A stretch of 64,000 nt of DNA, from NCBI GenBank assembly GCA_021774785.1, contig JAJFIQ010000019.1:434001-498000 (forward strand). The letters are read 5' to 3'. The stretch is from Emcibacter sp. Lineage in GTDB: Bacteria > Pseudomonadota > Alphaproteobacteria > Sphingomonadales > Emcibacteraceae. The notes under the pieces are model-generated. The model had not been told where the DNA came from. It saw only the letters and a program-made list of their open reading frames with translations, and did not search any database. This document shows, piece after piece, positions 1-64,000 of the stretch. The position numbers and the translations under genes are program-made. Positions within the stretch are counted from its first letter, which is position 1, and every line of letters starts with the position of its first letter.

Positions 1-390
1 AGGGGTATTATTGAGCAATGCACTGATCACCATAACCGATACCAGACACGCCATAATAACAGTGCGTGGATAGGAAATGCCGTGTTTTACAATTATTTGG
101 GCCGGGGTTTCCAAGGCCCCGGTCTGTACCATTCCCTGTCCAATGACAAGCAGGGCCAGGATAGTGATCAGGGCAGGGTCAGCAAATCCTGCCAGCAAGA
201 TTTTTAAATCTAGTAGATTGGCACCACTCCCATCAGATACGGGCATAAAATGAAATAATATCAGCAGAACGGATATGGTGCCAAGGGATGTTATTTCCAT
301 GGAAATATGGTCCAAAGCATAAAAAATAATAGCCGTTATAATGACAGCAAAAGTCGCCCACATCTGAAGTGAAGGTTGCAACAGTTCCAT
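1..390 (-). CDS. SLC13-family (DASS) permease, N-terminal part
   Basis: The first 130 codons of a minus-strand membrane protein; the rest lies beyond the window's left edge. The start is ATG at 388-390 with an AAGGAA ribosome site about 10 bases upstream. The N-terminus is a run of hydrophobic helices, and the last visible residues (ISALLNNTP) match the asparagine-proline hairpin motif of the divalent anion:sodium symporter/SLC13 fold, whose members import dicarboxylates, sulfate or citrate at the inner membrane. Some relatives carry TrkA-C domains in the middle, but that part is not visible. The substrate cannot be assigned. It faces the same way as motB but is separated from it by 122 bases. 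Confidence 0.75.
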   Translation of the reverse strand, partial: MELLQPSLQMWATFAVIITAIIFYALDHISMEITSLGTISVLLILFHFMPVSDGSGANLLDLKILLAGFADPALITILALLVIGQGMVQTGALETPAQIIVKHGISYPRTVIMACLVSVMVISALLNNTP

Positions 391-512
391 ATATAATTAT
401 TCCTTGCCCACTCCCGTTTAAAATACATTTGGTCTCTGTATTTTTCTCATTAATAACATCATAACAAGGCACAATGGCTATGTCGCTGAAAAAGAACCAA
501 ATTTTATGAATG

Positions 513-1394
513 TTACATAAAGCTCGCGGGCAAAGTTGGGGATTCGCGCAGCAGTAAAAAGGTAATCCGCCGGTTTTCTGGTCGTAGTGGGCTATCCGGT
601 AGCAGGGGGTCAGTGGCCGCCATTCCAAGAACTTCTGCAACTCTGTTTGCAGAAACGCCTGAATTATTTAGAATTCGGCGGCTGGCATTTGCCCGGTCAG
701 CACTAAGTTCCCAGTTGGAATAGTTATGTCTGCTGGTAAAGGGACTTGCATCGGTATGGCCTGAAATTGATAGGCGGTTTGGCATTTTCTCCACCACAGT
801 AGCAATTTTTCGAATCATCTTTTCTGCATAGCTATACAGGTTTGCACTTCCGGGGCGGAACATGGCACGATTGTCTTTATCAACTAACTGGATGCGCATG
901 CCGTCTTCGGTAATATCTATTAATACCTGGTCTTTTAATTTTGCAAGTTCAGGGTTCTCTTGAATGGCAACCTGAATATCTTCGGCCATTTGTTCGAAAT
1001 AATCCTGTTCACGTTTTGCAGCGAGTTCGGCATACTCATCTTCTTTTGATTTTTCCTGTTCTGCATTTTGATCTTCGGATTGTACTTCTGTGGTTGTGGA
1101 GGGAATGGAAACGGTTACGGCACTGGATTGTGCGCCGTCAGAATTTAGGGATGTTCCCCCTAATATATCACCTGCGCCAGATTCAGCATTTGTTGAGGCT
1201 GTTGTTGGTGTGAAATAGTCTGCGAGACCTTCTTTTTGCTCTTGGGATGTGGAATTTAATAGCCATAGCAGTAAAAAGAAAGCCATCATAGCCGTAACAA
1301 AGTCGGCGTAGGCCACTTTCCAGGCACCACCATGGGCGCCACCAGAAATTTTTTTAATACGTTTTATTATTATCGGGCGAGCTTCATCCGCCAT
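513..1394 (-). CDS. motB: Flagellar stator protein MotB
   Basis: A 293-residue stator subunit that anchors the flagellar motor to peptidoglycan and, with MotA, forms the proton channel. The basic N-terminus is followed by one membrane helix (about residues 28-47) containing YADFVTAMMAFF; D31 aligns with the proton-binding aspartate. A low-complexity acidic linker (about 60-130) leads to an OmpA/MotB peptidoglycan-binding domain with SGHTDASPF and ENRRITF near the C-terminus. A GGTGG ribosome site precedes the ATG. Its partner motA is about 2.8 kb away on the opposite strand, so the pair is not an operon here. Lengths and motifs are normal and the call is secure. Confidence 0.95.
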   Translation of the reverse strand: MADEARPIIIKRIKKISGGAHGGAWKVAYADFVTAMMAFFLLLWLLNSTSQEQKEGLADYFTPTTASTNAESGAGDILGGTSLNSDGAQSSAVTVSIPSTTTEVQSEDQNAEQEKSKEDEYAELAAKREQDYFEQMAEDIQVAIQENPELAKLKDQVLIDITEDGMRIQLVDKDNRAMFRPGSANLYSYAEKMIRKIATVVEKMPNRLSISGHTDASPFTSRHNYSNWELSADRANASRRILNNSGVSANRVAEVLGMAATDPLLPDSPLRPENRRITFLLLRESPTLPASFM

Positions 1395-1466
1395 ATTTTT
1401 CCACCATTATAAACATCATTAACGCGTAGAAAGATATAATGGAGCCCTATGGTTAATATATAGTAA

Positions 1467-2699
1467 CTACAAATCAGAAGACCGGTTTACATGCACCGTA
1501 AAACCGGCAGCGCGAAGTCCACTTAATATATCATCCAGATTTTGCCGGTCCCGGGTCTCCAATGTTACATTTGAGTATGTTTCTTTGGCAGGTAGCTCTG
1601 TAAATAGGCGGTGATGGGATACATCAATGATATTACCACCCAGATCACCAATGATTCTTGTGATGTTGGCTAACGCACCCGGCACATCCAGCAGTTCAAC
1701 ACGAAGACGGGTAATACGGCCTTCACGTACCAGCCCCCGCATAAGGAGGGAAGCCAGCAGGCGAGGGTCAATATTTCCGCCACTGAGGATCATGGCAACT
1801 TTTTTGCCCTTGAAAATTTCGGGATATGTGTTGATGGCGGCAAGTGGGGCTGCTCCGGCTCCCTCAGGAACCGTTTTTTCAATGGTCATTAACATACATA
1901 CGGCTTCTTCCAGTGCATCTTCACTGACGAGCAGAATATCATCCACCAGTTCTTTGCAAATTTTATAGGTTTTTTCACCAATATTTTTAACAGCGATTCC
2001 TTCGGCCAATGTGGAGCCTTTGGCGATATAGTCTTTATTGTTGACCGCACGATGAAGTGAGGGAAAGCGTTCGGCCTGCACCCCGATTACTTTTATGCCC
2101 GGGTTAATATGTTTTGCAGCAATGGAAATCCCTGAAATTAGACCACCACCACCAACCGGCACCAGAATTATATCAAGATCAGGGCAAGCCGCCATTACCT
2201 CAAGTCCGATGGTGCCTTGACCGGCAATCACATCATTATCATCGAAGGGGTGAACCAATGTTAAATTATTTTCTTCGGCGAGTTTCACAGCTTGCAAAGC
2301 GGTTTCATCAAACCTATCACCAAACAGAACAACATTAGCACCATGTTCCTCTGTCTGACGAACTTTTACAAAGGGCGTGTTGATAGGCATGACTATAGTG
2401 GTCGGAATATCAAGTTGACTTGCGTGATAAGCAACCCCCTGAGCATGATTGCCCGCAGAGGCAGCAATGACGCCATTTTTCTTTTGATCATCGGACAGGT
2501 TAGCCAGTTTATTCAAGGCGCCGCGTTCCTTAAAGGAGGCGGTGAATTGAAGGTTTTCGAATTTGAGATAAATTTCAGCCCCAGTCATCTTTGAAAGGGT
2601 TTGTGATACATTCAAAGGGGTAGTAACAATGGCGCCTTCAAGGGCCTTCGCTGCTCTTTGTATGTCTTCAAAAGTTACCGAATGGGTATTTTTGTTCAT
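1467..2699 (-). CDS. ilvA: Threonine dehydratase (ammonia-lyase) with ACT domain
   Basis: A 410-residue PLP enzyme that deaminates L-threonine to 2-oxobutanoate, the first committed step to isoleucine (or a catabolic step). The PLP lysine is K57 in SFKERGA; the substrate loop SAGNHAQG (about 81-88) and the phosphate-binding glycine loop VGGGGLISG (about 182-190) are intact. One ACT domain occupies about residues 330-405, as in the short IlvA/TdcB class rather than the two-ACT E. coli IlvA. Effector binding to the ACT domain is expected from the family; which effector cannot be read. It lies upstream of motB on the same strand with 72 bases between them; no functional link to motility is apparent. 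Confidence 0.93.
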   Translation of the reverse strand: MNKNTHSVTFEDIQRAAKALEGAIVTTPLNVSQTLSKMTGAEIYLKFENLQFTASFKERGALNKLANLSDDQKKNGVIAASAGNHAQGVAYHASQLDIPTTIVMPINTPFVKVRQTEEHGANVVLFGDRFDETALQAVKLAEENNLTLVHPFDDNDVIAGQGTIGLEVMAACPDLDIILVPVGGGGLISGISIAAKHINPGIKVIGVQAERFPSLHRAVNNKDYIAKGSTLAEGIAVKNIGEKTYKICKELVDDILLVSEDALEEAVCMLMTIEKTVPEGAGAAPLAAINTYPEIFKGKKVAMILSGGNIDPRLLASLLMRGLVREGRITRLRVELLDVPGALANITRIIGDLGGNIIDVSHHRLFTELPAKETYSNVTLETRDRQNLDDILSGLRAAGFTVHVNRSSDL

Positions 2700-2805
2700 C
2701 TTAAGTCCGAATATAAATATTAAAAGCTGTCGATATACAGCATCATATATGGTTTATAGTTGGAAATGTCCAAGATAATTTGCTGAAAAATAGGTGTGAA
2801 ACTTA

Positions 2806-3006
2806 TTAAAACAGGCAGAAAAAACCATAACAGCTATTAAATGCATATTTAAATACGAAAAATAGTAAAATATCCAATATCGTTAATATCAGACATATGG
2901 GCAGACCAATATATTTCAAAATATAGAAAAAAGCCCATTTGGTCGGTTTTGGAGCAGCTATTTCATGCCCCATAACACTTTGTGTGTTTTTTTTTCTGCC
3001 AAACAT
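2806..3006 (-). CDS. Small membrane protein of unknown function
   Basis: A 66-residue reading frame upstream of ilvA on the same strand. It has a charged N-terminus (MFGRKKN), a PKPTKW linker and one or two closely spaced hydrophobic stretches (about residues 28-54), ending in a C-terminal CYGFFC motif. The hydrophobic block with a basic cytoplasmic start looks like an inner-membrane single-pass protein. There is no clear ribosome site and no family I can name, so coding status is uncertain. The regular protein-like composition in an AT-rich gap and the paired cysteines argue for a real gene. No function is proposed. Confidence 0.5.
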   Translation of the reverse strand: MFGRKKNTQSVMGHEIAAPKPTKWAFFYILKYIGLPICLILTILDILLFFVFKYAFNSCYGFFCLF

Positions 3007-3085
3007 ATAAAAACCGTTTAAATTAAAAGTATATTCTAATAGGTAATATAAATAATATAGATTTTATGGTTAATATATAAATAAT

Positions 3086-4039
3086 ATGTCAAAAATAATT
3101 ATCCAGTGGAATGAAATATCTCAGAAAGAATGGGACCGGTTATTAAAGAAAGCGAGTCGATGTTCTTTTCAGCAATCTTGGGCCTATGGTGCCATATTTG
3201 AGCATGGTCATCTAGGGGTTGACCGCTTCGTTGCTTATGATCAGGGAGAAGCCATTGCCTTTGGGCAAATAATCACTAGACGGATTTTGCATTTCGTTAG
3301 GTTTTCTTTGCTTCTGAAGGGTCCGGTCTGGCTTAATAATATTGATGATAATCAGAAGCGGCAGATATTAGAAACATTACGTAAAAAATATCCTTTGAAA
3401 TCATTAAATTTATTCGTTTTTAGTCCGGAAGAAGAAACAGCTCCAGAAGGCTCGGGACAAAATATATATAAAGACTTGGGTTTTCGACAGGTAATTACGG
3501 GAAATTCAACGGTACTTATTGATCTTAATTTAACGGCAGATCAGCTTTGGGCAGGTTTGTATGGTAAAAATCGCACCCAAATCCGAAAAGCCGACAAACA
3601 TGATTTTGATGTTATTTTCGCTGATCACAATCATCTCTATACTAATTGGTTGTTGGGGAAGGAAAGAAAACAGCAGAAAGAAAAAAAATATCAGGGATTG
3701 CCCATTGGTCTTGTGAAGGGATACGGTGAGTTTGCCCCCAAATATAAAGGGGTCAGTACGGCTTTTGTTATTGAGAGGGGGAAAAGGGAACCCACCGCCG
3801 GTGTGTTATTCCTGCGTCATGGACGTTGTGCCACATATCATATTGGCTGGACAGGTAATAATGGTCGGAAAACGGGTGCGCTTAATCTTTTGCTTTGGAA
3901 GATGATTCTTAAACTAAAAGATGAAGGGGTTGAAACGATTGATCTTGGTGGACTTAATACGGAAGAGGGGGCGGATATAGCCCGCTATAAATTAAGTTTT
4001 GGCGGTGATGTGGTAAAGCAGAACGGTGCTCTTATGTGA
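3086..4039 (+). CDS. FemAB/GNAT-fold aminoacyl- or acyl-transferase-like protein
   Basis: A 317-residue protein with the double acetyltransferase-like (GNAT) architecture of FemAB/FemX peptidoglycan-bridge enzymes. The N-terminal half contains FQQSWAYG and a first GNAT lobe. The second half has the RTQIRKA motif, the AGVLFLRHG strand and the closing DLGGLN..GADIARYKLSFGG segment typical of FemX-like proteins. Classic members transfer amino acids from aminoacyl-tRNA to lipid II; in Gram-negative bacteria such proteins are mostly uncharacterised and may acylate other envelope substrates. It stands alone, upstream of motA by 154 bases. The fold assignment is good; the substrate is unknown. Confidence 0.75.
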   Translation: MSKIIIQWNEISQKEWDRLLKKASRCSFQQSWAYGAIFEHGHLGVDRFVAYDQGEAIAFGQIITRRILHFVRFSLLLKGPVWLNNIDDNQKRQILETLRKKYPLKSLNLFVFSPEEETAPEGSGQNIYKDLGFRQVITGNSTVLIDLNLTADQLWAGLYGKNRTQIRKADKHDFDVIFADHNHLYTNWLLGKERKQQKEKKYQGLPIGLVKGYGEFAPKYKGVSTAFVIERGKREPTAGVLFLRHGRCATYHIGWTGNNGRKTGALNLLLWKMILKLKDEGVETIDLGGLNTEEGADIARYKLSFGGDVVKQNGALM

Positions 4040-4125
4040 TTATGTTTGGCCACACCGCCTTAAAGAAAAAAATTAATTCAAATTTCTCCTAAATAAGACT
4101 TCCTTAACATCCTTCTCTTATAACT

Positions 4126-4140
4126 GTCCCAAATAGGGAC
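4126..4140. repeat. Short inverted repeat upstream of motA
   Basis: GTCCC-AAATA-GGGAC, a 5-bp stem with a 5-base loop, 54 bases before the motA start. It could be a small leader hairpin or an operator half-site pair. There is no T-run, so it is not a terminator. Confidence 0.3.
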
Positions 4141-4193
4141 GTAATATATGATCCCATTGCAGATTATAAAGAATAAAAGAGGCTTGAGTTAAT

Positions 4194-6145
<1,952 letters not shown>

Positions 6146-6202
6146 TTAATCTGCTTTACAGGATTTTATCGTTAGTTAAGACCTTGTTAGGAGTTGTTAT
6201 AC

Positions 6203-6208
6203 TATAAT
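6203..6208 (+). promoter_or_regulatory. Candidate -10 element of the MarR-family gene
   Basis: A perfect TATAAT lies 48 bases before the chosen start of the regulator gene. The -35 region is weak. Its position supports the downstream start codon at 6257, because a start at 6194 would fall upstream of the transcript. Confidence 0.4.
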
Positions 6209-6256
6209 CGTGGTGTTGGATTACAAAGAATTATCATAATACAAGGATTATACAGT

Positions 6257-6775
6257 ATGTCATTGGCAGGTCACAGTAGCAGTTTGATTGGAGGACATGA
6301 GACTCCAGAAGCCAGATCAAAGTTAAATTTTCTGGAATGTCTTCGTTTGATTGAACGACTTCACAGACGGATGCTGGACATTGTAAAAAATCGCCTGGAT
6401 AGTGTGGGCATGAATGATGTGAACAGTGTTCAGGCTTTACTCCTGTATAATATTGGTGATCACGAAATGACGGCGGGTGACCTTCGAAACCGTGGTTATT
6501 ATTTGGGTTCCAACGTATCCTATAACTTGAAAAAACTCGTTGAGGCAGGCTATATTAATCAGGAACGCGCAGAACATGACAGACGTGCATTGCGTATTTG
6601 GTTAAGCGACAAGGGAAAAGAAGTGTGCGACCTCGTAGGTGATCTATTTGATGAAAACCTCCAAGTTGTAAAAGAAAAGAACGTCTTTGAAGATGAAGAT
6701 GTATCTGAACTTCGTAACTCTTTGCGTAAATTGGAAAGCTTCTGGACTGATCAACTCCGTTTTCAATCTTTTTAA
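6257..6775 (+). CDS. MarR-family regulator, LdtR-like
   Basis: A 172-residue winged-helix regulator. The start chosen is ATG 6257 (MSLAGHSSS) because AAGGA lies about 9 bases upstream and a TATAAT lies between it and the earlier in-frame start at 6194. The core segment with VQALLLYNIGDHEMTAGDLR and RGYYLGSNVSYNLKKL matches the LdtR group of alphaproteobacteria, described in Liberibacter as controlling an L,D-transpeptidase gene and stress tolerance. The wing carries the DRRALRI arginines. Divergence from hemB is consistent with possible local regulation, but the target here is inferred, not shown. Confidence 0.85.
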   Translation: MSLAGHSSSLIGGHETPEARSKLNFLECLRLIERLHRRMLDIVKNRLDSVGMNDVNSVQALLLYNIGDHEMTAGDLRNRGYYLGSNVSYNLKKLVEAGYINQERAEHDRRALRIWLSDKGKEVCDLVGDLFDENLQVVKEKNVFEDEDVSELRNSLRKLESFWTDQLRFQSF

Positions 6776-6793
6776 GGTCTTAACTACCGACCT

Positions 6794-6807
6794 TTGATTT
6801 GAATCAA
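6794..6807. promoter_or_regulatory. FNR/FixK-type palindrome upstream of hemA
   Basis: TTGAT-TTGA-ATCAA, an exact match to the FNR/FixK consensus TTGAT-N4-ATCAA. It lies in the 234-base gap before hemA and about 80 bases upstream of the start point expected from the TTGACA/TATTGT promoter at 6845-6873. FnrL/FixK control of hemA is established in other alphaproteobacteria such as Rhodobacter. Confidence 0.7.
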
Positions 6808-6844
6808 GTAATTTCATTTACCGATGAGTATATTGTATCCTGAT

Positions 6845-6873
6845 TTGACAGGGTATAAGGCGACAGATATTGT
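6845..6873 (+). promoter_or_regulatory. Candidate hemA promoter
   Basis: A -35 TTGACA (6845-6850) and a -10 TATTGT (6868-6873) are separated by 17 bases, so transcription would begin near 6880, about 130 bases before the hemA start. The -35 is consensus and the -10 matches four of six positions. Confidence 0.5.
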
Positions 6874-6964
6874 AATAAAGTGGTTTAGTTATTTAACACT
6901 GTGTTTTATAATGTTTCTGTGATAAGCCCTTGTGTCTTGTGTAAAAGCAGTAAGTTTTTTTCAG

Positions 6965-6978
6965 GCGTTAAGTAACGC
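6965..6978. repeat. Perfect palindrome in the hemA leader
   Basis: GCGTTA-AG-TAACGC, 31 bases upstream of the hemA start and downstream of the candidate promoter. It could act as an operator or as a small leader hairpin. No known binding motif is recognised. Confidence 0.35.
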
Positions 6979-7009
6979 AAGGATGAATATATTAAAGTAA
7001 GGCCATGCA

Positions 7010-8230
7010 ATGGATTATAATCGGGTATTTTCTGATGCTTTGAAAACGGTTAAAGAAGAGGGACGGTATCGTGTTTTTACAGATATTGTTCGTCAAAGGG
7101 GCGCCTTCCCAAAAGCCGAGTGGTTCAGCGAAGACGGTGTGAAAGATATTACTGTCTGGTGCAGCAACGATTATCTTGGCATGGGGCAACATCCTAAAGT
7201 CATTGATGCTATGGAGCATGCGTTGAAGAACACTGGTGCTGGTGCCGGAGGAACCCGGAATATCAGCGGCAATAACCATATGCATGTGCTACTGGAGGAG
7301 GAACTGGCTGATCTTCATCATAAAGAAGCAGGGCTGTTGTTCACCTCAGGCTATATTTCCAATGATGCCAGTATAAGTACTATAGCAAAGCTATTACCGG
7401 GCTGTGTGATTTTTTCCGATGAACTCAATCATGCTTCTATGATTGAGGGGGTTCGCCATAGTGGCTGTAAGAAACATATCTTTCGTCACAATGATATTGA
7501 ACATCTTGAAAGCCTGCTGAAGGTAACTGATCCTGCATTGCCAAAATTAATTATTTTCGAATCTGTATATTCTATGGATGGTGATTTTGCACCAATCAAA
7601 GAATTCTGTGATCTGGCCGATAAATATAATGCCCTGACTTATCTGGATGAGGTTCATGCTGTCGGCATGTATGGCAAACGCGGTGGCGGTGTTGCGGAAC
7701 AGGAAGGTCTTATGGATCGGATTACGGTTATAGAAGGGACATTGGGTAAGGCTTATGGTTTGATGGGGGGATATATCACTTCAACCAAAGATATTGTCGA
7801 TGCAATTCGTACTTTTGCTTCTGGCTTTATTTTTACCACATCACTTTCACCTGTGATAACCGCAGGGGCACTGGCAAGTGTACGCCATCTGAAGGCAAGC
7901 AAAATCGAACGTGCCATTCATCAGGAACGGGCGGAGATGCTGAAGAAAAAAATGCTGGCCGCAGATTTGCCCGTTATGCCATCTGTCAGTCATATTGTAC
8001 CTGTTCTTGTGGGCGATCCCGTTATCTGTAAACGGGCATCGGATATTCTGCTGAACGAATTTAACATTTATGTACAACCGATCAATTTTCCAACCGTCCC
8101 CAGGGGTACTGAACGGCTACGCTTTACGCCTAGTCCGTTGCATACGGATGAAATGATTGATTATCTGGTGGATTCCCTAAAAGCGGTTTGGGCGCGTCTT
8201 GATGTGAAGAAATTCGCAAAGGCGGCCTGA
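7010..8230 (+). CDS. hemA: 5-aminolevulinate synthase
   Basis: A 406-residue PLP enzyme that condenses glycine with succinyl-CoA to 5-aminolevulinate, the committing step of haem synthesis by the C4 route found in alphaproteobacteria and mitochondria. The N-terminal [10 protein letters not shown] and the CSNDYLGMG segments are typical, the glycine-rich [12 protein letters not shown] loop is present, and K247 in GTLGKAYG is the PLP lysine. TAAGG lies 7 bases before the ATG. An FNR/FixK palindrome and a sigma-70-like promoter lie upstream, so oxygen-responsive control is likely (inference). The DUF6898-like gene follows by 33 bases. Confidence 0.97.
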
Positions 8231-8263
8231 AAGGATATTTCATAATAACAAAGGATTTGCTGA

Positions 8264-8452
8264 ATGAGCAATGATGCGGGCGAGTATCTTGTTGAATTCA
8301 TACAGGTGGGTACATCCGTAAAGGTGTCTGCCATTGATCCTGCTTCTGGGCGTGAAGTATCTATTGTTGGTCCGGCAACAGCGAGTCGTCATCATTTGAC
8401 GCGGGTTGCGGTCAATAAACTGAAATATGTTCTTTCCAAAGAAAAATCCTGA
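8264..8452 (+). CDS. DUF6898-like small protein
   Basis: A 62-residue protein with the conserved look of a small alphaproteobacterial family (DUF6898-like): an acidic start, YLVEFIQVG, VKVSAIDPASGREVSIVGP and a C-terminal LKYVLSK. Homologues are often misnamed because they sit near glyA. It follows hemA by 33 bases with AAAGGA about 8 bases before its ATG, so co-transcription with hemA is likely. Function is unknown. Confidence 0.75.
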   Translation: MSNDAGEYLVEFIQVGTSVKVSAIDPASGREVSIVGPATASRHHLTRVAVNKLKYVLSKEKS

Positions 8453-8460
8453 ATATTTAA

Positions 8461-8486
8461 TTTTCCCTATACATATAGTAGGAAAA
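8461..8486. repeat. Nested inverted repeat between the DUF6898-like gene and rpiB
   Basis: Outer arms TTTTCC/GGAAAA enclose inner arms CTATA/TATAG, with a two-base asymmetry. It may be an operator for rpiB or a weak transcript-end hairpin. No T-run follows directly. Confidence 0.3.
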
Positions 8487-8556
8487 CGGCTGGCCTTATG
8501 ATATTAGAGTCTTTCCGGTTTTAAATTATACAAGACGTTTGAAAAAGGTATGGGTA

Positions 8557-8991
8557 ATGTCTAAAGAAATCATTGTGTTGGCTGGTGATCATGGGGGTTA
8601 TGACCTAAAGGTGATCCTCAAATCTTTCCTTCTAGAAAATGACTTTGAGGTTCTGGATTTAGGCTGTAACGGACTTGAATCAGTAGATTATCCAGATTTC
8701 GCCCATGCTTTGGCAGATGCCATTAAGGAAAATAAGGCAACTCGCGGGGTTCTCGTCTGTGGTTCAGGGATAGGCATAAGCATCGCCGCCAATCGACATG
8801 CCCATATTCGGGCAGCTCTAGTCCATGACAGATTGACCGCAGAACTCAGCCGACAACATAATAATGCCAATGTTATTGTGATGGGTGGCCGCACCATTGG
8901 CCCAGATGTGGCTAAGGACTGCCTGAAGGCATTTTTAAAGACAGAATTTGAAGGCGGAAGACATCAACGCCGCATCGCTAAGATGTCATAA
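8557..8991 (+). CDS. rpiB: Ribose 5-phosphate isomerase B
   Basis: A 144-residue RpiB/LacAB-family isomerase interconverting ribose 5-phosphate and ribulose 5-phosphate in the pentose phosphate pathway. The start chosen is ATG 8557 (MSKEIIVLAGDHGG) because AAAAAGG lies about 9 bases upstream; an in-frame TTG at 8539 would add six non-conserved residues. The DHGG motif, DFA strand and VCGSGIGISIAANR loop with the catalytic cysteine are present. It directly precedes glyA, a common alphaproteobacterial arrangement, followed by nrdR and the riboflavin genes. Confidence 0.93.
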   Translation: MSKEIIVLAGDHGGYDLKVILKSFLLENDFEVLDLGCNGLESVDYPDFAHALADAIKENKATRGVLVCGSGIGISIAANRHAHIRAALVHDRLTAELSRQHNNANVIVMGGRTIGPDVAKDCLKAFLKTEFEGGRHQRRIAKMS

Positions 8992-9029
8992 CTTATTATG
9001 AGTATTTTTTATTTTAGGATTTATTTAAT

Positions 9030-10313
9030 ATGACTTCATCTACAGACAGGAATAATTTTTTTAACACTTCTCTGGCAGATAGCGACCCAGATGTATTGGA
9101 AAGCATTACCCTTGAGACAGGTCGGCAGCAGGAGCATATTGAGCTTATTGCCTCTGAAAATATTGTCAGTCGTGCCGTGTTGGAAGCTCAAGGCTCCATA
9201 ATGACTAATAAATATGCTGAGGGCTATCCAGGGCGTCGTTATTACGGGGGGTGTGAATTTGTAGATATAGCTGAAAGTCTTGCCATTGAGCGGGCTAAAA
9301 AGTTGTTCAATGCCGCCTATGTCAATGTACAACCCCATTCCGGCGCGCAGGCCAATGGTGCGGTTAATCTTGCTCTCGTTCAGCCTGGCGATACTATTCT
9401 TGGTATGTCACTGGCGGCAGGCGGGCATTTAACCCACGGCGCGCCACCCGCACAGTCAGGGAAATGGTTTAATGCGGTGCAATATGGTGTCAGCCGCGAA
9501 GATGCCATGGTTGACTTTGATGAAGTGGAACGTCTGGCAAAAGAACATAAACCGAAAATAATCATTGCCGGTGGTTCCGCTTATCCGCGCGTTATTGATT
9601 TTAAACGCTTCCGGGAAATTGCTGATGAAGTCGGGGCTTATTTCTGGGTTGATATGGCCCATTTTGCTGGGCTTGTGGCTGGTGGTGTGCATCCAAATCC
9701 GCTTGATCATGCCCATGTGGTGACCACAACAACCCATAAGACATTGCGTGGTCCAAGGGGGGGGATGATCCTGTCCAATGATCTTGATCTGGGTAAGAAA
9801 TTTAATTCGGCTGTATTTCCCGGTCTTCAGGGTGGCCCTCTCATGCATGTGATCGCTGCCAAGGCTGTCGCTTTTGGTGAGGCATTAAAACCGGAATTCA
9901 AAGATTATGCTCACCGGGTAGTTGAAAATGCCCGAGCATTGGCTGCGCGCCTTGTGGAAGGTGGCTGTGATATTGTTTCGGGAGGTACGGATACCCATTT
10001 GATGCTGGTTGACCTGCGTCCTTTAGGCTTAACGGGTCGGGACGCTGACAATTCACTGGGGCGGGCCAATATCACCTGTAATAAGAATGGCATTCCTTTT
10101 GACCCTGAGAAACCAATGGTAACTTCTGGTATTCGTCTGGGATCACCAGCGGGTACGACACGTGGGTTTGGGGTTAAGGAATTTGAAATGATCGGTGACT
10201 ACATCATTGAAATTCTTAAGGGTCTACAGAATAATCCCAATGACAACAGTGTGGTTGAAGCGACCGTACAGGACAAAGTCATTGCCCTTTGCAAAGATTT
10301 TCCAATTTACTAA
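9030..10313 (+). CDS. glyA: Serine hydroxymethyltransferase
   Basis: A 427-residue PLP enzyme that converts serine and tetrahydrofolate to glycine and 5,10-methylene-tetrahydrofolate, the main source of one-carbon units and glycine (a substrate of HemA nearby). The [11 protein letters not shown] signature near the N-terminus, the [13 protein letters not shown] loop and the [14 protein letters not shown] segment with the PLP lysine are intact, with a normal C-terminal domain. It starts 38 bases after rpiB and is followed 11 bases later by nrdR, so rpiB-glyA-nrdR-rib is probably one transcription unit. No glycine riboswitch is visible upstream. Confidence 0.97.
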
Positions 10314-10324
10314 GGATGTGAAAA

Positions 10325-10786
10325 ATGCGTTGCCCATTTTGTGGAAATGACGATACACAGGTAAAAGACAGCCGCCCGACAGAGGATAATTCTGCCATTC
10401 GGCGCAGGCGTTCCTGTAATGGCTGTGGCGCACGCTTTACAACGTTTGAGCGGGTACAGCTCCGTGAATTAACGGTGATTAAGAAAAGCGGCAAAAAATT
10501 TCCCTTTGAACGGGAGAAACTGGAACGGTCAGTTAATCTCGCCCTGCGAAAACGACCGATCGAAGAAAACCGCATAGAGCTTTTGATCAATGGGATTGTC
10601 CGCCAGTTGGAAAGCCTTGGTGAAGCAGAAATCAAGACGGAGCAGGTCGGCAAGTTGATTATGGAGGGCCTGCAAAATATGGATACAGTAGCTTATGTTC
10701 GCTACGCCTCCGTATATAAGGATTTTCGGGAAGCCAAGGATTTCGAAAAATTTGTCGAACAAATTGCTGATCCCGCAGACCAGTAG
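10325..10786 (+). CDS. nrdR: Transcriptional repressor NrdR
   Basis: A 153-residue nucleotide-sensing repressor of ribonucleotide reductase genes. The zinc ribbon is complete: MRCPFCG at the N-terminus and [13 protein letters not shown] around residues 31-43. The ATP-cone domain follows, with [10 protein letters not shown] and [13 protein letters not shown]. The length is normal. It sits between glyA and ribD, the usual alphaproteobacterial position. The GAGGGCC-type nrd boxes it would bind are not in this window. Confidence 0.96.
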
Positions 10787-10794
10787 TTGGAATT

Positions 10795-11886
10795 TTGAAA
10801 ACCGATATTCACTATATGAAAATGGCACTGGGGCTGGCGCGTCGCGGCCTAGGGACTACATGGCCGAACCCATCCGTAGGCTGTGTGGTCGTTGACAGGC
10901 AAGGCCATATCGTTGGCCGCGGACATACGGGCGAGGGCGGACGCCCCCATGGGGAAACCATTGCACTGTCTTGTGCAGGCAAAGCCGCAGAGGGGGCTGT
11001 AGCCTATGTTACATTAGAACCATGCGCCCACCACGGCGAAACACCGCCCTGCGCAACAAGCCTTATAAAGGCGGGTGTTGCGAGGGTTGTTGTGGCAACC
11101 GGTGATCCTGATTGGCGCGTTTCAGGCAAAGGTCTGGCTCTTCTGAAAAAGACTGGAATCCTGGTAGATTTTGGCGTCTGTCAATCAGAAGCAAACCAGT
11201 TAAATCAGGGGTTTTTTAACAAGACCTCTGAAGGTCGCCCGATGGTCACCGTTAAGATTGCCTCGTCACAGGACGGTATGATTGCTGGGGCTGACAAATG
11301 GATAACCGGACCGGAGTCGCGTCAAAGGGGGCATTTGCTCAGGGCTAATCATGATGCAATATTGGTGGGAATCGGCACGGTTTTAACTGATAACCCATCA
11401 CTTGATTGTCGTTTGCCGGGGCTTAGGTCTTGCTCTCCCGTTCGGGTCGTCGTAGACAGCCAATTAAGAATTCCGGAAGGATGTAAACTGGTTGAAACGG
11501 CAAAAAAAATTCCCACATGGGTAATAACGACGGTAAACAGTGGTGAAAAATTTGATGCCCTCAAATCTCTGGATGTGAAACTGATTAGCTGTGGGGCAAA
11601 TCAACAAGCTCGTGTGGATATGACAAAGATGATGGAGCGCCTAGGTCAAGAAGGTATTACAAGGCTATTATCCGAAGGTGGTGCTGAAGTTAATGCTTCC
11701 CTGATAGAGGCAAGTCTGATAGACCGACTATATTGGTTCAGATCACCGGATGTAATCGGTAAGGGCGGACTTCCTGCACTGGCATCCATTGAGTTAAATG
11801 AGTTACTTGCAAGGCCGAATTTTCACCTGTTGCGAACGGGTCATACAGGAAAAGATATTTGGCAGGAATATGAAATAGGTCATTAA
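10795..11886 (+). CDS. ribD: Riboflavin biosynthesis deaminase/reductase RibD
   Basis: A 363-residue bifunctional enzyme acting on the GTP cyclohydrolase II product: the N-terminal deaminase (about 1-145) and the C-terminal reductase (about 150-363). The zinc site is H-G-E in RPHGETIAL with LEPCAHHGETPPC. The start is TTG 10795, chosen because the conserved D..YM..AL start of RibD needs it; ATG 10816 would cut that off. The gap to nrdR is 8 bases. The reductase half shows SSQDGMIAG and LLSEGGAEVN. It heads ribD-ribE-ribBX-ribH. Confidence 0.94.
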   Translation: MKTDIHYMKMALGLARRGLGTTWPNPSVGCVVVDRQGHIVGRGHTGEGGRPHGETIALSCAGKAAEGAVAYVTLEPCAHHGETPPCATSLIKAGVARVVVATGDPDWRVSGKGLALLKKTGILVDFGVCQSEANQLNQGFFNKTSEGRPMVTVKIASSQDGMIAGADKWITGPESRQRGHLLRANHDAILVGIGTVLTDNPSLDCRLPGLRSCSPVRVVVDSQLRIPEGCKLVETAKKIPTWVITTVNSGEKFDALKSLDVKLISCGANQQARVDMTKMMERLGQEGITRLLSEGGAEVNASLIEASLIDRLYWFRSPDVIGKGGLPALASIELNELLARPNFHLLRTGHTGKDIWQEYEIGH

Positions 11887-11887
11887 A

Positions 11888-12490
11888 ATGTTTACCGGAA
11901 TTATTACAGATATTGGCTCTATCAGAAGCATTGCTCTAAAAGGCGATACCCGTATCAAATTGAATACGGCCTTTGATACCGATACCATTGATATTGGCTC
12001 TTCCATTGCTTGTTCCGGTGTATGTCTTACTGTGGTTGACAAGGGTGGCGACTGGTTCGCCGTTGATGCATCGGGGGAAACGCTGTCATGCACCAATCTT
12101 GGTGATTGGGAAGAAGATACAAGGGTTAATCTTGAAAGAGCATTGAAGGTTGGCGAAGAACTAGGGGGGCACATTGTTACAGGCCATGTTGATGGTATAG
12201 GTGACGTTTTATCTGTAACGCCTGAAGGGGATAGCAGAATAATACAATTTTCTGTGCCTGCGAACCTTGCAAAATATATTGCTGAAAAAGGGTCAGTTAC
12301 CATAAATGGAGTTTCTCTTACGGTAAATGACGTTGTTGATGATGCCCAGAACCAGACAGTTTTTAGTATAAATGTGATCCCGCATACGCAGGAGAAAACC
12401 ACATTTTCTGATGTAAAGTCAGGGGATAAAGTCAATCTAGAGATTGATGTATTGGCCCGCTATGTCGCCAGAATGAATGAATTTAAATAA
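11888..12490 (+). CDS. ribE: Riboflavin synthase alpha chain
   Basis: A 200-residue riboflavin synthase that dismutates two 6,7-dimethyl-8-ribityllumazine molecules to riboflavin. It contains the two tandem lumazine-binding barrels: the first begins MFTGIITDIG and holds ACSGVCLTV, the second holds GHIVTGHVDG and VTINGVSLTVN. It begins one base after the ribD stop, implying translational coupling. The C-terminal helix ends ARYVARM. Length and motifs are normal. Confidence 0.96.
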   Translation: MFTGIITDIGSIRSIALKGDTRIKLNTAFDTDTIDIGSSIACSGVCLTVVDKGGDWFAVDASGETLSCTNLGDWEEDTRVNLERALKVGEELGGHIVTGHVDGIGDVLSVTPEGDSRIIQFSVPANLAKYIAEKGSVTINGVSLTVNDVVDDAQNQTVFSINVIPHTQEKTTFSDVKSGDKVNLEIDVLARYVARMNEFK

Positions 12491-12503
12491 GAAGATCAAT
12501 ATT

Positions 12504-13637
12504 ATGCCTAAAAATTTCCTTTCCCCCATAGAAGATGTGCTTGAAGACGCCAAAAATGGCCGCATGTTTATTCTGGTTGATGATGAAGACCGGGAAAATG
12601 AAGGGGACCTGATTATCCCTGCTCAGATGGCGACGCCTGATGCGGTTAACTTTATGGCGAAATATGGCCGTGGACTGATATGTCTGACTGTGGACCGGAA
12701 GAGGGCTGAAATTCTGGGCCTTCCCCCCATGAGCCTCAACAATCAAGCCCGCAATAATACCGCTTTTACAGTTTCAATAGAAGCGAAAGAGGGCATTACT
12801 ACCGGTATTTCAGCGGCAGATAGGGCACATACTATTGCTGTGGCAACTAATCCTGCTATGAGTGCCGCAGATATTGTATCACCGGGTCATGTTTTTCCCA
12901 TTGTGGCAAAGGACGGTGGTGTGTTGGTTCGGGCAGGACATACGGAAGCGGCGGTTGATATTTCACGATTAGCAGGTCTTAATCCAGCCGGCGTAATTTG
13001 TGAAATTATGAATGATGACGGCACTATGGCCCGTCTGCCGGATCTTGTGAAATTTGCCAAAAAGCATGATTTGAAACTGGCTACTATTGCCGATCTGATT
13101 GCCTATCGCCGCAAGGTTGATACCTTAGTGGAATGTATTGAAGAAACGGTGGTTGATTCAGAATATGGCGGTGAATTCAAATTGCGGGTATATGAGGTTA
13201 CGGATGACCAGACACAACATTTCGCATTAGTGAAAGGTACCCCGAAAAAAGGGGAACCAATTTTGGTTCGTATGCATCCTTTTAATATGTTTGATGACTT
13301 GCTTAGTGCAAAGGGTAATCGCCGCAGTCAATTGCACCGTGCCATGGAAGAAATAGGTAATGAGGAAAACGGGGTTTTGGTTTATCTTCGGGAAACCTCT
13401 AAAACCATTATTACTGATAGTATTGGCCGCAAAACGGGTACAAAAAAACCGTCAAAAGACACTTTCCTGAGAAATTATGGCATTGGTGCTCAAATTCTTG
13501 TTGATCTTGGCGTATCGCATTTGGTCCTGCTGTCCAATACGGAACAGCATGTGGTTGGCATCGATGGGTATGGCCTGAACATTGTTGAGCAGCGTAAATT
13601 TGATGACTCCATTGAAGTCGGCTTGATAAAAAAGTAA
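12504..13637 (+). CDS. ribB: RibBX: 3,4-dihydroxy-2-butanone 4-phosphate synthase with degenerate GTP cyclohydrolase II domain
   Basis: A 377-residue protein; ATG 12504 is preferred over ATG 12477, which lies inside ribE. The N-terminal RibB domain (about 1-200) is intact with [17 protein letters not shown] and [10 protein letters not shown], making the four-carbon unit for lumazine. The C-terminal half aligns with GTP cyclohydrolase II (YGIGAQIL and GYGLNIVE remain), but the zinc segment reads [18 protein letters not shown], with none of the three zinc cysteines, and the QEGRGIGL-type motif is lost. This is the RibBX variant described in Proteobacteria. A separate RibA must supply the first step. 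Confidence 0.93.
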
Positions 13638-13648
13638 GAGAGTGAATT

Positions 13649-14089
13649 ATGCATCTGTTAATAGTAGAATCTCCCTATTATGACCATATCACCAATGAGT
13701 TGATCAAAGGTGCTGTTGCAGCACTTGAGGCGGCAGGAGCTACTTATGACCGCATTGACGTTCCAGGTGCTTTTGAGATTCCCGCTGCCATTCGCTTTGC
13801 AGCAGACGGGACTGATGTACACTATGACGGTTATATTGCGCTCGGCTGCGTAATCAGGGGTGAAACATCCCATTATGATTATGTTTGTGGTGAAAGTGCC
13901 CGTGGACTACAGGAATTGGCAATCAAGGATAGACTTGCCATAGGTTACGGTGTATTGACCGTGGACAATCAAGATCAGGCATGGGCAAGGGCCGATGTGA
14001 CAGCGGGAAACAAAGGCGGCTATGTCGCAGAAACTGCGCTCAGAATGATCGCATTAAAACAGAAATTTGGACTGGTTCACAATGAGTAA
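13649..14089 (+). CDS. ribH: 6,7-dimethyl-8-ribityllumazine synthase
   Basis: A 146-residue lumazine synthase that joins the RibB four-carbon product to the pyrimidine made by RibD. The DVPGAFEIP motif, GCVIRGETSHYDYVC with the catalytic histidine region, and YGVLTVDNQDQA (usually LT..N..QA) are present. A GAGAG site precedes the ATG. The stop overlaps the nusB start by 8 bases, so ribH and nusB are translationally coupled, the usual ribH-nusB pairing. Confidence 0.96.
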   Translation: MHLLIVESPYYDHITNELIKGAVAALEAAGATYDRIDVPGAFEIPAAIRFAADGTDVHYDGYIALGCVIRGETSHYDYVCGESARGLQELAIKDRLAIGYGVLTVDNQDQAWARADVTAGNKGGYVAETALRMIALKQKFGLVHNE

Positions 14090-14549
14090 AAAAGCAGAAA
14101 CATCTCCATCAACAGGCGGTGCGCGTAGTGCCTCCAGGCTGGCGGCTGTACAAGCCCTCTACCAGATGGAAATGAATGATGAGCATGCTCAAATTACTGT
14201 GGATGAGTTTATTAGTCACCGTCTTGGTGCGGTGATCGAAGGTGAACATTATGCGGATGCGGATGAAGCCTTTTTTTCTGATCTTGTAAAGGGTGTGGAA
14301 AAACGGACGGCGGAAATCGATGATCATCTAGCCGGGTCACTGGCAGAGAACTGGACTTTGGCCCGTATTGAATCGGTGGCGCGTGGTATCCTGCGGGCCG
14401 GAACATATGAGCTGATAGCGCGTCCTGATGTACCCACTTCTGTAATCATTAATGAATATGTTGATGTGGCCAAGGCTTTTTTTGATGATAGCAAGCCCGG
14501 ATTTATAAATGGTGTGCTTGACAGATTGGCCAAAATTATTCGTAAATAA
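14082..14549 (+). CDS. nusB: Transcription antitermination factor NusB
   Basis: A 155-residue all-helical factor that with NusE (S10) binds boxA RNA in rRNA antitermination. The start is ATG 14082 (MSKKAETS), inside the last codons of ribH; the earlier in-frame ATG at 14067 adds residues that read as ribH overlap. SASRLAAVQALYQME matches the first helix, and the second half contains SVARGILRAGTYEL, SVIINEYVDVAKAF and GFINGVLDRLAK. ThiL follows by 15 bases. Confidence 0.95.
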   Translation: MSKKAETSPSTGGARSASRLAAVQALYQMEMNDEHAQITVDEFISHRLGAVIEGEHYADADEAFFSDLVKGVEKRTAEIDDHLAGSLAENWTLARIESVARGILRAGTYELIARPDVPTSVIINEYVDVAKAFFDDSKPGFINGVLDRLAKIIRK

Positions 14550-14564
14550 CGTGGGAGAAATAAA

Positions 14565-15536
14565 CTGAGTTCAGGTGAATTTGACCTCATTTCCCGATAT
14601 TTTGCTCCTCTGGCCACTAAGGGTGCGCCAGCCTACGGTCTGTTGGATGACGCGGCCGTCCTGACCCCGCCGAAGGACAGGGATCTGATTTTTACCAAGG
14701 ATGCCCTTGTCGCCGATATTCACTTTTTTGCCAACGATCCTGCTGACCTTATCGCCCGCAAGGCAATGAGGGTAAATCTATCTGATCTGGCAGCTATGGG
14801 GGCTGAACCATTAGGGTATCTTCTTGCTATAGCCTTACCAAGTGATATGGAAAATAGAGATGATTGGATAGAAAAATTTACTGCGGGGCTCAAAAGGGAC
14901 CAAAAAGAGTTTGGCTGGTCCCTGTTCGGTGGTGATACCGTCTCAACAAATGGGCCGTTAACAATTTCCGTCACTGCGATTGGTACTGTGAAACAGGGAG
15001 ACGCCCTGCTTCGTGGGGGGGCATGTGCCGGGGATGACATCTATATATCAGGTACATTGGGTGATGCCGCACTGGGCTTAAAATGTATTTCAGGTAATAT
15101 TACACCAAGAAATCAAGATTTGATAAATCGCTACCATGTGCCAAGCCCAAGGCTAGCGTTAGGACAGAAACTAAAAGGAATAGCCACAGCAGTCATGGAT
15201 GTTTCCGACGGGCTGGCAGGAGATATTCGACATATCTGCGCCTCATCAGGATTAGGCGCTGAAATTGCTGCGGAATTAATTCCCCTGTCCGATGCGGCTG
15301 GTAAGGTTTTGGAAAGTTTCCCCTTGTATAAAGACCTCATATGGAGCGGTGGGGATGATTATGAATTGCTTTTCACAGCACCATCGCATGTAGCAGGTGA
15401 TATTGAAAAACTTGCAAAGACACTTGATCTATCTTTAACCAAAATAGGCCGTATGACAAAAGGTAAGGCAATTGGAATTCTGGATGAGAGCGGGGTGAAC
15501 CTGCTGCGTGAGGGACAGGGTTTCAGGCATTTTTGA
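14565..15536 (+). CDS. thiL: Thiamine-monophosphate kinase, apparent CTG start
   Basis: A 323-residue kinase that phosphorylates thiamine monophosphate to thiamine diphosphate. Conserved ThiL N-terminal residues (SGEFDLISRYFAPL, then GLLDDAAVL) are encoded upstream of the first ATG (14643), in an open frame bounded by the nusB stop at 14547-14549. No ATG, GTG or TTG occurs there in frame. CTG 14565, six bases after GGGAGA, fits both the spacing and the family start. Later motifs include the Mg-binding VNLSDLAAMGA, FGGDTV, and DVSDGLAGD. A start at 14643 would remove the conserved acidic N-terminus. Confidence 0.9.
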   Translation: MSSGEFDLISRYFAPLATKGAPAYGLLDDAAVLTPPKDRDLIFTKDALVADIHFFANDPADLIARKAMRVNLSDLAAMGAEPLGYLLAIALPSDMENRDDWIEKFTAGLKRDQKEFGWSLFGGDTVSTNGPLTISVTAIGTVKQGDALLRGGACAGDDIYISGTLGDAALGLKCISGNITPRNQDLINRYHVPSPRLALGQKLKGIATAVMDVSDGLAGDIRHICASSGLGAEIAAELIPLSDAAGKVLESFPLYKDLIWSGGDDYELLFTAPSHVAGDIEKLAKTLDLSLTKIGRMTKGKAIGILDESGVNLLREGQGFRHF

Positions 15537-15557
15537 ATTTAATAGCAGGGTTGGCAT

Positions 15558-16070
15558 ATGGCAGACGAAGACGACGAAATAGAAACGGAAGAAGAAAAGC
15601 CAAAGTCGGGAAGTAAAAAACTCCTGATAATTGGGTTGTTCATCGGATTGTTACTAGGTGGCGGCGGCGGGTTCGGCGCATATATGATGTTGGCAGGTGG
15701 TAACAAACCTGAAGTTCATGAAGAAGAAGTCGCTGTTATAGTAAAAGAACCGAAAACGGACCCCTTTTTTGTAAAAGTTGACCGTATGACTCTTCCCTTA
15801 ATTCATAAAAACCGTGTTCTGGGCAATGTGGTGATTGATTTTTCCATGGAAGTGGACGGCAATGACAATAAAATGATGGTTATCCGTTATTTGCCTGAAA
15901 TCCGGGATGCCATGTTACGCCATTTCAGCGTTACGCCTATCGGAAAAACAGACAGTCCGCGTAATATTGATTATCCCCGTCTTAAAAAAACTTTAAAAGA
16001 TATTAGTAATAACGTTCTTGATGATCCACTTGTGATGCGGGTCATGGTCGTTCAGGCGCGACTATTTTAG
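15558..16070 (+). CDS. fliL: Flagellar basal-body protein FliL
   Basis: A 170-residue single-pass protein linked to the flagellar stator. A very acidic cytoplasmic N-terminus (residues 1-15) precedes a membrane helix with a glycine run (about 22-46). The periplasmic domain ends in VMRVMVVQARLF; stomatin-like FliL domains surround MotB in other bacteria. It follows thiL by 21 bases and precedes a hydrolase by 32. The other flagellar basal-body genes are not in the window; motA and motB are about 10 kb away. Confidence 0.9.
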   Translation: MADEDDEIETEEEKPKSGSKKLLIIGLFIGLLLGGGGGFGAYMMLAGGNKPEVHEEEVAVIVKEPKTDPFFVKVDRMTLPLIHKNRVLGNVVIDFSMEVDGNDNKMMVIRYLPEIRDAMLRHFSVTPIGKTDSPRNIDYPRLKKTLKDISNNVLDDPLVMRVMVVQARLF

Positions 16071-16102
16071 GGTCTATTGATATTCAAGATTAGGATTTTG
16101 GT

Positions 16103-16957
16103 TTGATCAAACAGTTTGTAACCGTTCGGGAATCAATCAGGTTAGCCTTCGACTCTTTCGGGGATGAACAAAACCCCCTCGTGTTGTTAATATCCGGGGC
16201 CGGCGCACCTGCCGAGTTCTGGCCTGAGGAATTTTGTCAGAACCTAGCTGATGCAGGGTGTTTTGTAGTACGTTACAGCCATCGCGATACAGGGGATTCC
16301 ACGCATCTGGACACGCAATATCCAATAGAAGAACTCCTACAGGACATGAGGGCCTTTATCGTTGAACTTGCAAATCCAATTGTGCATTTGGTGGGACATT
16401 CTATGGGGGGCTACCTTGCACAAATAGCCCTGTGTAAATTCCAGGAGGAATTTGCATCGGTTACATCTATATCTGCGGGTTCGCTAGTTTCACAAGAGAT
16501 TGCAACAGAGATGGGCCTGAGTAGTGTCTCTGATGAGACGTGGCAAATTCTGATGAGAAATCAGCCAAAAGGTGAATTTGATCATGATTTGCCTGGTTGG
16601 TTGGAGAGTTGGTGCTTTTTGAACGGTACATGTCAGTTTGATGAAGAATCTGCTATCCGATACACGCGTTCGCTTTATGCGGGTGACCCCCGTAATGCAC
16701 AAGTAGCAGTTAACCATATTCATGCGATGACTACAGTACCAAATTCTTTGCCAGAAATGTTAAAGGATGTTCGTTGCCCGTTCTTGGTTATCCATGGGAC
16801 GAAAGACCCGTTGGTTCCTCTGGACAATGGAGTAATGACTGCTCGCCTTGTACCAAACAGCAAGATTGTTCGGCTGCAAGGTGCAGGGCATATGTTCTTT
16901 AATGGAGACGTTTGGAATGAAATCGGCAAATGTCTGGTTTCGCATATAAAGGGTTAA
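16103..16957 (+). CDS. Alpha/beta hydrolase
   Basis: A 284-residue alpha/beta-hydrolase-fold enzyme. The nucleophile elbow is GHSMGG (about residue 98), the acid lies in HGTKDPLVP (about residue 233) and the base in GAGHMFF (about residue 258). The N-terminal SGAGAPAEFW replaces the usual HG oxyanion loop, as in RdmC-like esterases. The start is TTG 16103 with AGGA about 7 bases upstream. It has no signal peptide, so it is probably cytoplasmic. The substrate cannot be assigned. Confidence 0.8.
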   Translation: MIKQFVTVRESIRLAFDSFGDEQNPLVLLISGAGAPAEFWPEEFCQNLADAGCFVVRYSHRDTGDSTHLDTQYPIEELLQDMRAFIVELANPIVHLVGHSMGGYLAQIALCKFQEEFASVTSISAGSLVSQEIATEMGLSSVSDETWQILMRNQPKGEFDHDLPGWLESWCFLNGTCQFDEESAIRYTRSLYAGDPRNAQVAVNHIHAMTTVPNSLPEMLKDVRCPFLVIHGTKDPLVPLDNGVMTARLVPNSKIVRLQGAGHMFFNGDVWNEIGKCLVSHIKG

Positions 16958-17040
16958 GCCTCATATGCACTATTGAGGACACTGCTGGTGATGCTAGGAA
17001 ACAGCACGTAATATGGTAGAATTATTTTTTTACTAAGTGT

Positions 17041-17505
17041 TTAATTTCCGGGCTGGACATTGGAAGGGCCACCAGCACCAAATCTTCCAATATTACCGAA
17101 TAATTCTTGAATGAAGCTCAACTCTCGACCATGGGTACGGGTTGTTTGGCCAACCGGATCGACATTATTAAGGTTATCAATTGAATAACGGTCTATGGCA
17201 GTAACATAGCCATCCGTATCAAAGCGCACGGCGATAATATTTAATTCTGTGATATCTTCTTTGAAAAATGCCAGGCTTTCTGATTTTTTGGAATAATAGT
17301 ACCAGTTGTTATTGTCAAAAGTAGCAACCGAAGAGGGGCTACCCATCATTTGCTGTACAGAATCATGGGTATCTACCTGAGGCTTTATGGAACCTATCAC
17401 TTCTTCATCGGCCATATATCCCCGGACAAATTTCCGTGAACTACAGGCACCAAGGGCCAAAGCGGCAATGGTGATAATGAGGATCGTTTTTGTTGTGCTA
17501 TTCAT
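17041..17505 (-). CDS. bamE: Outer-membrane lipoprotein of the SmpA/OmlA (BamE) family
   Basis: A 154-residue lipoprotein. ATG 17505 gives a clean signal peptide ending LALGAC, with cysteine as the lipidated residue; ATG 17526 adds seven polar residues. The SmpA/OmlA domain (about 45-115) contains TDSVQQMMGSPS-like and NNNWYYYS segments, as in BamE, a subunit of the beta-barrel assembly complex. A disordered glycine- and proline-containing tail follows. It is divergent from the bc1 chaperone gene, a common arrangement in alphaproteobacteria. Confidence 0.85.
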   Translation of the reverse strand: MNSTTKTILIITIAALALGACSSRKFVRGYMADEEVIGSIKPQVDTHDSVQQMMGSPSSVATFDNNNWYYYSKKSESLAFFKEDITELNIIAVRFDTDGYVTAIDRYSIDNLNNVDPVGQTTRTHGRELSFIQELFGNIGRFGAGGPSNVQPGN

Positions 17506-17650
17506 GAGGTTATTATGCTCGTCCATTCTGGAATAAGTCCAGTTTTAATTGCAGAATGCGCCTTAGCATGGTACCAAACGCAAAATTTAGCACAAAATGG
17601 CACCTGTCATCCTGCTAGTCAATGTTTTTAAATAGGGATATGATCATTAT

Positions 17651-18190
17651 ATGGTGTTTTTAAGGCGAAATAAGAAAATTAAGGATACAGCTTATCTGCT
17701 TTTCACAGAAATTGTGAAACAGTCACGCACGCCAGAATTCTATTCAGTCTGGAAAATTGCCGATACGCTTGATGGTCGGTTTGATCTCATCATTCTTCAT
17801 TTGAGTTTGGTGGTTAACCGACTTGATTTGCATGATGACAATAAACAAATAGCCTTATTAATAAGGTATTTACAGGAAGTATTATTTGATAATATGGATA
17901 TGTCTTTGCGGGAAATAGGGGTCGGGGATATGAGTGTCGGTAAAAAGGTCAAGATCATGGCGGAGGCTTATTATGGCCGCGCAGAAGCTTATGGGACGGC
18001 TATCCGGTCTGAAAACGTGACGGATAATCTTAAAACTGTTCTAATCAGGAATATTTATCGGGATCGGGAACCAGAGACTATAATTCTTGATCAGTTAGTG
18101 TCATACGTGGTGGCACAGGTAAAATGTCTGAAAAGACAAACAGATGAGAATTTAATGCAAGCCAAAATAATTTTTGAAGAAGTAAATTAA
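17651..18190 (+). CDS. Ubiquinol-cytochrome c chaperone (CBP3/UQCC1 family)
   Basis: A 179-residue homologue of mitochondrial CBP3/UQCC1, which assists cytochrome b synthesis and assembly of the bc1 complex. The domain spans most of the protein: AYLLFTEIVKQSRTPEFY at the start, FDLIILHLSLVVNRL in the middle and GDMSVGKKVKIMAEAYYGR later. The stop is immediately followed by the DUF177 start with no intervening base. The partner role in bc1 assembly is inferred from the family. No bc1 genes are in the window. Confidence 0.88.
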   Translation: MVFLRRNKKIKDTAYLLFTEIVKQSRTPEFYSVWKIADTLDGRFDLIILHLSLVVNRLDLHDDNKQIALLIRYLQEVLFDNMDMSLREIGVGDMSVGKKVKIMAEAYYGRAEAYGTAIRSENVTDNLKTVLIRNIYRDREPETIILDQLVSYVVAQVKCLKRQTDENLMQAKIIFEEVN

Positions 18191-18775
18191 ATGACTAATG
18201 ATGGCGACTTTTCAGAAATAGGATCAGAATTTCAGTCTGAGTTCTCACGTGCAGTGGATGTGACCAGTTTCGGAGCAAAGGGCCGGTTCTTTAAATTTCA
18301 GGCTACTGAGGCAGAAAGTCGCGCCCTTGCTGGTAGATATTTAGTTTTGAGTGTGAATGATCTGGATGTTGAATGTAAGATTACACCTGCCCGAAAGGGG
18401 TCTTACAAACTTGTTGCAACATTTAGAGCCATAGTGGTGCAATCATGCGGAATCACGCTTGACCCTATTGAAGAAAATATTGCTGGAGAATTCACGCTGA
18501 CTTTGATGCTGCCCTCAGGACAGAAAATCAAAGAAAACAGTGAAATTGATTTCAATCCTGACGAAGAAGATATAGAGTTTTTAGAGTCAAATTTAATAGA
18601 TGTGGGTGAATTGGTTGCACAACATTTATCTTTGGAAATTAATCCATATCCCCGTAGAATAGATGCCATTGGTGATGAACTGGGACAAAAAATTGTTCAA
18701 GAAGAAGACGTCATTCTTGAAGGCGAAAAGAAAAACCCATTTGAGGTATTAAAAAGTTTAAAACATAAGACTTGA
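18191..18775 (+). CDS. DUF177 (YceD-like) protein
   Basis: A 194-residue member of the DUF177/YceD family, associated in bacteria and plastids with 23S rRNA accumulation. It has an acidic N-terminus, CKITPARKGSYKLVATFRAIVVQSC in the core, and an acidic middle region with FNPDEEDIEF and the family's NLIDVGELVAQHLSLEINPYPR. It begins on the base after the CBP3 stop. In many bacteria rpmF lies between DUF177 and plsX; it is absent here, as is common in alphaproteobacteria. Confidence 0.88.
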   Translation: MTNDGDFSEIGSEFQSEFSRAVDVTSFGAKGRFFKFQATEAESRALAGRYLVLSVNDLDVECKITPARKGSYKLVATFRAIVVQSCGITLDPIEENIAGEFTLTLMLPSGQKIKENSEIDFNPDEEDIEFLESNLIDVGELVAQHLSLEINPYPRRIDAIGDELGQKIVQEEDVILEGEKKNPFEVLKSLKHKT

Positions 18776-18914
18776 AGATAACGTATTATCCAGTATTGTC
18801 ATCATTGCTTAATACCTAAGGCATATAATGCTGACATAAGCAGAATTATTTTTTAATTTAACAGAATACAACGGATTAAGAGCTAAAAGCTATTAATCAG
18901 ATTGAAGAGTTCCC

Positions 18915-19964
18915 TTGACGCGTGAAAATGTAATTTCTTTGGATGCTATGGGCGGTGATGATGCCCCTCATATCGTAATTGAAGGGGCAAGTATTGCTCG
19001 TGAAAGATTGCCTGATGTCCGATTTATGATATTTGGCGATGAAACTCAGATAGCACCACTGGTAACCAAGTACCCTCTGTTGAAAGAAAGTTGCGAAATT
19101 CGTCACACTGATAAAATTGTGACGGCAGAGGAGAAACCGGGTCAGGCATTACGCCGTGGACGTCAATCAAGTATGGGACTTGCTATTCAGGCCGTAAAAG
19201 ATGGCGATGCCAGTGCCGCTGTTTCTGCCGGGAATACTGGTGCCTTAATGGCCATGTCAAAATTTATGCTCCGCACCATGCCAGGCATTGACAGACCAGC
19301 TCTTGCATCACTATTGCCCACATCCTGTGGTGAAAGCATTATGCTTGACCTTGGGGCCAATGTGGAATGTAACGAGAAAAACCTCACTCAATTTGCCATC
19401 ATGGGAGCGGCATTTGCCCGTACGGTTCTTGGACTTTCCAATCCCTCTGTGGCGTTGCTTAATGTGGGCGTTGAAGAGTTGAAGGGTAACGAGACCATCA
19501 AGAATGCGGACCGTTTATTGCGTGATGCTAACCTGCCTATGGATTATATTGGGTTTACAGAGGGGCATGGCCTTGCTAATGGCGAAGTTGATGTGGTCGT
19601 GACCGATGGATTTACTGGAAATGTCGCCTTGAAAACCGCTGAGGGCACAGCGCGAATGATTGCCGGTATGATGAAGGCCGCACTCTCAGACTCCTTAATG
19701 TCAAAAGTCGGTTTCTTATTTGCCAAGCAGGCCCTGATGGCACTTAAAGATCATTTGGACCCCAATAATCATAATGGTGCCGTATTTATGGGATTAAATG
19801 GATTGGTTATTAAAAGTCATGGTGGTGCCTCGGCTGCCGGATTTGCCAGTGCAATTGGTGTAGCCGCTGATATGGCATCAAACGATCTTGCCGGGAAAAT
19901 TGCTAGAGACCTTGTGCGGTTTGAAGATCATGCGGAAGAAGAAATCGAGGATAAAGCGGTATGA
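18915..19964 (+). CDS. plsX: Phosphate acyltransferase PlsX
   Basis: A 349-residue enzyme that converts acyl-ACP to acyl-phosphate for phospholipid synthesis. The start is TTG 18915 ([18 protein letters not shown]), the only in-frame initiator that keeps the conserved N-terminus; GAAGAG lies about 8 bases before it. [10 protein letters not shown] and [11 protein letters not shown] are typical. A TATAAT at 18824-18829 in the 139-base gap could be its promoter but lacks a convincing -35. It overlaps fabH by four bases (ATGA), implying coupled translation. Confidence 0.95.
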
Positions 19965-20938
19965 CCACTATACGTTCTGTTGTTTCCGGTTGTGGGTCGT
20001 ATCTTCCTGAAAAAATTATTACTAACAAACAAATGGAAGATATTGTCGATACCACCGATGAGTGGATTATCGAGCGCACCGGTATCAAACAACGCCATAT
20101 CGCCGCAGAAGGCCAATTAACATCTGATCTGGCTATCAAGGCAGCAAAGAAGGCTTTGACGGCGGCGTCCTTAACGGCAAATGATATTGATTTGATTGTC
20201 TTGGCCACTTCGACACCGGATCAGACATTTCCCGCAACCGCAACCCGCGTTCAGGCGGCCCTTGGCATGGAAAAGGGTGCTGCATTCGATATACAGGCCG
20301 TATGTTCCGGTTTTATTTATGCGCTATCAACGGCAGATAATTTCATCAAAGCAGGTCAGGCCAAACATGCTCTGGTGATTGGTGCCGAAACATTTTCCCG
20401 TATATTGGATTGGGAAGACCGTGCCTCATGCGTTTTATTTGGTGACGGGGCAGGGGCCGTAGTGCTTTCAGCAAGCCAAGGAACCGGCACTAACAAAGAT
20501 CAGGGGATTCTGTCTTCTCACCTGCATTCCGATGGTCGCTATAATGAGCTTCTTTATGTGGACGGTGGCGTGTCATCAACACAGTCCACGGGATATTTGC
20601 GCATGAAAGGCAAGGAAGTTTTCCGTCATGCGGTGGTTAATCTGGCCAGTGTGGTGAAAGAGGCGTTGGAATTTAATGGCCTGACATCGGATGATGTGGA
20701 TATGGTCGTCCCTCATCAGGCCAATAAACGCATATTAGATGCCACCATACGGAAGCTTAAAATTGATCCGGCAAAAGTTGCAGTCACTGTCCACAAGCAT
20801 GCCAATACATCGGCGGCTTCTATCCCGCTCGCATTGGATGATATGCTCAAGGAAAACCGAATCGCTCGTGGTGATATTGTTGTTCTGGAGGCAATGGGCG
20901 GCGGATTTACTTGGGGTTCTTGCCTAATTCGTTGGTGA
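19961..20938 (+). CDS. fabH: 3-oxoacyl-ACP synthase III
   Basis: A 325-residue KASIII that starts fatty-acid synthesis by condensing acetyl-CoA with malonyl-ACP. The catalytic cysteine is in [11 protein letters not shown] (about residue 114), the histidine in VPHQANKRI and the asparagine in [10 protein letters not shown]. The TDEWI.ERTGI motif near residue 30 is present. It starts within the plsX stop. A 141-base gap with its own promoter separates it from ihfA. Confidence 0.97.
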
Positions 20939-21025
20939 ATTAAACTATTTTTAAATAATAATCGCTTAATTTGGCTGAAAAACACGTTACCTAGTATCTC
21001 AGGAATGCATGGCATCCCTTTGATA

Positions 21026-21054
21026 TTGACGGGTTATTATGTGTGAAGTAGACT
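21026..21054 (+). promoter_or_regulatory. Candidate ihfA promoter
   Basis: TTGACG (21026-21031) and TAGACT (21049-21054) with a 17-base spacer lie upstream of ihfA and would start transcription about 20 bases before the ihfA ATG. The -35 matches five of six consensus bases and the -10 four of six. Confidence 0.45.
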
Positions 21055-21079
21055 GTATTTACATCAAAGGATTTAGAAA

Positions 21080-21382
21080 ATGAGCGGAAAAACTGTAACG
21101 AGAGCCGATTTAAGTGAGGCTGTTTATCAAGAAGTAGGTCTGTCCCGAAATGAGTCTGCTGACCTGGTGGAAGCTGTTCTGGATGAGATTTCCAATAATC
21201 TTGTTGAGGGTGACAATGTGAAAATTTCTTCTTTTGGCAGTTTTATAGTGCGCTCAAAAGATGGTCGCATTGGTCGTAACCCCAAAACCGGGGAAGAAGT
21301 ACCCATCGAACCCCGCCGGGTACTGGTATTCAGACCGTCACAGGTTTTAAAGAACCGTGTTAGTGGACTGAGTGAAGGCTGA
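21080..21382 (+). CDS. ihfA: Integration host factor alpha subunit
   Basis: A 100-residue DNA-bending protein of the HU/IHF family. [19 protein letters not shown] matches the IHF-alpha N-terminus, [15 protein letters not shown] is the beta-arm with the DNA-intercalating proline, and [13 protein letters not shown] follows. CAAAGGA precedes the ATG. The order fabH-ihfA-merR is conserved in alphaproteobacteria. IHF-beta is not in this window. Confidence 0.95.
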
Positions 21383-21448
21383 TTATAGTCTATCCGTTTT
21401 AATTTATTAGGCGGAACTTTGTTGTCGTTATAGGGGATAAATATAAAA

Positions 21449-21913
21449 ATGACACCTAGGGCAGAAAAATCACCAAATGCTTTCCGCACCATAAGCGAGG
21501 TAGCGAATTCTATGGGTGTGCCCCAACATGTCTTGCGCTTCTGGGAAAGCAAGTTCAGTCAAATTTGTCCCATGAAAAGAGGCGGTGGCCGCCGCTATTA
21601 CCGTCCCGAAGATGTTGAAATCATCGAAGCTATCCGAAATTTGCTTCATGAAGATGGTTATACCATTAAAGGGGCACAAAAATATTTGAAAGAACATGGG
21701 GTTAAAAATATTCTTCAGACTTTTAATGCCAAAGTTGAAAATGAACCCGTTCTGGAATTACCTGACATGGAAACTGATTACGAATCCCAAATTCTAAATA
21801 TCACTAAAAAGAGTACACAGCTTATGAATGAGGGTGCAAACACGGTAAATTCATTAAAAAAAATCCGAATCCGCCTCGAAAAAATACGCACATCTTTGAA
21901 AATTAAAGACTAA
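21449..21913 (+). CDS. MerR-family transcriptional regulator
   Basis: A 154-residue regulator with an N-terminal MerR winged helix: [25 protein letters not shown] (residues about 9-33), then [18 protein letters not shown] and [14 protein letters not shown]. The C-terminal half is a charged, helical region without metal- or drug-binding cysteines. This matches the group found beside ihfA in alphaproteobacteria. Target genes are unknown. Its stop overlaps that of convergent xth by four bases. Confidence 0.88.
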
Positions 21914-22680
21914 ACTTCCAACTCACACCAGATTGGCGTGTGGTCGGAGGCTTTTTCTTTGCCGCGTGGAACCCGATCTACATCGCATTTCATTAATCTG
22001 TCCGCTGCTTGTGGAGACAGGAGAAGATGGTCTATCCTTAGACCGTTGTCTTTCTGCCATGCGCCGCGTTGGTAATCCCAATAGGTGTAATTATGGCCGG
22101 ATGGGAAATACTGTCGGAGGGCATCGGTTAGGCCAAGATTAAGCAGACTGTAATAACGTTCGCGAGTTTCCGGTTGGGTCAACGCGTCGCCGGCCATCCG
22201 GATAGGGTCATAGCTATCCTCATCCTTGGGGCAGCAATTATAATCACCGCCAAGGACAAAAACTTCTTCCTGAGCCAGAAGTTCTTTTGCCCTAACCATC
22301 AGCCTATTCATCCATTTGAGCTTATAATCAAATTTTGGTCCGGGCAGGGGGTTGCCGTTGGGTAGATATAACCCACCGACCCGTACGGTATTGATGGTGG
22401 CTTCTATATACCGGGCGTGGTCGTCGTTATCATCACCGGGCAAGCCGATCATGATGTCTTCTATGGGGTATTTGGACAGGATAGCAACCCCATTATATGT
22501 TTTCTGACCATGAACGGCCACATTATAACCAAGCTCTTCAATTTCCATATAGGGGAAATTTTCATCGGTGCATTTCAATTCCTGCAGCATGACCACGTCG
22601 GGGCTGAAATCTTTCAGCCACTCGGTCACCCTTGGCAGGCGGGCTTTGATTGAATTAACGTTCCAGGAAGCTATTTTCAT
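21910..22680 (-). CDS. xth: Exodeoxyribonuclease III
   Basis: A 256-residue AP endonuclease/3'-5' exonuclease of base-excision repair. The Mg-binding and catalytic motifs are intact: [11 protein letters not shown] at the start, LQELKC (metal Glu), LGGDYNCCP (Asn) and the final [10 protein letters not shown] (Asp-His). Length is close to other alphaproteobacterial XthA. Its ATG overlaps the erpA stop by four bases, so erpA-xth forms a minus-strand operon. Confidence 0.95.
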
Positions 22681-23018
22681 ACGGCAAATGATGAACCGCA
22701 GCCACAGGAAGCGGTGGCGTTAGGGTTTTTAACCACAAACATGGACCCGGCCAGTTCTTCCACAAAATCAACTTCTGATCCGGTCAGATAAAGCAGGGAT
22801 AAGCCGTCTACCAGCATGGTAACACCGTCCCGCACTACGACCAGATCATCGTCTTTTTGGTCTTTGACAAGGTTAAAATCATACTGGAAACCTGAACAGC
22901 CACCACCATCAACCGAAATGCGGAATTTCAGTTCTGTATCACCTTCTTTTTCGCATAGGGTGACGATGCGCTTGGCGGCACTTGCCGATAAAGTTACTGG
23001 CGTTGTTTCTGTGGTCAT
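22677..23018 (-). CDS. erpA: Iron-sulfur cluster insertion protein ErpA (A-type carrier)
   Basis: A 113-residue A-type Fe-S carrier. The three cluster cysteines are visible: GGCSGFQY (about residue 41) and SCGCGSSF near the C-terminus. The N-terminal segment SASAAKRIVTLCEKEG is typical. It overlaps xth by four bases and is divergent from dgt, an arrangement common in alphaproteobacteria. Confidence 0.92.
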   Translation of the reverse strand: MTTETTPVTLSASAAKRIVTLCEKEGDTELKFRISVDGGGCSGFQYDFNLVKDQKDDDLVVVRDGVTMLVDGLSLLYLTGSEVDFVEELAGSMFVVKNPNATASCGCGSSFAV

Positions 23019-23107
23019 TATTCTAACTTACCCTGATGTTTTTTTATATAATACCCTATATAAGTAGGGAATATATTAATATTGTCAATGAATGGAATGT
23101 TCCCATA

Positions 23108-24310
23108 ATGAGTTCAGACTTCAAATTATATGAGCCTAAGCCCCAATATGCCCCTTATGCCTGCCTTGCTAATAAGAGTAGGGGGCGGCTCCATACTGAA
23201 GATGAAACTAAAACCCGTTCGCCTTTTCAGCGAGACCGGGATCGGATTATTCATTCCGGGGCCTTTAGGCGGCTGATTCATAAAACGCAGGTTTTTGTTT
23301 ATCATGAGGGCGACTATTACCGTACCCGTCTGACTCATTCCATTGAAGTGGCGCAGATTGCCCGCAGTATTGCCATTGTGCTTGGCCTGAATGACGAAGT
23401 TTCAGAATCGCTGGCTCTGGTTCATGATTTTGGCCATACCCCATTTGGTCATAATGGTGAGGAAGCCATGAATGCGGTCATGAAACCTTTTCAAGGCTTT
23501 GATCATAATGCACAGTCCTTGCGTGTGGTGACGAAACTGGAGCAAAGATATGCCGGCTTTGATGGTCTGAACCTCACATGGGAAACCCTAGAGGGATTGG
23601 CAAAGCATAATGGCCCCCTGTGCGAAAAAGGCCAGTTTGATAGTCTGAATGTCAATTTACGGACTTATAATGACAGCCATGACCTTGAATTGCATACCTA
23701 TTCCAGTGCGGAAGCACAGGTGGCGGCTGTTTCCGATGATGTTGCCTATAACAACCATGACATAGCCGATGGGGTTCGGGCGGGTTTGCTGACCATGGAC
23801 CAATTGGAAGAATTACCATTATTGAGCGATATTATCCGCGAGGTCCGGGATACATATGGTGTACTGGAAGATGGGCGGGAAATTCACGAAGTTGTACGCC
23901 GCCTGATCAATCGAATGGTCAATGACATTCTGATGGAGAGCAAAAAGCGCATTTCTGCCCTGCAGCCGGAAACAGTTGATGATATTCGTAAGGCGTCACG
24001 AAGTGTTATCTCCTTTTCCGATGAGATGAAAGAATTCGATAAAAGATTGAAATCTTTTCTGATGCAGAATATGTATCGTCATTACAAAGTTAACCGCATG
24101 TCCAGCAAGGCAAAAAGAGTGATAACAGATTTGTTCGAACTTTTTCAGGCTGAGCCGGAATGTCTGCCCACAGAATGGCAAACGCCAAACGTTATGGCAG
24201 ATGCCCAGACTCGTGCGCGCCATGTGGCCGACTTTATCGCTGGCATGACTGACCGTTATGCCATATTGGAACATAAAAGATTATTTGATACATCGTTGTT
24301 TGAATTATGA
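23108..24310 (+). CDS. dgt: Deoxyguanosinetriphosphate triphosphohydrolase-like protein
   Basis: A 400-residue HD-domain dNTP triphosphohydrolase that cleaves dNTPs to nucleoside and tripolyphosphate. The start chosen is ATG 23108 ([10 protein letters not shown]); upstream in-frame starts add a poorly conserved leader that overlaps the erpA promoter region. The HD site is complete: [26 protein letters not shown] and [10 protein letters not shown]. It overlaps argS by four bases (ATGA), the usual dgt-argS coupling. Confidence 0.93.
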
Positions 24311-26058
24311 ATATTTTTGATACTTTTTCTAAAGTCTTAAAGACTATTATCGCCGGGCTTGAAAAAGACGGCAAACTGCCGAACGGCCTTAACCTGAATA
24401 ATGTCACCATTGAGCCGCCGCGTGATGTGACACATGGGGATATTTCCACAAATATTGCCATGGTTTTAACCAAACAGGCACGCATGAAGCCGCGTGATAT
24501 TGCGGATATGGTTGCTGATGGTTTGCGTGAAGTGGACGGCGTTGAGAAAGTGGATGTGGCTGGTCCCGGCTTTATTAATATCACATTGAAGCAGAGTATC
24601 ATACAGTCTCAGGTGGCAACCATCCTGGATGCCAATAATAATTATGGCAGTTCAGAAATTGGCGAGCAAGAAAAAGTCAATGTGGAATATGTCTCGGTTA
24701 ATCCCACGGGGCCACTTCATGTAGGCCATTGTCGCGGGGCAATTTTCGGCGATGCGCTAGCGTCTTTACTGGATTATACGGGTTATGATGTAACCCGTGA
24801 ATATTACATTAATGATGCCGGAGGACAGATTGATGTTCTGGCCCGTTCCGCTTACCTTAGATACAAGGAAGCGATGGGTGTGGATATAGGTGAAATTTCC
24901 GAAGGACTATACCCCGGTGATTATCTGATCCCTGTGGGCAAGGCACTGGCAGAAAAATATGGTGATCGTTGGTTAGGGGCCGAAGAAAGCGAATGGCTGA
25001 ATGATATTCGGCAGTTTGCCACCGATGCCATGATGGATATGATCCGGTCTGATCTGGATACGCTTGCCATCAAGCATGATGTATTTTTCTCTGAAATAAC
25101 ACTACATACATCTGGCCAGATACAGGCCTCTTTGGATAAGCTCAAAGATAAGGGACTGATCTATACCGGTGTACTCGAAGCGCCGAAAGGAACAAAGCCG
25201 GATGATTGGGAAGAACGCCCGCAAACGCTGTTTAAATCAACGAATTTCGGCGATGATGTGGACCGTGCGGTTAAGAAGTCTGACGGAAGCTGGACTTATT
25301 TCGCCGCCGATGTGGCCTATCATAATGATAAGATAGAACGGGGTTTTACCAGCTTGGTAAATGTCTGGGGTGCTGATCATGGCGGCTATGTCAAGCGGGT
25401 CGATTCCGTGATAAAGGCTTTGACCGATAATAAGGTCAAACTTGATGTCAGGCTTTGCCAAATGGTTAAGCTTTTGCGGGATGGTGTGCCGGTAAAAATG
25501 TCAAAACGCTCCGGTAGCTTCATCACCATGCGGGACATTGTGAATGAAGTAGGCAAAGATGTGGTGCGCTTCATCATGCTCACCCGGAAGAATGATGCGT
25601 CATTAGATTTCGATTTTGCCCGGGTGACCGAACAATCAAAGGATAATCCGGTCTTTTATGTGCAATATGCTCATGCCCGTGTACATTCCGTTTTACGTAA
25701 AGCGCAAGCTGCATTCCCTGACCTTGATGTGTCAAAAGTGGCCCTTGCCGGAGCAAATATGTCAGTATTTACTGACAGCAGTGAACTTTCCCTGATCAGG
25801 AATATGATGAACTGGCCCCGTTTTGTGGAATCCGCTGCTCTTGCCCGTGAGCCACACCGAATAGCATATTATTTGTATGAGCTGGCTTCAGAGTTTCACG
25901 CGCTGTGGAATAAAGGTAATGATAATCTTGATCTTCGCTTCATTATCGAAGATGATAGCGATAAGACATTGTCGCGACTGGCTCTCATATCTGCTGTTGC
26001 CACAATAATCGCGACGGGACTTAATATATTGGGTGTGGAACCTGTTACTGAAATGTAG
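24307..26058 (+). CDS. argS: Arginyl-tRNA synthetase
   Basis: A 583-residue class I synthetase charging tRNA-Arg. The N-terminal Add1 domain is followed by [16 protein letters not shown] with the HIGH-type HVGH (about residue 137). [10 protein letters not shown] is the KMSK loop (about residue 397). The C-terminal anticodon-binding helices carry [12 protein letters not shown]. Length is normal for the family. It heads a long co-oriented run towards scpAB. Confidence 0.97.
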
Positions 26059-26088
26059 TGTTATTTAAACTCTGGGAGGGGATTTAAA

Positions 26089-26778
26089 ATGTCGGATGAA
26101 GGTGAAAAAGCATCATGGCTAGAGCCATTACCGGAAGAATATACCACCGAAAATGACATGACTGGCCGGCGGATGATGATTGCCGCTCTCACGGTGGTAA
26201 TTCTGGCGATTTTTGGTGGTCTGGTTTGGTATAGTTATCTGGAAGGCACGGATGACGGTCCGGTACCTGTGGTACATGCAGATAAATCCGTGATTAAGGA
26301 AAAACCAAACACCCCTGGCGGTATGCAAGTGCCTGATCAGGACAAAGCAGTATTTAACAAGGTTGCTTCCGGACAGGCTGATGAAAGCGAGAAGCTTGAA
26401 CCAAGCGCGGAATTACCCATAGAGCGGCCCGTAACAGCGGAAGAAGAAGCTCTGCCCGTTGTGGCGGAAACCACGCCAAAGGAATTACAAAATGCGGTCA
26501 CGGCTGCCCCTGAAAATCAGCGTAAAATTGGTAGTTTTCTTGTTCAATTGGGTGCTTTTGGAAAAAAGGATACGGCTGAGCAATTGTGGGATAAGCTACA
26601 GGCCGATAATGCCGCACTTCTTTCTGGCCTAAGGCCAGATATTATGATGATTGATCTGGGAAAGAAGGGGTTTCTTTATCGCCTGAGGGGTGGGATGATA
26701 GCCGATAGACCTTCTGCTGATCAAATTTGTGAAGCCTTAAAAGCCAAAAAACAAGCCTGCATTGTGGTGGCAAAATAA
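26089..26778 (+). CDS. SPOR-domain membrane protein
   Basis: A 229-residue protein with a cytoplasmic N-terminus, one membrane helix (about residues 28-47), an acidic periplasmic linker and a C-terminal SPOR domain (about 150-225) starting IGSFLVQLGAFGKKDTAEQLW. SPOR domains bind denuded glycan strands at the septum. It sits between argS and nagZ, as in other alphaproteobacteria, pointing to a cell-wall role at division (inference). It ends on the base before the nagZ ATG. GGGAGGGG lies about 7 bases before its ATG. Confidence 0.9.
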   Translation: MSDEGEKASWLEPLPEEYTTENDMTGRRMMIAALTVVILAIFGGLVWYSYLEGTDDGPVPVVHADKSVIKEKPNTPGGMQVPDQDKAVFNKVASGQADESEKLEPSAELPIERPVTAEEEALPVVAETTPKELQNAVTAAPENQRKIGSFLVQLGAFGKKDTAEQLWDKLQADNAALLSGLRPDIMMIDLGKKGFLYRLRGGMIADRPSADQICEALKAKKQACIVVAK

Positions 26779-27783
26779 ATGGCACGACCTGTCATTCAGG
26801 ATTGTGACGGGCTTATTATGACCGTGGAAGAAAGATCCCTTTTCAAGGATCTTGATCCTTTTGGATTTATTTTATTTGCCCGTAACTGTCAGTCACCTGA
26901 CCAGCTTAAAAAACTAACCAACGACATGAAAGAAACGGTTGGACGGGAAGACGTCCCGATCTTCATTGATCAGGAAGGGGGGCGTGTATGTCGCTTAAAC
27001 CAACAATATTGGCGTAAGCCGCCAACGGGTGAAGCATTAGAGAATCTATATAAAAAAGATAACGAACTGGGTTTAGCAGTAGCTAAGATAAATGCCCGTC
27101 TTATGGCGGAAGAATTACGTTTACTTGGTATTACGGTTAATTGTTATCCTTTGCTTGATCTTAAATTTCCAGACGCGGATCTGGTGATTGGTGACCGGGC
27201 ATTTGGTGATGATGTCAATATTGTTAGCCAGTTGGGCGCGGCTGCATGTGAAGGCCTGTTATCGGGTGGTGTCTTGCCAGTGATCAAGCATATTCCGGGT
27301 CACGGAAGGGCCACAATCGATAGCCATAAGGCATTGCCTATTGTGGATACATCGCTGGAGCAATTACAGGAATTTGACTTTGCGCCTTTTAAGGCCTTAA
27401 ACCAAATGCCGCTGGCTATGACCGCTCATATTATTTATTCAGCAATTGATGTTGTGCTTCCGGCAACTTTGTCCGAAACCGTTATCCGGCAGGTTATTCG
27501 TGAGCATATCGGTTTTAAGGGCGTATTAATTTCCGATGATGTCAGTATGAAGGCATTGGACGGAAAAGCTGCTGTAAATGCGAAGCAGGCTTTACGAGCG
27601 GGTTGTGATCTTGTGCTCCATTGTAATGCATCATTTGATGAACGCCGTGCAGTGCTTGAAGCATTATATGATATCAATTGGGTCAGTGAAAATTGGGTTG
27701 GAGGCATGTTCAAACAACGACATAATGTTCCAGAAGTTAATAGGGCTGAACTGACTGAATGGCTGGATCATGCGTTAAAGTAA
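26779..27783 (+). CDS. nagZ: Beta-N-acetylhexosaminidase NagZ
   Basis: A 334-residue GH3 enzyme that removes N-acetylglucosamine from muropeptides during peptidoglycan recycling in the cytoplasm. The family signature IKHIPGHGRATIDSHKALP holds the histidine general acid. LISDDVSMKAL contains the catalytic aspartate. FIDQEGGRVCRL is the N-terminal motif. It directly follows the SPOR gene, which links cell-wall binding and recycling. Confidence 0.94.
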   Translation: MARPVIQDCDGLIMTVEERSLFKDLDPFGFILFARNCQSPDQLKKLTNDMKETVGREDVPIFIDQEGGRVCRLNQQYWRKPPTGEALENLYKKDNELGLAVAKINARLMAEELRLLGITVNCYPLLDLKFPDADLVIGDRAFGDDVNIVSQLGAAACEGLLSGGVLPVIKHIPGHGRATIDSHKALPIVDTSLEQLQEFDFAPFKALNQMPLAMTAHIIYSAIDVVLPATLSETVIRQVIREHIGFKGVLISDDVSMKALDGKAAVNAKQALRAGCDLVLHCNASFDERRAVLEALYDINWVSENWVGGMFKQRHNVPEVNRAELTEWLDHALK

Positions 27784-27807
27784 GCGTAAATATAGGATTT
27801 TCTGAAT

Positions 27808-28476
27808 ATGGATTTTTTTCAAGTATTGCCAATAATAGTAATTCCGCTTCTTCTGGCAATAACCTTACATGAGGCCGCGCATGCCTGGGTCGCGTATAAG
27901 CTGGGGGATAATACGGCAAAAATGCTTGGGCGTGTGAGCTTTAACCCCTTTGTTCATATTGACCCCTTTGGCACCGTACTTCTGCCCTTAATGCTGTTGA
28001 TGAGCGGGGCGCCGTTTTTATTTGGTTATGCAAAACCGGTGCCTGTTAACTTTGCGCGGCTTAATAATCCACGACGGGATATGATTTATGTGGCATTGGC
28101 TGGTCCCGCTGCCAATATTTTCTTGGTGATCTGTTCCGCTTTATTACTTCATATTGTGGGCTTTTTGCCGGAAATAGCAGGAAATTGGCTTGTGGGGAAT
28201 ATAGTATTCGCCATTAAGATCAACGCCATCCTGGCGGCCTTTAATATGCTGCCAATTCCACCGTTGGACGGGGGAAGGGTTGCAGTTGGCATTTTACCGG
28301 ATATAATCGCCAGACCCCTGTCACGGATCGAACCATATGGCATGTTTGTTATCATTGGCTTGTTCCTGCTGCCTATGCTTGGACAGCAGATAGGGTTGGA
28401 CCTTAATATATTATGGGCCATAATAGGGCCAATAATTGACCTTGTAGAACAATTAGCTTTTTTGATAGCACCTTAA
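27808..28476 (+). CDS. Site-2 protease-type membrane metallopeptidase (M50)
   Basis: A 222-residue polytopic membrane protein of the S2P/M50 family. The first helix carries HEAAHAW (the HExxH zinc site), followed by NPFVHIDPFGT, then the LPIPPLDGGRV motif with the third zinc ligand. About five helices are visible. The short form without PDZ domains cannot be linked to a specific substrate. It lies between nagZ and scpA, its stop next to the scpA start, a frequent alphaproteobacterial order. Confidence 0.9.
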   Translation: MDFFQVLPIIVIPLLLAITLHEAAHAWVAYKLGDNTAKMLGRVSFNPFVHIDPFGTVLLPLMLLMSGAPFLFGYAKPVPVNFARLNNPRRDMIYVALAGPAANIFLVICSALLLHIVGFLPEIAGNWLVGNIVFAIKINAILAAFNMLPIPPLDGGRVAVGILPDIIARPLSRIEPYGMFVIIGLFLLPMLGQQIGLDLNILWAIIGPIIDLVEQLAFLIAP

Positions 28477-29283
28477 ATGAATACTAAAGAGCCAGAGCAG
28501 CAGTCTGCATTTGAAGAGCAAGCGTCGGTGATATTATCACCGGATGATGAGGAACGGCTGATTCTTGACATTGATGGTTTTGAGGGTCCGCTGGATGTTC
28601 TGCTTACGCTGGCCAGAACTCAGAAGGTTGACCTGAAACAAATTTCCATATTGGAGCTTGTTCAACAATTTTTGAAATTCGTCGATGATGCCAAGGTGCA
28701 AAAACTGGAAAAGGCTGCGGATTATCTGGTGATGGCGGCATGGCTCGCTTATTTGAAATCACGGTTGCTGTTACCGGAAGAAACGTCTGAGGATGAACTC
28801 TCGGCCGAAGAAATGGCTGCCCGTCTGACGCATCAATTGCAAAGATTGAGCGCGATCAGGGATGCTTCAGCTACGCTTATGTCCCGAAATCAGTTAAAAA
28901 GGGATGTTTTCGCCCGTGGAATGCCGGAACCTGTGATTGTAACCAAAAATGCCACTTATGAATTGAGTTTATATGAACTGCTCAGGGGCTATGCTGATCA
29001 TAAAACCAGAAAGTCCATAGCTGACATTCGAATCCACAAAAGGGAAGTCTATACATTGGATCAGGCATTAGAGCGCCTGCGTGGACTGATCGGTATAGCT
29101 GTTGACTGGACAGATTTATTTCAGTTCTTGCCGGATTCCATAGAGGGGGATGATATGACCCGCTCCGTAAAGGCCAGTCTTTTTACCGCATCCTTGGAAA
29201 TGGCCCGGGAAGGAAAGGCAGAAATCGTACAAAAGCAAACTTTTGGCCCATTATATATCAGAAAGAAAGACAGGTCAGATTAA
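28477..29283 (+). CDS. scpA: Segregation and condensation protein ScpA
   Basis: A 268-residue kleisin that joins the SMC dimer to ScpB for chromosome condensation and segregation. The N-terminal signature LDIDGFEGPLDVLLTLARTQK is present, with KAADYLVMAAWLAYLKSRLLLP. The C-terminal winged helix (after about residue 190) would bind the SMC head. It begins on the base after the M50 stop and overlaps scpB by one base, implying coupling. Confidence 0.94.
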   Translation: MNTKEPEQQSAFEEQASVILSPDDEERLILDIDGFEGPLDVLLTLARTQKVDLKQISILELVQQFLKFVDDAKVQKLEKAADYLVMAAWLAYLKSRLLLPEETSEDELSAEEMAARLTHQLQRLSAIRDASATLMSRNQLKRDVFARGMPEPVIVTKNATYELSLYELLRGYADHKTRKSIADIRIHKREVYTLDQALERLRGLIGIAVDWTDLFQFLPDSIEGDDMTRSVKASLFTASLEMAREGKAEIVQKQTFGPLYIRKKDRSD

Positions 29284-29888
29284 TGGAAACCATGGAACAA
29301 ATCAGAATTGTTGAAGCATTATTATTCGCCAGTGACAAGCCGCTGTCGTCTATTGCTCTTGCTGATTGTTTGCCGGAAGGGGCGAATATTGATCAATTGC
29401 TCACCGACCTTAGGGAACAATATGCCAATCGCGGTGTAAACCTTGTGGAAGTTGCCGGAAAATGGATGTTTCAAACTGCGCCCGACCTTGCCTTTCTACT
29501 GCGTAAAGAAGTGGAACAGGAAAGGCGGCTGTCAAGAGCAGCAGTGGAAACACTGGCCATTATTTCCTATCATCAACCGGTAACCCGTGCGGAAGTGGAA
29601 GAAGTTCGCGGGGTTTCCTTAAGCAAGGGCATACTTGATGTTCTGATGGAGGCTGAATGGGTTCGCCCCATAGGGCGGCGGCGGACACCGGGCAGGCCCA
29701 TGACATACGGTACATCAGATCATTTTCTGGTACATTTTGGCCTGAACAGTATTAAGGATTTACCGGGTCTTGCGGAGCTGAAGGCTGCTGGTTTTCTAGA
29801 CAATGTCAATACATCGCGATTAAACCTTCTGGATGATCCAAAACCCACAGAGGAACAGCCCGAATTGCCTGTCTCCTCGGGGGAATGA
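29283..29888 (+). CDS. scpB: Segregation and condensation protein ScpB
   Basis: A 201-residue ScpB with two winged-helix domains. IVEALLFASDKPLS begins the first, and LAIISYHQPVTRAEVEEVRGV and RRRTPGRPMTYGTSDHFL mark the second, all typical. It dimerises on ScpA in the SMC complex. The start overlaps the scpA stop by one base (TAATG). A 129-base gap with a Crp/Fnr-like palindrome separates it from tatA. Confidence 0.94.
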   Translation: METMEQIRIVEALLFASDKPLSSIALADCLPEGANIDQLLTDLREQYANRGVNLVEVAGKWMFQTAPDLAFLLRKEVEQERRLSRAAVETLAIISYHQPVTRAEVEEVRGVSLSKGILDVLMEAEWVRPIGRRRTPGRPMTYGTSDHFLVHFGLNSIKDLPGLAELKAAGFLDNVNTSRLNLLDDPKPTEEQPELPVSSGE

Positions 29889-29928
29889 GTGAAAAATATT
29901 TTTTATGTTGCTTTCGTGTTCAATATCG

Positions 29929-29942
29929 TTGACTTTCGTCAA
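29929..29942. promoter_or_regulatory. Crp/Fnr-type palindrome upstream of tatA
   Basis: TTGAC-TTTC-GTCAA, a perfect palindrome with the TTGA-N6-TCAA core of Crp/Fnr-family sites. TATGAT at 29964-29969 is a possible -10; if transcription starts near 29976 the palindrome is centred near -41, the class II activator position. Regulator identity is inferred. Confidence 0.45.
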
Positions 29943-30017
29943 GTATTTCTCACAGTTAATGCCTATGATGCATTCAATTTTGTGGTAATATAAACACATG
30001 GTCTTAGGAGGTTTTCA

Positions 30018-30248
30018 ATGGGTTTAAGTTTTTGGCAAATTGCCATCGTCGTTTTATTGTTTGTATTATTATTTGGCCGGGGAAAAATTTCTGACCTTAT
30101 GGGTGATGTGGCAAAAGGAATAAAAAGTTTTAAAAAGGGCTTGTCTGAAGAAGACGTTGATGTGGCGGAAACAGAAACCCCAAAAGTCATTGATCAAAAA
30201 TCCGAGACTGTCGTTAGTGATAAAAATTCTGAAAAAACAAATGATTAA
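30018..30248 (+). CDS. tatA: Twin-arginine translocase subunit TatA
   Basis: A 76-residue TatA: a short N-terminal membrane helix ([21 protein letters not shown]), the FGRGKI hinge, an amphipathic helix ([19 protein letters not shown]) and a polar acidic tail. TatA rings form the protein-conducting pore of the Tat pathway for folded proteins. AGGAGG lies 6 bases before the ATG, the strongest ribosome site of the operon. tatB follows by 22 bases. Confidence 0.95.
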
Positions 30249-30270
30249 TTCGATTTTCGGGACGTAAACC

Positions 30271-30561
30271 ATGTTCGATATTGGCATGATAGAAATGTTC
30301 GTGATTGTCGTCATGGCAGTCATTGTGGTGGGTCCGAGAGACCTACCTAAACTGTTACGGTCTATTGGTCGCTTTATATCCAAAACCCGCTCTATGGGGC
30401 AGGAATTTCAAAGCAGCGTTAAACAGATGGCCGATGAGGTCGAACTGGAAGAAGTCACTAAAAAACTGAATGAGGCCGTGAATATCCCATTGGATGACCT
30501 TGATGTAAAGCCGGATATTAAACCGGATAGTACCGAGAAAACCGGGACAGATGAAAAATGA
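30271..30561 (+). CDS. tatB: Twin-arginine translocase subunit TatB
   Basis: A 96-residue TatB: FDIGMIEMFVIVVMAVIVVGP membrane helix with the EM pair near its start, then RDLPKLLRSIGRFISK amphipathic helix and a charged tail. TatB and TatC recognise twin-arginine signal peptides. Its end overlaps tatC by four bases. A GGGAC stretch precedes the ATG. Confidence 0.94.
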   Translation: MFDIGMIEMFVIVVMAVIVVGPRDLPKLLRSIGRFISKTRSMGQEFQSSVKQMADEVELEEVTKKLNEAVNIPLDDLDVKPDIKPDSTEKTGTDEK

Positions 30562-31376
30562 CCGCAGAAGATACCGAAATTATAGAAGGTAGTTCTGCGC
30601 CGTTAATTGAGCATCTTGTGGAACTCAGACGTCGCCTGATTTGGATTGCTGTATATATTCTGGCTGCCTTTGTGGTTTGTTTCTACTTTAATGAAGAAAT
30701 TTATATGTTTCTGGCACAACCCTTTGTGGATGTGGCCGCTAAATATGATCAACCAGCGCGCATGATCTATACTGGGATGCATGAGGCATTTTTTGTTTAT
30801 CTGAAAGTATCCTTTTTTGCCGCTTTTTGTGTAACATTTCCCCTGATTTCAGTGCAAATCTGGAAATTTGTTGCCCCAGGGCTTTATGGCAACGAGAAAA
30901 AAGCTTTTCTGCCCTTTTTGATCGGAACGCCTGTATTATTTACGTTGGGTGCGGCACTGGCCTATTATCTGGTAATTCCCAATGCTTGGAATTTCTTCAT
31001 GTCATTTCAGGTTGGCACAGAATCATCAGCCGATTTGGCAGGCATGAACAAGGAACAATTGGCGGGAGTTTTATCCATTGAATTGCTGCCAACGGTTAAG
31101 GAATATTGGTCACTTGTAATGTTGTTGATCCTGGCTTTTGGGATTAGCTTTCAATTGCCTATTCTGCTTGTGCTTCTGGCGCGGGTGGGTATTGTGACTG
31201 CTGAGGGATTGGCGGCGAAACGGAAATTTATGGTTGTTGGTGCCTTTGCATTTGCCGCTATTATGACCCCGCCCGATCCGGTTAGCCAGATTGGGCTTGG
31301 CATCCCCATACTTATTCTTTATGAAATCTCAATCCTGTTTATTAGATTAACCATTAAGGACAAAAAAGATGTTTGA
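30558..31376 (+). CDS. tatC: Twin-arginine translocase subunit TatC
   Basis: A 272-residue six-helix membrane protein, the receptor of the Tat pathway. [14 protein letters not shown] is the conserved cytoplasmic start, the F/P-rich [11 protein letters not shown] region follows helix 1, and the late loop ends with [15 protein letters not shown]. Overlaps tatB by four and serS by eight bases, so tatABC is joined to serS in one transcription unit. Confidence 0.96.
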
Positions 31377-32637
31377 TATCAAGGCTATTCGGGAAAACCC
31401 TGAAACCTTTGATTTTGGCTGGAATCGCCGTGGCATTGCGCCACAATCTGCCACATTGATCGCGCTTGATACCAAGCTGCGGGAAAAGAAAACTGAATTG
31501 CAGGAGTGCCAGTCCCGCCGTAATGTGGCCTCTAAATCTATTGGTCAGGCAAAAGCAAGGGGCGAAGATGCCGATGGCCTGATCAAGGAAGTGGCCGATC
31601 TTAAAAAGCGTATGGCAGACCTTGAAGAGGACGTACGCAGACTTTCCGATGATCTTACCCACAAAATGTGTCGTTTGGATAATGTTCCGGCGGATGATGT
31701 GCCGGACGGAACGGACGAAGAAGATAATTTAGAGGTCCGTAAATGGGGTGTGCTGCCCACATTTGATTTTGAAGCCGAACAACATTTTGATCTAGGTGAA
31801 AAATTGGGTCTAATGGACTTTGAGGGTGCAGCCCGTATGTCTGGTGCACGTTTTGTCATCCTCAAGGGTGATCTGGCGCGGCTGGAGCGCGCTTTGTCCA
31901 CATTCATGCTTGATGTCCATACTACTGAATTTGGCTATGAGGAAACCAGCGTACCGTTATTGGTGCGTGACAATGCGCTTTACGGCACGAGCCAGCTACC
32001 CAAATTTGAAGAAGATCTGTTTAAAGCCACTACGGGTCATTATTTGATACCAACCGGCGAGGTGCCATTGACTAATATGGTTCGTGAGCAGATACTGGAA
32101 GAAGAAAAATTGCCCCTGCGTTTTACCACACTTAGCCAGTGTTTCCGCTCAGAAGCCGGATCAGCCGGTCGTGATACCCGTGGTATGATACGTCTACACC
32201 AATTTAACAAGGTTGAGATGGTAAGCATCACCACGCCGGAACAAAGTGGGCAAGAGCTTGAACGTATGACCGGGGCGGCGGAACAGATATTACAGCGTCT
32301 TGGTCTTGCATATCGCGTCTTGGCCCTATGCGTGGGTGATATGGGTTTTGCGGCACAAAAGACATATGACCTTGAGGTCTGGTTGCCGGGACAGGGTATG
32401 TATCGGGAAATTTCCAGTTGTTCTAATACCGGTGATTTTCAGGCGCGGCGTATGAAAACGCGCTGTCGTACGGCAGAGACTAAGAAAACCCGGTTTGTAC
32501 ATACATTGAACGGTTCCGGTCTTGCCGTAGGCAGAACTCTGGTTGCCGTGCTGGAAAATTATCAGCAGGCTGATGGTTCCATAAAGGTGCCAGAGGTCTT
32601 GCAACCCTATATGGGGGGACAGAAACGGATTGAATAG
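31369..32637 (+). CDS. serS: Seryl-tRNA synthetase
   Basis: A 422-residue class II synthetase. The N-terminal coiled-coil arm (about 30-110) is followed by the catalytic core with [24 protein letters not shown], and motif 2 [21 protein letters not shown] and motif 3 [19 protein letters not shown]. It starts eight bases inside tatC. SurE follows by two bases. Confidence 0.97.
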
Positions 32638-32639
32638 CC

Positions 32640-33428
32640 ATGAATGAAAGCATTTCAAGACGCATTTTGATTACTAATGACGACGGCTATAATTCGCCCG
32701 GCCTAAAGTTGATGGAGGCCATAGCACGCTCCATTAGCGATGAGGTATGGATTGTTGCTCCGGAGGAAGAACAAAGTGGTAAGGGGCATGCACTTTCCCT
32801 ACATGAGCCAGTACGTATTCGGCAAATTGATGAACAATATTATGCCGTAAAAGGTACGCCGACAGATTGTGTTATGATGGCTCTTCACCAGATAATGCCT
32901 GAAAGACCGACTTTGTTACTTTCTGGTATTAATCGCGGTGTTAACCTAGCCGAGGATATGACCTATTCCGGGACAATTTCTGCGGCTATGGAAGGGACTA
33001 TTTGCGGTATTCCCTCAATCGCGTTCAGTCAGGAAGTGGCCAAGGATTATGCATTTGACTTGTTTCAAACATCGCGAAACCATGGCCTTCCCATTGTGAA
33101 AGAACTTATCACGATACCTTGGAATCGAGACGTATTTCTGAATGTAAATTTTCCACTTTATCCAGATAAGGTGAAGGGTATACAGACCACATCTCAAGGG
33201 TTTCGGGATGAAGCAGAAGTATTCATTGAGACACGGGAAGACCCAAGAGGTATTGAATATCATTGGATTGGTTTCCGGCGGCAATATGGTGCGCCAAAGA
33301 TCGGTACCGACCTTGCAGCTATTGAGAATGGATATATTTCTGTGTCCCCATTGCACCTTGATTTAACACATCAGAAATCTCTTGCAACTATTGGAAATAA
33401 AATAAATAAAGACTTTTCATGCGACTAA
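32640..33428 (+). CDS. surE: 5'-nucleotidase SurE
   Basis: A 262-residue metal-dependent nucleoside monophosphatase. RILITNDDGYNSPGL holds the two metal aspartates, VAPEEEQSGKGHALS the asparagine-equivalent region, and SGINRGVNLAEDMTYSGTISAAMEG the phosphate loop. It overlaps pcm by ten bases. The order surE-pcm-nlpD is shared with gammaproteobacteria, where these are stationary-phase genes. Confidence 0.95.
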   Translation: MNESISRRILITNDDGYNSPGLKLMEAIARSISDEVWIVAPEEEQSGKGHALSLHEPVRIRQIDEQYYAVKGTPTDCVMMALHQIMPERPTLLLSGINRGVNLAEDMTYSGTISAAMEGTICGIPSIAFSQEVAKDYAFDLFQTSRNHGLPIVKELITIPWNRDVFLNVNFPLYPDKVKGIQTTSQGFRDEAEVFIETREDPRGIEYHWIGFRRQYGAPKIGTDLAAIENGYISVSPLHLDLTHQKSLATIGNKINKDFSCD

Positions 33429-34066
33429 CATTATCAGATAAAAAATCTCTTTTACTGGATGAATTACGGGACGAGGGCATTGAGGATGAAAAAATACTCG
33501 CTGTTCTGTCTGACATTCCCCGTGAAGATTTTATTCCAAAGGCATTGCGTACTCAAGCCTATGAGAATTCGGCCCTGCCTATAAACAGCGGCCAAACTAT
33601 CAGTCAGCCTTATATTGTCGCCTATATGACGCAGGTACTTAAGGTGACAAAAAAACACAAAATTCTTGAAGTAGGTACCGGGTCCGGATATCAGGCCGTG
33701 GTATTGGCAAAATTATGTCGTCGTTTATTTACGGTTGAGCGACATTTGCCACTTTTGAATGCTGCGGCGGAGATATTTAAAAAATTAAATATTTTTAATA
33801 TTACGACTTTGTTTGGCAATGGTATGAAGGGATGGCCGGAGCAGGCCCCCTTTGACCGGATAATGGTAACGGCGGCATCGGAAGAGGTCCCTGAAAGATT
33901 GCTGGAGCAGTTAAAAGACGGTGGCATCATGGTAATTCCTATTGGAGTTCAGGGTGAAATTCAATATATCATACGAATTACTAGAAATGGTGATGACTAT
34001 AGCGAGGAAAATTTACTTCCTGTTAAATTTGTTCCGTTGTTGTCTGGTATTGTTCATGACTCATAA
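33419..34066 (+). CDS. pcm: Protein-L-isoaspartate O-methyltransferase
   Basis: A 215-residue repair methyltransferase that uses S-adenosylmethionine to methylate isoaspartyl residues. The signature QTISQPYIVAYMT is intact, with motif I LEVGTGSGYQAVVLA and FDRIMVTAASEEVP. It begins ten bases inside surE, implying coupling. The NlpD-like gene follows after 37 bases. Confidence 0.95.
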   Translation: MRLTLSDKKSLLLDELRDEGIEDEKILAVLSDIPREDFIPKALRTQAYENSALPINSGQTISQPYIVAYMTQVLKVTKKHKILEVGTGSGYQAVVLAKLCRRLFTVERHLPLLNAAAEIFKKLNIFNITTLFGNGMKGWPEQAPFDRIMVTAASEEVPERLLEQLKDGGIMVIPIGVQGEIQYIIRITRNGDDYSEENLLPVKFVPLLSGIVHDS

Positions 34067-34103
34067 TCCTTGATCTAGAAATTTAGTTATTTAAACTGTC
34101 CCA

Positions 34104-35048
34104 ATGAAAGAAAGTAGTCAGTTCTTAAAAATAATTATTATATTGGGTGTTTCAGGCATTCTAACCGCCTGCGGGGAAGGTCACTCCTTTAGCACGCGGT
34201 ATCAGCATGGCGTTCCGGTCTCAAAATATGCCAAAAAGAAAACTTCTCCCAATCCCACCCTAAAAAATAAACCAAAAGCACCCATTACCAAAGTATCCAA
34301 GAAAACAAAGTTATCCAAAAAATACCGGGCAACAGGCAAGACTATTACTGTCAGGAAAGGGGATACCATTTACGCGCTTTCCCGACGTCATGACGTCACC
34401 GTCCGAGCAATCATTGGCATTAACAAGCTAAAACCCCCCTATCTGTTGTATCCCGGGCAGAAGCTGAAAAGTCCGGTAATGGGCAGCTATGTTGTAAAAA
34501 AGGGTGATACGGTTTATAGCCTGTCTCGGAAATACCGGGTTGATATGACCAAATTCACCCGGCTTAATAGCATTAGGCGGCCGTATATTTTATCAATTGG
34601 GCAGAAGTTAAATGTGCCGGGAGGGATGGCCTCGACACGGAAAACTTCACTGCCGCCACCGCCGCCCCAAAGTGGCAAGGGATTTATGTGGCCCATCAAA
34701 GGCCCGTTATTATCCTCATATGGTCCTAAAGATGTTGGCTATCACAATGACGGTATTAATATTGCGGCCAATTCCGGCAGTTATGTTCGGGCGGCGGAAA
34801 GCGGGGTAGTGGTCCATGCGGGCAGAAAAATTAAGGGCTTTGGTAAATTAATATTGATCCGGCATAGCAATGGCTGGATAACGGCTTACGCTCATAATTC
34901 GTCCGTATTGGTTAAAAAGGGTCAAACCATAAAGCGGGGCCAAGCGATTTCTCGAGTAGGGCAATCGGGTGGCGTGAACCGTCCGCAACTTCATTTTGAA
35001 ATGCGGAAAGGCTCCCGTGCGGTAAATCCGGTTAAATATTTAAGTTAG
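34104..35048 (+). CDS. NlpD-like LysM/M23 (LytM) lipoprotein
   Basis: A 314-residue probable lipoprotein: signal segment ending SGILTACGEG with cysteine lipid site (about residue 23). Two LysM domains follow (about 76-120 with VRKGDTIYALSRRHDVT, and 128-172 with VKKGDTVYSLSRKYRVD), binding glycan. The C-terminal M23 domain shows HNDGINIAA, YAHNSS and QLHFEMR: the usual HxxxD metal Asp is Asn and the first His of HxH is Gln. It is therefore probably a non-catalytic LytM activator of amidases, like NlpD/EnvC. Same order as E. coli surE-pcm-nlpD. Confidence 0.88.
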   Translation: MKESSQFLKIIIILGVSGILTACGEGHSFSTRYQHGVPVSKYAKKKTSPNPTLKNKPKAPITKVSKKTKLSKKYRATGKTITVRKGDTIYALSRRHDVTVRAIIGINKLKPPYLLYPGQKLKSPVMGSYVVKKGDTVYSLSRKYRVDMTKFTRLNSIRRPYILSIGQKLNVPGGMASTRKTSLPPPPPQSGKGFMWPIKGPLLSSYGPKDVGYHNDGINIAANSGSYVRAAESGVVVHAGRKIKGFGKLILIRHSNGWITAYAHNSSVLVKKGQTIKRGQAISRVGQSGGVNRPQLHFEMRKGSRAVNPVKYLS

Positions 35049-35888
35049 CTTGATCTTGCGGCGTCCTGCAAGATCCTGAATGAACTGCCAGGCAACGCGC
35101 CCGGACCTGGCCCCTCTGGTTTGTGACCACTCCAAAGCCTCTGCGCGGATGGTTTCCTGTTTCCCCTTGATCTTATAATGATCCATATAGCTGAAAATCA
35201 TACCCAGATAATCATCTTGAGTGCAGCTATGAAAGCCAAGCCATAAACCAAACCGATCTGAAAGCGATATTTTCTCTTCCACGGATTCTGCGGGGGTTAT
35301 AGCAGTTGAACGTTCATTTTCTATCATTTCGCGGGGCATAAGGTGGCGTCGGTTCGAGGTAGCATAAAATATGACATTGTCTGGCCGACCCTCAATACCG
35401 CCCTCTAGAACTGCTTTAAGCGACTTATAGCTGCTGTCATCATTATCAAAGGACAGATCATCACAAAAAAGGATTACCCGCCGGTCTGTGTACCGTAGGA
35501 AGTCCAGAAGCCGGGGCAGAGTAGGTATATCTTCCCGATGAATTTCTATCAGGGCCAGAGCCTTGTTGCCTTTGGTGCGTATTTTGGCGTGAAGTGCTTT
35601 TACCAGTGAGCTTTTTCCCATGCCCCGCGCACCCCATAGCAACGCGTTATTGGCTGGAAAACCGTCAGCAAACTGTTGGGTATTTTTATCTAGAATTTCT
35701 CGCACATGATCAATACCATGCAACAGGCCAAGGTCAACATGATTGACCGCCTTTACCGGGGTCAGGCGGTCAGGTGCAATATTCCACACAAATGCATCCG
35801 CGCCCTTTAGGTTTGGGGTGCTGTTCACGCTCGGAGCAAGCCGTTCAAGGGCCTCTGCAATTCGTTTCAATATGTTGTCAGTTATCAT
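35040..35888 (-). CDS. DUF815-type AAA ATPase
   Basis: A 282-residue ATPase (start ATG 35888, MITDNILKRIAEAL; longer in-frame starts lack conservation). The Walker A is GARGMGKSSLV (about residue 92), and Walker B lies in RVILFCDDLSF (about residue 145). Sensor-like FYATSNRRHLMP follows. The DUF815 family has no established function. It is divergent from yajC, the usual alphaproteobacterial neighbour, and its 3' end overlaps the NlpD-like gene by nine bases. Confidence 0.9.
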   Translation of the reverse strand: MITDNILKRIAEALERLAPSVNSTPNLKGADAFVWNIAPDRLTPVKAVNHVDLGLLHGIDHVREILDKNTQQFADGFPANNALLWGARGMGKSSLVKALHAKIRTKGNKALALIEIHREDIPTLPRLLDFLRYTDRRVILFCDDLSFDNDDSSYKSLKAVLEGGIEGRPDNVIFYATSNRRHLMPREMIENERSTAITPAESVEEKISLSDRFGLWLGFHSCTQDDYLGMIFSYMDHYKIKGKQETIRAEALEWSQTRGARSGRVAWQFIQDLAGRRKIKLT

Positions 35889-36050
35889 TCTTATCTCATT
35901 AGCACATGAAAAGCGGACAATAAACAAATTAGTGTCTTGTTTTATTGACTGATCCTGCCTATATGCGAATGAGTAGAAAATCTGGAAGTTGAAAAAAAAT
36001 CTGTGGACTGTATAGTGCCGCATTCAGCAAGTTTTAGAGGAAAAAAAACA

Positions 36051-36395
36051 ATGTTTATATCAGACGCATTTGCGCAGGCAGCCGGCGGCGCAGGGGAACC
36101 AAGTGCATTCATGCAATTTCTGCCTTTCATACTTATTATCGGTGTATTTTATTTTCTGATGATCAGGCCACAACAAAAACGCATGAAAGAGCATAAGGCC
36201 ATGATCGGTGCTTTGCGCCGTGGTGATAATGTTGTGACATCCGGCGGTATTGTTGCCAAAGTCTCCAAAGTGATTGATGATCATGAGGTCGAGCTTGAAA
36301 TTTCATCTGGTGTGAAAGTCAAAGTGATCAAGTCAACCATTTCTACCGTAGTGGGCAAACCTGCTCCAGCCAATGACACCATAGAAAAAAAATAA
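36051..36395 (+). CDS. yajC: Preprotein translocase subunit YajC
   Basis: A 114-residue single-pass accessory subunit of SecDF. The start chosen is ATG 36051 (MFISDAFAQ), with AGAGG about 10 bases upstream; a GTG at 36003 is further upstream but unconserved. The membrane helix (about 22-43: FLPFILIIGVFYFLMIRPQQK) and the following MKEHKAMIGALRRGDNVVTSGG segment are diagnostic. secD starts after one base. Confidence 0.94.
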   Translation: MFISDAFAQAAGGAGEPSAFMQFLPFILIIGVFYFLMIRPQQKRMKEHKAMIGALRRGDNVVTSGGIVAKVSKVIDDHEVELEISSGVKVKVIKSTISTVVGKPAPANDTIEKK

Positions 36396-36396
36396 A

Positions 36397-37998
36397 ATGC
36401 TAAATTTCCCCCGATGGAAGATCATTATGATCAGCCTGTTGTCCTTGATTGGCATACTTACGGCTGTACCGAATTTTCTCAGTGATGAGCAGTTAAAAAA
36501 TTACCCTGATTTTATGCCTAACAGTCAGATAACACTTGGTCTTGACCTTCAGGGCGGTGTCCATCTGTTGTGGGAAGTCGATCTGACCGAGGTTGAAAAG
36601 GAAAAACTGGAATCCAAGCGTGGTGACCTACGGGATGCGTTTAGGGCGGAAAAAATAGTCCTGCGCAGTGCTATTCGTAAGGGTGCTATTCATATCAACC
36701 TGACCGATAAAAGTCAGATGGATAAAGCTTTGTCAGTCATTGATGACACGGTAGAAATGCTGGGGGCGTCTTTGACCGGGATCGGCGTAGCGGATATTGA
36801 ATATTCTGTCGAAGGTGACGGCATCATTGTTGTTAAGCTGACCGAAGAGGGACTGGTGATGCGCGGTAATGATGTTATTACCCAGTCAATTGAGGTGATC
36901 AGACGCCGTATTGACGGTATGGGAACCACGGAACCCACTATTCAAAAGCAGGGTGATAACCGTATCTTGGTGCAGGTGCCGGGATTGGATGACCCACAAA
37001 AACTTAAAGATTTGGTGGGCAAAACCGCAAAATTAACCTTTCAATTGGTAAATTCAGCAATTGGGGTGGGGGACAGAGTGCCGCCGGGTTATGAACGCTT
37101 CCCCATGGCAGAAAGCGAACGCAGGTCTGGTTTGCCGGAAAGTATTGTTGTTAGTAAACGTAAAATTTTGACCGGAGAAAATCTGGTTGATGCCGGGTTG
37201 GGTTATGATCAGGATAATCGTCCTGTGGTCAGTTTTCGCTTTGACCGGATTGGTGGCAAGAAATTTGCCGATACCACACGCAAAAATGTTAATCGCCAGT
37301 TTGCAATTGTTTTGGACGGCGTTGCTATCAGTGCGCCAAATATTCAAACCGCCATTTTAAGTGGTTCGGGCATAATCACCGGAAATTACACCGTTGAAAG
37401 TGCCAGTGAACTTGGACTTCTGTTACGGGCAGGGGCATTGCCAGCGCAATTGACCGTGGTTGAGGAAAGAACCGTTGGGCCGGATTTGGGGTCTGATAAT
37501 ATTGAGGCCGGTAAGATTGCCGCCATTATCGGCCTTGTCGCCGTTATGGTATATATCGTGCTCAGCTACGGCATGTTTGGGATGGTGGCCAACTTTGCCC
37601 TGATGATTAATATAGGACTGATATTCGGATTATTATCCACACTTGGGGCCACGTTGACTATGCCGGGGGTCGCCGGAATTGTGCTGACGGTTGGTATGGC
37701 CGTTGATGCCAATGTTCTTATATTTGAGCGTGTTAGGGAAGAATTCCGCAATGGGAAAAAAGCATTGTCTGCGCTTGATACGGGCTATGATAAAGCCTTT
37801 GGTACTATCGTCGATGCCAATGTGACAACATTTATCGCTGCCGTGATACTGTTCCAGTTTGGTTCAGGCCCTATCAAGGGGTTTGCTGTGACGCTTGCCA
37901 TTGGTATTGCCACATCCATGTTTACGGCGGTTAGCTTGTCGCGCATGATAATTTCTGCTTGGGCTGTCAGAAGACGCCCAACCACATTGAAGATATAA
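36397..37998 (+). CDS. secD: Protein translocase subunit SecD
   Basis: A 533-residue RND-family export protein using the proton motive force to complete preprotein release from SecYEG. The first membrane helix is followed by the GLDLQGGVHLLWEVD motif, then the large periplasmic P1 domain with RRRIDGMGTTEP and VQVPGLDDP, then five more helices containing GPDLGSDNIEAGKIAA and AVDANVLIFERVREE. It is one base from yajC and 14 from secF. Confidence 0.97.
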   Translation: MLNFPRWKIIMISLLSLIGILTAVPNFLSDEQLKNYPDFMPNSQITLGLDLQGGVHLLWEVDLTEVEKEKLESKRGDLRDAFRAEKIVLRSAIRKGAIHINLTDKSQMDKALSVIDDTVEMLGASLTGIGVADIEYSVEGDGIIVVKLTEEGLVMRGNDVITQSIEVIRRRIDGMGTTEPTIQKQGDNRILVQVPGLDDPQKLKDLVGKTAKLTFQLVNSAIGVGDRVPPGYERFPMAESERRSGLPESIVVSKRKILTGENLVDAGLGYDQDNRPVVSFRFDRIGGKKFADTTRKNVNRQFAIVLDGVAISAPNIQTAILSGSGIITGNYTVESASELGLLLRAGALPAQLTVVEERTVGPDLGSDNIEAGKIAAIIGLVAVMVYIVLSYGMFGMVANFALMINIGLIFGLLSTLGATLTMPGVAGIVLTVGMAVDANVLIFERVREEFRNGKKALSALDTGYDKAFGTIVDANVTTFIAAVILFQFGSGPIKGFAVTLAIGIATSMFTAVSLSRMIISAWAVRRRPTTLKI

Positions 37999-38011
37999 GG
38001 GACTGACGCAA

Positions 38012-38965
38012 ATGTTATTAAAACTGGTTCCAACGAACACTAATATCAGATTCATTGATGCCCGGAAGGTAGCCTACGTTCTGTCGGTAGTGATGATCGT
38101 GGCTTCCTTTGGGTTGTTTTTCAACAAGGGTCTGAATTACGGCATTGATTTCGAAGGTGGCATCATGATCGAAATCGGCACAGAAGGCCCGGCAAATATC
38201 ACTAGAATCCGGACGGTAATGAAAAGCCTGAATATGGGTGATGTCAAGGTACAGGAATTTGGGGCTGCCAATGATGTCCTTATTCGGCTAGAGCATCAGG
38301 AAGGTCTTACCGTGGATCAGGTTGTGGAAAAGGTCCGCGAAGTCTTGCCCGGTGCCATTGATGGTGAGATAAGCTACCGCCGTACGGAAACAGTGGGTTC
38401 AACCGTTTCCGGTGAACTCATTTCCGATGGCATTATGGCCGTTGCTTTTGCCATGGGTGCTGTTCTGATTTATATCTGGTTTCGATTTGAGTGGCAGTTT
38501 GGTATGGGGGCGGTTGTCGCCCTGGTCCATGATGTGATTTTGACCATTGGTATGTTCTCTATTACAGGGATGGAGTTTAACCTTTCTACCATTGCCGCCA
38601 TTCTGACTATTGTGGGTTACTCCCTGAATGATACGGTTGTAGTCTATGATCGTATCAGGGAAAATCTACGGAAATTCCGTAAGAAACCTATGCCGGATCT
38701 ACTCAATCTAAGTATTAATGATACTTTGTCACGGACGGTAATGACCTCTGTCACGACATTGATAGCACTGGCATCTTTATTTTTCCTGGGTGGGGAAGGG
38801 ATACACGGTTTTGCGGCGGCTATGATTTGGGGAATTTTTGTCGGGACATATTCATCAATTTTCATCGCGGCCCCCGTGTTGTTATGGGTGGAGCTACGTC
38901 GGGAACCAGATAACTCACCGACACCGGGCATGGAAGTTATTCCACCAAAGAAAAAAAGGGTCTGA
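38012..38965 (+). CDS. secF: Protein translocase subunit SecF
   Basis: A 317-residue partner of SecD. The first helix leads into GLNYGIDFEGGIMIE, then a small periplasmic domain, and the five helices carry SLNDTVVVYDRIRENLRK and SINDTLSRTVMTSVTTL. The C-terminal tail ends KKKRV. The Mth938 gene starts 23 bases downstream. Confidence 0.96.
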   Translation: MLLKLVPTNTNIRFIDARKVAYVLSVVMIVASFGLFFNKGLNYGIDFEGGIMIEIGTEGPANITRIRTVMKSLNMGDVKVQEFGAANDVLIRLEHQEGLTVDQVVEKVREVLPGAIDGEISYRRTETVGSTVSGELISDGIMAVAFAMGAVLIYIWFRFEWQFGMGAVVALVHDVILTIGMFSITGMEFNLSTIAAILTIVGYSLNDTVVVYDRIRENLRKFRKKPMPDLLNLSINDTLSRTVMTSVTTLIALASLFFLGGEGIHGFAAAMIWGIFVGTYSSIFIAAPVLLWVELRREPDNSPTPGMEVIPPKKKRV

Positions 38966-38987
38966 CCCCTTGGAATTCAAGGAAGTT

Positions 38988-39347
38988 ATGTCACAGGAAG
39001 AAACCGCTATCTCCTCCTACGGGGATGGTGGTTTTCGCATTGGGGATCAGCGCAGCAAAGGCTCCATCCTGATCACACCCAAGGGGTATTATCCCTGGGA
39101 TGCTTTTGATGTGGCCGCCGTCACTTTTGGCAGCCTGAAGCGCATTAGGGAACAAGCAGGGGACATTGATATACTTCTTATTGGGATGGGGGATAAAATG
39201 GCGTTCCTGAATAAGGAACTTCGTATGGCATTGGAGGCAGATAACATTGCGGTCGATGTGATGTCAACAGGAGCCGCCGCCCGTACATATAATATCCTGC
39301 TGGCAGAGGGCCGTAAGGTTGCCGCTGCCCTGATTGCTGTAGCATAA
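38988..39347 (+). CDS. Mth938-domain protein (NDUFAF3/AAMDC family)
   Basis: A 119-residue Mth938/DUF498 protein. ATG 38988 has AAGGA a few bases upstream; TTG 38970 is the alternative. Visible family features are a YGDGGFRIGD start, GSILITPKGYYPW, IDILLIGMGDKM and the terminal STGAAARTYNILLAEGRKVAAALIAV. The human homologue NDUFAF3 assembles respiratory complex I and the bacterial gene is conserved next to secDF. A bidirectional terminator follows immediately. Confidence 0.9.
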   Translation: MSQEETAISSYGDGGFRIGDQRSKGSILITPKGYYPWDAFDVAAVTFGSLKRIREQAGDIDILLIGMGDKMAFLNKELRMALEADNIAVDVMSTGAAARTYNILLAEGRKVAAALIAVA

Positions 39348-39348
39348 A

Positions 39349-39379
39349 AAAGGCCGGACAGAATGTCCGGCCTTTTCAA
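39349..39379. terminator. Bidirectional Rho-independent terminator
   Basis: A perfect 12-bp stem (AAAGGCCGGACA / TGTCCGGCCTTT) with a GAA loop, A-run before and T-run after. It ends the yajC-secDF-Mth938 unit and, read on the other strand, the PuuD-like unit. Confidence 0.9.
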
Positions 39380-39394
39380 TAAAATCTATATAAT

Positions 39395-39877
39395 TTAGAA
39401 ACCTGTCGCATTCTGAGCCGAAATCATGGAGAACAGCATTGGAATGGATAGCAATGTATTAGTGCGGGAGAAAAGCATCGCTTTACGTCCGGCAGCGGGT
39501 TTAGCATCGGCATCAGCTTCTACAATACCTAGGGCAATTTTCTGGGCTGGCCAGATAATAAACCAGACATTGAATGCCATAATCAGACCCATCCACATGC
39601 CAAAACCGATATTTGGCTGTTGCAGAGTAAGGGCTTCATGAAGATAGTCATTCATATAAGCAAGGATCAGGCCGAACAACACGGTTCCTGCGGCACCCCA
39701 GCGGAACCAAAAAAGGGCTTCCGGTGCGATTACTTTGGCGATGGCTGGTTTCTGATCATCAGGGATCTTTGGCATGCTTGGGATTTGCACAAAGTTAAAA
39801 TACCACAATATACCAATCCACATAACGCCACAAAGCACGTGTAAATAACGCACTAAAAATAATGTAAAATCTTCCAT
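39395..39877 (-). CDS. PuuD-like (urate hydroxylase N-terminal family) membrane protein
   Basis: A 160-residue four-helix membrane protein matching the Urate_ox_N/PuuD N-terminal domain. RYLHVLCGVMWIGILWYFNFVQ begins the first helix, ALFWFRWGAAGTVLFGLILAY the second, and GMWMGLIMAFNVWFIIWPAQK the third. Full PuuD fuses this to cytochrome c; here there is no CxxCH, so it is the short form. Urate oxidation cannot be claimed. GGAGG lies before the ATG, 15 bases after a 46-residue gene on the same strand. Confidence 0.82.
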   Translation of the reverse strand: MEDFTLFLVRYLHVLCGVMWIGILWYFNFVQIPSMPKIPDDQKPAIAKVIAPEALFWFRWGAAGTVLFGLILAYMNDYLHEALTLQQPNIGFGMWMGLIMAFNVWFIIWPAQKIALGIVEADADAKPAAGRKAMLFSRTNTLLSIPMLFSMISAQNATGF

Positions 39878-39892
39878 TTTATACCTCCAGCC

Positions 39893-40033
39893 CTAATTCA
39901 TTACATCGGAAATGAGTTTTTCAGCATCCGATTTGTTTATTTCTTCTAGATAATTTGTCGCGAAGACCATAATGACGGTCAGGACTATGCCGGCACATAT
40001 GGTTTTCGGCAATGATTCGAGAATTTTGCTCAT
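39893..40033 (-). CDS. 46-residue single-pass membrane protein upstream of the PuuD-like gene
   Basis: A 46-codon frame starting ATG 40033 (MSKILESLPKTICAGIV...) with AGGAAAGA 5 bases upstream and a TAG stop at 39893-39895. It contains one hydrophobic helix (about residues 12-27) and a short charged tail. The PuuD-like gene starts 15 bases later with its own good ribosome site, so the two form an operon. I do not recognise a family; a small subunit or assembly peptide of the membrane protein is a reasonable inference. Confidence 0.7.
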   Translation of the reverse strand: MSKILESLPKTICAGIVLTVIMVFATNYLEEINKSDAEKLISDVMN

Positions 40034-40235
40034 TGTTCTTTCCTGTTATTGATCTAGTCTAAGAAATTGCTTCCAGATTTACTAAAACCCCTCTATGAAA
40101 CAACCTCGTCCCAGTGGACGGGGGCAAGATTAACAGCTTCTTCAGCATGCGTCAAAATAATGCTACTAATTATCAAAAAGAAAAATATATGTAAGAGGCT
40201 TATGGTGAATACTGAAATAAGGCTAAAGTGAAAAA

Positions 40236-41081
40236 ATGGCAGATGCGCATGGGAAAGACATATATTGTAGTGATTTGGTCAATAGATTTGATTATGACCG
40301 GTATTTGACTGTTTTATATGCTCCTGCTGATAGACGGGATGCTCTTTTTGCGCTTTATGCCTTTAATTATGAAATTTCCAGAATCAGGGAAGCTGTTTCC
40401 GAACCTATGTTGGGTGAAATACGCCTTCAATGGTGGCGTGAAGCCATTGATGATATTTTTCTGGGTACTACAATTCGTGGTCATGACGTATTGCCGTCTC
40501 TTGCGGCCGCAATTAAAGAATATGACCTGTCACGGGATATGTTTATGGCAATCATTGAGGGCAAGGCTCAGGATATTTATGATGAAAACCCCAAAGATAT
40601 GGTGGCACTAGAGGATTATTTATCTATGACAGCCGGAAATTTATCTTGTCTGGCAGCTCATATCTTAGGCCAAAAGGATAGTGATGATCTGGTGCAACGG
40701 TTGGGAATAGCATGGGGTTATGTGGGATTAATCCGATCCATTACTTATTATATTTCTTTAAAGAAGAGTTTTATACCTTTGAAACTAATAGATAAATATA
40801 ATATTAAAGGGAAATTTTTATCGCAGGAGCATTCTGAAGGTATGAAATCCTCTCTTTTGGAGTTCTATCAACAGGCAGATGAACATCTAAACTATATTAG
40901 CGAAAATAAAAGCCGTATTGATTCAGAATCACGCTCTGTATTTCTTCTTTCTGCTTTAACCCGTAGTTATATGAAGACCATTAAAAAGGCTGACTTCAAT
41001 GTCTTTAGGTTGGAAGAAAAGGCGGATGCCCTTTCTCGACAGTGGCGATTGTTATCATCGGCTCTGTTTAACAGGATTTAA
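40236..41081 (+). CDS. Squalene/phytoene synthase-like protein (NDUFAF6-like)
   Basis: A 281-residue protein of the trans-isoprenyl diphosphate synthase fold. [36 protein letters not shown] is the N-terminal signature, but the first aspartate-rich DxxxD motif is replaced, and the second segment reads [10 protein letters not shown]. This matches the NDUFAF6-type group rather than true phytoene synthases; NDUFAF6 assists complex I assembly in mitochondria. Its stop overlaps that of convergent trmFO by 14 bases. Confidence 0.85.
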
Positions 41082-42420
41082 TGTCTTCCAGCCATTGGGT
41101 GAGAGCTGTCAAGGCGCGCAATGATTTAGCGGGTTTGCGGTCTTTGCGCTTCATCTTCTTTCCTTCCAATACCGGCATGATGCCAAAATTGACATTCATA
41201 GGTTGGAAGTTATTACGATCACCTGCCCCGGGAATTTGACCGCCGGTAATATAATGGATAAGCGCACCAAAAGCTGTTGTCATAGGCGGGGCAGGGATTT
41301 CTTGCCCCTTTCTTTCTGCCACGGCAAAACGTCCTGCCATAAGCCCCATGGCGGCACTTTCAACATAGCCCTCAACACCACTGATCTGTCCTGCAAAACG
41401 AAGTCTGGGCATGGGTTTAAACCGTAAGTTAGTATCCAGGAGGTTTGGGCTGTTAATGAAAGTATTACGGTGCAAGCCGCCAAGGCGGGCAAAGCGGGCA
41501 TTTTCCAGTCCGGTGATCTTCTGGAAAACTTCCACCTGATCACCGTATTTCATCTTTGTCTGGAAACCGACCATATTATAAAGCGTATCAAGCTTGTTAT
41601 CCTGTCTTAGCTGGAGTACGGCATAAGAATCCTCACTCGTATGGGGATTGGTAAGACCAACGGGCTTCATGGGGCCAAAGCGCAATGTTTCCCGGCCCCG
41701 TTCTGCCATTACCTCAATGGGCATGCAGCCATCAAAATAGGGCGTATTCTTCTCCCAGTCTTTGTAATCATATTTTTCAGTATCAATCAGGTCATCAATC
41801 AATGTTTCATATTGCTCGCGGCTGAGGGGCAGGTTTATATAATCCGCCGTATCTCCCTTGTCATAGCGGGACTGGTACCAAGCCTTGGAAAAATCAATGC
41901 TGTCCTTATAAATTATTGGCGCTATGGCGTCGAAAAAGGCAAGTTCATCTTCCCCGGTAAGGTCCAGTATGGCATGAGCAAGGGCATCGGAGGTCAATGG
42001 CCCAGTAGCAATAATTACATTATCCCAGTCCGCTGGCGGAATACTTGTGATTTCTTCCCGGACCATGGTGAACAGGGGGTGGGCTTCCAGAGTGTCCTGA
42101 ACTGATTTGCTAAAGCCTTCACGGTCAACCGCAAGAGCACTACCTGCTGGAACCGTATTCTTCATGGCAGAAGCCATGATCAGGGAATTACAGCGCCGCA
42201 TCTCCTCATGAAGCAGGCCAACCGCGTTATTTTCATAATCATCGGACCTGAAGGAATTGGAGCAGACCATCTCGGCAAGGCCATCTGTCTGATGGACATC
42301 GGTTTTCCGTACGGGCCGCATTTCATGAAGAATTACGGGAATATCCTGTTGAATAATTTGCCATGCCGCTTCCGTTCCCGCCAAGCCGCCACCAATGATA
42401 TGTATTGCCTTATATGTCAT
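41068..42420 (-). CDS. trmFO: tRNA uridine-54 C5 methyltransferase TrmFO
   Basis: A 450-residue flavoprotein that makes 5-methyluridine at tRNA position 54 using methylene-tetrahydrofolate. [20 protein letters not shown] is the FAD dinucleotide-binding start; ATG 42432 gives four extra residues and neither has a clear ribosome site. The tRNA/folate-binding half shows [12 protein letters not shown]-like [33 protein letters not shown] and [18 protein letters not shown] strong terminator-like hairpin at 42464-42491 lies just upstream of the start. Confidence 0.93.
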
Positions 42421-42459
42421 GGGGTGCGTCATATCATTTAAAGACGTGAGGGGCCATAG

Positions 42460-42491
42460 AAAAACGCCTGCTTTCTGGTAAAAGCAGGCGT
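42460..42491 (-). terminator. Rho-independent terminator in the uvrA-trmFO gap
   Basis: A perfect 11-bp stem (ACGCCTGCTTT arms, 42464-42474 and 42481-42491) with a six-base loop; on the minus strand the stem is followed by a T-run. It lies 140 bases after the uvrA stop and about 30-40 bases before the trmFO start, so it ends uvrA transcription or acts in the trmFO leader. Confidence 0.8.
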
Positions 42492-42631
42492 AGATCACAA
42501 TGGAGATTTGTAAAAAGCTAGTATGTAGTAAGTTGGGTTGTATCAGATATGGTTGAGTATCTGTTACAAATACATAATATGCCAGACATGGTTAACAAGC
42601 AGTTAATTTTAATGAAAAATATAACAAAATT

Positions 42632-45475
42632 CTAAATATATTTCTTAAGGTATTGTCCGGTAAAGCTTTTTTCACATAAAATAATATCTTCCGGTGTACC
42701 TTCAGCTAAAATAAATCCACCACCGTCGCCACCTTCCGGCCCTAAATCAATGATCCAGTCGCAGGTTTTGATAACTTCAAGATTATGTTCAATGATCACA
42801 ACCGTATTGCCCTGTTCCACTAATGTATGCAGAACCTCCAGCAATTTTCGTATATCTTCAAAATGCAACCCCGTAGTGGGTTCATCAAGGATATAGAGCG
42901 TACGCCCCGTTGATCGTTTGGCCAGTTCTTTACTGAGCTTAACGCGCTGTGCTTCACCGCCGGACAGGGTGGTCGCGGCCTGACCGACCTTGATATAACT
43001 AAGGCCAACCTTTTCCAAGGTTATCATTTTGTCGCGAATATTGGGAACGGCAATAAAAAACTGTGCCGCTTCTTCAACGGTCATATCCAGTATGTCAGAT
43101 ATAGACTTGCCTTTGAATTTAATCTCCAACGTTTCACGGTTATACCGCTTTCCTTCACAGACATCGCACTGAACATAAACATCGGGCAGGAAATGCATCT
43201 CAATCTTGATTAAACCGCCACCTTGACAGGCCTCGCACCGTCCGCCTTTGACATTAAAGGAAAAACGCCCCGGTTTATAACCGCGTGATTTGGCCTCGGG
43301 TAATCCGGCGAACCAGTCTCTGATCGGAGTGAAGGCACCGGTATAGGTCGCCGGGTTGGATCGTGGTGTCCGACCAATGGGTGACTGGTCAATATCAACA
43401 ACCTTATCAATGAACTCCAGGCCCAGTATGGCCTTATGAGGGGCCGGAATATTGCGGTTATTGTTCAATTTACGGGCGACTCCACGATATAGCGTATCCA
43501 CAGTCAGGGTGGATTTTCCGCTACCCGAAACACCAGTGATACAGGTCATGGTGCCCAAGGGGATGGCGGCAGTTATATTATTCAGGTTATTACCGGTCGC
43601 ATCCTGAATGGTTATTTGTTTACGCTTTTTACCCGCCATATGGCCTTTGCGGCGAGTCTCGGGCACGGCAATGGCCTTATTGCCTAACAGATATTGTCCG
43701 GTCAGGCTGTCTTCATTGTCAATAATATCCTGTAAGGTTCCTTCGGCTACGACCTCTCCGCCATGCTCACCGGCACCGGGGCCCATATCAATCACATGAT
43801 CGGCCCCGCGAATAGTGTCTTCATCATGTTCCACAACAAGAACCGTATTGCCCATATCGCGCAGATTGAACAGAGTTTCCATCAGCCGGTCATTATCCCG
43901 TTGATGAAGGCCAATGGAAGGCTCATCCAGTACATATAATACGCCTGTTAGCCCGCTGCCTATTTGAGAAGCCAGTCTTATTCTCTGGGATTCGCCACCG
44001 GACAGGCTGCCAGATTTTCGGGATAAATTCAGATAATTCAAACCAACATTGTTTAAAAACCCAAGCCGCTCTGTTATTTCTTTCAATACTCTGACGGATA
44101 TTTCCTGCTGTTTTTCATTCAGTTTCGCTGGTAGTTCCTTGAACCATGCATAGGAATCGGCAATGGAAAGCTCTGTGATATGGCCGATATGTTTGTTGTC
44201 CAGCTTGACCACTAACGCTTCCTGTTTCAGCCGATAGCCTTCGCAGGCTTCGCATTGGGAAGCACTTTGGTATTTGCCCAGTTCCTCCCGTATCATATTG
44301 CTGTCGGTTTCACGCCAGCGTCGTTCAATATTACCGATGATTCCTTCAAAAGGTTTTTCAACCTTATATTCCTTACGGTCATCGCTATAGATCATTTCGA
44401 TGATCTCATTACCACTACCGTAAAGAATGATTTGCTGAACCTTATCGTCCAGTTTCTCCCATGGGTAATTGGTTTTAAATTTATAATGTTTGGCAAGGCT
44501 TTTTAAGGTCTGGGCATAATAGGGGGCGTTGGATTTACCCCAAGGGGCAAGTGCGCCATCATTCAGGCTGAGTGACTTATCCGGTACGACCAGTTCCGGA
44601 TCGAAATAAAGTTTCTTGCCCAGGCCATCACAGGTTGGGCAGGCACCAAAGGGGTTGTTAAAGGAAAAAAGCCGTGGCTCAATTTCTTCAATAGTGAAAC
44701 CGGATACGGGACAGGCAAATTTAGCGGAAAACAATATTCTCTCGCCCTTATTATTACCACTAGCATATTCTACGTAAGCCAATCCATCTGCCAGATTAAG
44801 AGCGGTTTCCATGCTGTCGGCAAGGCGTGTTTCCAGATCAGGACGCACCACCAGCCGGTCAACAACGACCTCAATATCATGTTTGATTTTTTTATCGAGC
44901 GTAGGGGTGTCATCAATTTCATAAAAATTGCCGTCTACTTTAACTCGCTGAAATCCTTCGCGCAGTAATTCAGAAAGTTCCCGGCGATATTCACCCTTCC
45001 GTCCGCGTACAATTGGGGCCAGAAGATATAGACGGGTGCCTTCTTCCAAAGTCATGACCTTATCCACCATCTGGCTTATGGTCTGACTTTCAATGGGTAG
45101 GCCGGTTGCCGGCGAATAGGGTATGCCGATGCGGGCATAAAGCAGCCGCATGTAGTCATAAACTTCTGTGACAGTTCCTACTGTGGAGCGCGGATTGCGC
45201 GACGTGGTTTTCTGCTCAATGGAGATTGCGGGGGACAGTCCGTCAATATGATCACAGTCCGGCTTCTGCATTAGCTCCAAGAACTGACGGGCATAGGCTG
45301 ACAGGCTTTCCACATAACGCCTTTGACCCTCTGCATAAATTGTATCAAAAGCAAGAGAGGACTTACCAGAACCACTTAGGCCCGTGATGACCACAAGCTT
45401 GTCACGGGGGATATCCACGTTAATATTTTTCAGGTTATGCTCTCTTGCACCCTGTATGGAAATCTTGGTCAGCAT
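42632..45475 (-). CDS. uvrA: Excinuclease ABC subunit A
   Basis: A 947-residue damage sensor of nucleotide excision repair. ATG 45475 ([16 protein letters not shown]) is chosen; a start at 45532 would add 19 residues and overlap the SOS box region. Both ABC halves are intact: [11 protein letters not shown] and [11 protein letters not shown] Walker A, two LSGGE(S/A)QR signatures. The second zinc module ([12 protein letters not shown]) is complete, but the first has Ser in place of its second Cys (CPVSGFT), a variation I believe is common in alphaproteobacterial UvrA. Divergent from ssb across an SOS box. Confidence 0.96.
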
Positions 45476-45540
45476 GTTAATTCTTACTACTCTTGAATAT
45501 ATTTCTATTGGCAATTTGAAGTTTTTTGCCAATATGTCAA

Positions 45541-45555
45541 GTTCTTATTTTGTTC
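45541..45555. promoter_or_regulatory. Alphaproteobacterial SOS (LexA) box between uvrA and ssb
   Basis: GTTC-N7-GTTC, an exact match to the alphaproteobacterial LexA operator, placed 66 bases upstream of uvrA and 70 bases upstream of ssb. Divergent uvrA/ssb regulation by LexA is well established in Proteobacteria. Confidence 0.85.
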
Positions 45556-45624
45556 TCATTGAATTTTGTGGTAGTAGGCGTTATGGTGAAGCCAACATAA
45601 TCAAATCAACGATAGGAAATAAAT

Positions 45625-46092
45625 ATGGCCGGTAGTGTCAACAAAGTAATTCTTGTGGGAAATCTGGGACGGGATCCTGAAGTACGTCATACACAGGATG
45701 GAAAACCCGTCGTGACGCTTAATCTTGCCACTTCTGAAACCTGGAAAGACCGGAACTCAGGGGAAAGAAAAGAAAGAACCGAATGGCACCGTGTTGTTAT
45801 TTTTAATGAGAATCTTTGCCGTGTTGCGGAGCAATATCTGCGTAAAGGCTCCACGCTTTATATTGAAGGTGCGTTGCAGACCCGTAAATGGACCGATAAT
45901 GCCGGTGTGGAGAAATATACGACCGAAGTTGTGTTGCAACGATTCCGTGGTGAATTGACCATGTTGGGTGGTCGTGGTGATGGCGGCGGCGCTTCCGGTG
46001 GTGGTGATTACGGTGGGGCATCTTCCGGTGGTGATAGTGGTGGATCATTTGGTGGCGGTTCTTCTGATCTCGATGATGAAATCCCTTTCTAA
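45625..46092 (+). CDS. ssb: Single-stranded DNA-binding protein
   Basis: A 155-residue SSB. The N-terminal OB fold (about 1-110) begins [18 protein letters not shown] and includes [12 protein letters not shown] glycine-rich linker with repeated GG(D/S)-type units follows (about 115-147). The C-terminal partner-binding tip DDEIPF is intact. It lies under the SOS box shared with uvrA. ArfB follows by six bases. Confidence 0.96.
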
Positions 46093-46098
46093 TATCCC

Positions 46099-46521
46099 TT
46101 GATAAAGATCACCGACAGTATCTCTCTGCACGAAGATGAGATTAAAGAGCATTTTATTCGTTCATCTGGTCCTGGTGGCCAGAATGTCAATAAGGTGGAG
46201 ACGGCGGTACAGCTTCGTTTTGATGCCGGGAATTGCCCGACCCTTACCAAAGCTGTTTTTTCGCGCTTAAAAAAAATATCAGGCTACCGTATGACTGCAG
46301 CTGGCCTGATTATCATTACGGCTAACCGATTCCGAAGTCAGTTACGAAACCGTGAAGACGCGCTTGAGCGCTTGATTAATCTGATCCGACAAGCCGCCAT
46401 CCCGCCCAAAAACCGCCGTGCTACCAAGCCCAGCCGTAGTTCTAAGGCGAAACGGGTTGAGACAAAGAAAAAACGCGGTGCGCAAAAGAAACAACGCCAG
46501 AAAAAGATCTCTTTTGATTAA
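46099..46521 (+). CDS. arfB: Peptidyl-tRNA hydrolase ArfB (YaeJ-type ribosome rescue)
   Basis: A 140-residue stop-codon-independent release factor that frees stalled ribosomes. The catalytic GGQ lies in RSSGPGGQNVNK (about residues 21-32) and the C-terminal half is a strongly basic tail that enters the empty mRNA channel. The start is TTG 46099, the only one preserving the N-terminus. It follows ssb by six bases and its end is nine bases from the convergent aspartoacylase-like gene. Confidence 0.93.
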   Translation: MIKITDSISLHEDEIKEHFIRSSGPGGQNVNKVETAVQLRFDAGNCPTLTKAVFSRLKKISGYRMTAAGLIIITANRFRSQLRNREDALERLINLIRQAAIPPKNRRATKPSRSSKAKRVETKKKRGAQKKQRQKKISFD

Positions 46522-46530
46522 TTTATCTTA

Positions 46531-47553
46531 TTAAGTATCTGCCTTGACCAGATAGAAAAGACAATCTTTCTGGGCAATTTCCGGCCTTGGCGTTACCATA
46601 AAAAGCCGCAAATTCCGGGCTGTATATAATTTACCATGCCGAACCGTAAAAAGGTCACTCTTGATGTCATGGCCACAGTCGTCAATGGCAGAGAAATAAT
46701 CCAGCCCTTTAGGACCGACCCAACCAAGACATTCGTCTTTGGGTGTTACACCGAAATTATGTTTTTCAATATCTGATGCAAGTGTTATATCGCTATGCGC
46801 CATTGCCATCTCAGCGTAGCTTACCCGCACGTCATTTTTAACCTCTACCCTAAGAGGATGTTTTAAAATATCGAGTTTTGATTCGGTATCATCTAGGAAT
46901 AAATTTTTGTGGGTGGCAAGAGTATGTAAAGCCTTTAATGCGGCTTGATCAGCGGCAAAATCAATGCTGCCGCCACATTCCAGTGTAATGATCGGACAGC
47001 CCACTTCGGCCTCCATAAGGGAGCCTAATTGCAATTCTGTCAGGATTAAGCGTTTTGAAAAGTTTTTTGCCAGATTGATATGTTCTTTTTCCAACTTTGT
47101 CGTCACGGCAAAGTCCGGACCAGAACCAGATGTGTTATGCATATCAATGACCGCTTCCGGTTTAAGGCTTCGAATGCGTTGCAGGATTGCCTTGGCTAGT
47201 TTTCCATTATCACTATCAAAAGGCGGGCGGAAACATCGGTTCATATCTGGGCAGTGGGGCATATAACGGTGTGAAAATTCAGGTTCGGTCAAGGCAGCTT
47301 CAACGGAATTGATCAAGCAACTAAGATTGGTCAGGGGTTGTTCACGGTCCGGGTCAGTCAGCCAGTTAAATAATGCCTTGGTACCCGATGGTTCATTGCC
47401 GTGAAGCAGTGTCACCAAAACCCGTGTCCTGTCAGTATCCTGTCCGGTAATATCAATCCAAGTGGGACCATTCAAATTACAGAGAAATTCTTTGACACTA
47501 TGACCCAGTTTTTTTAACGGCGGATCTTGCCATATTTCAATTGAATGGCGCAT
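46531..47553 (-). CDS. Succinylglutamate desuccinylase/aspartoacylase-family protein
   Basis: A 340-residue zinc carboxypeptidase-fold (M14-like) deacylase. ATG 47553 overlaps the upstream gene's TGA by one base (TGATG), a coupled start; ATG 47571 is the alternative. Metal motifs: LLHGNEPSG (His/Glu), then DMHNTSGSGPDF with the second His. TLECGG carries a candidate catalytic Glu. The family hydrolyses N-acylated amino acids such as N-acetylaspartate or succinylglutamate. The amide substrate here is unknown but may be made or used with the adjacent ligase. Confidence 0.8.
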   Translation of the reverse strand: MRHSIEIWQDPPLKKLGHSVKEFLCNLNGPTWIDITGQDTDRTRVLVTLLHGNEPSGTKALFNWLTDPDREQPLTNLSCLINSVEAALTEPEFSHRYMPHCPDMNRCFRPPFDSDNGKLAKAILQRIRSLKPEAVIDMHNTSGSGPDFAVTTKLEKEHINLAKNFSKRLILTELQLGSLMEAEVGCPIITLECGGSIDFAADQAALKALHTLATHKNLFLDDTESKLDILKHPLRVEVKNDVRVSYAEMAMAHSDITLASDIEKHNFGVTPKDECLGWVGPKGLDYFSAIDDCGHDIKSDLFTVRHGKLYTARNLRLFMVTPRPEIAQKDCLFYLVKADT

Positions 47554-49031
47554 CAGGGAGTGAGGCTCCATTCAACCAGAGACTTGCCGCTTGCTTGTTG
47601 TTCAATATACTTCTGGGTCATGGCATGGCAACTCTCTATGCGGTTAGCACCCTGTTGTTCATATTTATCCAGCATCATTAATTGCCATCGGGATCCGGTT
47701 AGGCCTTCGCTTAATCGATTTTCTATGTTGGAACGGTATTTTTCAATTTCATCGGCATCCAGGCCAAGCTTGACCAATCCTTCTGCCATAAGGGGCAGAA
47801 GTGATGTAATAATGTCTGTAATCGAATGTTCCATTGGATGGGATTGTCCCGCAATTGGCCAGAGAATATTGGCATTCAGGCCATTTTGTGCGGCCCGGTA
47901 AAAATTATGCTCGGCAAAACGAAATGGCATTGATGACAGGACGTCAGAAATACCATCTCGCAAAGCAGCAGTAAGTCCGATGAAAAAGGCGGCACTACCC
48001 ATCATATCTAGGGTAGTGGGGCCGGATGGGATAGACCGCATTTCAATGCGTAAATGCCCCTCATTGCTTGATGAATATACCGCTCTGTTCCAGGGCCAGG
48101 TGGTACCCATATGAAGGTTCAACTCATCAAGATTGGGCGGAAAAGTTGTCATGGGATTTTGATTGCTTAATTGCGGTATGATTGGCGGGTATAAGGCCAC
48201 AGTTTCGGCAAATAGCTCATGGGCATTCTGTCGCACCCAGCCATGCCCGAAAGAGACGCGGGACGGTTGTCGCCATTCCACATTACCACGCAGACGGCTG
48301 TCGATGGATTGTTTGAATAAAGCGACCCGCGTTTCCTGCCATAGTCTATGTCCGAGCAAAATGGGTGAATTGGCCGCTAGGGCCACGGCAAGCGGGGTAA
48401 TTAACTGGGCTGCATTAAAGCTGTCAGCAAATTTCTCTGGCTCAATTCGCATATGAATTTGAAATGAAGTATTGGCACCTTCAAGCGTTACATGATCAGA
48501 TTCCAGCTGAATTGGGTCGTTGCCGTTAATATTGACCTTAAAAGACTCTCCCCGTAATTTATGTAATCCCCGATAGAGCATATGATAGCGACCAATATCA
48601 GTCATATAATCGGACTGAAGGTTATCAAGGCTCAATGTGGGTAGAATACCAATCGGCACGATGCGGGCCTTGTGCAGGGCTGCAACCCGTGACGCTTTGG
48701 CATGGGCGTTATCGGTTTCCAGTTGCATTTTTGTGAATGGGCGTCCCTTGGCCGGAACCGGTGCAAGATTATATTCCAAATTAAATTTATTAAGTTCATG
48801 CTGAAATTGGCTGTCGTTCATGGCCGTCAATATGTGGTCATTAATCGGGGCGACATCGCCCTTGTCATCGACAATATAGGTTTCTAACTCTGCACCAAGA
48901 GTAATGGGCCCTTCACCAAATCCTGCAGTGGATATGGTTTTTTTCAAAGCCTTCAGGCAATCATATAACCGTTCAGAGAATTTTTTATAATCCTCTGATG
49001 TGTAGTCAGTAATCTCTATATCTTTCCCCAT
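47553..49031 (-). CDS. GCS2-family glutamate-cysteine ligase-like carboxylate-amine ligase
   Basis: A 492-residue ATP-dependent carboxylate-amine ligase of the GCS2 type. ITLGAELETYIVD near residue 45 carries the metal/ATP acids, FNLEYNLAP the substrate loop, ANTSFQIHMR the conserved histidine strand, and SSNEGHLRIEMRSIPSGP the C-terminal core. Such proteins make gamma-glutamyl amides including gamma-glutamylcysteine. The downstream aspartoacylase-like gene overlaps by one base, so the two form a translationally coupled synthesis/hydrolysis-like pair. Not proven to be the cell's GshA. Confidence 0.8.
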   Translation of the reverse strand: MGKDIEITDYTSEDYKKFSERLYDCLKALKKTISTAGFGEGPITLGAELETYIVDDKGDVAPINDHILTAMNDSQFQHELNKFNLEYNLAPVPAKGRPFTKMQLETDNAHAKASRVAALHKARIVPIGILPTLSLDNLQSDYMTDIGRYHMLYRGLHKLRGESFKVNINGNDPIQLESDHVTLEGANTSFQIHMRIEPEKFADSFNAAQLITPLAVALAANSPILLGHRLWQETRVALFKQSIDSRLRGNVEWRQPSRVSFGHGWVRQNAHELFAETVALYPPIIPQLSNQNPMTTFPPNLDELNLHMGTTWPWNRAVYSSSNEGHLRIEMRSIPSGPTTLDMMGSAAFFIGLTAALRDGISDVLSSMPFRFAEHNFYRAAQNGLNANILWPIAGQSHPMEHSITDIITSLLPLMAEGLVKLGLDADEIEKYRSNIENRLSEGLTGSRWQLMMLDKYEQQGANRIESCHAMTQKYIEQQASGKSLVEWSLTP

Positions 49032-49168
49032 AGAAACCTCAATTAGTTATTAATCTCAGTATCAGGATATATGGGGTTATGCAAAAGTATATTGATTTAT
49101 ATCTAGGATTTGATTCTTTCCTCGTCAAAACAAAGTCTATGCTTGAAGTGCGGGTTGTTATTGAGTAG

Positions 49169-50421
<1,253 letters not shown>

Positions 50422-50422
<1 letters not shown>

Positions 50423-51060
50423 TTGAGTTAATAATATTTGATTGTGATGGCGTACTTGTTGATAGCGAAATAATCGCAAATGAGGTGCTGAGAGAGGCCC
50501 TTGACGACTATGGCCTGTCCATGACCACCACACAGGTGATTGATACATTTGTTGGCCGCTCCATGAGCTATGTGGTTGAAAAATCTCAAAAAATCCTTGG
50601 TCGTGATTTGCCGGTGGATTTTTTGGACAAACTTCAGGTTAAAACATTTGCCGCATTCAAGCGATCCTTACAGCCAGTGGATGGGGTTCAGGCCGTTCTT
50701 GAAGTTTTGACAGAATTACCGCAGAAAATATGTATTGCATCCAGCGGCTCGTTCGGAAAAATGGATTTAACGTTGGGGCTGACTGACCTCAGGCATTTTT
50801 TTGAAGGTAATATTTTCAACTCATCACAAGTAAAACGCGGCAAGCCCTACCCGGACCTTTATTCATATGCAGCAGAGCAGATGGATGTTGACCCTTCCCG
50901 TTGTCTCGTGGTGGAAGACAGCCTTCCCGGCGTTCAGGGCGCGGTGGCCGCTGGCATGGAAGTGCTAGCCTATTCAGTTCGAGGACAAGATAAAAATTTG
51001 GCCATAGCAGGGGGAATGGTTTTTTCTGAAATGAGAGATATTTTGAAATATATTAAATAG
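50422..51060 (+). CDS. HAD-superfamily phosphatase, apparent ATT start
   Basis: A 212-residue HAD hydrolase of the beta-phosphoglucomutase-like class. The nucleophile motif FDCDGVLVDSE is encoded upstream of the first standard start (GTG 50485). The frame is open only back to a TGA at 50407-50409 and contains no ATG, GTG or TTG; ATT 50422, overlapping the aatA stop by one base and ten bases after GAGG, gives MELIIFDCDG-like N-terminus. Later motifs are IASSGS (II), KRGKPYPDLY (III) and VVEDSLPGVQGA (IV). Substrate unknown. Confidence 0.82.
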
Positions 51061-51093
51061 ACCTGCATATAACGGATAGCTTGTTGAAATACT

Positions 51094-51107
51094 GCGACGC
51101 AACATTT
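51094..51107 (+). repeat. Direct repeat copy 1 (CTGCGACGCAACAT)
   Basis: Matches 51265-51278 at 13 of 14 bases, about 170 bases apart, flanking the predicted sRNA. Copy 2 forms part of the sRNA 5' hairpin. Confidence 0.35.
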
Positions 51108-51118
51108 GGTAATCAGGC

Positions 51119-51295
51119 AAAAAAAATGCCGGGTTAAAAAACCCGGCAAGTCAAAATATAGGGAGGCTTCATGTCTTGGGAGACTATGAAACTGCCATGC
51201 TCCACAAAGGGGAGGATCTAGAGCATAGCGGCTGAAAAAACTTGGGAGAAATTTCAGCGGGATGCTGCAACGCAACATCTGTAGCTTAATATAGT
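51119..51295 (-). ncRNA. Predicted trans-acting sRNA with repeated CUCCC motifs
   Basis: A predicted 177-nt RNA from about 51295 (TSS placed 7 bases after a TATAAA -10) to the T-run at 51126-51119. It has no coding frame. On the minus strand it holds four CUCCC motifs (plus-strand GGGAG at 51244-51248, 51209-51214, 51178-51182 and 51161-51165). Stems: 8-bp 51261-51268/51272-51279; 7-bp GCTGAAA/TTTCAGC (51231-51237/51252-51258) and 9-bp (51194-51202/51221-51229), both enclosing a CUCCC-containing loop; a bulged stem 51168-51176/51181-51190. CUCC loops resemble alphaproteobacterial anti-Shine-Dalgarno sRNAs. Inference from sequence; no expression data. Confidence 0.7.
51127..51148 (-). terminator. 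Rho-independent terminator of the predicted sRNA
   Basis: A perfect 9-bp stem (TGCCGGGTT arms) with a 4-base loop, followed on the minus strand by eight T. On the plus strand the hairpin has no following T-run, so it serves the minus-strand transcript only. Confidence 0.85.
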
Positions 51296-51301
51296 GATTA
51301 T

Positions 51302-51330
51302 TTTATAGATAACCATAATTAGTTTTACAA
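51302..51330 (-). promoter_or_regulatory. Promoter of the predicted sRNA
   Basis: On the minus strand, TTGTAA (51330-51325) and TATAAA (51307-51302) with a 17-base spacer. The -35 matches four and the -10 five of six consensus bases. It lies between the lysR stop (51355) and the predicted sRNA 5' end. Confidence 0.6.
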
Positions 51331-51354
51331 TGCAGCCATGCGCTCAGCGCATAG

Positions 51355-52254
51355 CTAGAATTGAGTACCCTTGAATTGTTCTTTGATAAATTCCCTGAAT
51401 ACGGAGATGCGGCGGGAGTTGCGGGCTTCTTGTGTGTAAACAAGATAAGCGGGAAACTCTGGTCCTTCTTTGTCTTTTAATACTTTTACCACATTAGTGG
51501 AGCCCTGAACCAGATAATCCGGCAATGCTGCAATTCCTAATCCGGCTTTTACGGCCTGTAACACGCCGTAAATACTGTTGATACGCAAAATAGGGGTTCT
51601 TTTTTCCCCATTTTCTCTTTCCAGTACCCAATCTATATTTCTGGTTGGGCTACGCGATATATCGCCATAGGTAATTATATCATGATCATCTAGATCATCC
51701 ATCGTCTCTGGTCGACCTTTACGGCTGAGATATTCTGGGGCGGCATAAAGATGGTGATGAAAAACGCCAATCTGTTTTTGTATCAAATCCAGTTGATGGG
51801 CTGTGTGAAAGCGAAGGGCGATATCAGCCTGTCGGGTCGTCAGGTCGAGGTCGCTGTCATTGACCAGAAGCTGCACGTGAATTTCCGGATATCTTTCTAT
51901 GAAGGTACGAATATGGTTCATCATCCATGTGGAGCCAAAGCTAGATGTCGTTGTGATCCGTAATTCACCGCGTGGAACATCAGTGCCTTCTATTAACTGT
52001 TGTTCAGTAACATGAATTTTGGAAACCACTTCATCGGCGGTTTTAAACAGGGTTTCACCCTCATCGGTTAGACTCAGACCACGGGCATGTCGATTAAACA
52101 GAACCGTCCCCAGACTTTCTTCCAGTGATTTAATCTGGCGACTGACAGCAGACTGGCTAAGATAGAGTTCTTCCCCGGCGTGCGTAAAACTGCCGGAGGA
52201 GGCGACTACATGAAATATTCTTAATTTGTCCCAATCCATAGGCAGTAAGCTCAT
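51355..52254 (-). CDS. LysR-family transcriptional regulator
   Basis: A 299-residue LTTR. The N-terminal helix-turn-helix contains SGSFTHAGEELYLSQSAVSRQIKSLE, then the coiled linker, and a substrate-binding domain (about 95-295) with LPDYLVQGS. The target genes are not evident; trxB lies upstream on the same strand (45 bases) and the sRNA downstream. The N-terminal ATG is preceded by a weak ribosome site. Confidence 0.88.
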   Translation of the reverse strand: MSLLPMDWDKLRIFHVVASSGSFTHAGEELYLSQSAVSRQIKSLEESLGTVLFNRHARGLSLTDEGETLFKTADEVVSKIHVTEQQLIEGTDVPRGELRITTTSSFGSTWMMNHIRTFIERYPEIHVQLLVNDSDLDLTTRQADIALRFHTAHQLDLIQKQIGVFHHHLYAAPEYLSRKGRPETMDDLDDHDIITYGDISRSPTRNIDWVLERENGEKRTPILRINSIYGVLQAVKAGLGIAALPDYLVQGSTNVVKVLKDKEGPEFPAYLVYTQEARNSRRISVFREFIKEQFKGTQF

Positions 52255-52298
52255 AATATCAATAAAGAGGATAGAATTCCCTTATATAAGACTATTGA

Positions 52299-53243
52299 TT
52301 AATTTTCAGCAAGAAAAGATTCCGCTTCCAGAGCGGCCATACAACCCATACCCGCTGCGGTCACTGCCTGACGATATATTTTATCAGTCACGTCGCCTGC
52401 GGCATAGACACCGGCAACATTGGTAGCAGTACTGTCCGGGGCCTTCAGAATATAACCCTGATTATCCATCTCTACTTTACCAGCAAAGATACCTGTTGAT
52501 GGTTTGTGCCCGATGGCAATGAATACGCCGTGAGCCGAAATATCACTGACTTCACCCGTTTTAACATTTTTGACTCTCGCACCGGTGACCCCACCCATGG
52601 GTGGTTCATCACCGACAATATCTTCAAGAACAGTATCCCAGATAACTTCGATTTTTTCGTTGGCAAATAGGCGATCCTGAAGAATTTTTTCAGACCTAAG
52701 TTCATCCCGTCTATGTATCAGGGTTACTTTCGATGCAAAATTGGTCAGGAAAATGGCTTCTTCCACGGCGGTGTTGCCGCCACCGACCACAATAACTTCT
52801 TTGTTGCGATAGAAAAATCCATCACAAGTGGCACAGGCAGAAACCCCAAAGCCCTGAAATTTTTGTTCCGAGGGCAGGCCAAGCCACATGGCTTGTGCGC
52901 CGGTGGAAATGATCACCGTATCACCAATATAGGTATCGCCGGATTCGCCGATACAGACAAAGGGACGCTCATTGAAATTCACACCGGTAATCATATCGGT
53001 GATAATTTCAGCATTCACATTACGGGCCTGTGCCTCCATCTGTTCCATTAGCCATGGGCCTTGAATGGGGTCGGCAAAGCCGGGGTAGTTTTCTACTTCC
53101 GTGGTGATGGTTAATTGTCCGCCAGGTTGCATTCCCTGAACCACGATTGGGTTTAGATTGGCACGCGCGGCGTAAATGGCTGCCGTATATCCGGCAGGAC
53201 CGGAACCGATTATGAGAACTCTAGTGTGATGTGTTTTAGCCAT
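52299..53243 (-). CDS. trxB: Thioredoxin reductase
   Basis: A 314-residue NADPH-dependent flavoenzyme that reduces thioredoxin. Start ATG 53243 (MAKTHHTRVLIIGSG); earlier in-frame starts lie in unconserved sequence. The FAD loop IIGSGPAGYTAAIYAARAN, the redox pair CATC (about residue 137-140), the NADPH loop VVVGGGNTAVEE-like (VIVVGGGNTAVEEA) and the late AAGDVTDKIYRQ are present. The low-molecular-weight class without a selenocysteine extension. Confidence 0.96.
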   Translation of the reverse strand: MAKTHHTRVLIIGSGPAGYTAAIYAARANLNPIVVQGMQPGGQLTITTEVENYPGFADPIQGPWLMEQMEAQARNVNAEIITDMITGVNFNERPFVCIGESGDTYIGDTVIISTGAQAMWLGLPSEQKFQGFGVSACATCDGFFYRNKEVIVVGGGNTAVEEAIFLTNFASKVTLIHRRDELRSEKILQDRLFANEKIEVIWDTVLEDIVGDEPPMGGVTGARVKNVKTGEVSDISAHGVFIAIGHKPSTGIFAGKVEMDNQGYILKAPDSTATNVAGVYAAGDVTDKIYRQAVTAAGMGCMAALEAESFLAEN

Positions 53244-53401
53244 TCTTAATTTCCATACAGTGATATGTTCAACTACTGCACCAGAATTTAAGAGATTTTC
53301 CCATAAATTCAACATCTGAATGATAAAAATCATTTTTTATTTGTGAAATTATATTTTTTGCGTAGTCTTAGAAAATTTTTTTAAAGGGGCGCTTGAGCTT
53401 G

Positions 53402-54343
53402 ATGAACTGGAAAGACTTTCCCAACCTTAGCCGTGAAGGACAGACAGGCTATGTAACGATGCAGGATGGAACCAATGTGCGAACAGCAACCTGGCCTTCC
53501 AAAAGTGATGACAAGGGAATAGTCGTCCTTGTGAACGGTCATCGGGAATTTATGGAAAAATACATAGAATTTTTTTCTGATATTTTGAACCGTGATTTTG
53601 CACTTTATGCCCTCGATAATCGTGGACAGGGTCTTTCTGACAGGGTGTTGCCTGACAGACTGAAAAGCCATGCAGAGAATTTTGATTTATTTTCAGACGA
53701 CCTGAATGAATTTATCTCAAATATTGTCATGGCAGACCCCCGGGCGCAGGAGTTACCAATATATTTGATTGCCCATTCTATGGGTGGGCATGTATGTTTG
53801 CGTTATTTGCATGATTTTCCAGGCACTGTCAGCAAGGCAGTTCTTATGGCGCCGATGGTTGAATTTAATTTGGGAGGTGCTGTTGCCACAGCAGTAATCA
53901 AGTCTATCATTCGATTAGGTGATGCTCTGGGATTAAAAGAAAAGTTCGCTATGGGCCAGGGAAGCTTTCTTTCTAAAAATTCGCGCTCTATTAAGCAAAA
54001 ACTTCTTACACATGATGATGAAAGATATGCCATTGAGGCGGATATAATAGAAGCAAATCCGGAACTTTATGTGGGCGGTGCCACATATGGCTGGTTGTGT
54101 ACGGCACTTGATAGTATTGAAAAAATAAAGCAAGCCGAATATCTAAATAAAATAACTATTCCGGTTTTGGTTGTGCTGGCCGGATCCGATTTGGTTGTTA
54201 AAAGTCAATCCAGCCGTAAATTACTGTCCGGCTATGATAATATAGACATTATAACCATTGATGGCTCACGCCACGAAATTTATCGGGAAGTTGATGAATA
54301 TCGAAATCAGCTATGGCAGAAAATTGATGATTTTTTAAAGTAG
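53402..54343 (+). CDS. Alpha/beta hydrolase, lysophospholipase/monoglyceride lipase-like
   Basis: A 313-residue serine hydrolase. ATG 53402 is chosen with AAGGGG about 12 bases upstream; TTG 53393 or 53399 would add up to three residues. Nucleophile elbow IAHSMGGHV, DNRGQGLSDR oxyanion/early loop, acid in VLAGSDLVV and base in GSRHEIYREVD, all as in PldB/monoglyceride lipases. No signal peptide. The stop overlaps that of convergent hisN by nine bases. Probably acts on lysolipids or monoglycerides (family inference). Confidence 0.85.
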   Translation: MNWKDFPNLSREGQTGYVTMQDGTNVRTATWPSKSDDKGIVVLVNGHREFMEKYIEFFSDILNRDFALYALDNRGQGLSDRVLPDRLKSHAENFDLFSDDLNEFISNIVMADPRAQELPIYLIAHSMGGHVCLRYLHDFPGTVSKAVLMAPMVEFNLGGAVATAVIKSIIRLGDALGLKEKFAMGQGSFLSKNSRSIKQKLLTHDDERYAIEADIIEANPELYVGGATYGWLCTALDSIEKIKQAEYLNKITIPVLVVLAGSDLVVKSQSSRKLLSGYDNIDIITIDGSRHEIYREVDEYRNQLWQKIDDFLK

Positions 54344-55135
54344 TTTGAGAATCTGCTCATGTAGAGCAGGCGTTGCGGAGGCCAATATCTGTCCACCGTC
54401 AGCAGCAGAACCGCCATTCCAGTTAGTCACAACCCCGCCAGCGCCTTTTATAATCGGAATCAGGGCCTGAATATCATAAGGCTCCAGTCCGCTTTCTATG
54501 ACCACATCCATAAAACCGGCAGCAACCATGGCATAGGCATAGCAGTCATAACCATTGCGTACCAGTCGGGCATTTTTTGCAACCCGGTTGAAGGCATCCA
54601 CATCCTCGGGACTAGCGAAAAACTGGGTTGGATCTGTGGTTGATATGGTAGCTTCTGAAAGATCAGTACAGGGACGGCAGGTAATTCTGTCCCCGTTCAG
54701 GTAAGAAGCTTCAGGCGTACCTATATAGCGTTCCTTTAGGTAGGGTTGATCAAGCATACCAATTACGGGTTTTGCCCCATCATTAAGGGCAACCAATGTC
54801 CCCCAGGTGGGGATGCCACAGATATAGGCGCGGGTACCGTCAATGGGATCGATAACCCATGTGTATGGGGTATCACCATTTCCTTCTTTTCCATGCTCTT
54901 CTCCAAGAATGGCATGATCTGGATAGGTTTGAGTTATCAGTGCGCGAATGGCTATTTCTGACTGCTTGTCGGCTTCGGTTACGGGGTCATAATCAAGCTG
55001 TAGTTTTTTACCTTTGTTAATGACATTAAGGGGCTGCTTGAACATGGAAAGTGTGATTTGAGCAGCAGCATCCGCTAGAATATTCAAAAAATCCGTATAT
55101 TCTTTAACCTCACGTATGCTGTGTGTTTGACCCAT
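54335..55135 (-). CDS. hisN: Histidinol-phosphatase, inositol monophosphatase family (HisN)
   Basis: A 266-residue Mg-dependent phosphatase. Start ATG 55135 (MGQTHSIREV) with GGAGGAG about 6 bases upstream; ATG 55165 adds ten residues. Metal motifs: GEEHGKEG (Glu) and WVIDPIDGTRAYI (DPxDGT). The late SGLEPYDIQA replaces the usual LKxWD, as in the HisN branch, which completes histidine synthesis in alphaproteobacteria that lack HisB-N. The narrower substrate is a family inference. Confidence 0.87.
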   Translation of the reverse strand: MGQTHSIREVKEYTDFLNILADAAAQITLSMFKQPLNVINKGKKLQLDYDPVTEADKQSEIAIRALITQTYPDHAILGEEHGKEGNGDTPYTWVIDPIDGTRAYICGIPTWGTLVALNDGAKPVIGMLDQPYLKERYIGTPEASYLNGDRITCRPCTDLSEATISTTDPTQFFASPEDVDAFNRVAKNARLVRNGYDCYAYAMVAAGFMDVVIESGLEPYDIQALIPIIKGAGGVVTNWNGGSAADGGQILASATPALHEQILKLL

Positions 55136-55214
55136 GTTAATGCTCCTCCATCCTCTCGATATCACTGTTTCGGATAGTGGGCATCATTTGTCAAGTTGTA
55201 AAGGGGAGTTTAAT

Positions 55215-55475
55215 TCAAACACCTATACGGGGCTTGCCCGCGCGGGATCGACCAAAGCTCTTTTGTAAAACACTGGTGCTGTTTTCGGCAATACTTATCG
55301 CTTCACTTAAAAGCCCCAATACTTTGACGTTATTATCCATAACCGTTTGGGCTTCCGGGCGCTCGTCTTCCAGTATTTTTGTAGTCCGCAAGAATATATC
55401 TTTGCGGATGATTTTCAGCATATCTTCCAGCTTATAGCCATCAGGATTATCATCAGTTACTAAAAAATGTGTCAT
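55215..55475 (-). CDS. Conserved small protein of unknown function
   Basis: An 86-residue protein (MTHFLVTDDNPDGYKLEDML...) with a GAGGA ribosome site before its ATG, co-oriented with hisN and 79 bases upstream of it. It is helical, has an ILEDERPEAQTVMDNNVKVLG-type core and a basic C-terminus ending SRAGKPRIGV. I believe it is a conserved alphaproteobacterial family but cannot name a domain. Location suggests co-transcription with hisN. Confidence 0.72.
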   Translation of the reverse strand: MTHFLVTDDNPDGYKLEDMLKIIRKDIFLRTTKILEDERPEAQTVMDNNVKVLGLLSEAISIAENSTSVLQKSFGRSRAGKPRIGV

Positions 55476-55697
55476 TTTATGTCCTCATATTCAGCTATAT
55501 TTAGCATCAGTATAGGAGGGCATTATTAATGATCAGTAAATTATTTCCCACTCGGTGTTCTATATAAGCTGTTCAGTTCGTATAAATATGTAAATTCTGT
55601 TGAAATATTCATTTCTTTTTGTTCAGAAAATAATATATGTTTTTTCATCTGACATGTGACGTACGTTAAATTATTTTATTTTGGAGCGGTTATCTTG

Positions 55698-56951
55698 ATG
55701 TTAAAATCACCTTTTTTGCGACATATCATTCTTAGTTTTTGGGTAATCTTTTCTTTTTCCGTTATGACAAATATATATAAGGCTTATGGTGAAGAGACGG
55801 AAAAATTAGATTTACAGAAAATTCAAACTCATGATTCGTCTTCAAAAATAGCCATCAATTATGCAAATTTAACGCTTTTGTATAAGGCAACTGTAACACG
55901 GGCAAGAATGTCTTCTCGCGTATATGCACAGAAGGCCAGTGCTAATGTGGGATCAAAAATAAGCGGCTCCAGTGGTAATCCAACGCGCTTGGAAGCAAGT
56001 CGTATTTTTTATCATTACATCAAAGAAGAAGAGCTTGACTATATTCACACCCTTCGCCTTGGGCTGGAAGCACTGCCACAGGTTATACCCCTTCAAAAAC
56101 TGAATCGGAATGAGCAACTGGCCTATTGGCTAAATCTTTACAATATTACGATGTATGAACAAGTAGCCATGCATTATCCTGTTAAGAAATTAAAAAAATT
56201 ACGCAAAGGGACACGTAAGAAACCATCCATGTTGGATGAAAAGATTTTGAATGTTAATGGTATTACCATGTCATTGAATGATATTCAATATAATATTATT
56301 CAAAAAATATGGCCTGACCCGATAGTTTTATATGGCATGTACCAGGGAACCATTGGCGGCCCAAATATGCGTCGAAAAGCCTACACAGGTAAATTGGTTT
56401 ACGAGCAGTTACATGACAATGCAGAGGAATTCGTAAATTCCCTCCGTGGAATACGATTTCAGGGTAAAGATACTCATGTATCCATTATTTATGAGTGGAA
56501 CAAGGAATTATTCCCGGATTATAAATATGACCTGCGTCGGCATCTCAGGAAATATACCAACTTAAGATTAACCACCCGGTTAGATGCAAGCAGGAAGATC
56601 AAGGCAAAAATTTATGATTGGCATATCGCTGATGTATTAAACGGGGGCCGCGCAGTGGCCGGTGGTGCTGGCAGTACAAATCCGGTAGCGTTGGTTATGA
56701 TGCCGGGAACGCTTGATGATGGTGGTTTAGGGTATGGAGGTGGTGCAAGCTTTGGAGGCGGAGCCTATGCTAATAAAGCCATTGATACGGCGGTTACCCG
56801 TAACCGTTTGCCAAATGATGCGGCTGTTTTCCTGAAAGAATTTGTTGAACGCAACAGAAAATTCAAGGCCGGTTCAGTTACAATTGAAGAAATAGATAAA
56901 AAAGAATTAGAAAAGTTAAAATCTGAACAGGATACTAAACCCGATAACTAA
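55698..56951 (+). CDS. DUF547-like exported protein, copy 1
   Basis: A 417-residue protein; ATG 55698 has GGAG about 11 bases upstream (GTG 55656 would add 14 residues). The hydrophobic N-terminus (about 7-28) looks like a signal peptide or anchor. The DUF547 core shows LAYWLNLYNI (about 141-150) and MSLNDIQYNIIQKIW. The family's usual H..L-C-A-S..C-P region is replaced by LYGMYQGTIGGPN, with no Cys or His. A glycine-rich insertion (YGGGASFGGG region, about 350) is absent from copy 2. Function unknown. Confidence 0.8.
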   Translation: MLKSPFLRHIILSFWVIFSFSVMTNIYKAYGEETEKLDLQKIQTHDSSSKIAINYANLTLLYKATVTRARMSSRVYAQKASANVGSKISGSSGNPTRLEASRIFYHYIKEEELDYIHTLRLGLEALPQVIPLQKLNRNEQLAYWLNLYNITMYEQVAMHYPVKKLKKLRKGTRKKPSMLDEKILNVNGITMSLNDIQYNIIQKIWPDPIVLYGMYQGTIGGPNMRRKAYTGKLVYEQLHDNAEEFVNSLRGIRFQGKDTHVSIIYEWNKELFPDYKYDLRRHLRKYTNLRLTTRLDASRKIKAKIYDWHIADVLNGGRAVAGGAGSTNPVALVMMPGTLDDGGLGYGGGASFGGGAYANKAIDTAVTRNRLPNDAAVFLKEFVERNRKFKAGSVTIEEIDKKELEKLKSEQDTKPDN

Positions 56952-56967
56952 AATGTTATTTTTAAAA

Positions 56968-56996
56968 CCCACATTTCATATATATATTAATGTGGG
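56968..56996. repeat. Inverted repeat between the two DUF547 genes
   Basis: CCCACATT and AATGTGGG arms (8 bp) separated by 13 AT-rich bases. No clear T-run follows, so it may be a weak terminator/attenuator or an RNA-processing hairpin within a shared transcript. Confidence 0.35.
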
Positions 56997-57065
56997 AAGT
57001 GGGATTTTATAATATTTTTCAGGGTATTTTTTGATTGTACCCTCATTATGGAAGGAAACTGTTAA

Positions 57066-58232
57066 ATGATAAAAACTATCAGATTGAAATCCTTGAAGTG
57101 TTTGGTTGTAACTCTTTTATTAAGTCTATTGCTTACCAGACCTGTCTTGGCAGATGATCAGAAAAAAATTGTAACCCATGACCCAAATTCAAAAATTACC
57201 ATTAATTATGAAGTTTTAAATCTCTTATATAAGGCTACGGTTACCAGTGCGTCTTTATCATCAAGAGTATATGCGCAGAAGGCCGTGTCTGGTATTGGAA
57301 CAAGGCTTACCAGTGCCAATAATAACCCAACGCGAATGGAATCAAGCCGAGTTTTTTATCACAAAATAAAAGACGAAGAGCTTGGATATATACATGATAT
57401 TCGTCTTGCTATGGAAGCTATACCAGAGTTAACACCGCTTGAAACTCTGAACCGGGATGAACAATTGGCCTATTGGCTTAATCTTTATAATATAACGGTT
57501 TTTGAACAACTTGCTCAACGTTATCCTATTCAGAATTTAAAGAAAATCCGAAAGGGTTCGAGTGATAATCCCTCTATGTGGGATGAAAAGATTTTATCTG
57601 TTAACGGTATAGCCATGTCATTGAATGATATTCAATATGATATAATTCAAAAAATATGGCCTGATCCGATTGTACTATATGGCATGTATCAGGGGGCTAT
57701 TGGTGGACCAAACCTTCGTAAATGGGCCTATACGGGAAAGTTGGTTTATCAACAGCTTGAAGATAACGCTATTGAATTTGTGAATTCACTTCGTGGATTA
57801 CGTTTTCGGGGCAAGAATGCACTAGCCTCAGAAATGTATCACTGGAACAGTGAATTATTTCCGGATTTTGAAACAGACTTACGCACTCACCTCAGGAAAT
57901 ATACCAACTTAAGATTAACCACACGGCTGGATGCTAGTTGGAATCTTAATGCAGATGTCTATGACTGGTATATTGCCGATATCATAAATGGTGGCTTCCC
58001 CATAGCAGGGGGGGCGGCCAGCACAAATCCTGTGGCTTTGGTGATGGCGTTTGGTGTCGGCACTAATACTACGGACCGAGCATGGAATACGGCGATTGCC
58101 CGAAACCGTTTGCCGCATGGTGCAGCTGTTTTTCTTAAGAAATTTGTTTCTCACAATAAAAAATTGAGAGATGGCAGAGTGACGGTTGAAGAAATCGATA
58201 AAAAGGATATAGAGCAGATACAAGTCAAATAA
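57066..58232 (+). CDS. DUF547-like exported protein, copy 2
   Basis: A 388-residue paralogue of the preceding gene, 114 bases downstream, with GGAAGGAAA before its ATG. Signal peptide residues about 10-29 ending PVLAD. The core contains LAYWLNLYNI, MSLNDIQYDIIQKIW and DPIVLYGMYQGAIGGPN (about 200-216), again without the family's His and Cys residues. Many segments are identical to copy 1, including a 32-base DNA stretch. Downstream is a strong terminator. Function unknown; probably periplasmic. Confidence 0.82.
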   Translation: MIKTIRLKSLKCLVVTLLLSLLLTRPVLADDQKKIVTHDPNSKITINYEVLNLLYKATVTSASLSSRVYAQKAVSGIGTRLTSANNNPTRMESSRVFYHKIKDEELGYIHDIRLAMEAIPELTPLETLNRDEQLAYWLNLYNITVFEQLAQRYPIQNLKKIRKGSSDNPSMWDEKILSVNGIAMSLNDIQYDIIQKIWPDPIVLYGMYQGAIGGPNLRKWAYTGKLVYQQLEDNAIEFVNSLRGLRFRGKNALASEMYHWNSELFPDFETDLRTHLRKYTNLRLTTRLDASWNLNADVYDWYIADIINGGFPIAGGAASTNPVALVMAFGVGTNTTDRAWNTAIARNRLPHGAAVFLKKFVSHNKKLRDGRVTVEEIDKKDIEQIQVK

Positions 58233-58248
58233 AAAAGCTTATATAATT

Positions 58249-58282
58249 AAAAACCCGGGAAGTTATTTCCCGGGTTTTTTTT
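58249..58282. terminator. Bidirectional Rho-independent terminator
   Basis: AACCCGGGAA/TTCCCGGGTT stem (58252-58261 and 58267-58276) with a 5-base loop, A-run before and eight T after. It ends the DUF547 unit and, on the other strand, typA. Confidence 0.9.
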
Positions 58283-58290
58283 ATTCATAC

Positions 58291-60120
58291 TTACTTGGCT
58301 ACTCTTGCGGCTTTTTTACGCTCGTGGGGAATAAGGTAGCGTTTCCGCAGTCTGATATTTTCCGGCGTGACTTCCACCAACTCATCATCATTGATATAGG
58401 CGATGGCTTGTTCCAGAGTTAACTTTTTCGGTGTCGTTAACTTAATGGCATCATCCTTGCCGGAGGCACGGATATTAGTAAGTTGCTTGCCTTTGAGAAC
58501 ATTAACGTCAAGGTCATTATCCCGGCTGTGTTCCCCTATAATCATACCTTCATAGACTTCTTCTTGCGGATCAATCATGATGACTCCACGGTCTTCCAAA
58601 TTCCACAAGGCATAAGCAATCGCCTTTCCCATTCCCATGGAGATCAGGACACCGACACGCCTACCGGCAACTTTGCCTTTATAAGGGCCATAGCTGTGAT
58701 AAACCCGATTCATGATACCTGTGCCCCGGGTATCGGTCATAAATTCGCCGTGATAGCCAATCAGACCTCTTGATGGAGCAAGGAAAGTAATGCGGGTCTT
58801 ACCAATCCCACTGGGGCGCATGTCAGTCATTTCAGCCTTGCGCAGGCTCATTTTTTCAACCACAACACCGGTATACTCATCATCCACATCAACAACCGCC
58901 TCTTCATAGGGCTCCATCTGTTCACCAGTATCGGGATCAGTTTTGTAAAGCACACGCGGGCGGGATATGGAAAGCTCAAAACCTTCGCGGCGCATTGTTT
59001 CTATCAATACACCCAGTTGAAGTTCACCACGGCCCGCGACTTCAAAGCCATCCTTGCTTTCACTCTCAGTAATTTTAACCGCTACATTGCCTTCAGATTC
59101 CAGTGCCAGCCTGTCGCGGATCATGCGGGTGGTTACCTTTGTACCTTCGCGACCGGCTAGTGGGCTGTCATTTACAGTAAAACGCATGGACAGTGTGGGG
59201 GGATCAATGGGTTGTGCCTTTAAGGGAACGGTAACTTCCGGCGCACAAAATGTATCGGCCACGGTACCAACAGAAAGACCAGCGATTGAAATAATATCCC
59301 CGGCAATGGCTGAATCAACAGGTACCCGGTCCAGACCCCGGAAAGACATCAGTTTGCTGGCACGGCCTGTTTCTACCACTTCGCCTTTCTGATTAAGGAC
59401 CTGAATACGGTCATTGACGGTGATTTTACCAGTTTGAATACGACCAGTTATGACACGACCCAAAAAATTATCCCGGTCCAGCAGGGTTGCCAACATGGAA
59501 AAAGGCGTGTCGATATTTTCTTTAGTCATCACGGTTGGTTTGTCATAATAATCCAGAATTGTTTCCAATAAGGGATCAAGATTTTCCCGTGGGCCATCCA
59601 GTTCATAATCAGCCCAACCATCACGGCCAGAAGCAAAAAGAGTTGGGAAGTCCAACTGCTCATCAGTGGCATCAAGATTAACAAATAGATCAAAAACTTC
59701 ATCATGAACCGCGTCGGGGCGACGGTCTGGTTTATCAACCTTATTGACTACTACGATAGGTTTCAAACCCAGCGCCAGAGCCTTGGCTGTGACAAATTTT
59801 GTCTGCGGCATGGGGCCTTCAGCGGCATCTACCAATAGAATGACACCATCAACCATACTAAGGATTCGTTCTACTTCACCACCAAAGTCCGCATGTCCCG
59901 GTGTATCAACGATGTTAATCCGATGGTCTCGCCATTCAATGGATGTACATTTGGCAAGAATTGTAATACCGCGTTCTTTTTCAAGGTCGCCACTATCCAT
60001 GGCGCGTTCCTCAACCCGTTGATTTTCCCGAAAAGTTCCAGCCTGACGGAACATGGTATCCACCAAAGTGGTTTTCCCATGATCAACGTGGGCGATAATT
60101 GCAATATTACGTAATGACAT
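58291..60120 (-). CDS. typA: Ribosome-associated GTPase TypA/BipA
   Basis: A 609-residue translational GTPase of the EF-G type that binds 70S ribosomes in stress and 50S assembly. G motifs: [10 protein letters not shown] (G1), RGITI (G2), [11 protein letters not shown] (G3), [11 protein letters not shown] (G4). The C-terminal domain has [24 protein letters not shown] lies about 12 bases before the ATG. Divergent from the quinone oxidoreductase gene. Confidence 0.96.
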
Positions 60121-60259
60121 CTGATTTACCTAAAATAGTTGATTAACCCTTGCCAAAAATCTATCAATGATGCAGTGCAATAAAACGGGCTAAAAATTCG
60201 GCGCAGTATACTGTCCTTGAATATAATGTCTATGTGTAAATAAAAATAAGGAAAAATCT

Positions 60260-61237
60260 ATGAAAGCGATGATCGTCAGGGCATGTGGATCACTGGAAAA
60301 TTTAAAAGTTGAAACCATGCAAGACCCCGTAGCCAGCGATAATGGGGTTGTGATTGATATTAAGACCTGTTCGGTGAATTTTGCTGATAGTTTGATGGTC
60401 GAAGGCACTTATCAGGTCAAGCCGCCATTACCCTTTAGTCCGGGCGTAGAGGTTGCGGGTGTTATTTCCGAAATTGGGGTTAATGTTTCCGGTTGGAAAG
60501 TGGGTGATAGGGTGCAGGCCCTAACAAATTGGGGCGGGTTTGCAGAAAAGGTTGCGGTTCCGACGGATGCGCTTTGTGCATTGCCTGAAAATATGTCTTA
60601 TGTGGATGCGGCGGCCTTTGTAGTGGCTTACGGTACCAGTCATGTTGCCCTTGATTATCGGGCAAGGCTGCAAAAGGGAGAATGGCTTGTTGTCAATGGT
60701 GCCGGGGGCGGGGTCGGGCTTACGGCTGTTGAAATTGGCAAAATGATGGGAGCGCGTGTGATCGCAACGGCGGGTTCCGAAGAAAAACTCGCCATAGCGC
60801 GCGAGAAGGGGGCCGAGTTCTCCATCAACTATAAAACCGAAAAGGTCAGGGATAAAATAAAGGAATATACCGGCGGTAAAGGTGCCAATGTGGTTTATGA
60901 TCCCGTGGGAGGTGAAGTCTTTCGCCAAAGTTTCAGGGCCATGGCACCGGAAGGACGCATGCTTGTGATTGGATTTGCCAGTGGTGATATTCCGCAGGTT
61001 CCAGCCAATCATCTGTTGGTCAAGAATATTGAATTAATCGGTTTTTACTGGGGTGCCTACAAGGATTTCAAGCCAGAAATATTGCAGGATTCCACCAAAC
61101 AGTTATTTGACTGGTATGAAAAAGGCAAAATTTCCCCTCATATTAGTGCTACTTTCCCGCTTGAGAAAACAGTCGATGCCATACGCGCATTGCGTAATCG
61201 CACATCCTCAGGAAAAGTGGTTGTTACCATGACTTGA
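60260..61237 (+). CDS. NADPH:quinone oxidoreductase/zinc-independent medium-chain dehydrogenase
   Basis: A 325-residue MDR-superfamily oxidoreductase. The GroES-like N-domain (FADSLMVEGTYQVKPPLPFSPG) lacks the catalytic zinc ligands of alcohol dehydrogenases. The nucleotide loop is NGAGGGVGLTAVEIGK (about residue 150), and NVVYDPVGGEVFRQ and GFASGDIPQ follow. It uses NADPH with quinones or enoyl substrates in relatives. An 82-base gap with a palindrome leads to pccB. The exact substrate is unknown. Confidence 0.88.
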   Translation: MKAMIVRACGSLENLKVETMQDPVASDNGVVIDIKTCSVNFADSLMVEGTYQVKPPLPFSPGVEVAGVISEIGVNVSGWKVGDRVQALTNWGGFAEKVAVPTDALCALPENMSYVDAAAFVVAYGTSHVALDYRARLQKGEWLVVNGAGGGVGLTAVEIGKMMGARVIATAGSEEKLAIAREKGAEFSINYKTEKVRDKIKEYTGGKGANVVYDPVGGEVFRQSFRAMAPEGRMLVIGFASGDIPQVPANHLLVKNIELIGFYWGAYKDFKPEILQDSTKQLFDWYEKGKISPHISATFPLEKTVDAIRALRNRTSSGKVVVTMT

Positions 61238-61256
61238 CTTACTAAAATGAAAAATG

Positions 61257-61270
61257 TTACTCATGAGTAA
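61257..61270. promoter_or_regulatory. 14-bp palindrome upstream of pccB
   Basis: TTACTCA-TGAGTAA, a perfect palindrome at about -33 relative to the transcript expected from a TATAAT at 61285-61290, so it overlaps the -35 position. It resembles an operator. I do not recognise a published motif. Confidence 0.5.
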
Positions 61271-61284
61271 GATAAAATTCATAA

Positions 61285-61290
61285 TATAAT
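61285..61290 (+). promoter_or_regulatory. Candidate pccB -10 element
   Basis: A perfect TATAAT 30 bases before the pccB ATG. The -35 position is occupied by the 14-bp palindrome, suggesting regulator control. Confidence 0.45.
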
Positions 61291-61319
61291 GCAATCATTG
61301 TTAAAAATTAGAGGCTAAC

Positions 61320-62852
61320 ATGCAGGAAATCCTAACAAAGCTTGAAGAAAAACGCAATGAGGCGCGGCTTGGAGGCGGGCAACGGCGCATTGATGCTCAG
61401 CATAAAAAAGGCAAGCTTACGGCCCGTGAGCGTGTGGATGTTTTGCTCGACCCCGATAGTTTTGAAGAATATGACATGTTCATGGAACATCGCTGTGTCG
61501 ATTTTGGCATGGAAGACCAAAAAGTCTCCGGCGATGGTGTTGTTATAGGGTCCGGTACCATTAATGGTCGTCTGGTCTATGTTTTCAGTCAGGATTTTAC
61601 AGTTTTCGGGGGATCGCTTTCGGAAACTCACGCGGAAAAAATATGCAAGGTCATGGATATGGCCATGAAGGTTGGAGCGCCTGTTATTGGCCTTAATGAC
61701 AGTGGCGGCGCCCGTATTCAGGAAGGGGTCGCGGCTCTTGCCGGATATGCCGATGTTTTTCAGAAGAATATCATGGCGTCCGGTGTAATACCGCAAATAT
61801 CAGTCATCATGGGGCCCTGTGCGGGAGGCGCGGTCTATTCTCCGGCCATGACTGACTTCATCTTTATGGTCAAGGACAGTTCCTATATGTTTGTCACGGG
61901 TCCAGATGTGGTGAAAACCGTGACCAATGAGACGGTAACACAGGAAGAACTAGGCGGGGCTATAACCCATACCACGAAATCAAGCGTTGCTGATATTGCT
62001 TTTGACAACGATGTGGAGGCCCTGAAACAGGTTCGCCGACTGGTTGATTTCCTGCCGGCAAATAACCGGGAGAAATCACCGGATTTTGCGACTTTTGATG
62101 ATCCTGCCCGTGAAGAGCCGTCACTTGATACCCTTATCCCCGATAATCCTAACAAACCCTATGATATGCATGAGTTGATACAAAAAGTGATCGACGAAGG
62201 TGATTTTTATGAAATACAGCCCGAATATGCCAAAAATATCATAACCGGTTTTGGCCGTATCGAGGGGCAGACAGTAGGTTTTGTAGCAAATCAGCCAATG
62301 GTTCTGGCGGGATGTCTGGATATTAACGCTTCGCGCAAGGCGGCGCGTTTTGTCCGTTTTTGTGATTGTTTCAATATCCCCATTGTTACTTTCGTTGATG
62401 TACCGGGCTTTCTGCCGGGCACACAACAGGAATATAACGGTATTATCAAGCAGGGTGCCAAGCTGTTGTTTGCTTATGGTGAGGCAACGGTCCCTAAAAT
62501 CACTATCATCACTCGAAAGGCTTACGGCGGGGCCTATGATGTTATGGCATCCAAACACCTGCGTGGTGATTTGAACTTTGCTTGGCCATCGGCTGAAATT
62601 GCCGTTATGGGAGCCAAAGGTGCTGTGGAAATTATTTTTCGTGCGGATATTGGGGATGATGAAAAAATTGCGGCCCGTACGAGTGAATATTCCGATAAAT
62701 TTGCCAATCCGTTTGTAGCTGCGGGCAGGGGATATGTTGATGATATTATTATGCCCCATGCATCTCGGAGAAGAATTGCCCGAGGGCTTCGCATGCTGAA
62801 AAATAAAGAAATCAGCAACCCCTGGAAAAAACACGATAATATACCGTTATAA
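61320..62852 (+). CDS. pccB: Propionyl-CoA carboxylase beta subunit (carboxyltransferase)
   Basis: A 510-residue carboxyltransferase that moves carboxyl from biotin to propionyl-CoA to give methylmalonyl-CoA. [20 protein letters not shown] near the start, [14 protein letters not shown] and [16 protein letters not shown], then [19 protein letters not shown] and [15 protein letters not shown] are the family motifs. Length (510) matches PccB. It is 11 bases from pccA. A palindromic operator-like site lies upstream. Confidence 0.95.
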
Positions 62853-62863
62853 AGAGCAAAAAT

Positions 62864-64000
62864 ATGTTTTCAAAAATTTTGATTGCCAACCGTGGTGAAA
62901 TTGCCTGTCGTGTGATAAAGACAGCGCGGAAAATGGGCATTAAAACCGTAGCCGTCTATTCCGATGCAGACGCTGATGCCCTGCATGTTTTAATGGCCGA
63001 TGAAAAGGTTCATATTGGACCTGCACCGGCGGCGGAAAGTTACCTGATTGCCGATAAGATCATTGATGCAGCCAAGAAAACCGGGGCAGAAGCCATTCAT
63101 CCGGGGTATGGTTTTCTATCTGAAAATGCTACCTTTTGTGAAAAGCTTAAAGCCGAGGGCATAGCCTTTATTGGGCCAGAAGTAAAAGCCATTGGGGTTA
63201 TGGGTGATAAAATTGAATCCAAAAAATTTGCCGCAAAAGCAGGGGTGAATACGGTTCCGGGCAGTACAGAAATTATCACAAGCCCCGACCATGCTGTAAA
63301 GATTTCCGGTAAAATCGGTTATCCCGTGATGATTAAGGCCTCTGCGGGGGGTGGAGGTAAGGGTATGCGCGTTGCTTATACTGACACAGAAGCCGCCGAG
63401 GGCTTTACATCAGCCACGAATGAAGCCATATCCAGCTTTGGTGATGATCGGGTTTTTATTGAGAAATTTATTGAAGAGCCGCGCCATATAGAAATACAGA
63501 TATTGGGGGATGCTCATGGCAATGTTATTTATCTGGGCGAGCGTGAATGTTCCATCCAGCGTCGACATCAAAAGGTTATTGAAGAGGCACCAAGCCCGTT
63601 CCTTGATAAAGCAACCCGCAAAAGCATGGGTGAACAGTCCGTAGCCTTATCCAAAGAGGTGGATTATCAATCAGCCGGAACTGTTGAGTTTATCGTAGAT
63701 AAAAATCGGAATTTCTTTTTTTTAGAGATGAATACAAGGCTTCAGGTGGAGCATCCGGTGACGGAATTGATCACCGGCGTTGATCTGGTGGAACAGATGA
63801 TCCGTGTGGCATACGGTGAAAAGCTGACTTTAGCGCAAGATGATATCAAGCTCAACGGATGGGCCATGGAAACGCGGGTTTATGCCGAAGACCCCTTGCG
63901 CGGTTTTCTGCCGTCCATCGGTCGTGTTGTGAAATACTCGCCGCCGGAAGAAAGTGACAATGTGCGGGTTGATACCGGCATTTATGAGGGCTCCGAAATC
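62864..64000 (+). CDS. pccA: Propionyl-CoA carboxylase alpha subunit, N-terminal part
   Basis: The first 379 codons of the biotin-carboxylase subunit; the gene runs off the right edge. [22 protein letters not shown] is the family start, with [10 protein letters not shown], the ATP-grasp glycine loop [12 protein letters not shown], the [20 protein letters not shown] segment and [14 protein letters not shown]. The biotinyl lysine (AMKM) would be at the unseen C-terminus. It feeds the methylmalonyl-CoA route for odd-chain fatty acid and branched amino-acid carbon. Order pccB-pccA is one operon. Confidence 0.94.

Follow-up and report, generated by a model that had tools for sequence, protein, structure and literature searches.

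A conserved four-seed small RNA, probably LysR-activated, at the trxB-lysR locus of Emcibacter

Related small RNAs and the trxB-lysR locus

The transporter-silencing small RNA AbcR1 and its LysR-type regulator, VtlR or LsrB, matter for symbiosis and virulence. In Agrobacterium tumefaciens the gene order is trxB-vtlR-abcR1-abcR2 (PMC7486931), and both the class-wide trxB-vtlR order and the synteny of the AbcR1 region are already in print (PMC7486931, PMC8844928). In Brucella and Agrobacterium, VtlR has been proposed to bind a GCAT-N3-TG-N3-T box (PMC7486931), which lies at -61 to -49 in the abcR1 promoter of Sinorhizobium (PMC8844928); for LsrB, TGCA-N6-GCAT is given at NfeR1 (PMC10746234). AbcR1, AbcR2, NfeR1 and SisA repress through seeds directed at ribosome sites, according to mutation and reporter tests (PMC8844928, PMC10746234, PMC12559287), and SorX blocks potA translation. 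The defining motifs of these RNAs are aSD1 CUCCUCCC and aSD2 UUCCCCUC for AbcR (PMC8844928), the 10-mer UUUCCUCCCU for alpha-r8 (PMC12559287), and the CCUCCUCCC loop motif for alpha-r14 and the cuckoo RNAs (PMC3927594). The families alpha-r8 (MmgR/SuhB, RF00519) and alpha-r15 (AbcR, RF02345) belong to the same Rfam clan, CL00108. The alpha-r8 RNAs are described from all Alphaproteobacteria but the Rickettsiales, with multiple copies in many cases (PMC12559287), so that broad occurrence of related 3' modules is in itself already known.

The window, i.e., the whole stretch of 64,000 nucleotides (64 kb) analyzed here, presents the order trxB-lysR-sRNA on its minus strand. The thioredoxin reductase gene trxB (52299-53333; TIGR01292, over the cut-off) is followed by lysR (51355-52254), and the RNA (51119-51281) lies on the lysR strand, 73 nt past the lysR stop codon. 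Pieces of lysR and trxB adjoin all 13 lysR-locus copies of the RNA in the genus. Among named genomes, the nearest is an Emcibacter MAG with a LysR 92% identical to that of the window. Given its place and its operator, the window LysR is likened to VtlR/LsrB, of which it would be an orthologue. The LsrB of A. tumefaciens senses peroxide by cysteines, of which C273 matters (PMC11975290). The window LysR contains no cysteine, hence the LsrB peroxide switch cannot operate in it and its input signal must differ.

Operator, promoter and structure of the RNA

A VtlR/LsrB box (GCAT-N3-TG-N3-T, GCATGGCTGCATT) is found at 51329-51341 on the minus strand, 61 nt before the first conserved base of the RNA, and matches the published box exactly. 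The RNA thus stands behind trxB and a vtlR-like gene with a VtlR box before it, as the alpha-r15 locus is defined, and the position of the box near -60 is the one expected of a VtlR/LsrB-activated small RNA, binding and activation by the neighbouring LysR being predicted. An operator palindrome, ATGC-N7-GCAT, lies at 51338-51352 (minus strand). Among the 19 genus copies examined, the box holds in 18, beginning 61 or 62 nt before the conserved AGATG, and the palindrome is exact in 16, starting 72 or 73 nt before it. All 19 present a -10-like element 13 to 16 nt before AGATG, which in the window is the conserved CTATATT at 51288-51294 (minus strand).

The initial annotation, made from the letters of the window, had placed the promoter at TTGTAA-N17-TATAAA. 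This pair is present in the sequence, and its TTGTAA overlaps the VtlR box at the end of the latter. The proposed promoter was rejected for want of conservation of TATAAA: at this place it occurs in none of the 11 other lysR-locus copies examined and none of the seven paralogues, one of the copies (L010) having a TATAAA four bases away. Because the conserved -10 element lies at 51294-51288, the 5' end of the RNA is predicted near 51281, which gives a length of about 163 nt instead of the 175 nt estimated previously. The 3' end is predicted in the U-tract at 51119.

When folded, the 175-nt form yielded a minimum free energy of -62.2 kcal/mol, compared with a mean of -33.9 kcal/mol for shuffled sequences (z = -8.1), and none of 200 shuffles was as low. 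These values, together with an intrinsic terminator detected by the terminator scan at 51119-51148 (nine pairs followed by eight U, minus strand), bear out the stem-loops and strong terminator initially described. Four hairpins precede the terminator, all on the minus strand. Hairpin 1 (51261-51279) has an 8-bp GATGTTGC stem and contains no anti-SD motif. Hairpin 2 (51231-51258) has a 7-bp stem with a CUCCC at 51248-51244 in its loop; hairpin 3 (51194-51229) has an 11-bp stem and a loop with UCCUCCCC, including the CUCCC at 51214-51210; and hairpin 4 (51166-51192) has a bulged stem whose tip is the CUCCC at 51182-51178. In the predicted fold, the stems closing the first two motifs thus have 7 and 11 bp, compared with the 9 and 7 bp counted by the first reading. 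The linker CUCCCUAUAUUUU (51149-51165) is single-stranded and carries the fourth seed (51165-51161) followed by an A/U-rich stretch.

The count of four CUCCC motifs, three displayed by hairpins and one single-stranded, agrees with the pairing probabilities of the predicted fold: motifs 2 and 4 are unpaired with probability of at least 0.96 at each base, and motifs 1 and 3 have their first two bases mostly paired and CCC open. Dinucleotide shuffles of the RNA contain 0.33 CUCCC on average, with four in none of 2,000, and elsewhere in the window there are at most two per stretch of equal length, apart from stretches overlapping the RNA.

The RNA had also been described as free of reading frames. 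A mechanical open reading frame of 102 codons does start at 51278, but it is not conserved: among the 19 genus copies, 17 have a stop 2 to 53 codons into the frame from the corresponding AUG, and in the other two, the window's included, this frame stays open through the stretch read. A small protein encoded by this stretch was therefore rejected.

Conservation within the genus and spread in the class

In a DNA search, the RNA was found in 13 of 16 genus genomes, including its own. These comprise all seven genomes with at least 90% completeness and at most 5% contamination; the three genomes with no match are 62, 64 and 67% complete. In the lysR-locus alignment of 12 orthologues, motif 1 keeps its register in 11, motif 2 likewise in 11 (and is at most five columns off in all 12), motif 3 is kept in nine and motif 4 in all 12. 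In the 19-row alignment of the RNA copies, from which L019 (masked letters) and L021 (same sequence as L003) were omitted, the linker segment CCTCCCTATA is invariant.

Pairing is maintained in 99.5% of the cells of the 12 orthologues, and nine pairs present changes on both sides, a number reached in none of 500 shuffles. The covariation score is 0.156, compared with a maximum of 0.047 when the structure is slid along the alignment, and it was likewise reached in none of 500 shuffles. For further pair types, these 12 sequences do not exceed chance (19 against 17.3, with 73 of 500 shuffles as high). Seven of the nine changing pairs are in hairpin 3, i.e., seven of the ten pairs considered there; with hairpins 1 and 4 and the terminator nearly invariant, the alignment gives no test of their pairing. 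Conservation of the stems and of the CUCCC loops had been set as a test beforehand, and both are kept in the genus, with covariation in hairpin 3. The RNA thus retains its four seeds while one stem changes freely, as is expected if the loops do the work.

In seven genus genomes the RNA occurs a second time, and the flanks examined around these additional copies contain no lysR. In the window's own genome this copy (L002, 1501-1664; C21:149314-149477) lies behind yqgE/algH, and the yqgE stop codon overlaps its operator. The second copy of L015 is also behind yqgE, judged by eye.

For the rest of the class, the LysR was searched against named genomes, which returned at least 80 loci, and the best 80 were used. 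A covariance model, R3, was built for the 3' module of the RNA (the core), and a locus was taken as positive above 29 bits. Behind lysR, among the 80 loci listed, 34 have a core RNA, nine have the AbcR signature CCUCUGGAAG and 37 have neither; 23 of these 37 also have no trxB. Given that 26 of the 34 positive loci supplied training rows, their match is by construction (those outside training are L021, L024, L025, L034, L039, L055, L058 and L096), and the independent search is the one over the class. The core alignment has 33 rows, obtained from 36 stretches by leaving out six (the near-copies L021, L024 and L096, the double L038:4049, and the doubtful L058 and L090) and adding the window, L002 and L013. 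In these 33 sequences, 12 of the 14 pairs of the core hairpin and terminator change on both sides, with none of 500 shuffles as high; for pair types, 24 of 500 shuffles were as high.

The class search with R3 at E 1e-4 gave matches in 91 of 192 genomes, own included, and no match in the other 101, among them both of the genomes sampled from a second family within this order. The weaker matches may be other members of the clan. When the best 30 class loci were chosen by the RNA alone, 22 had a LysR upstream on the same strand, 44-53% identical to the window's. The remaining eight have no LysR within the 1.5 kb examined, and four of them also have no palindrome. Considering 72 core hits (from 48 R3 matches behind lysR, the 42 that exceed 29 bits, plus the 30 best class loci), the palindrome occurs within 330 nt upstream of 51, compared with a mean of 0.8 and a maximum of 5 in 200 shuffles. 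The strict VtlR box precedes only 20 of the 72 (shuffles: mean 2.4, maximum 7) and is rarer outside the genus. Cysteine is absent from 25 of the 34 regulators beside core RNAs, against four of nine beside AbcR.

In the LysR tree, which left out 19 of the 23 loci lacking both trxB and RNA and whose root is not fixed, the nine AbcR-type loci fall in one clade of 14 rows, of which the other five have neither RNA type. The R3 label requires six changes on this tree, hence the core-RNA loci are not one clade. These results tentatively suggest, at a confidence that falls short of even, a class-wide module of LysR, operator and small RNA that kept its regulator, its operator and its place behind trxB and changed its RNA payload, with a multi-seed RNA in Emcibacter, Kordiimonas, Sneathiella, Minwuia and Rhodospirillales, and with AbcR confined to the Hyphomicrobiales side. 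The direction of the payload change is a guess, because the root is not fixed. If the suggestion is true, the circuit around AbcR1 in rhizobia and Brucella would derive from an older one that has no name, and the redox sensing of Agrobacterium LsrB would be a later addition. In that case, the signal to which the older circuit responded and the genes that it repressed would also become of interest.

Two or three core RNAs stand in tandem behind lysR in L030, L038 and L044 (Sneathiella and kin), L022 (Kordiimonas) and L042 (Magnetovibrio), several of them with a palindrome of their own. Downstream of lysR, loci L040 and L070 show several CTCC motifs by eye and present neither the core (16.8 bits in L070, no match in L040) nor AbcR; these regions are possibly a third RNA payload.

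Affiliation, proposed mechanism and alternatives

No Rfam family is found in the 64-kb window at the cut-offs. At a loose threshold (E 5) there are 13 matches, of which the best is RF00519 and the next is SorX (RF02784). The alpha-r14 and CcsR groups had been cited by the initial annotation for their loop motifs, and a position as the nearest groups is not supported; the relatives that emerge as closer are AbcR1, by locus and promoter, and alpha-r8/MmgR and SorX, by the 3' module. NfeR1/alpha-r14 and the cuckoo RNAs do resemble the window RNA in repeating one anti-SD motif over several hairpins whose stems vary, and NfeR1 is LsrB-activated. They differ in locus and loop motif, given that CCUCCUCCC is absent from the window RNA, and NfeR1/alpha-r14 has no Rfam match to it at E 5. 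SorX, of Rhodobacter, has a similar 3' module and represses an uptake gene (potA), but it is 75 nt long and processed from a 3' UTR, and its 25.7 bits on the window RNA, against a gathering score of 46.6, fall short of SorX membership. The SorX cut-off is passed by the third of the three RNA copies in the Sneathiella locus L030.

The window RNA fails tested definitions of alpha-r15 and alpha-r8, and shares the locus and promoter of the one and the 3' module of the other; we therefore file it as a new branch of the clan. This kind of RNA is known already, and the branch at the AbcR1 locus would be the new part: beyond the rhizobial side, a different RNA with multiple seeds would be driven from this place by a similar operator. 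The branch and its place were not found in the literature searched; the lysR-linked copies could already figure in work on alpha-r8 distribution (Lagares 2016). For annotation, the gain would be an RNA mostly missed by Rfam cut-offs, with one match in 20 loci.

The best-placed alternative, which we nonetheless consider unlikely, is that the RNA is a true, strongly diverged AbcR1 (alpha-r15) orthologue. The order trxB-vtlR/lsrB-sRNA, the operator with its box at -61, and the CTATAT -10 are all the same as in AbcR1 and AbcR2 of Sinorhizobium, Agrobacterium and Brucella, which also have CU-rich seeds in loop and linker. In addition, R3 weakly matches Labrenzia (26.4 bits, overlapping the alpha-r15 match) and two Roseibium loci (21.7 and 21.8 bits). 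However, RF02345 has no match in any of the 16 genus genomes at E 0.1, in a search with no positive control over the cut-off, and is missing from the 13 loose matches (E 5) in the window. Both aSD1 and aSD2 are absent from the window RNA, in which four CUCCC seeds take their place and the terminator follows four hairpins. Furthermore, the AbcR pair is tandem, whereas the second copy of the window RNA is unlinked, and the AbcR-type loci are confined to the LysR clade described above. The RF02345 model is itself narrow, giving 29.6 bits (cut-off 40) on the Labrenzia AbcR locus L057. Five loci (L043, L046, L057, L065 and L068) are AbcR-type by their seeds behind trxB-lysR and under this cut-off, the four besides L057 having no match at E 0.05. 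Both aSD1 and aSD2 are found in the Kaistia, Labrenzia, Roseibium (L065) and Tepidamorphus loci.

Somewhat less probable still is that the RNA is another alpha-r8 (MmgR/SuhB/SisA) RNA, an extended paralogue of the known family to which SisA-D of Caulobacter belong. The match to RF00519 reaches E 7e-5, and the hairpin, the CCUCCCU linker and the terminator are common to both. Yet its 31.6 bits are under the cut-off of 41, and low scores mean little for this model, since at E up to 1 it matches 13 of 14 control genomes. The 10-mer UUUCCUCCCU reads AAGCCUCCCU in the window RNA, with AAG for its first three U, and a separate, canonical alpha-r8 copy is encoded in the own genome (64.9 bits, with the published 10-mer). 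The window RNA also has extra seed-bearing hairpins on its 5' side and a LysR-type operator; in the part of the alpha-r8 study available to us, no lysR linkage is reported and SisA-D have no common promoter motif (PMC12559287). Membership in RF02345 and in RF00519 was accordingly rejected, for lack of a match and for a score below cut-off, respectively. Both this and the AbcR1 alternative are questions of filing, and the alpha-r8 one is compatible with the mechanism proposed below. The alpha-r8 matches in the own genome are at C16:110019, C11:957307 and C16:149243 (L161-L163), i.e., the canonical copy and two weaker ones (33.6 and 33.3 bits), which have a CUCCC linker and lie near rnhB- and trpS-like genes, by eye.

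It is improbable that the RNA is cut from the 3' UTR of the lysR mRNA in the manner of SorX. Its strand and its distance from the lysR stop codon would suit such an origin, as would the match to SorX, which is itself 3' UTR-derived. Nevertheless, all 19 copies have the -10-like element and the box region at 61 or 62 nt (18 of 19 matching), seven of them with no lysR in their flanks, and the tandem copies of the Sneathiella, Kordiimonas and Magnetovibrio loci include several with a palindrome of their own. The paralogues, with the same operator and -10 element and no lysR beside them, reject the lysR 3' UTR as the sole source, the read-through case that the first reading had set as a test. Finally, a main role as decoys, or titration by a sponge RNA in the way CrfA sponges the alpha-r8 RNAs of Caulobacter (PMC12559287), is a very improbable alternative to mRNA repression by the motifs, given that SisA itself represses in Caulobacter.

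We return to the reading we hold to be probable: the locus is a two-part module in which a LysR-type regulator activates a probably Hfq-dependent, 163-nt anti-SD repressor RNA from a separate branch of the AbcR/MmgR clan. For an RNA that is conserved and structured and displays anti-SD motifs in its loops, a trans-acting repressor, as initially proposed, is the best reading, and a predicted one, as are its transcription, LysR binding, Hfq binding and targets. In this mechanism, the VtlR/LsrB-like regulator would bind the operator about 60 nt upstream and switch on the RNA, which would expose all four CUCCC seeds, the last of them in the linker before the terminator and the others in hairpins. 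By analogy with AbcR1/2, NfeR1, SisA and SorX, the seeds may then pair with GGGAG-type Shine-Dalgarno sequences, blocking ribosome entry and speeding up the decay of several mRNAs, and the second copy behind yqgE would answer to the same operator. The A/U-rich linker and the U8 tail suit Hfq, which is encoded in the own genome, and binding is predicted; NfeR1 acts without Hfq (PMC8844928), so Hfq need not be involved.

As with AbcR1, the targets would most likely be mRNAs of nutrient uptake and metabolism. A target test over the 58 genes of the window was negative, with three Peripla_BP_6-type proteins (two over the cut-off) ranking 24, 25 and 28 on guessed starts. GGGAG is common in ribosome sites, hence the seeds alone name no targets.

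When the operator was searched for in the whole own genome, the extended form was found without mismatch at two sites, one before each copy of the RNA. Including mismatches, the pattern has 34 sites, compared with nine for the reversed control pattern; two of them have one mismatch (C1:4113 and C11:92920) and thirty have two. No small RNA was recognized by eye at the C1:4113 site (L154), whose operator precedes a small gene pair that is toxin-antitoxin-like by eye.
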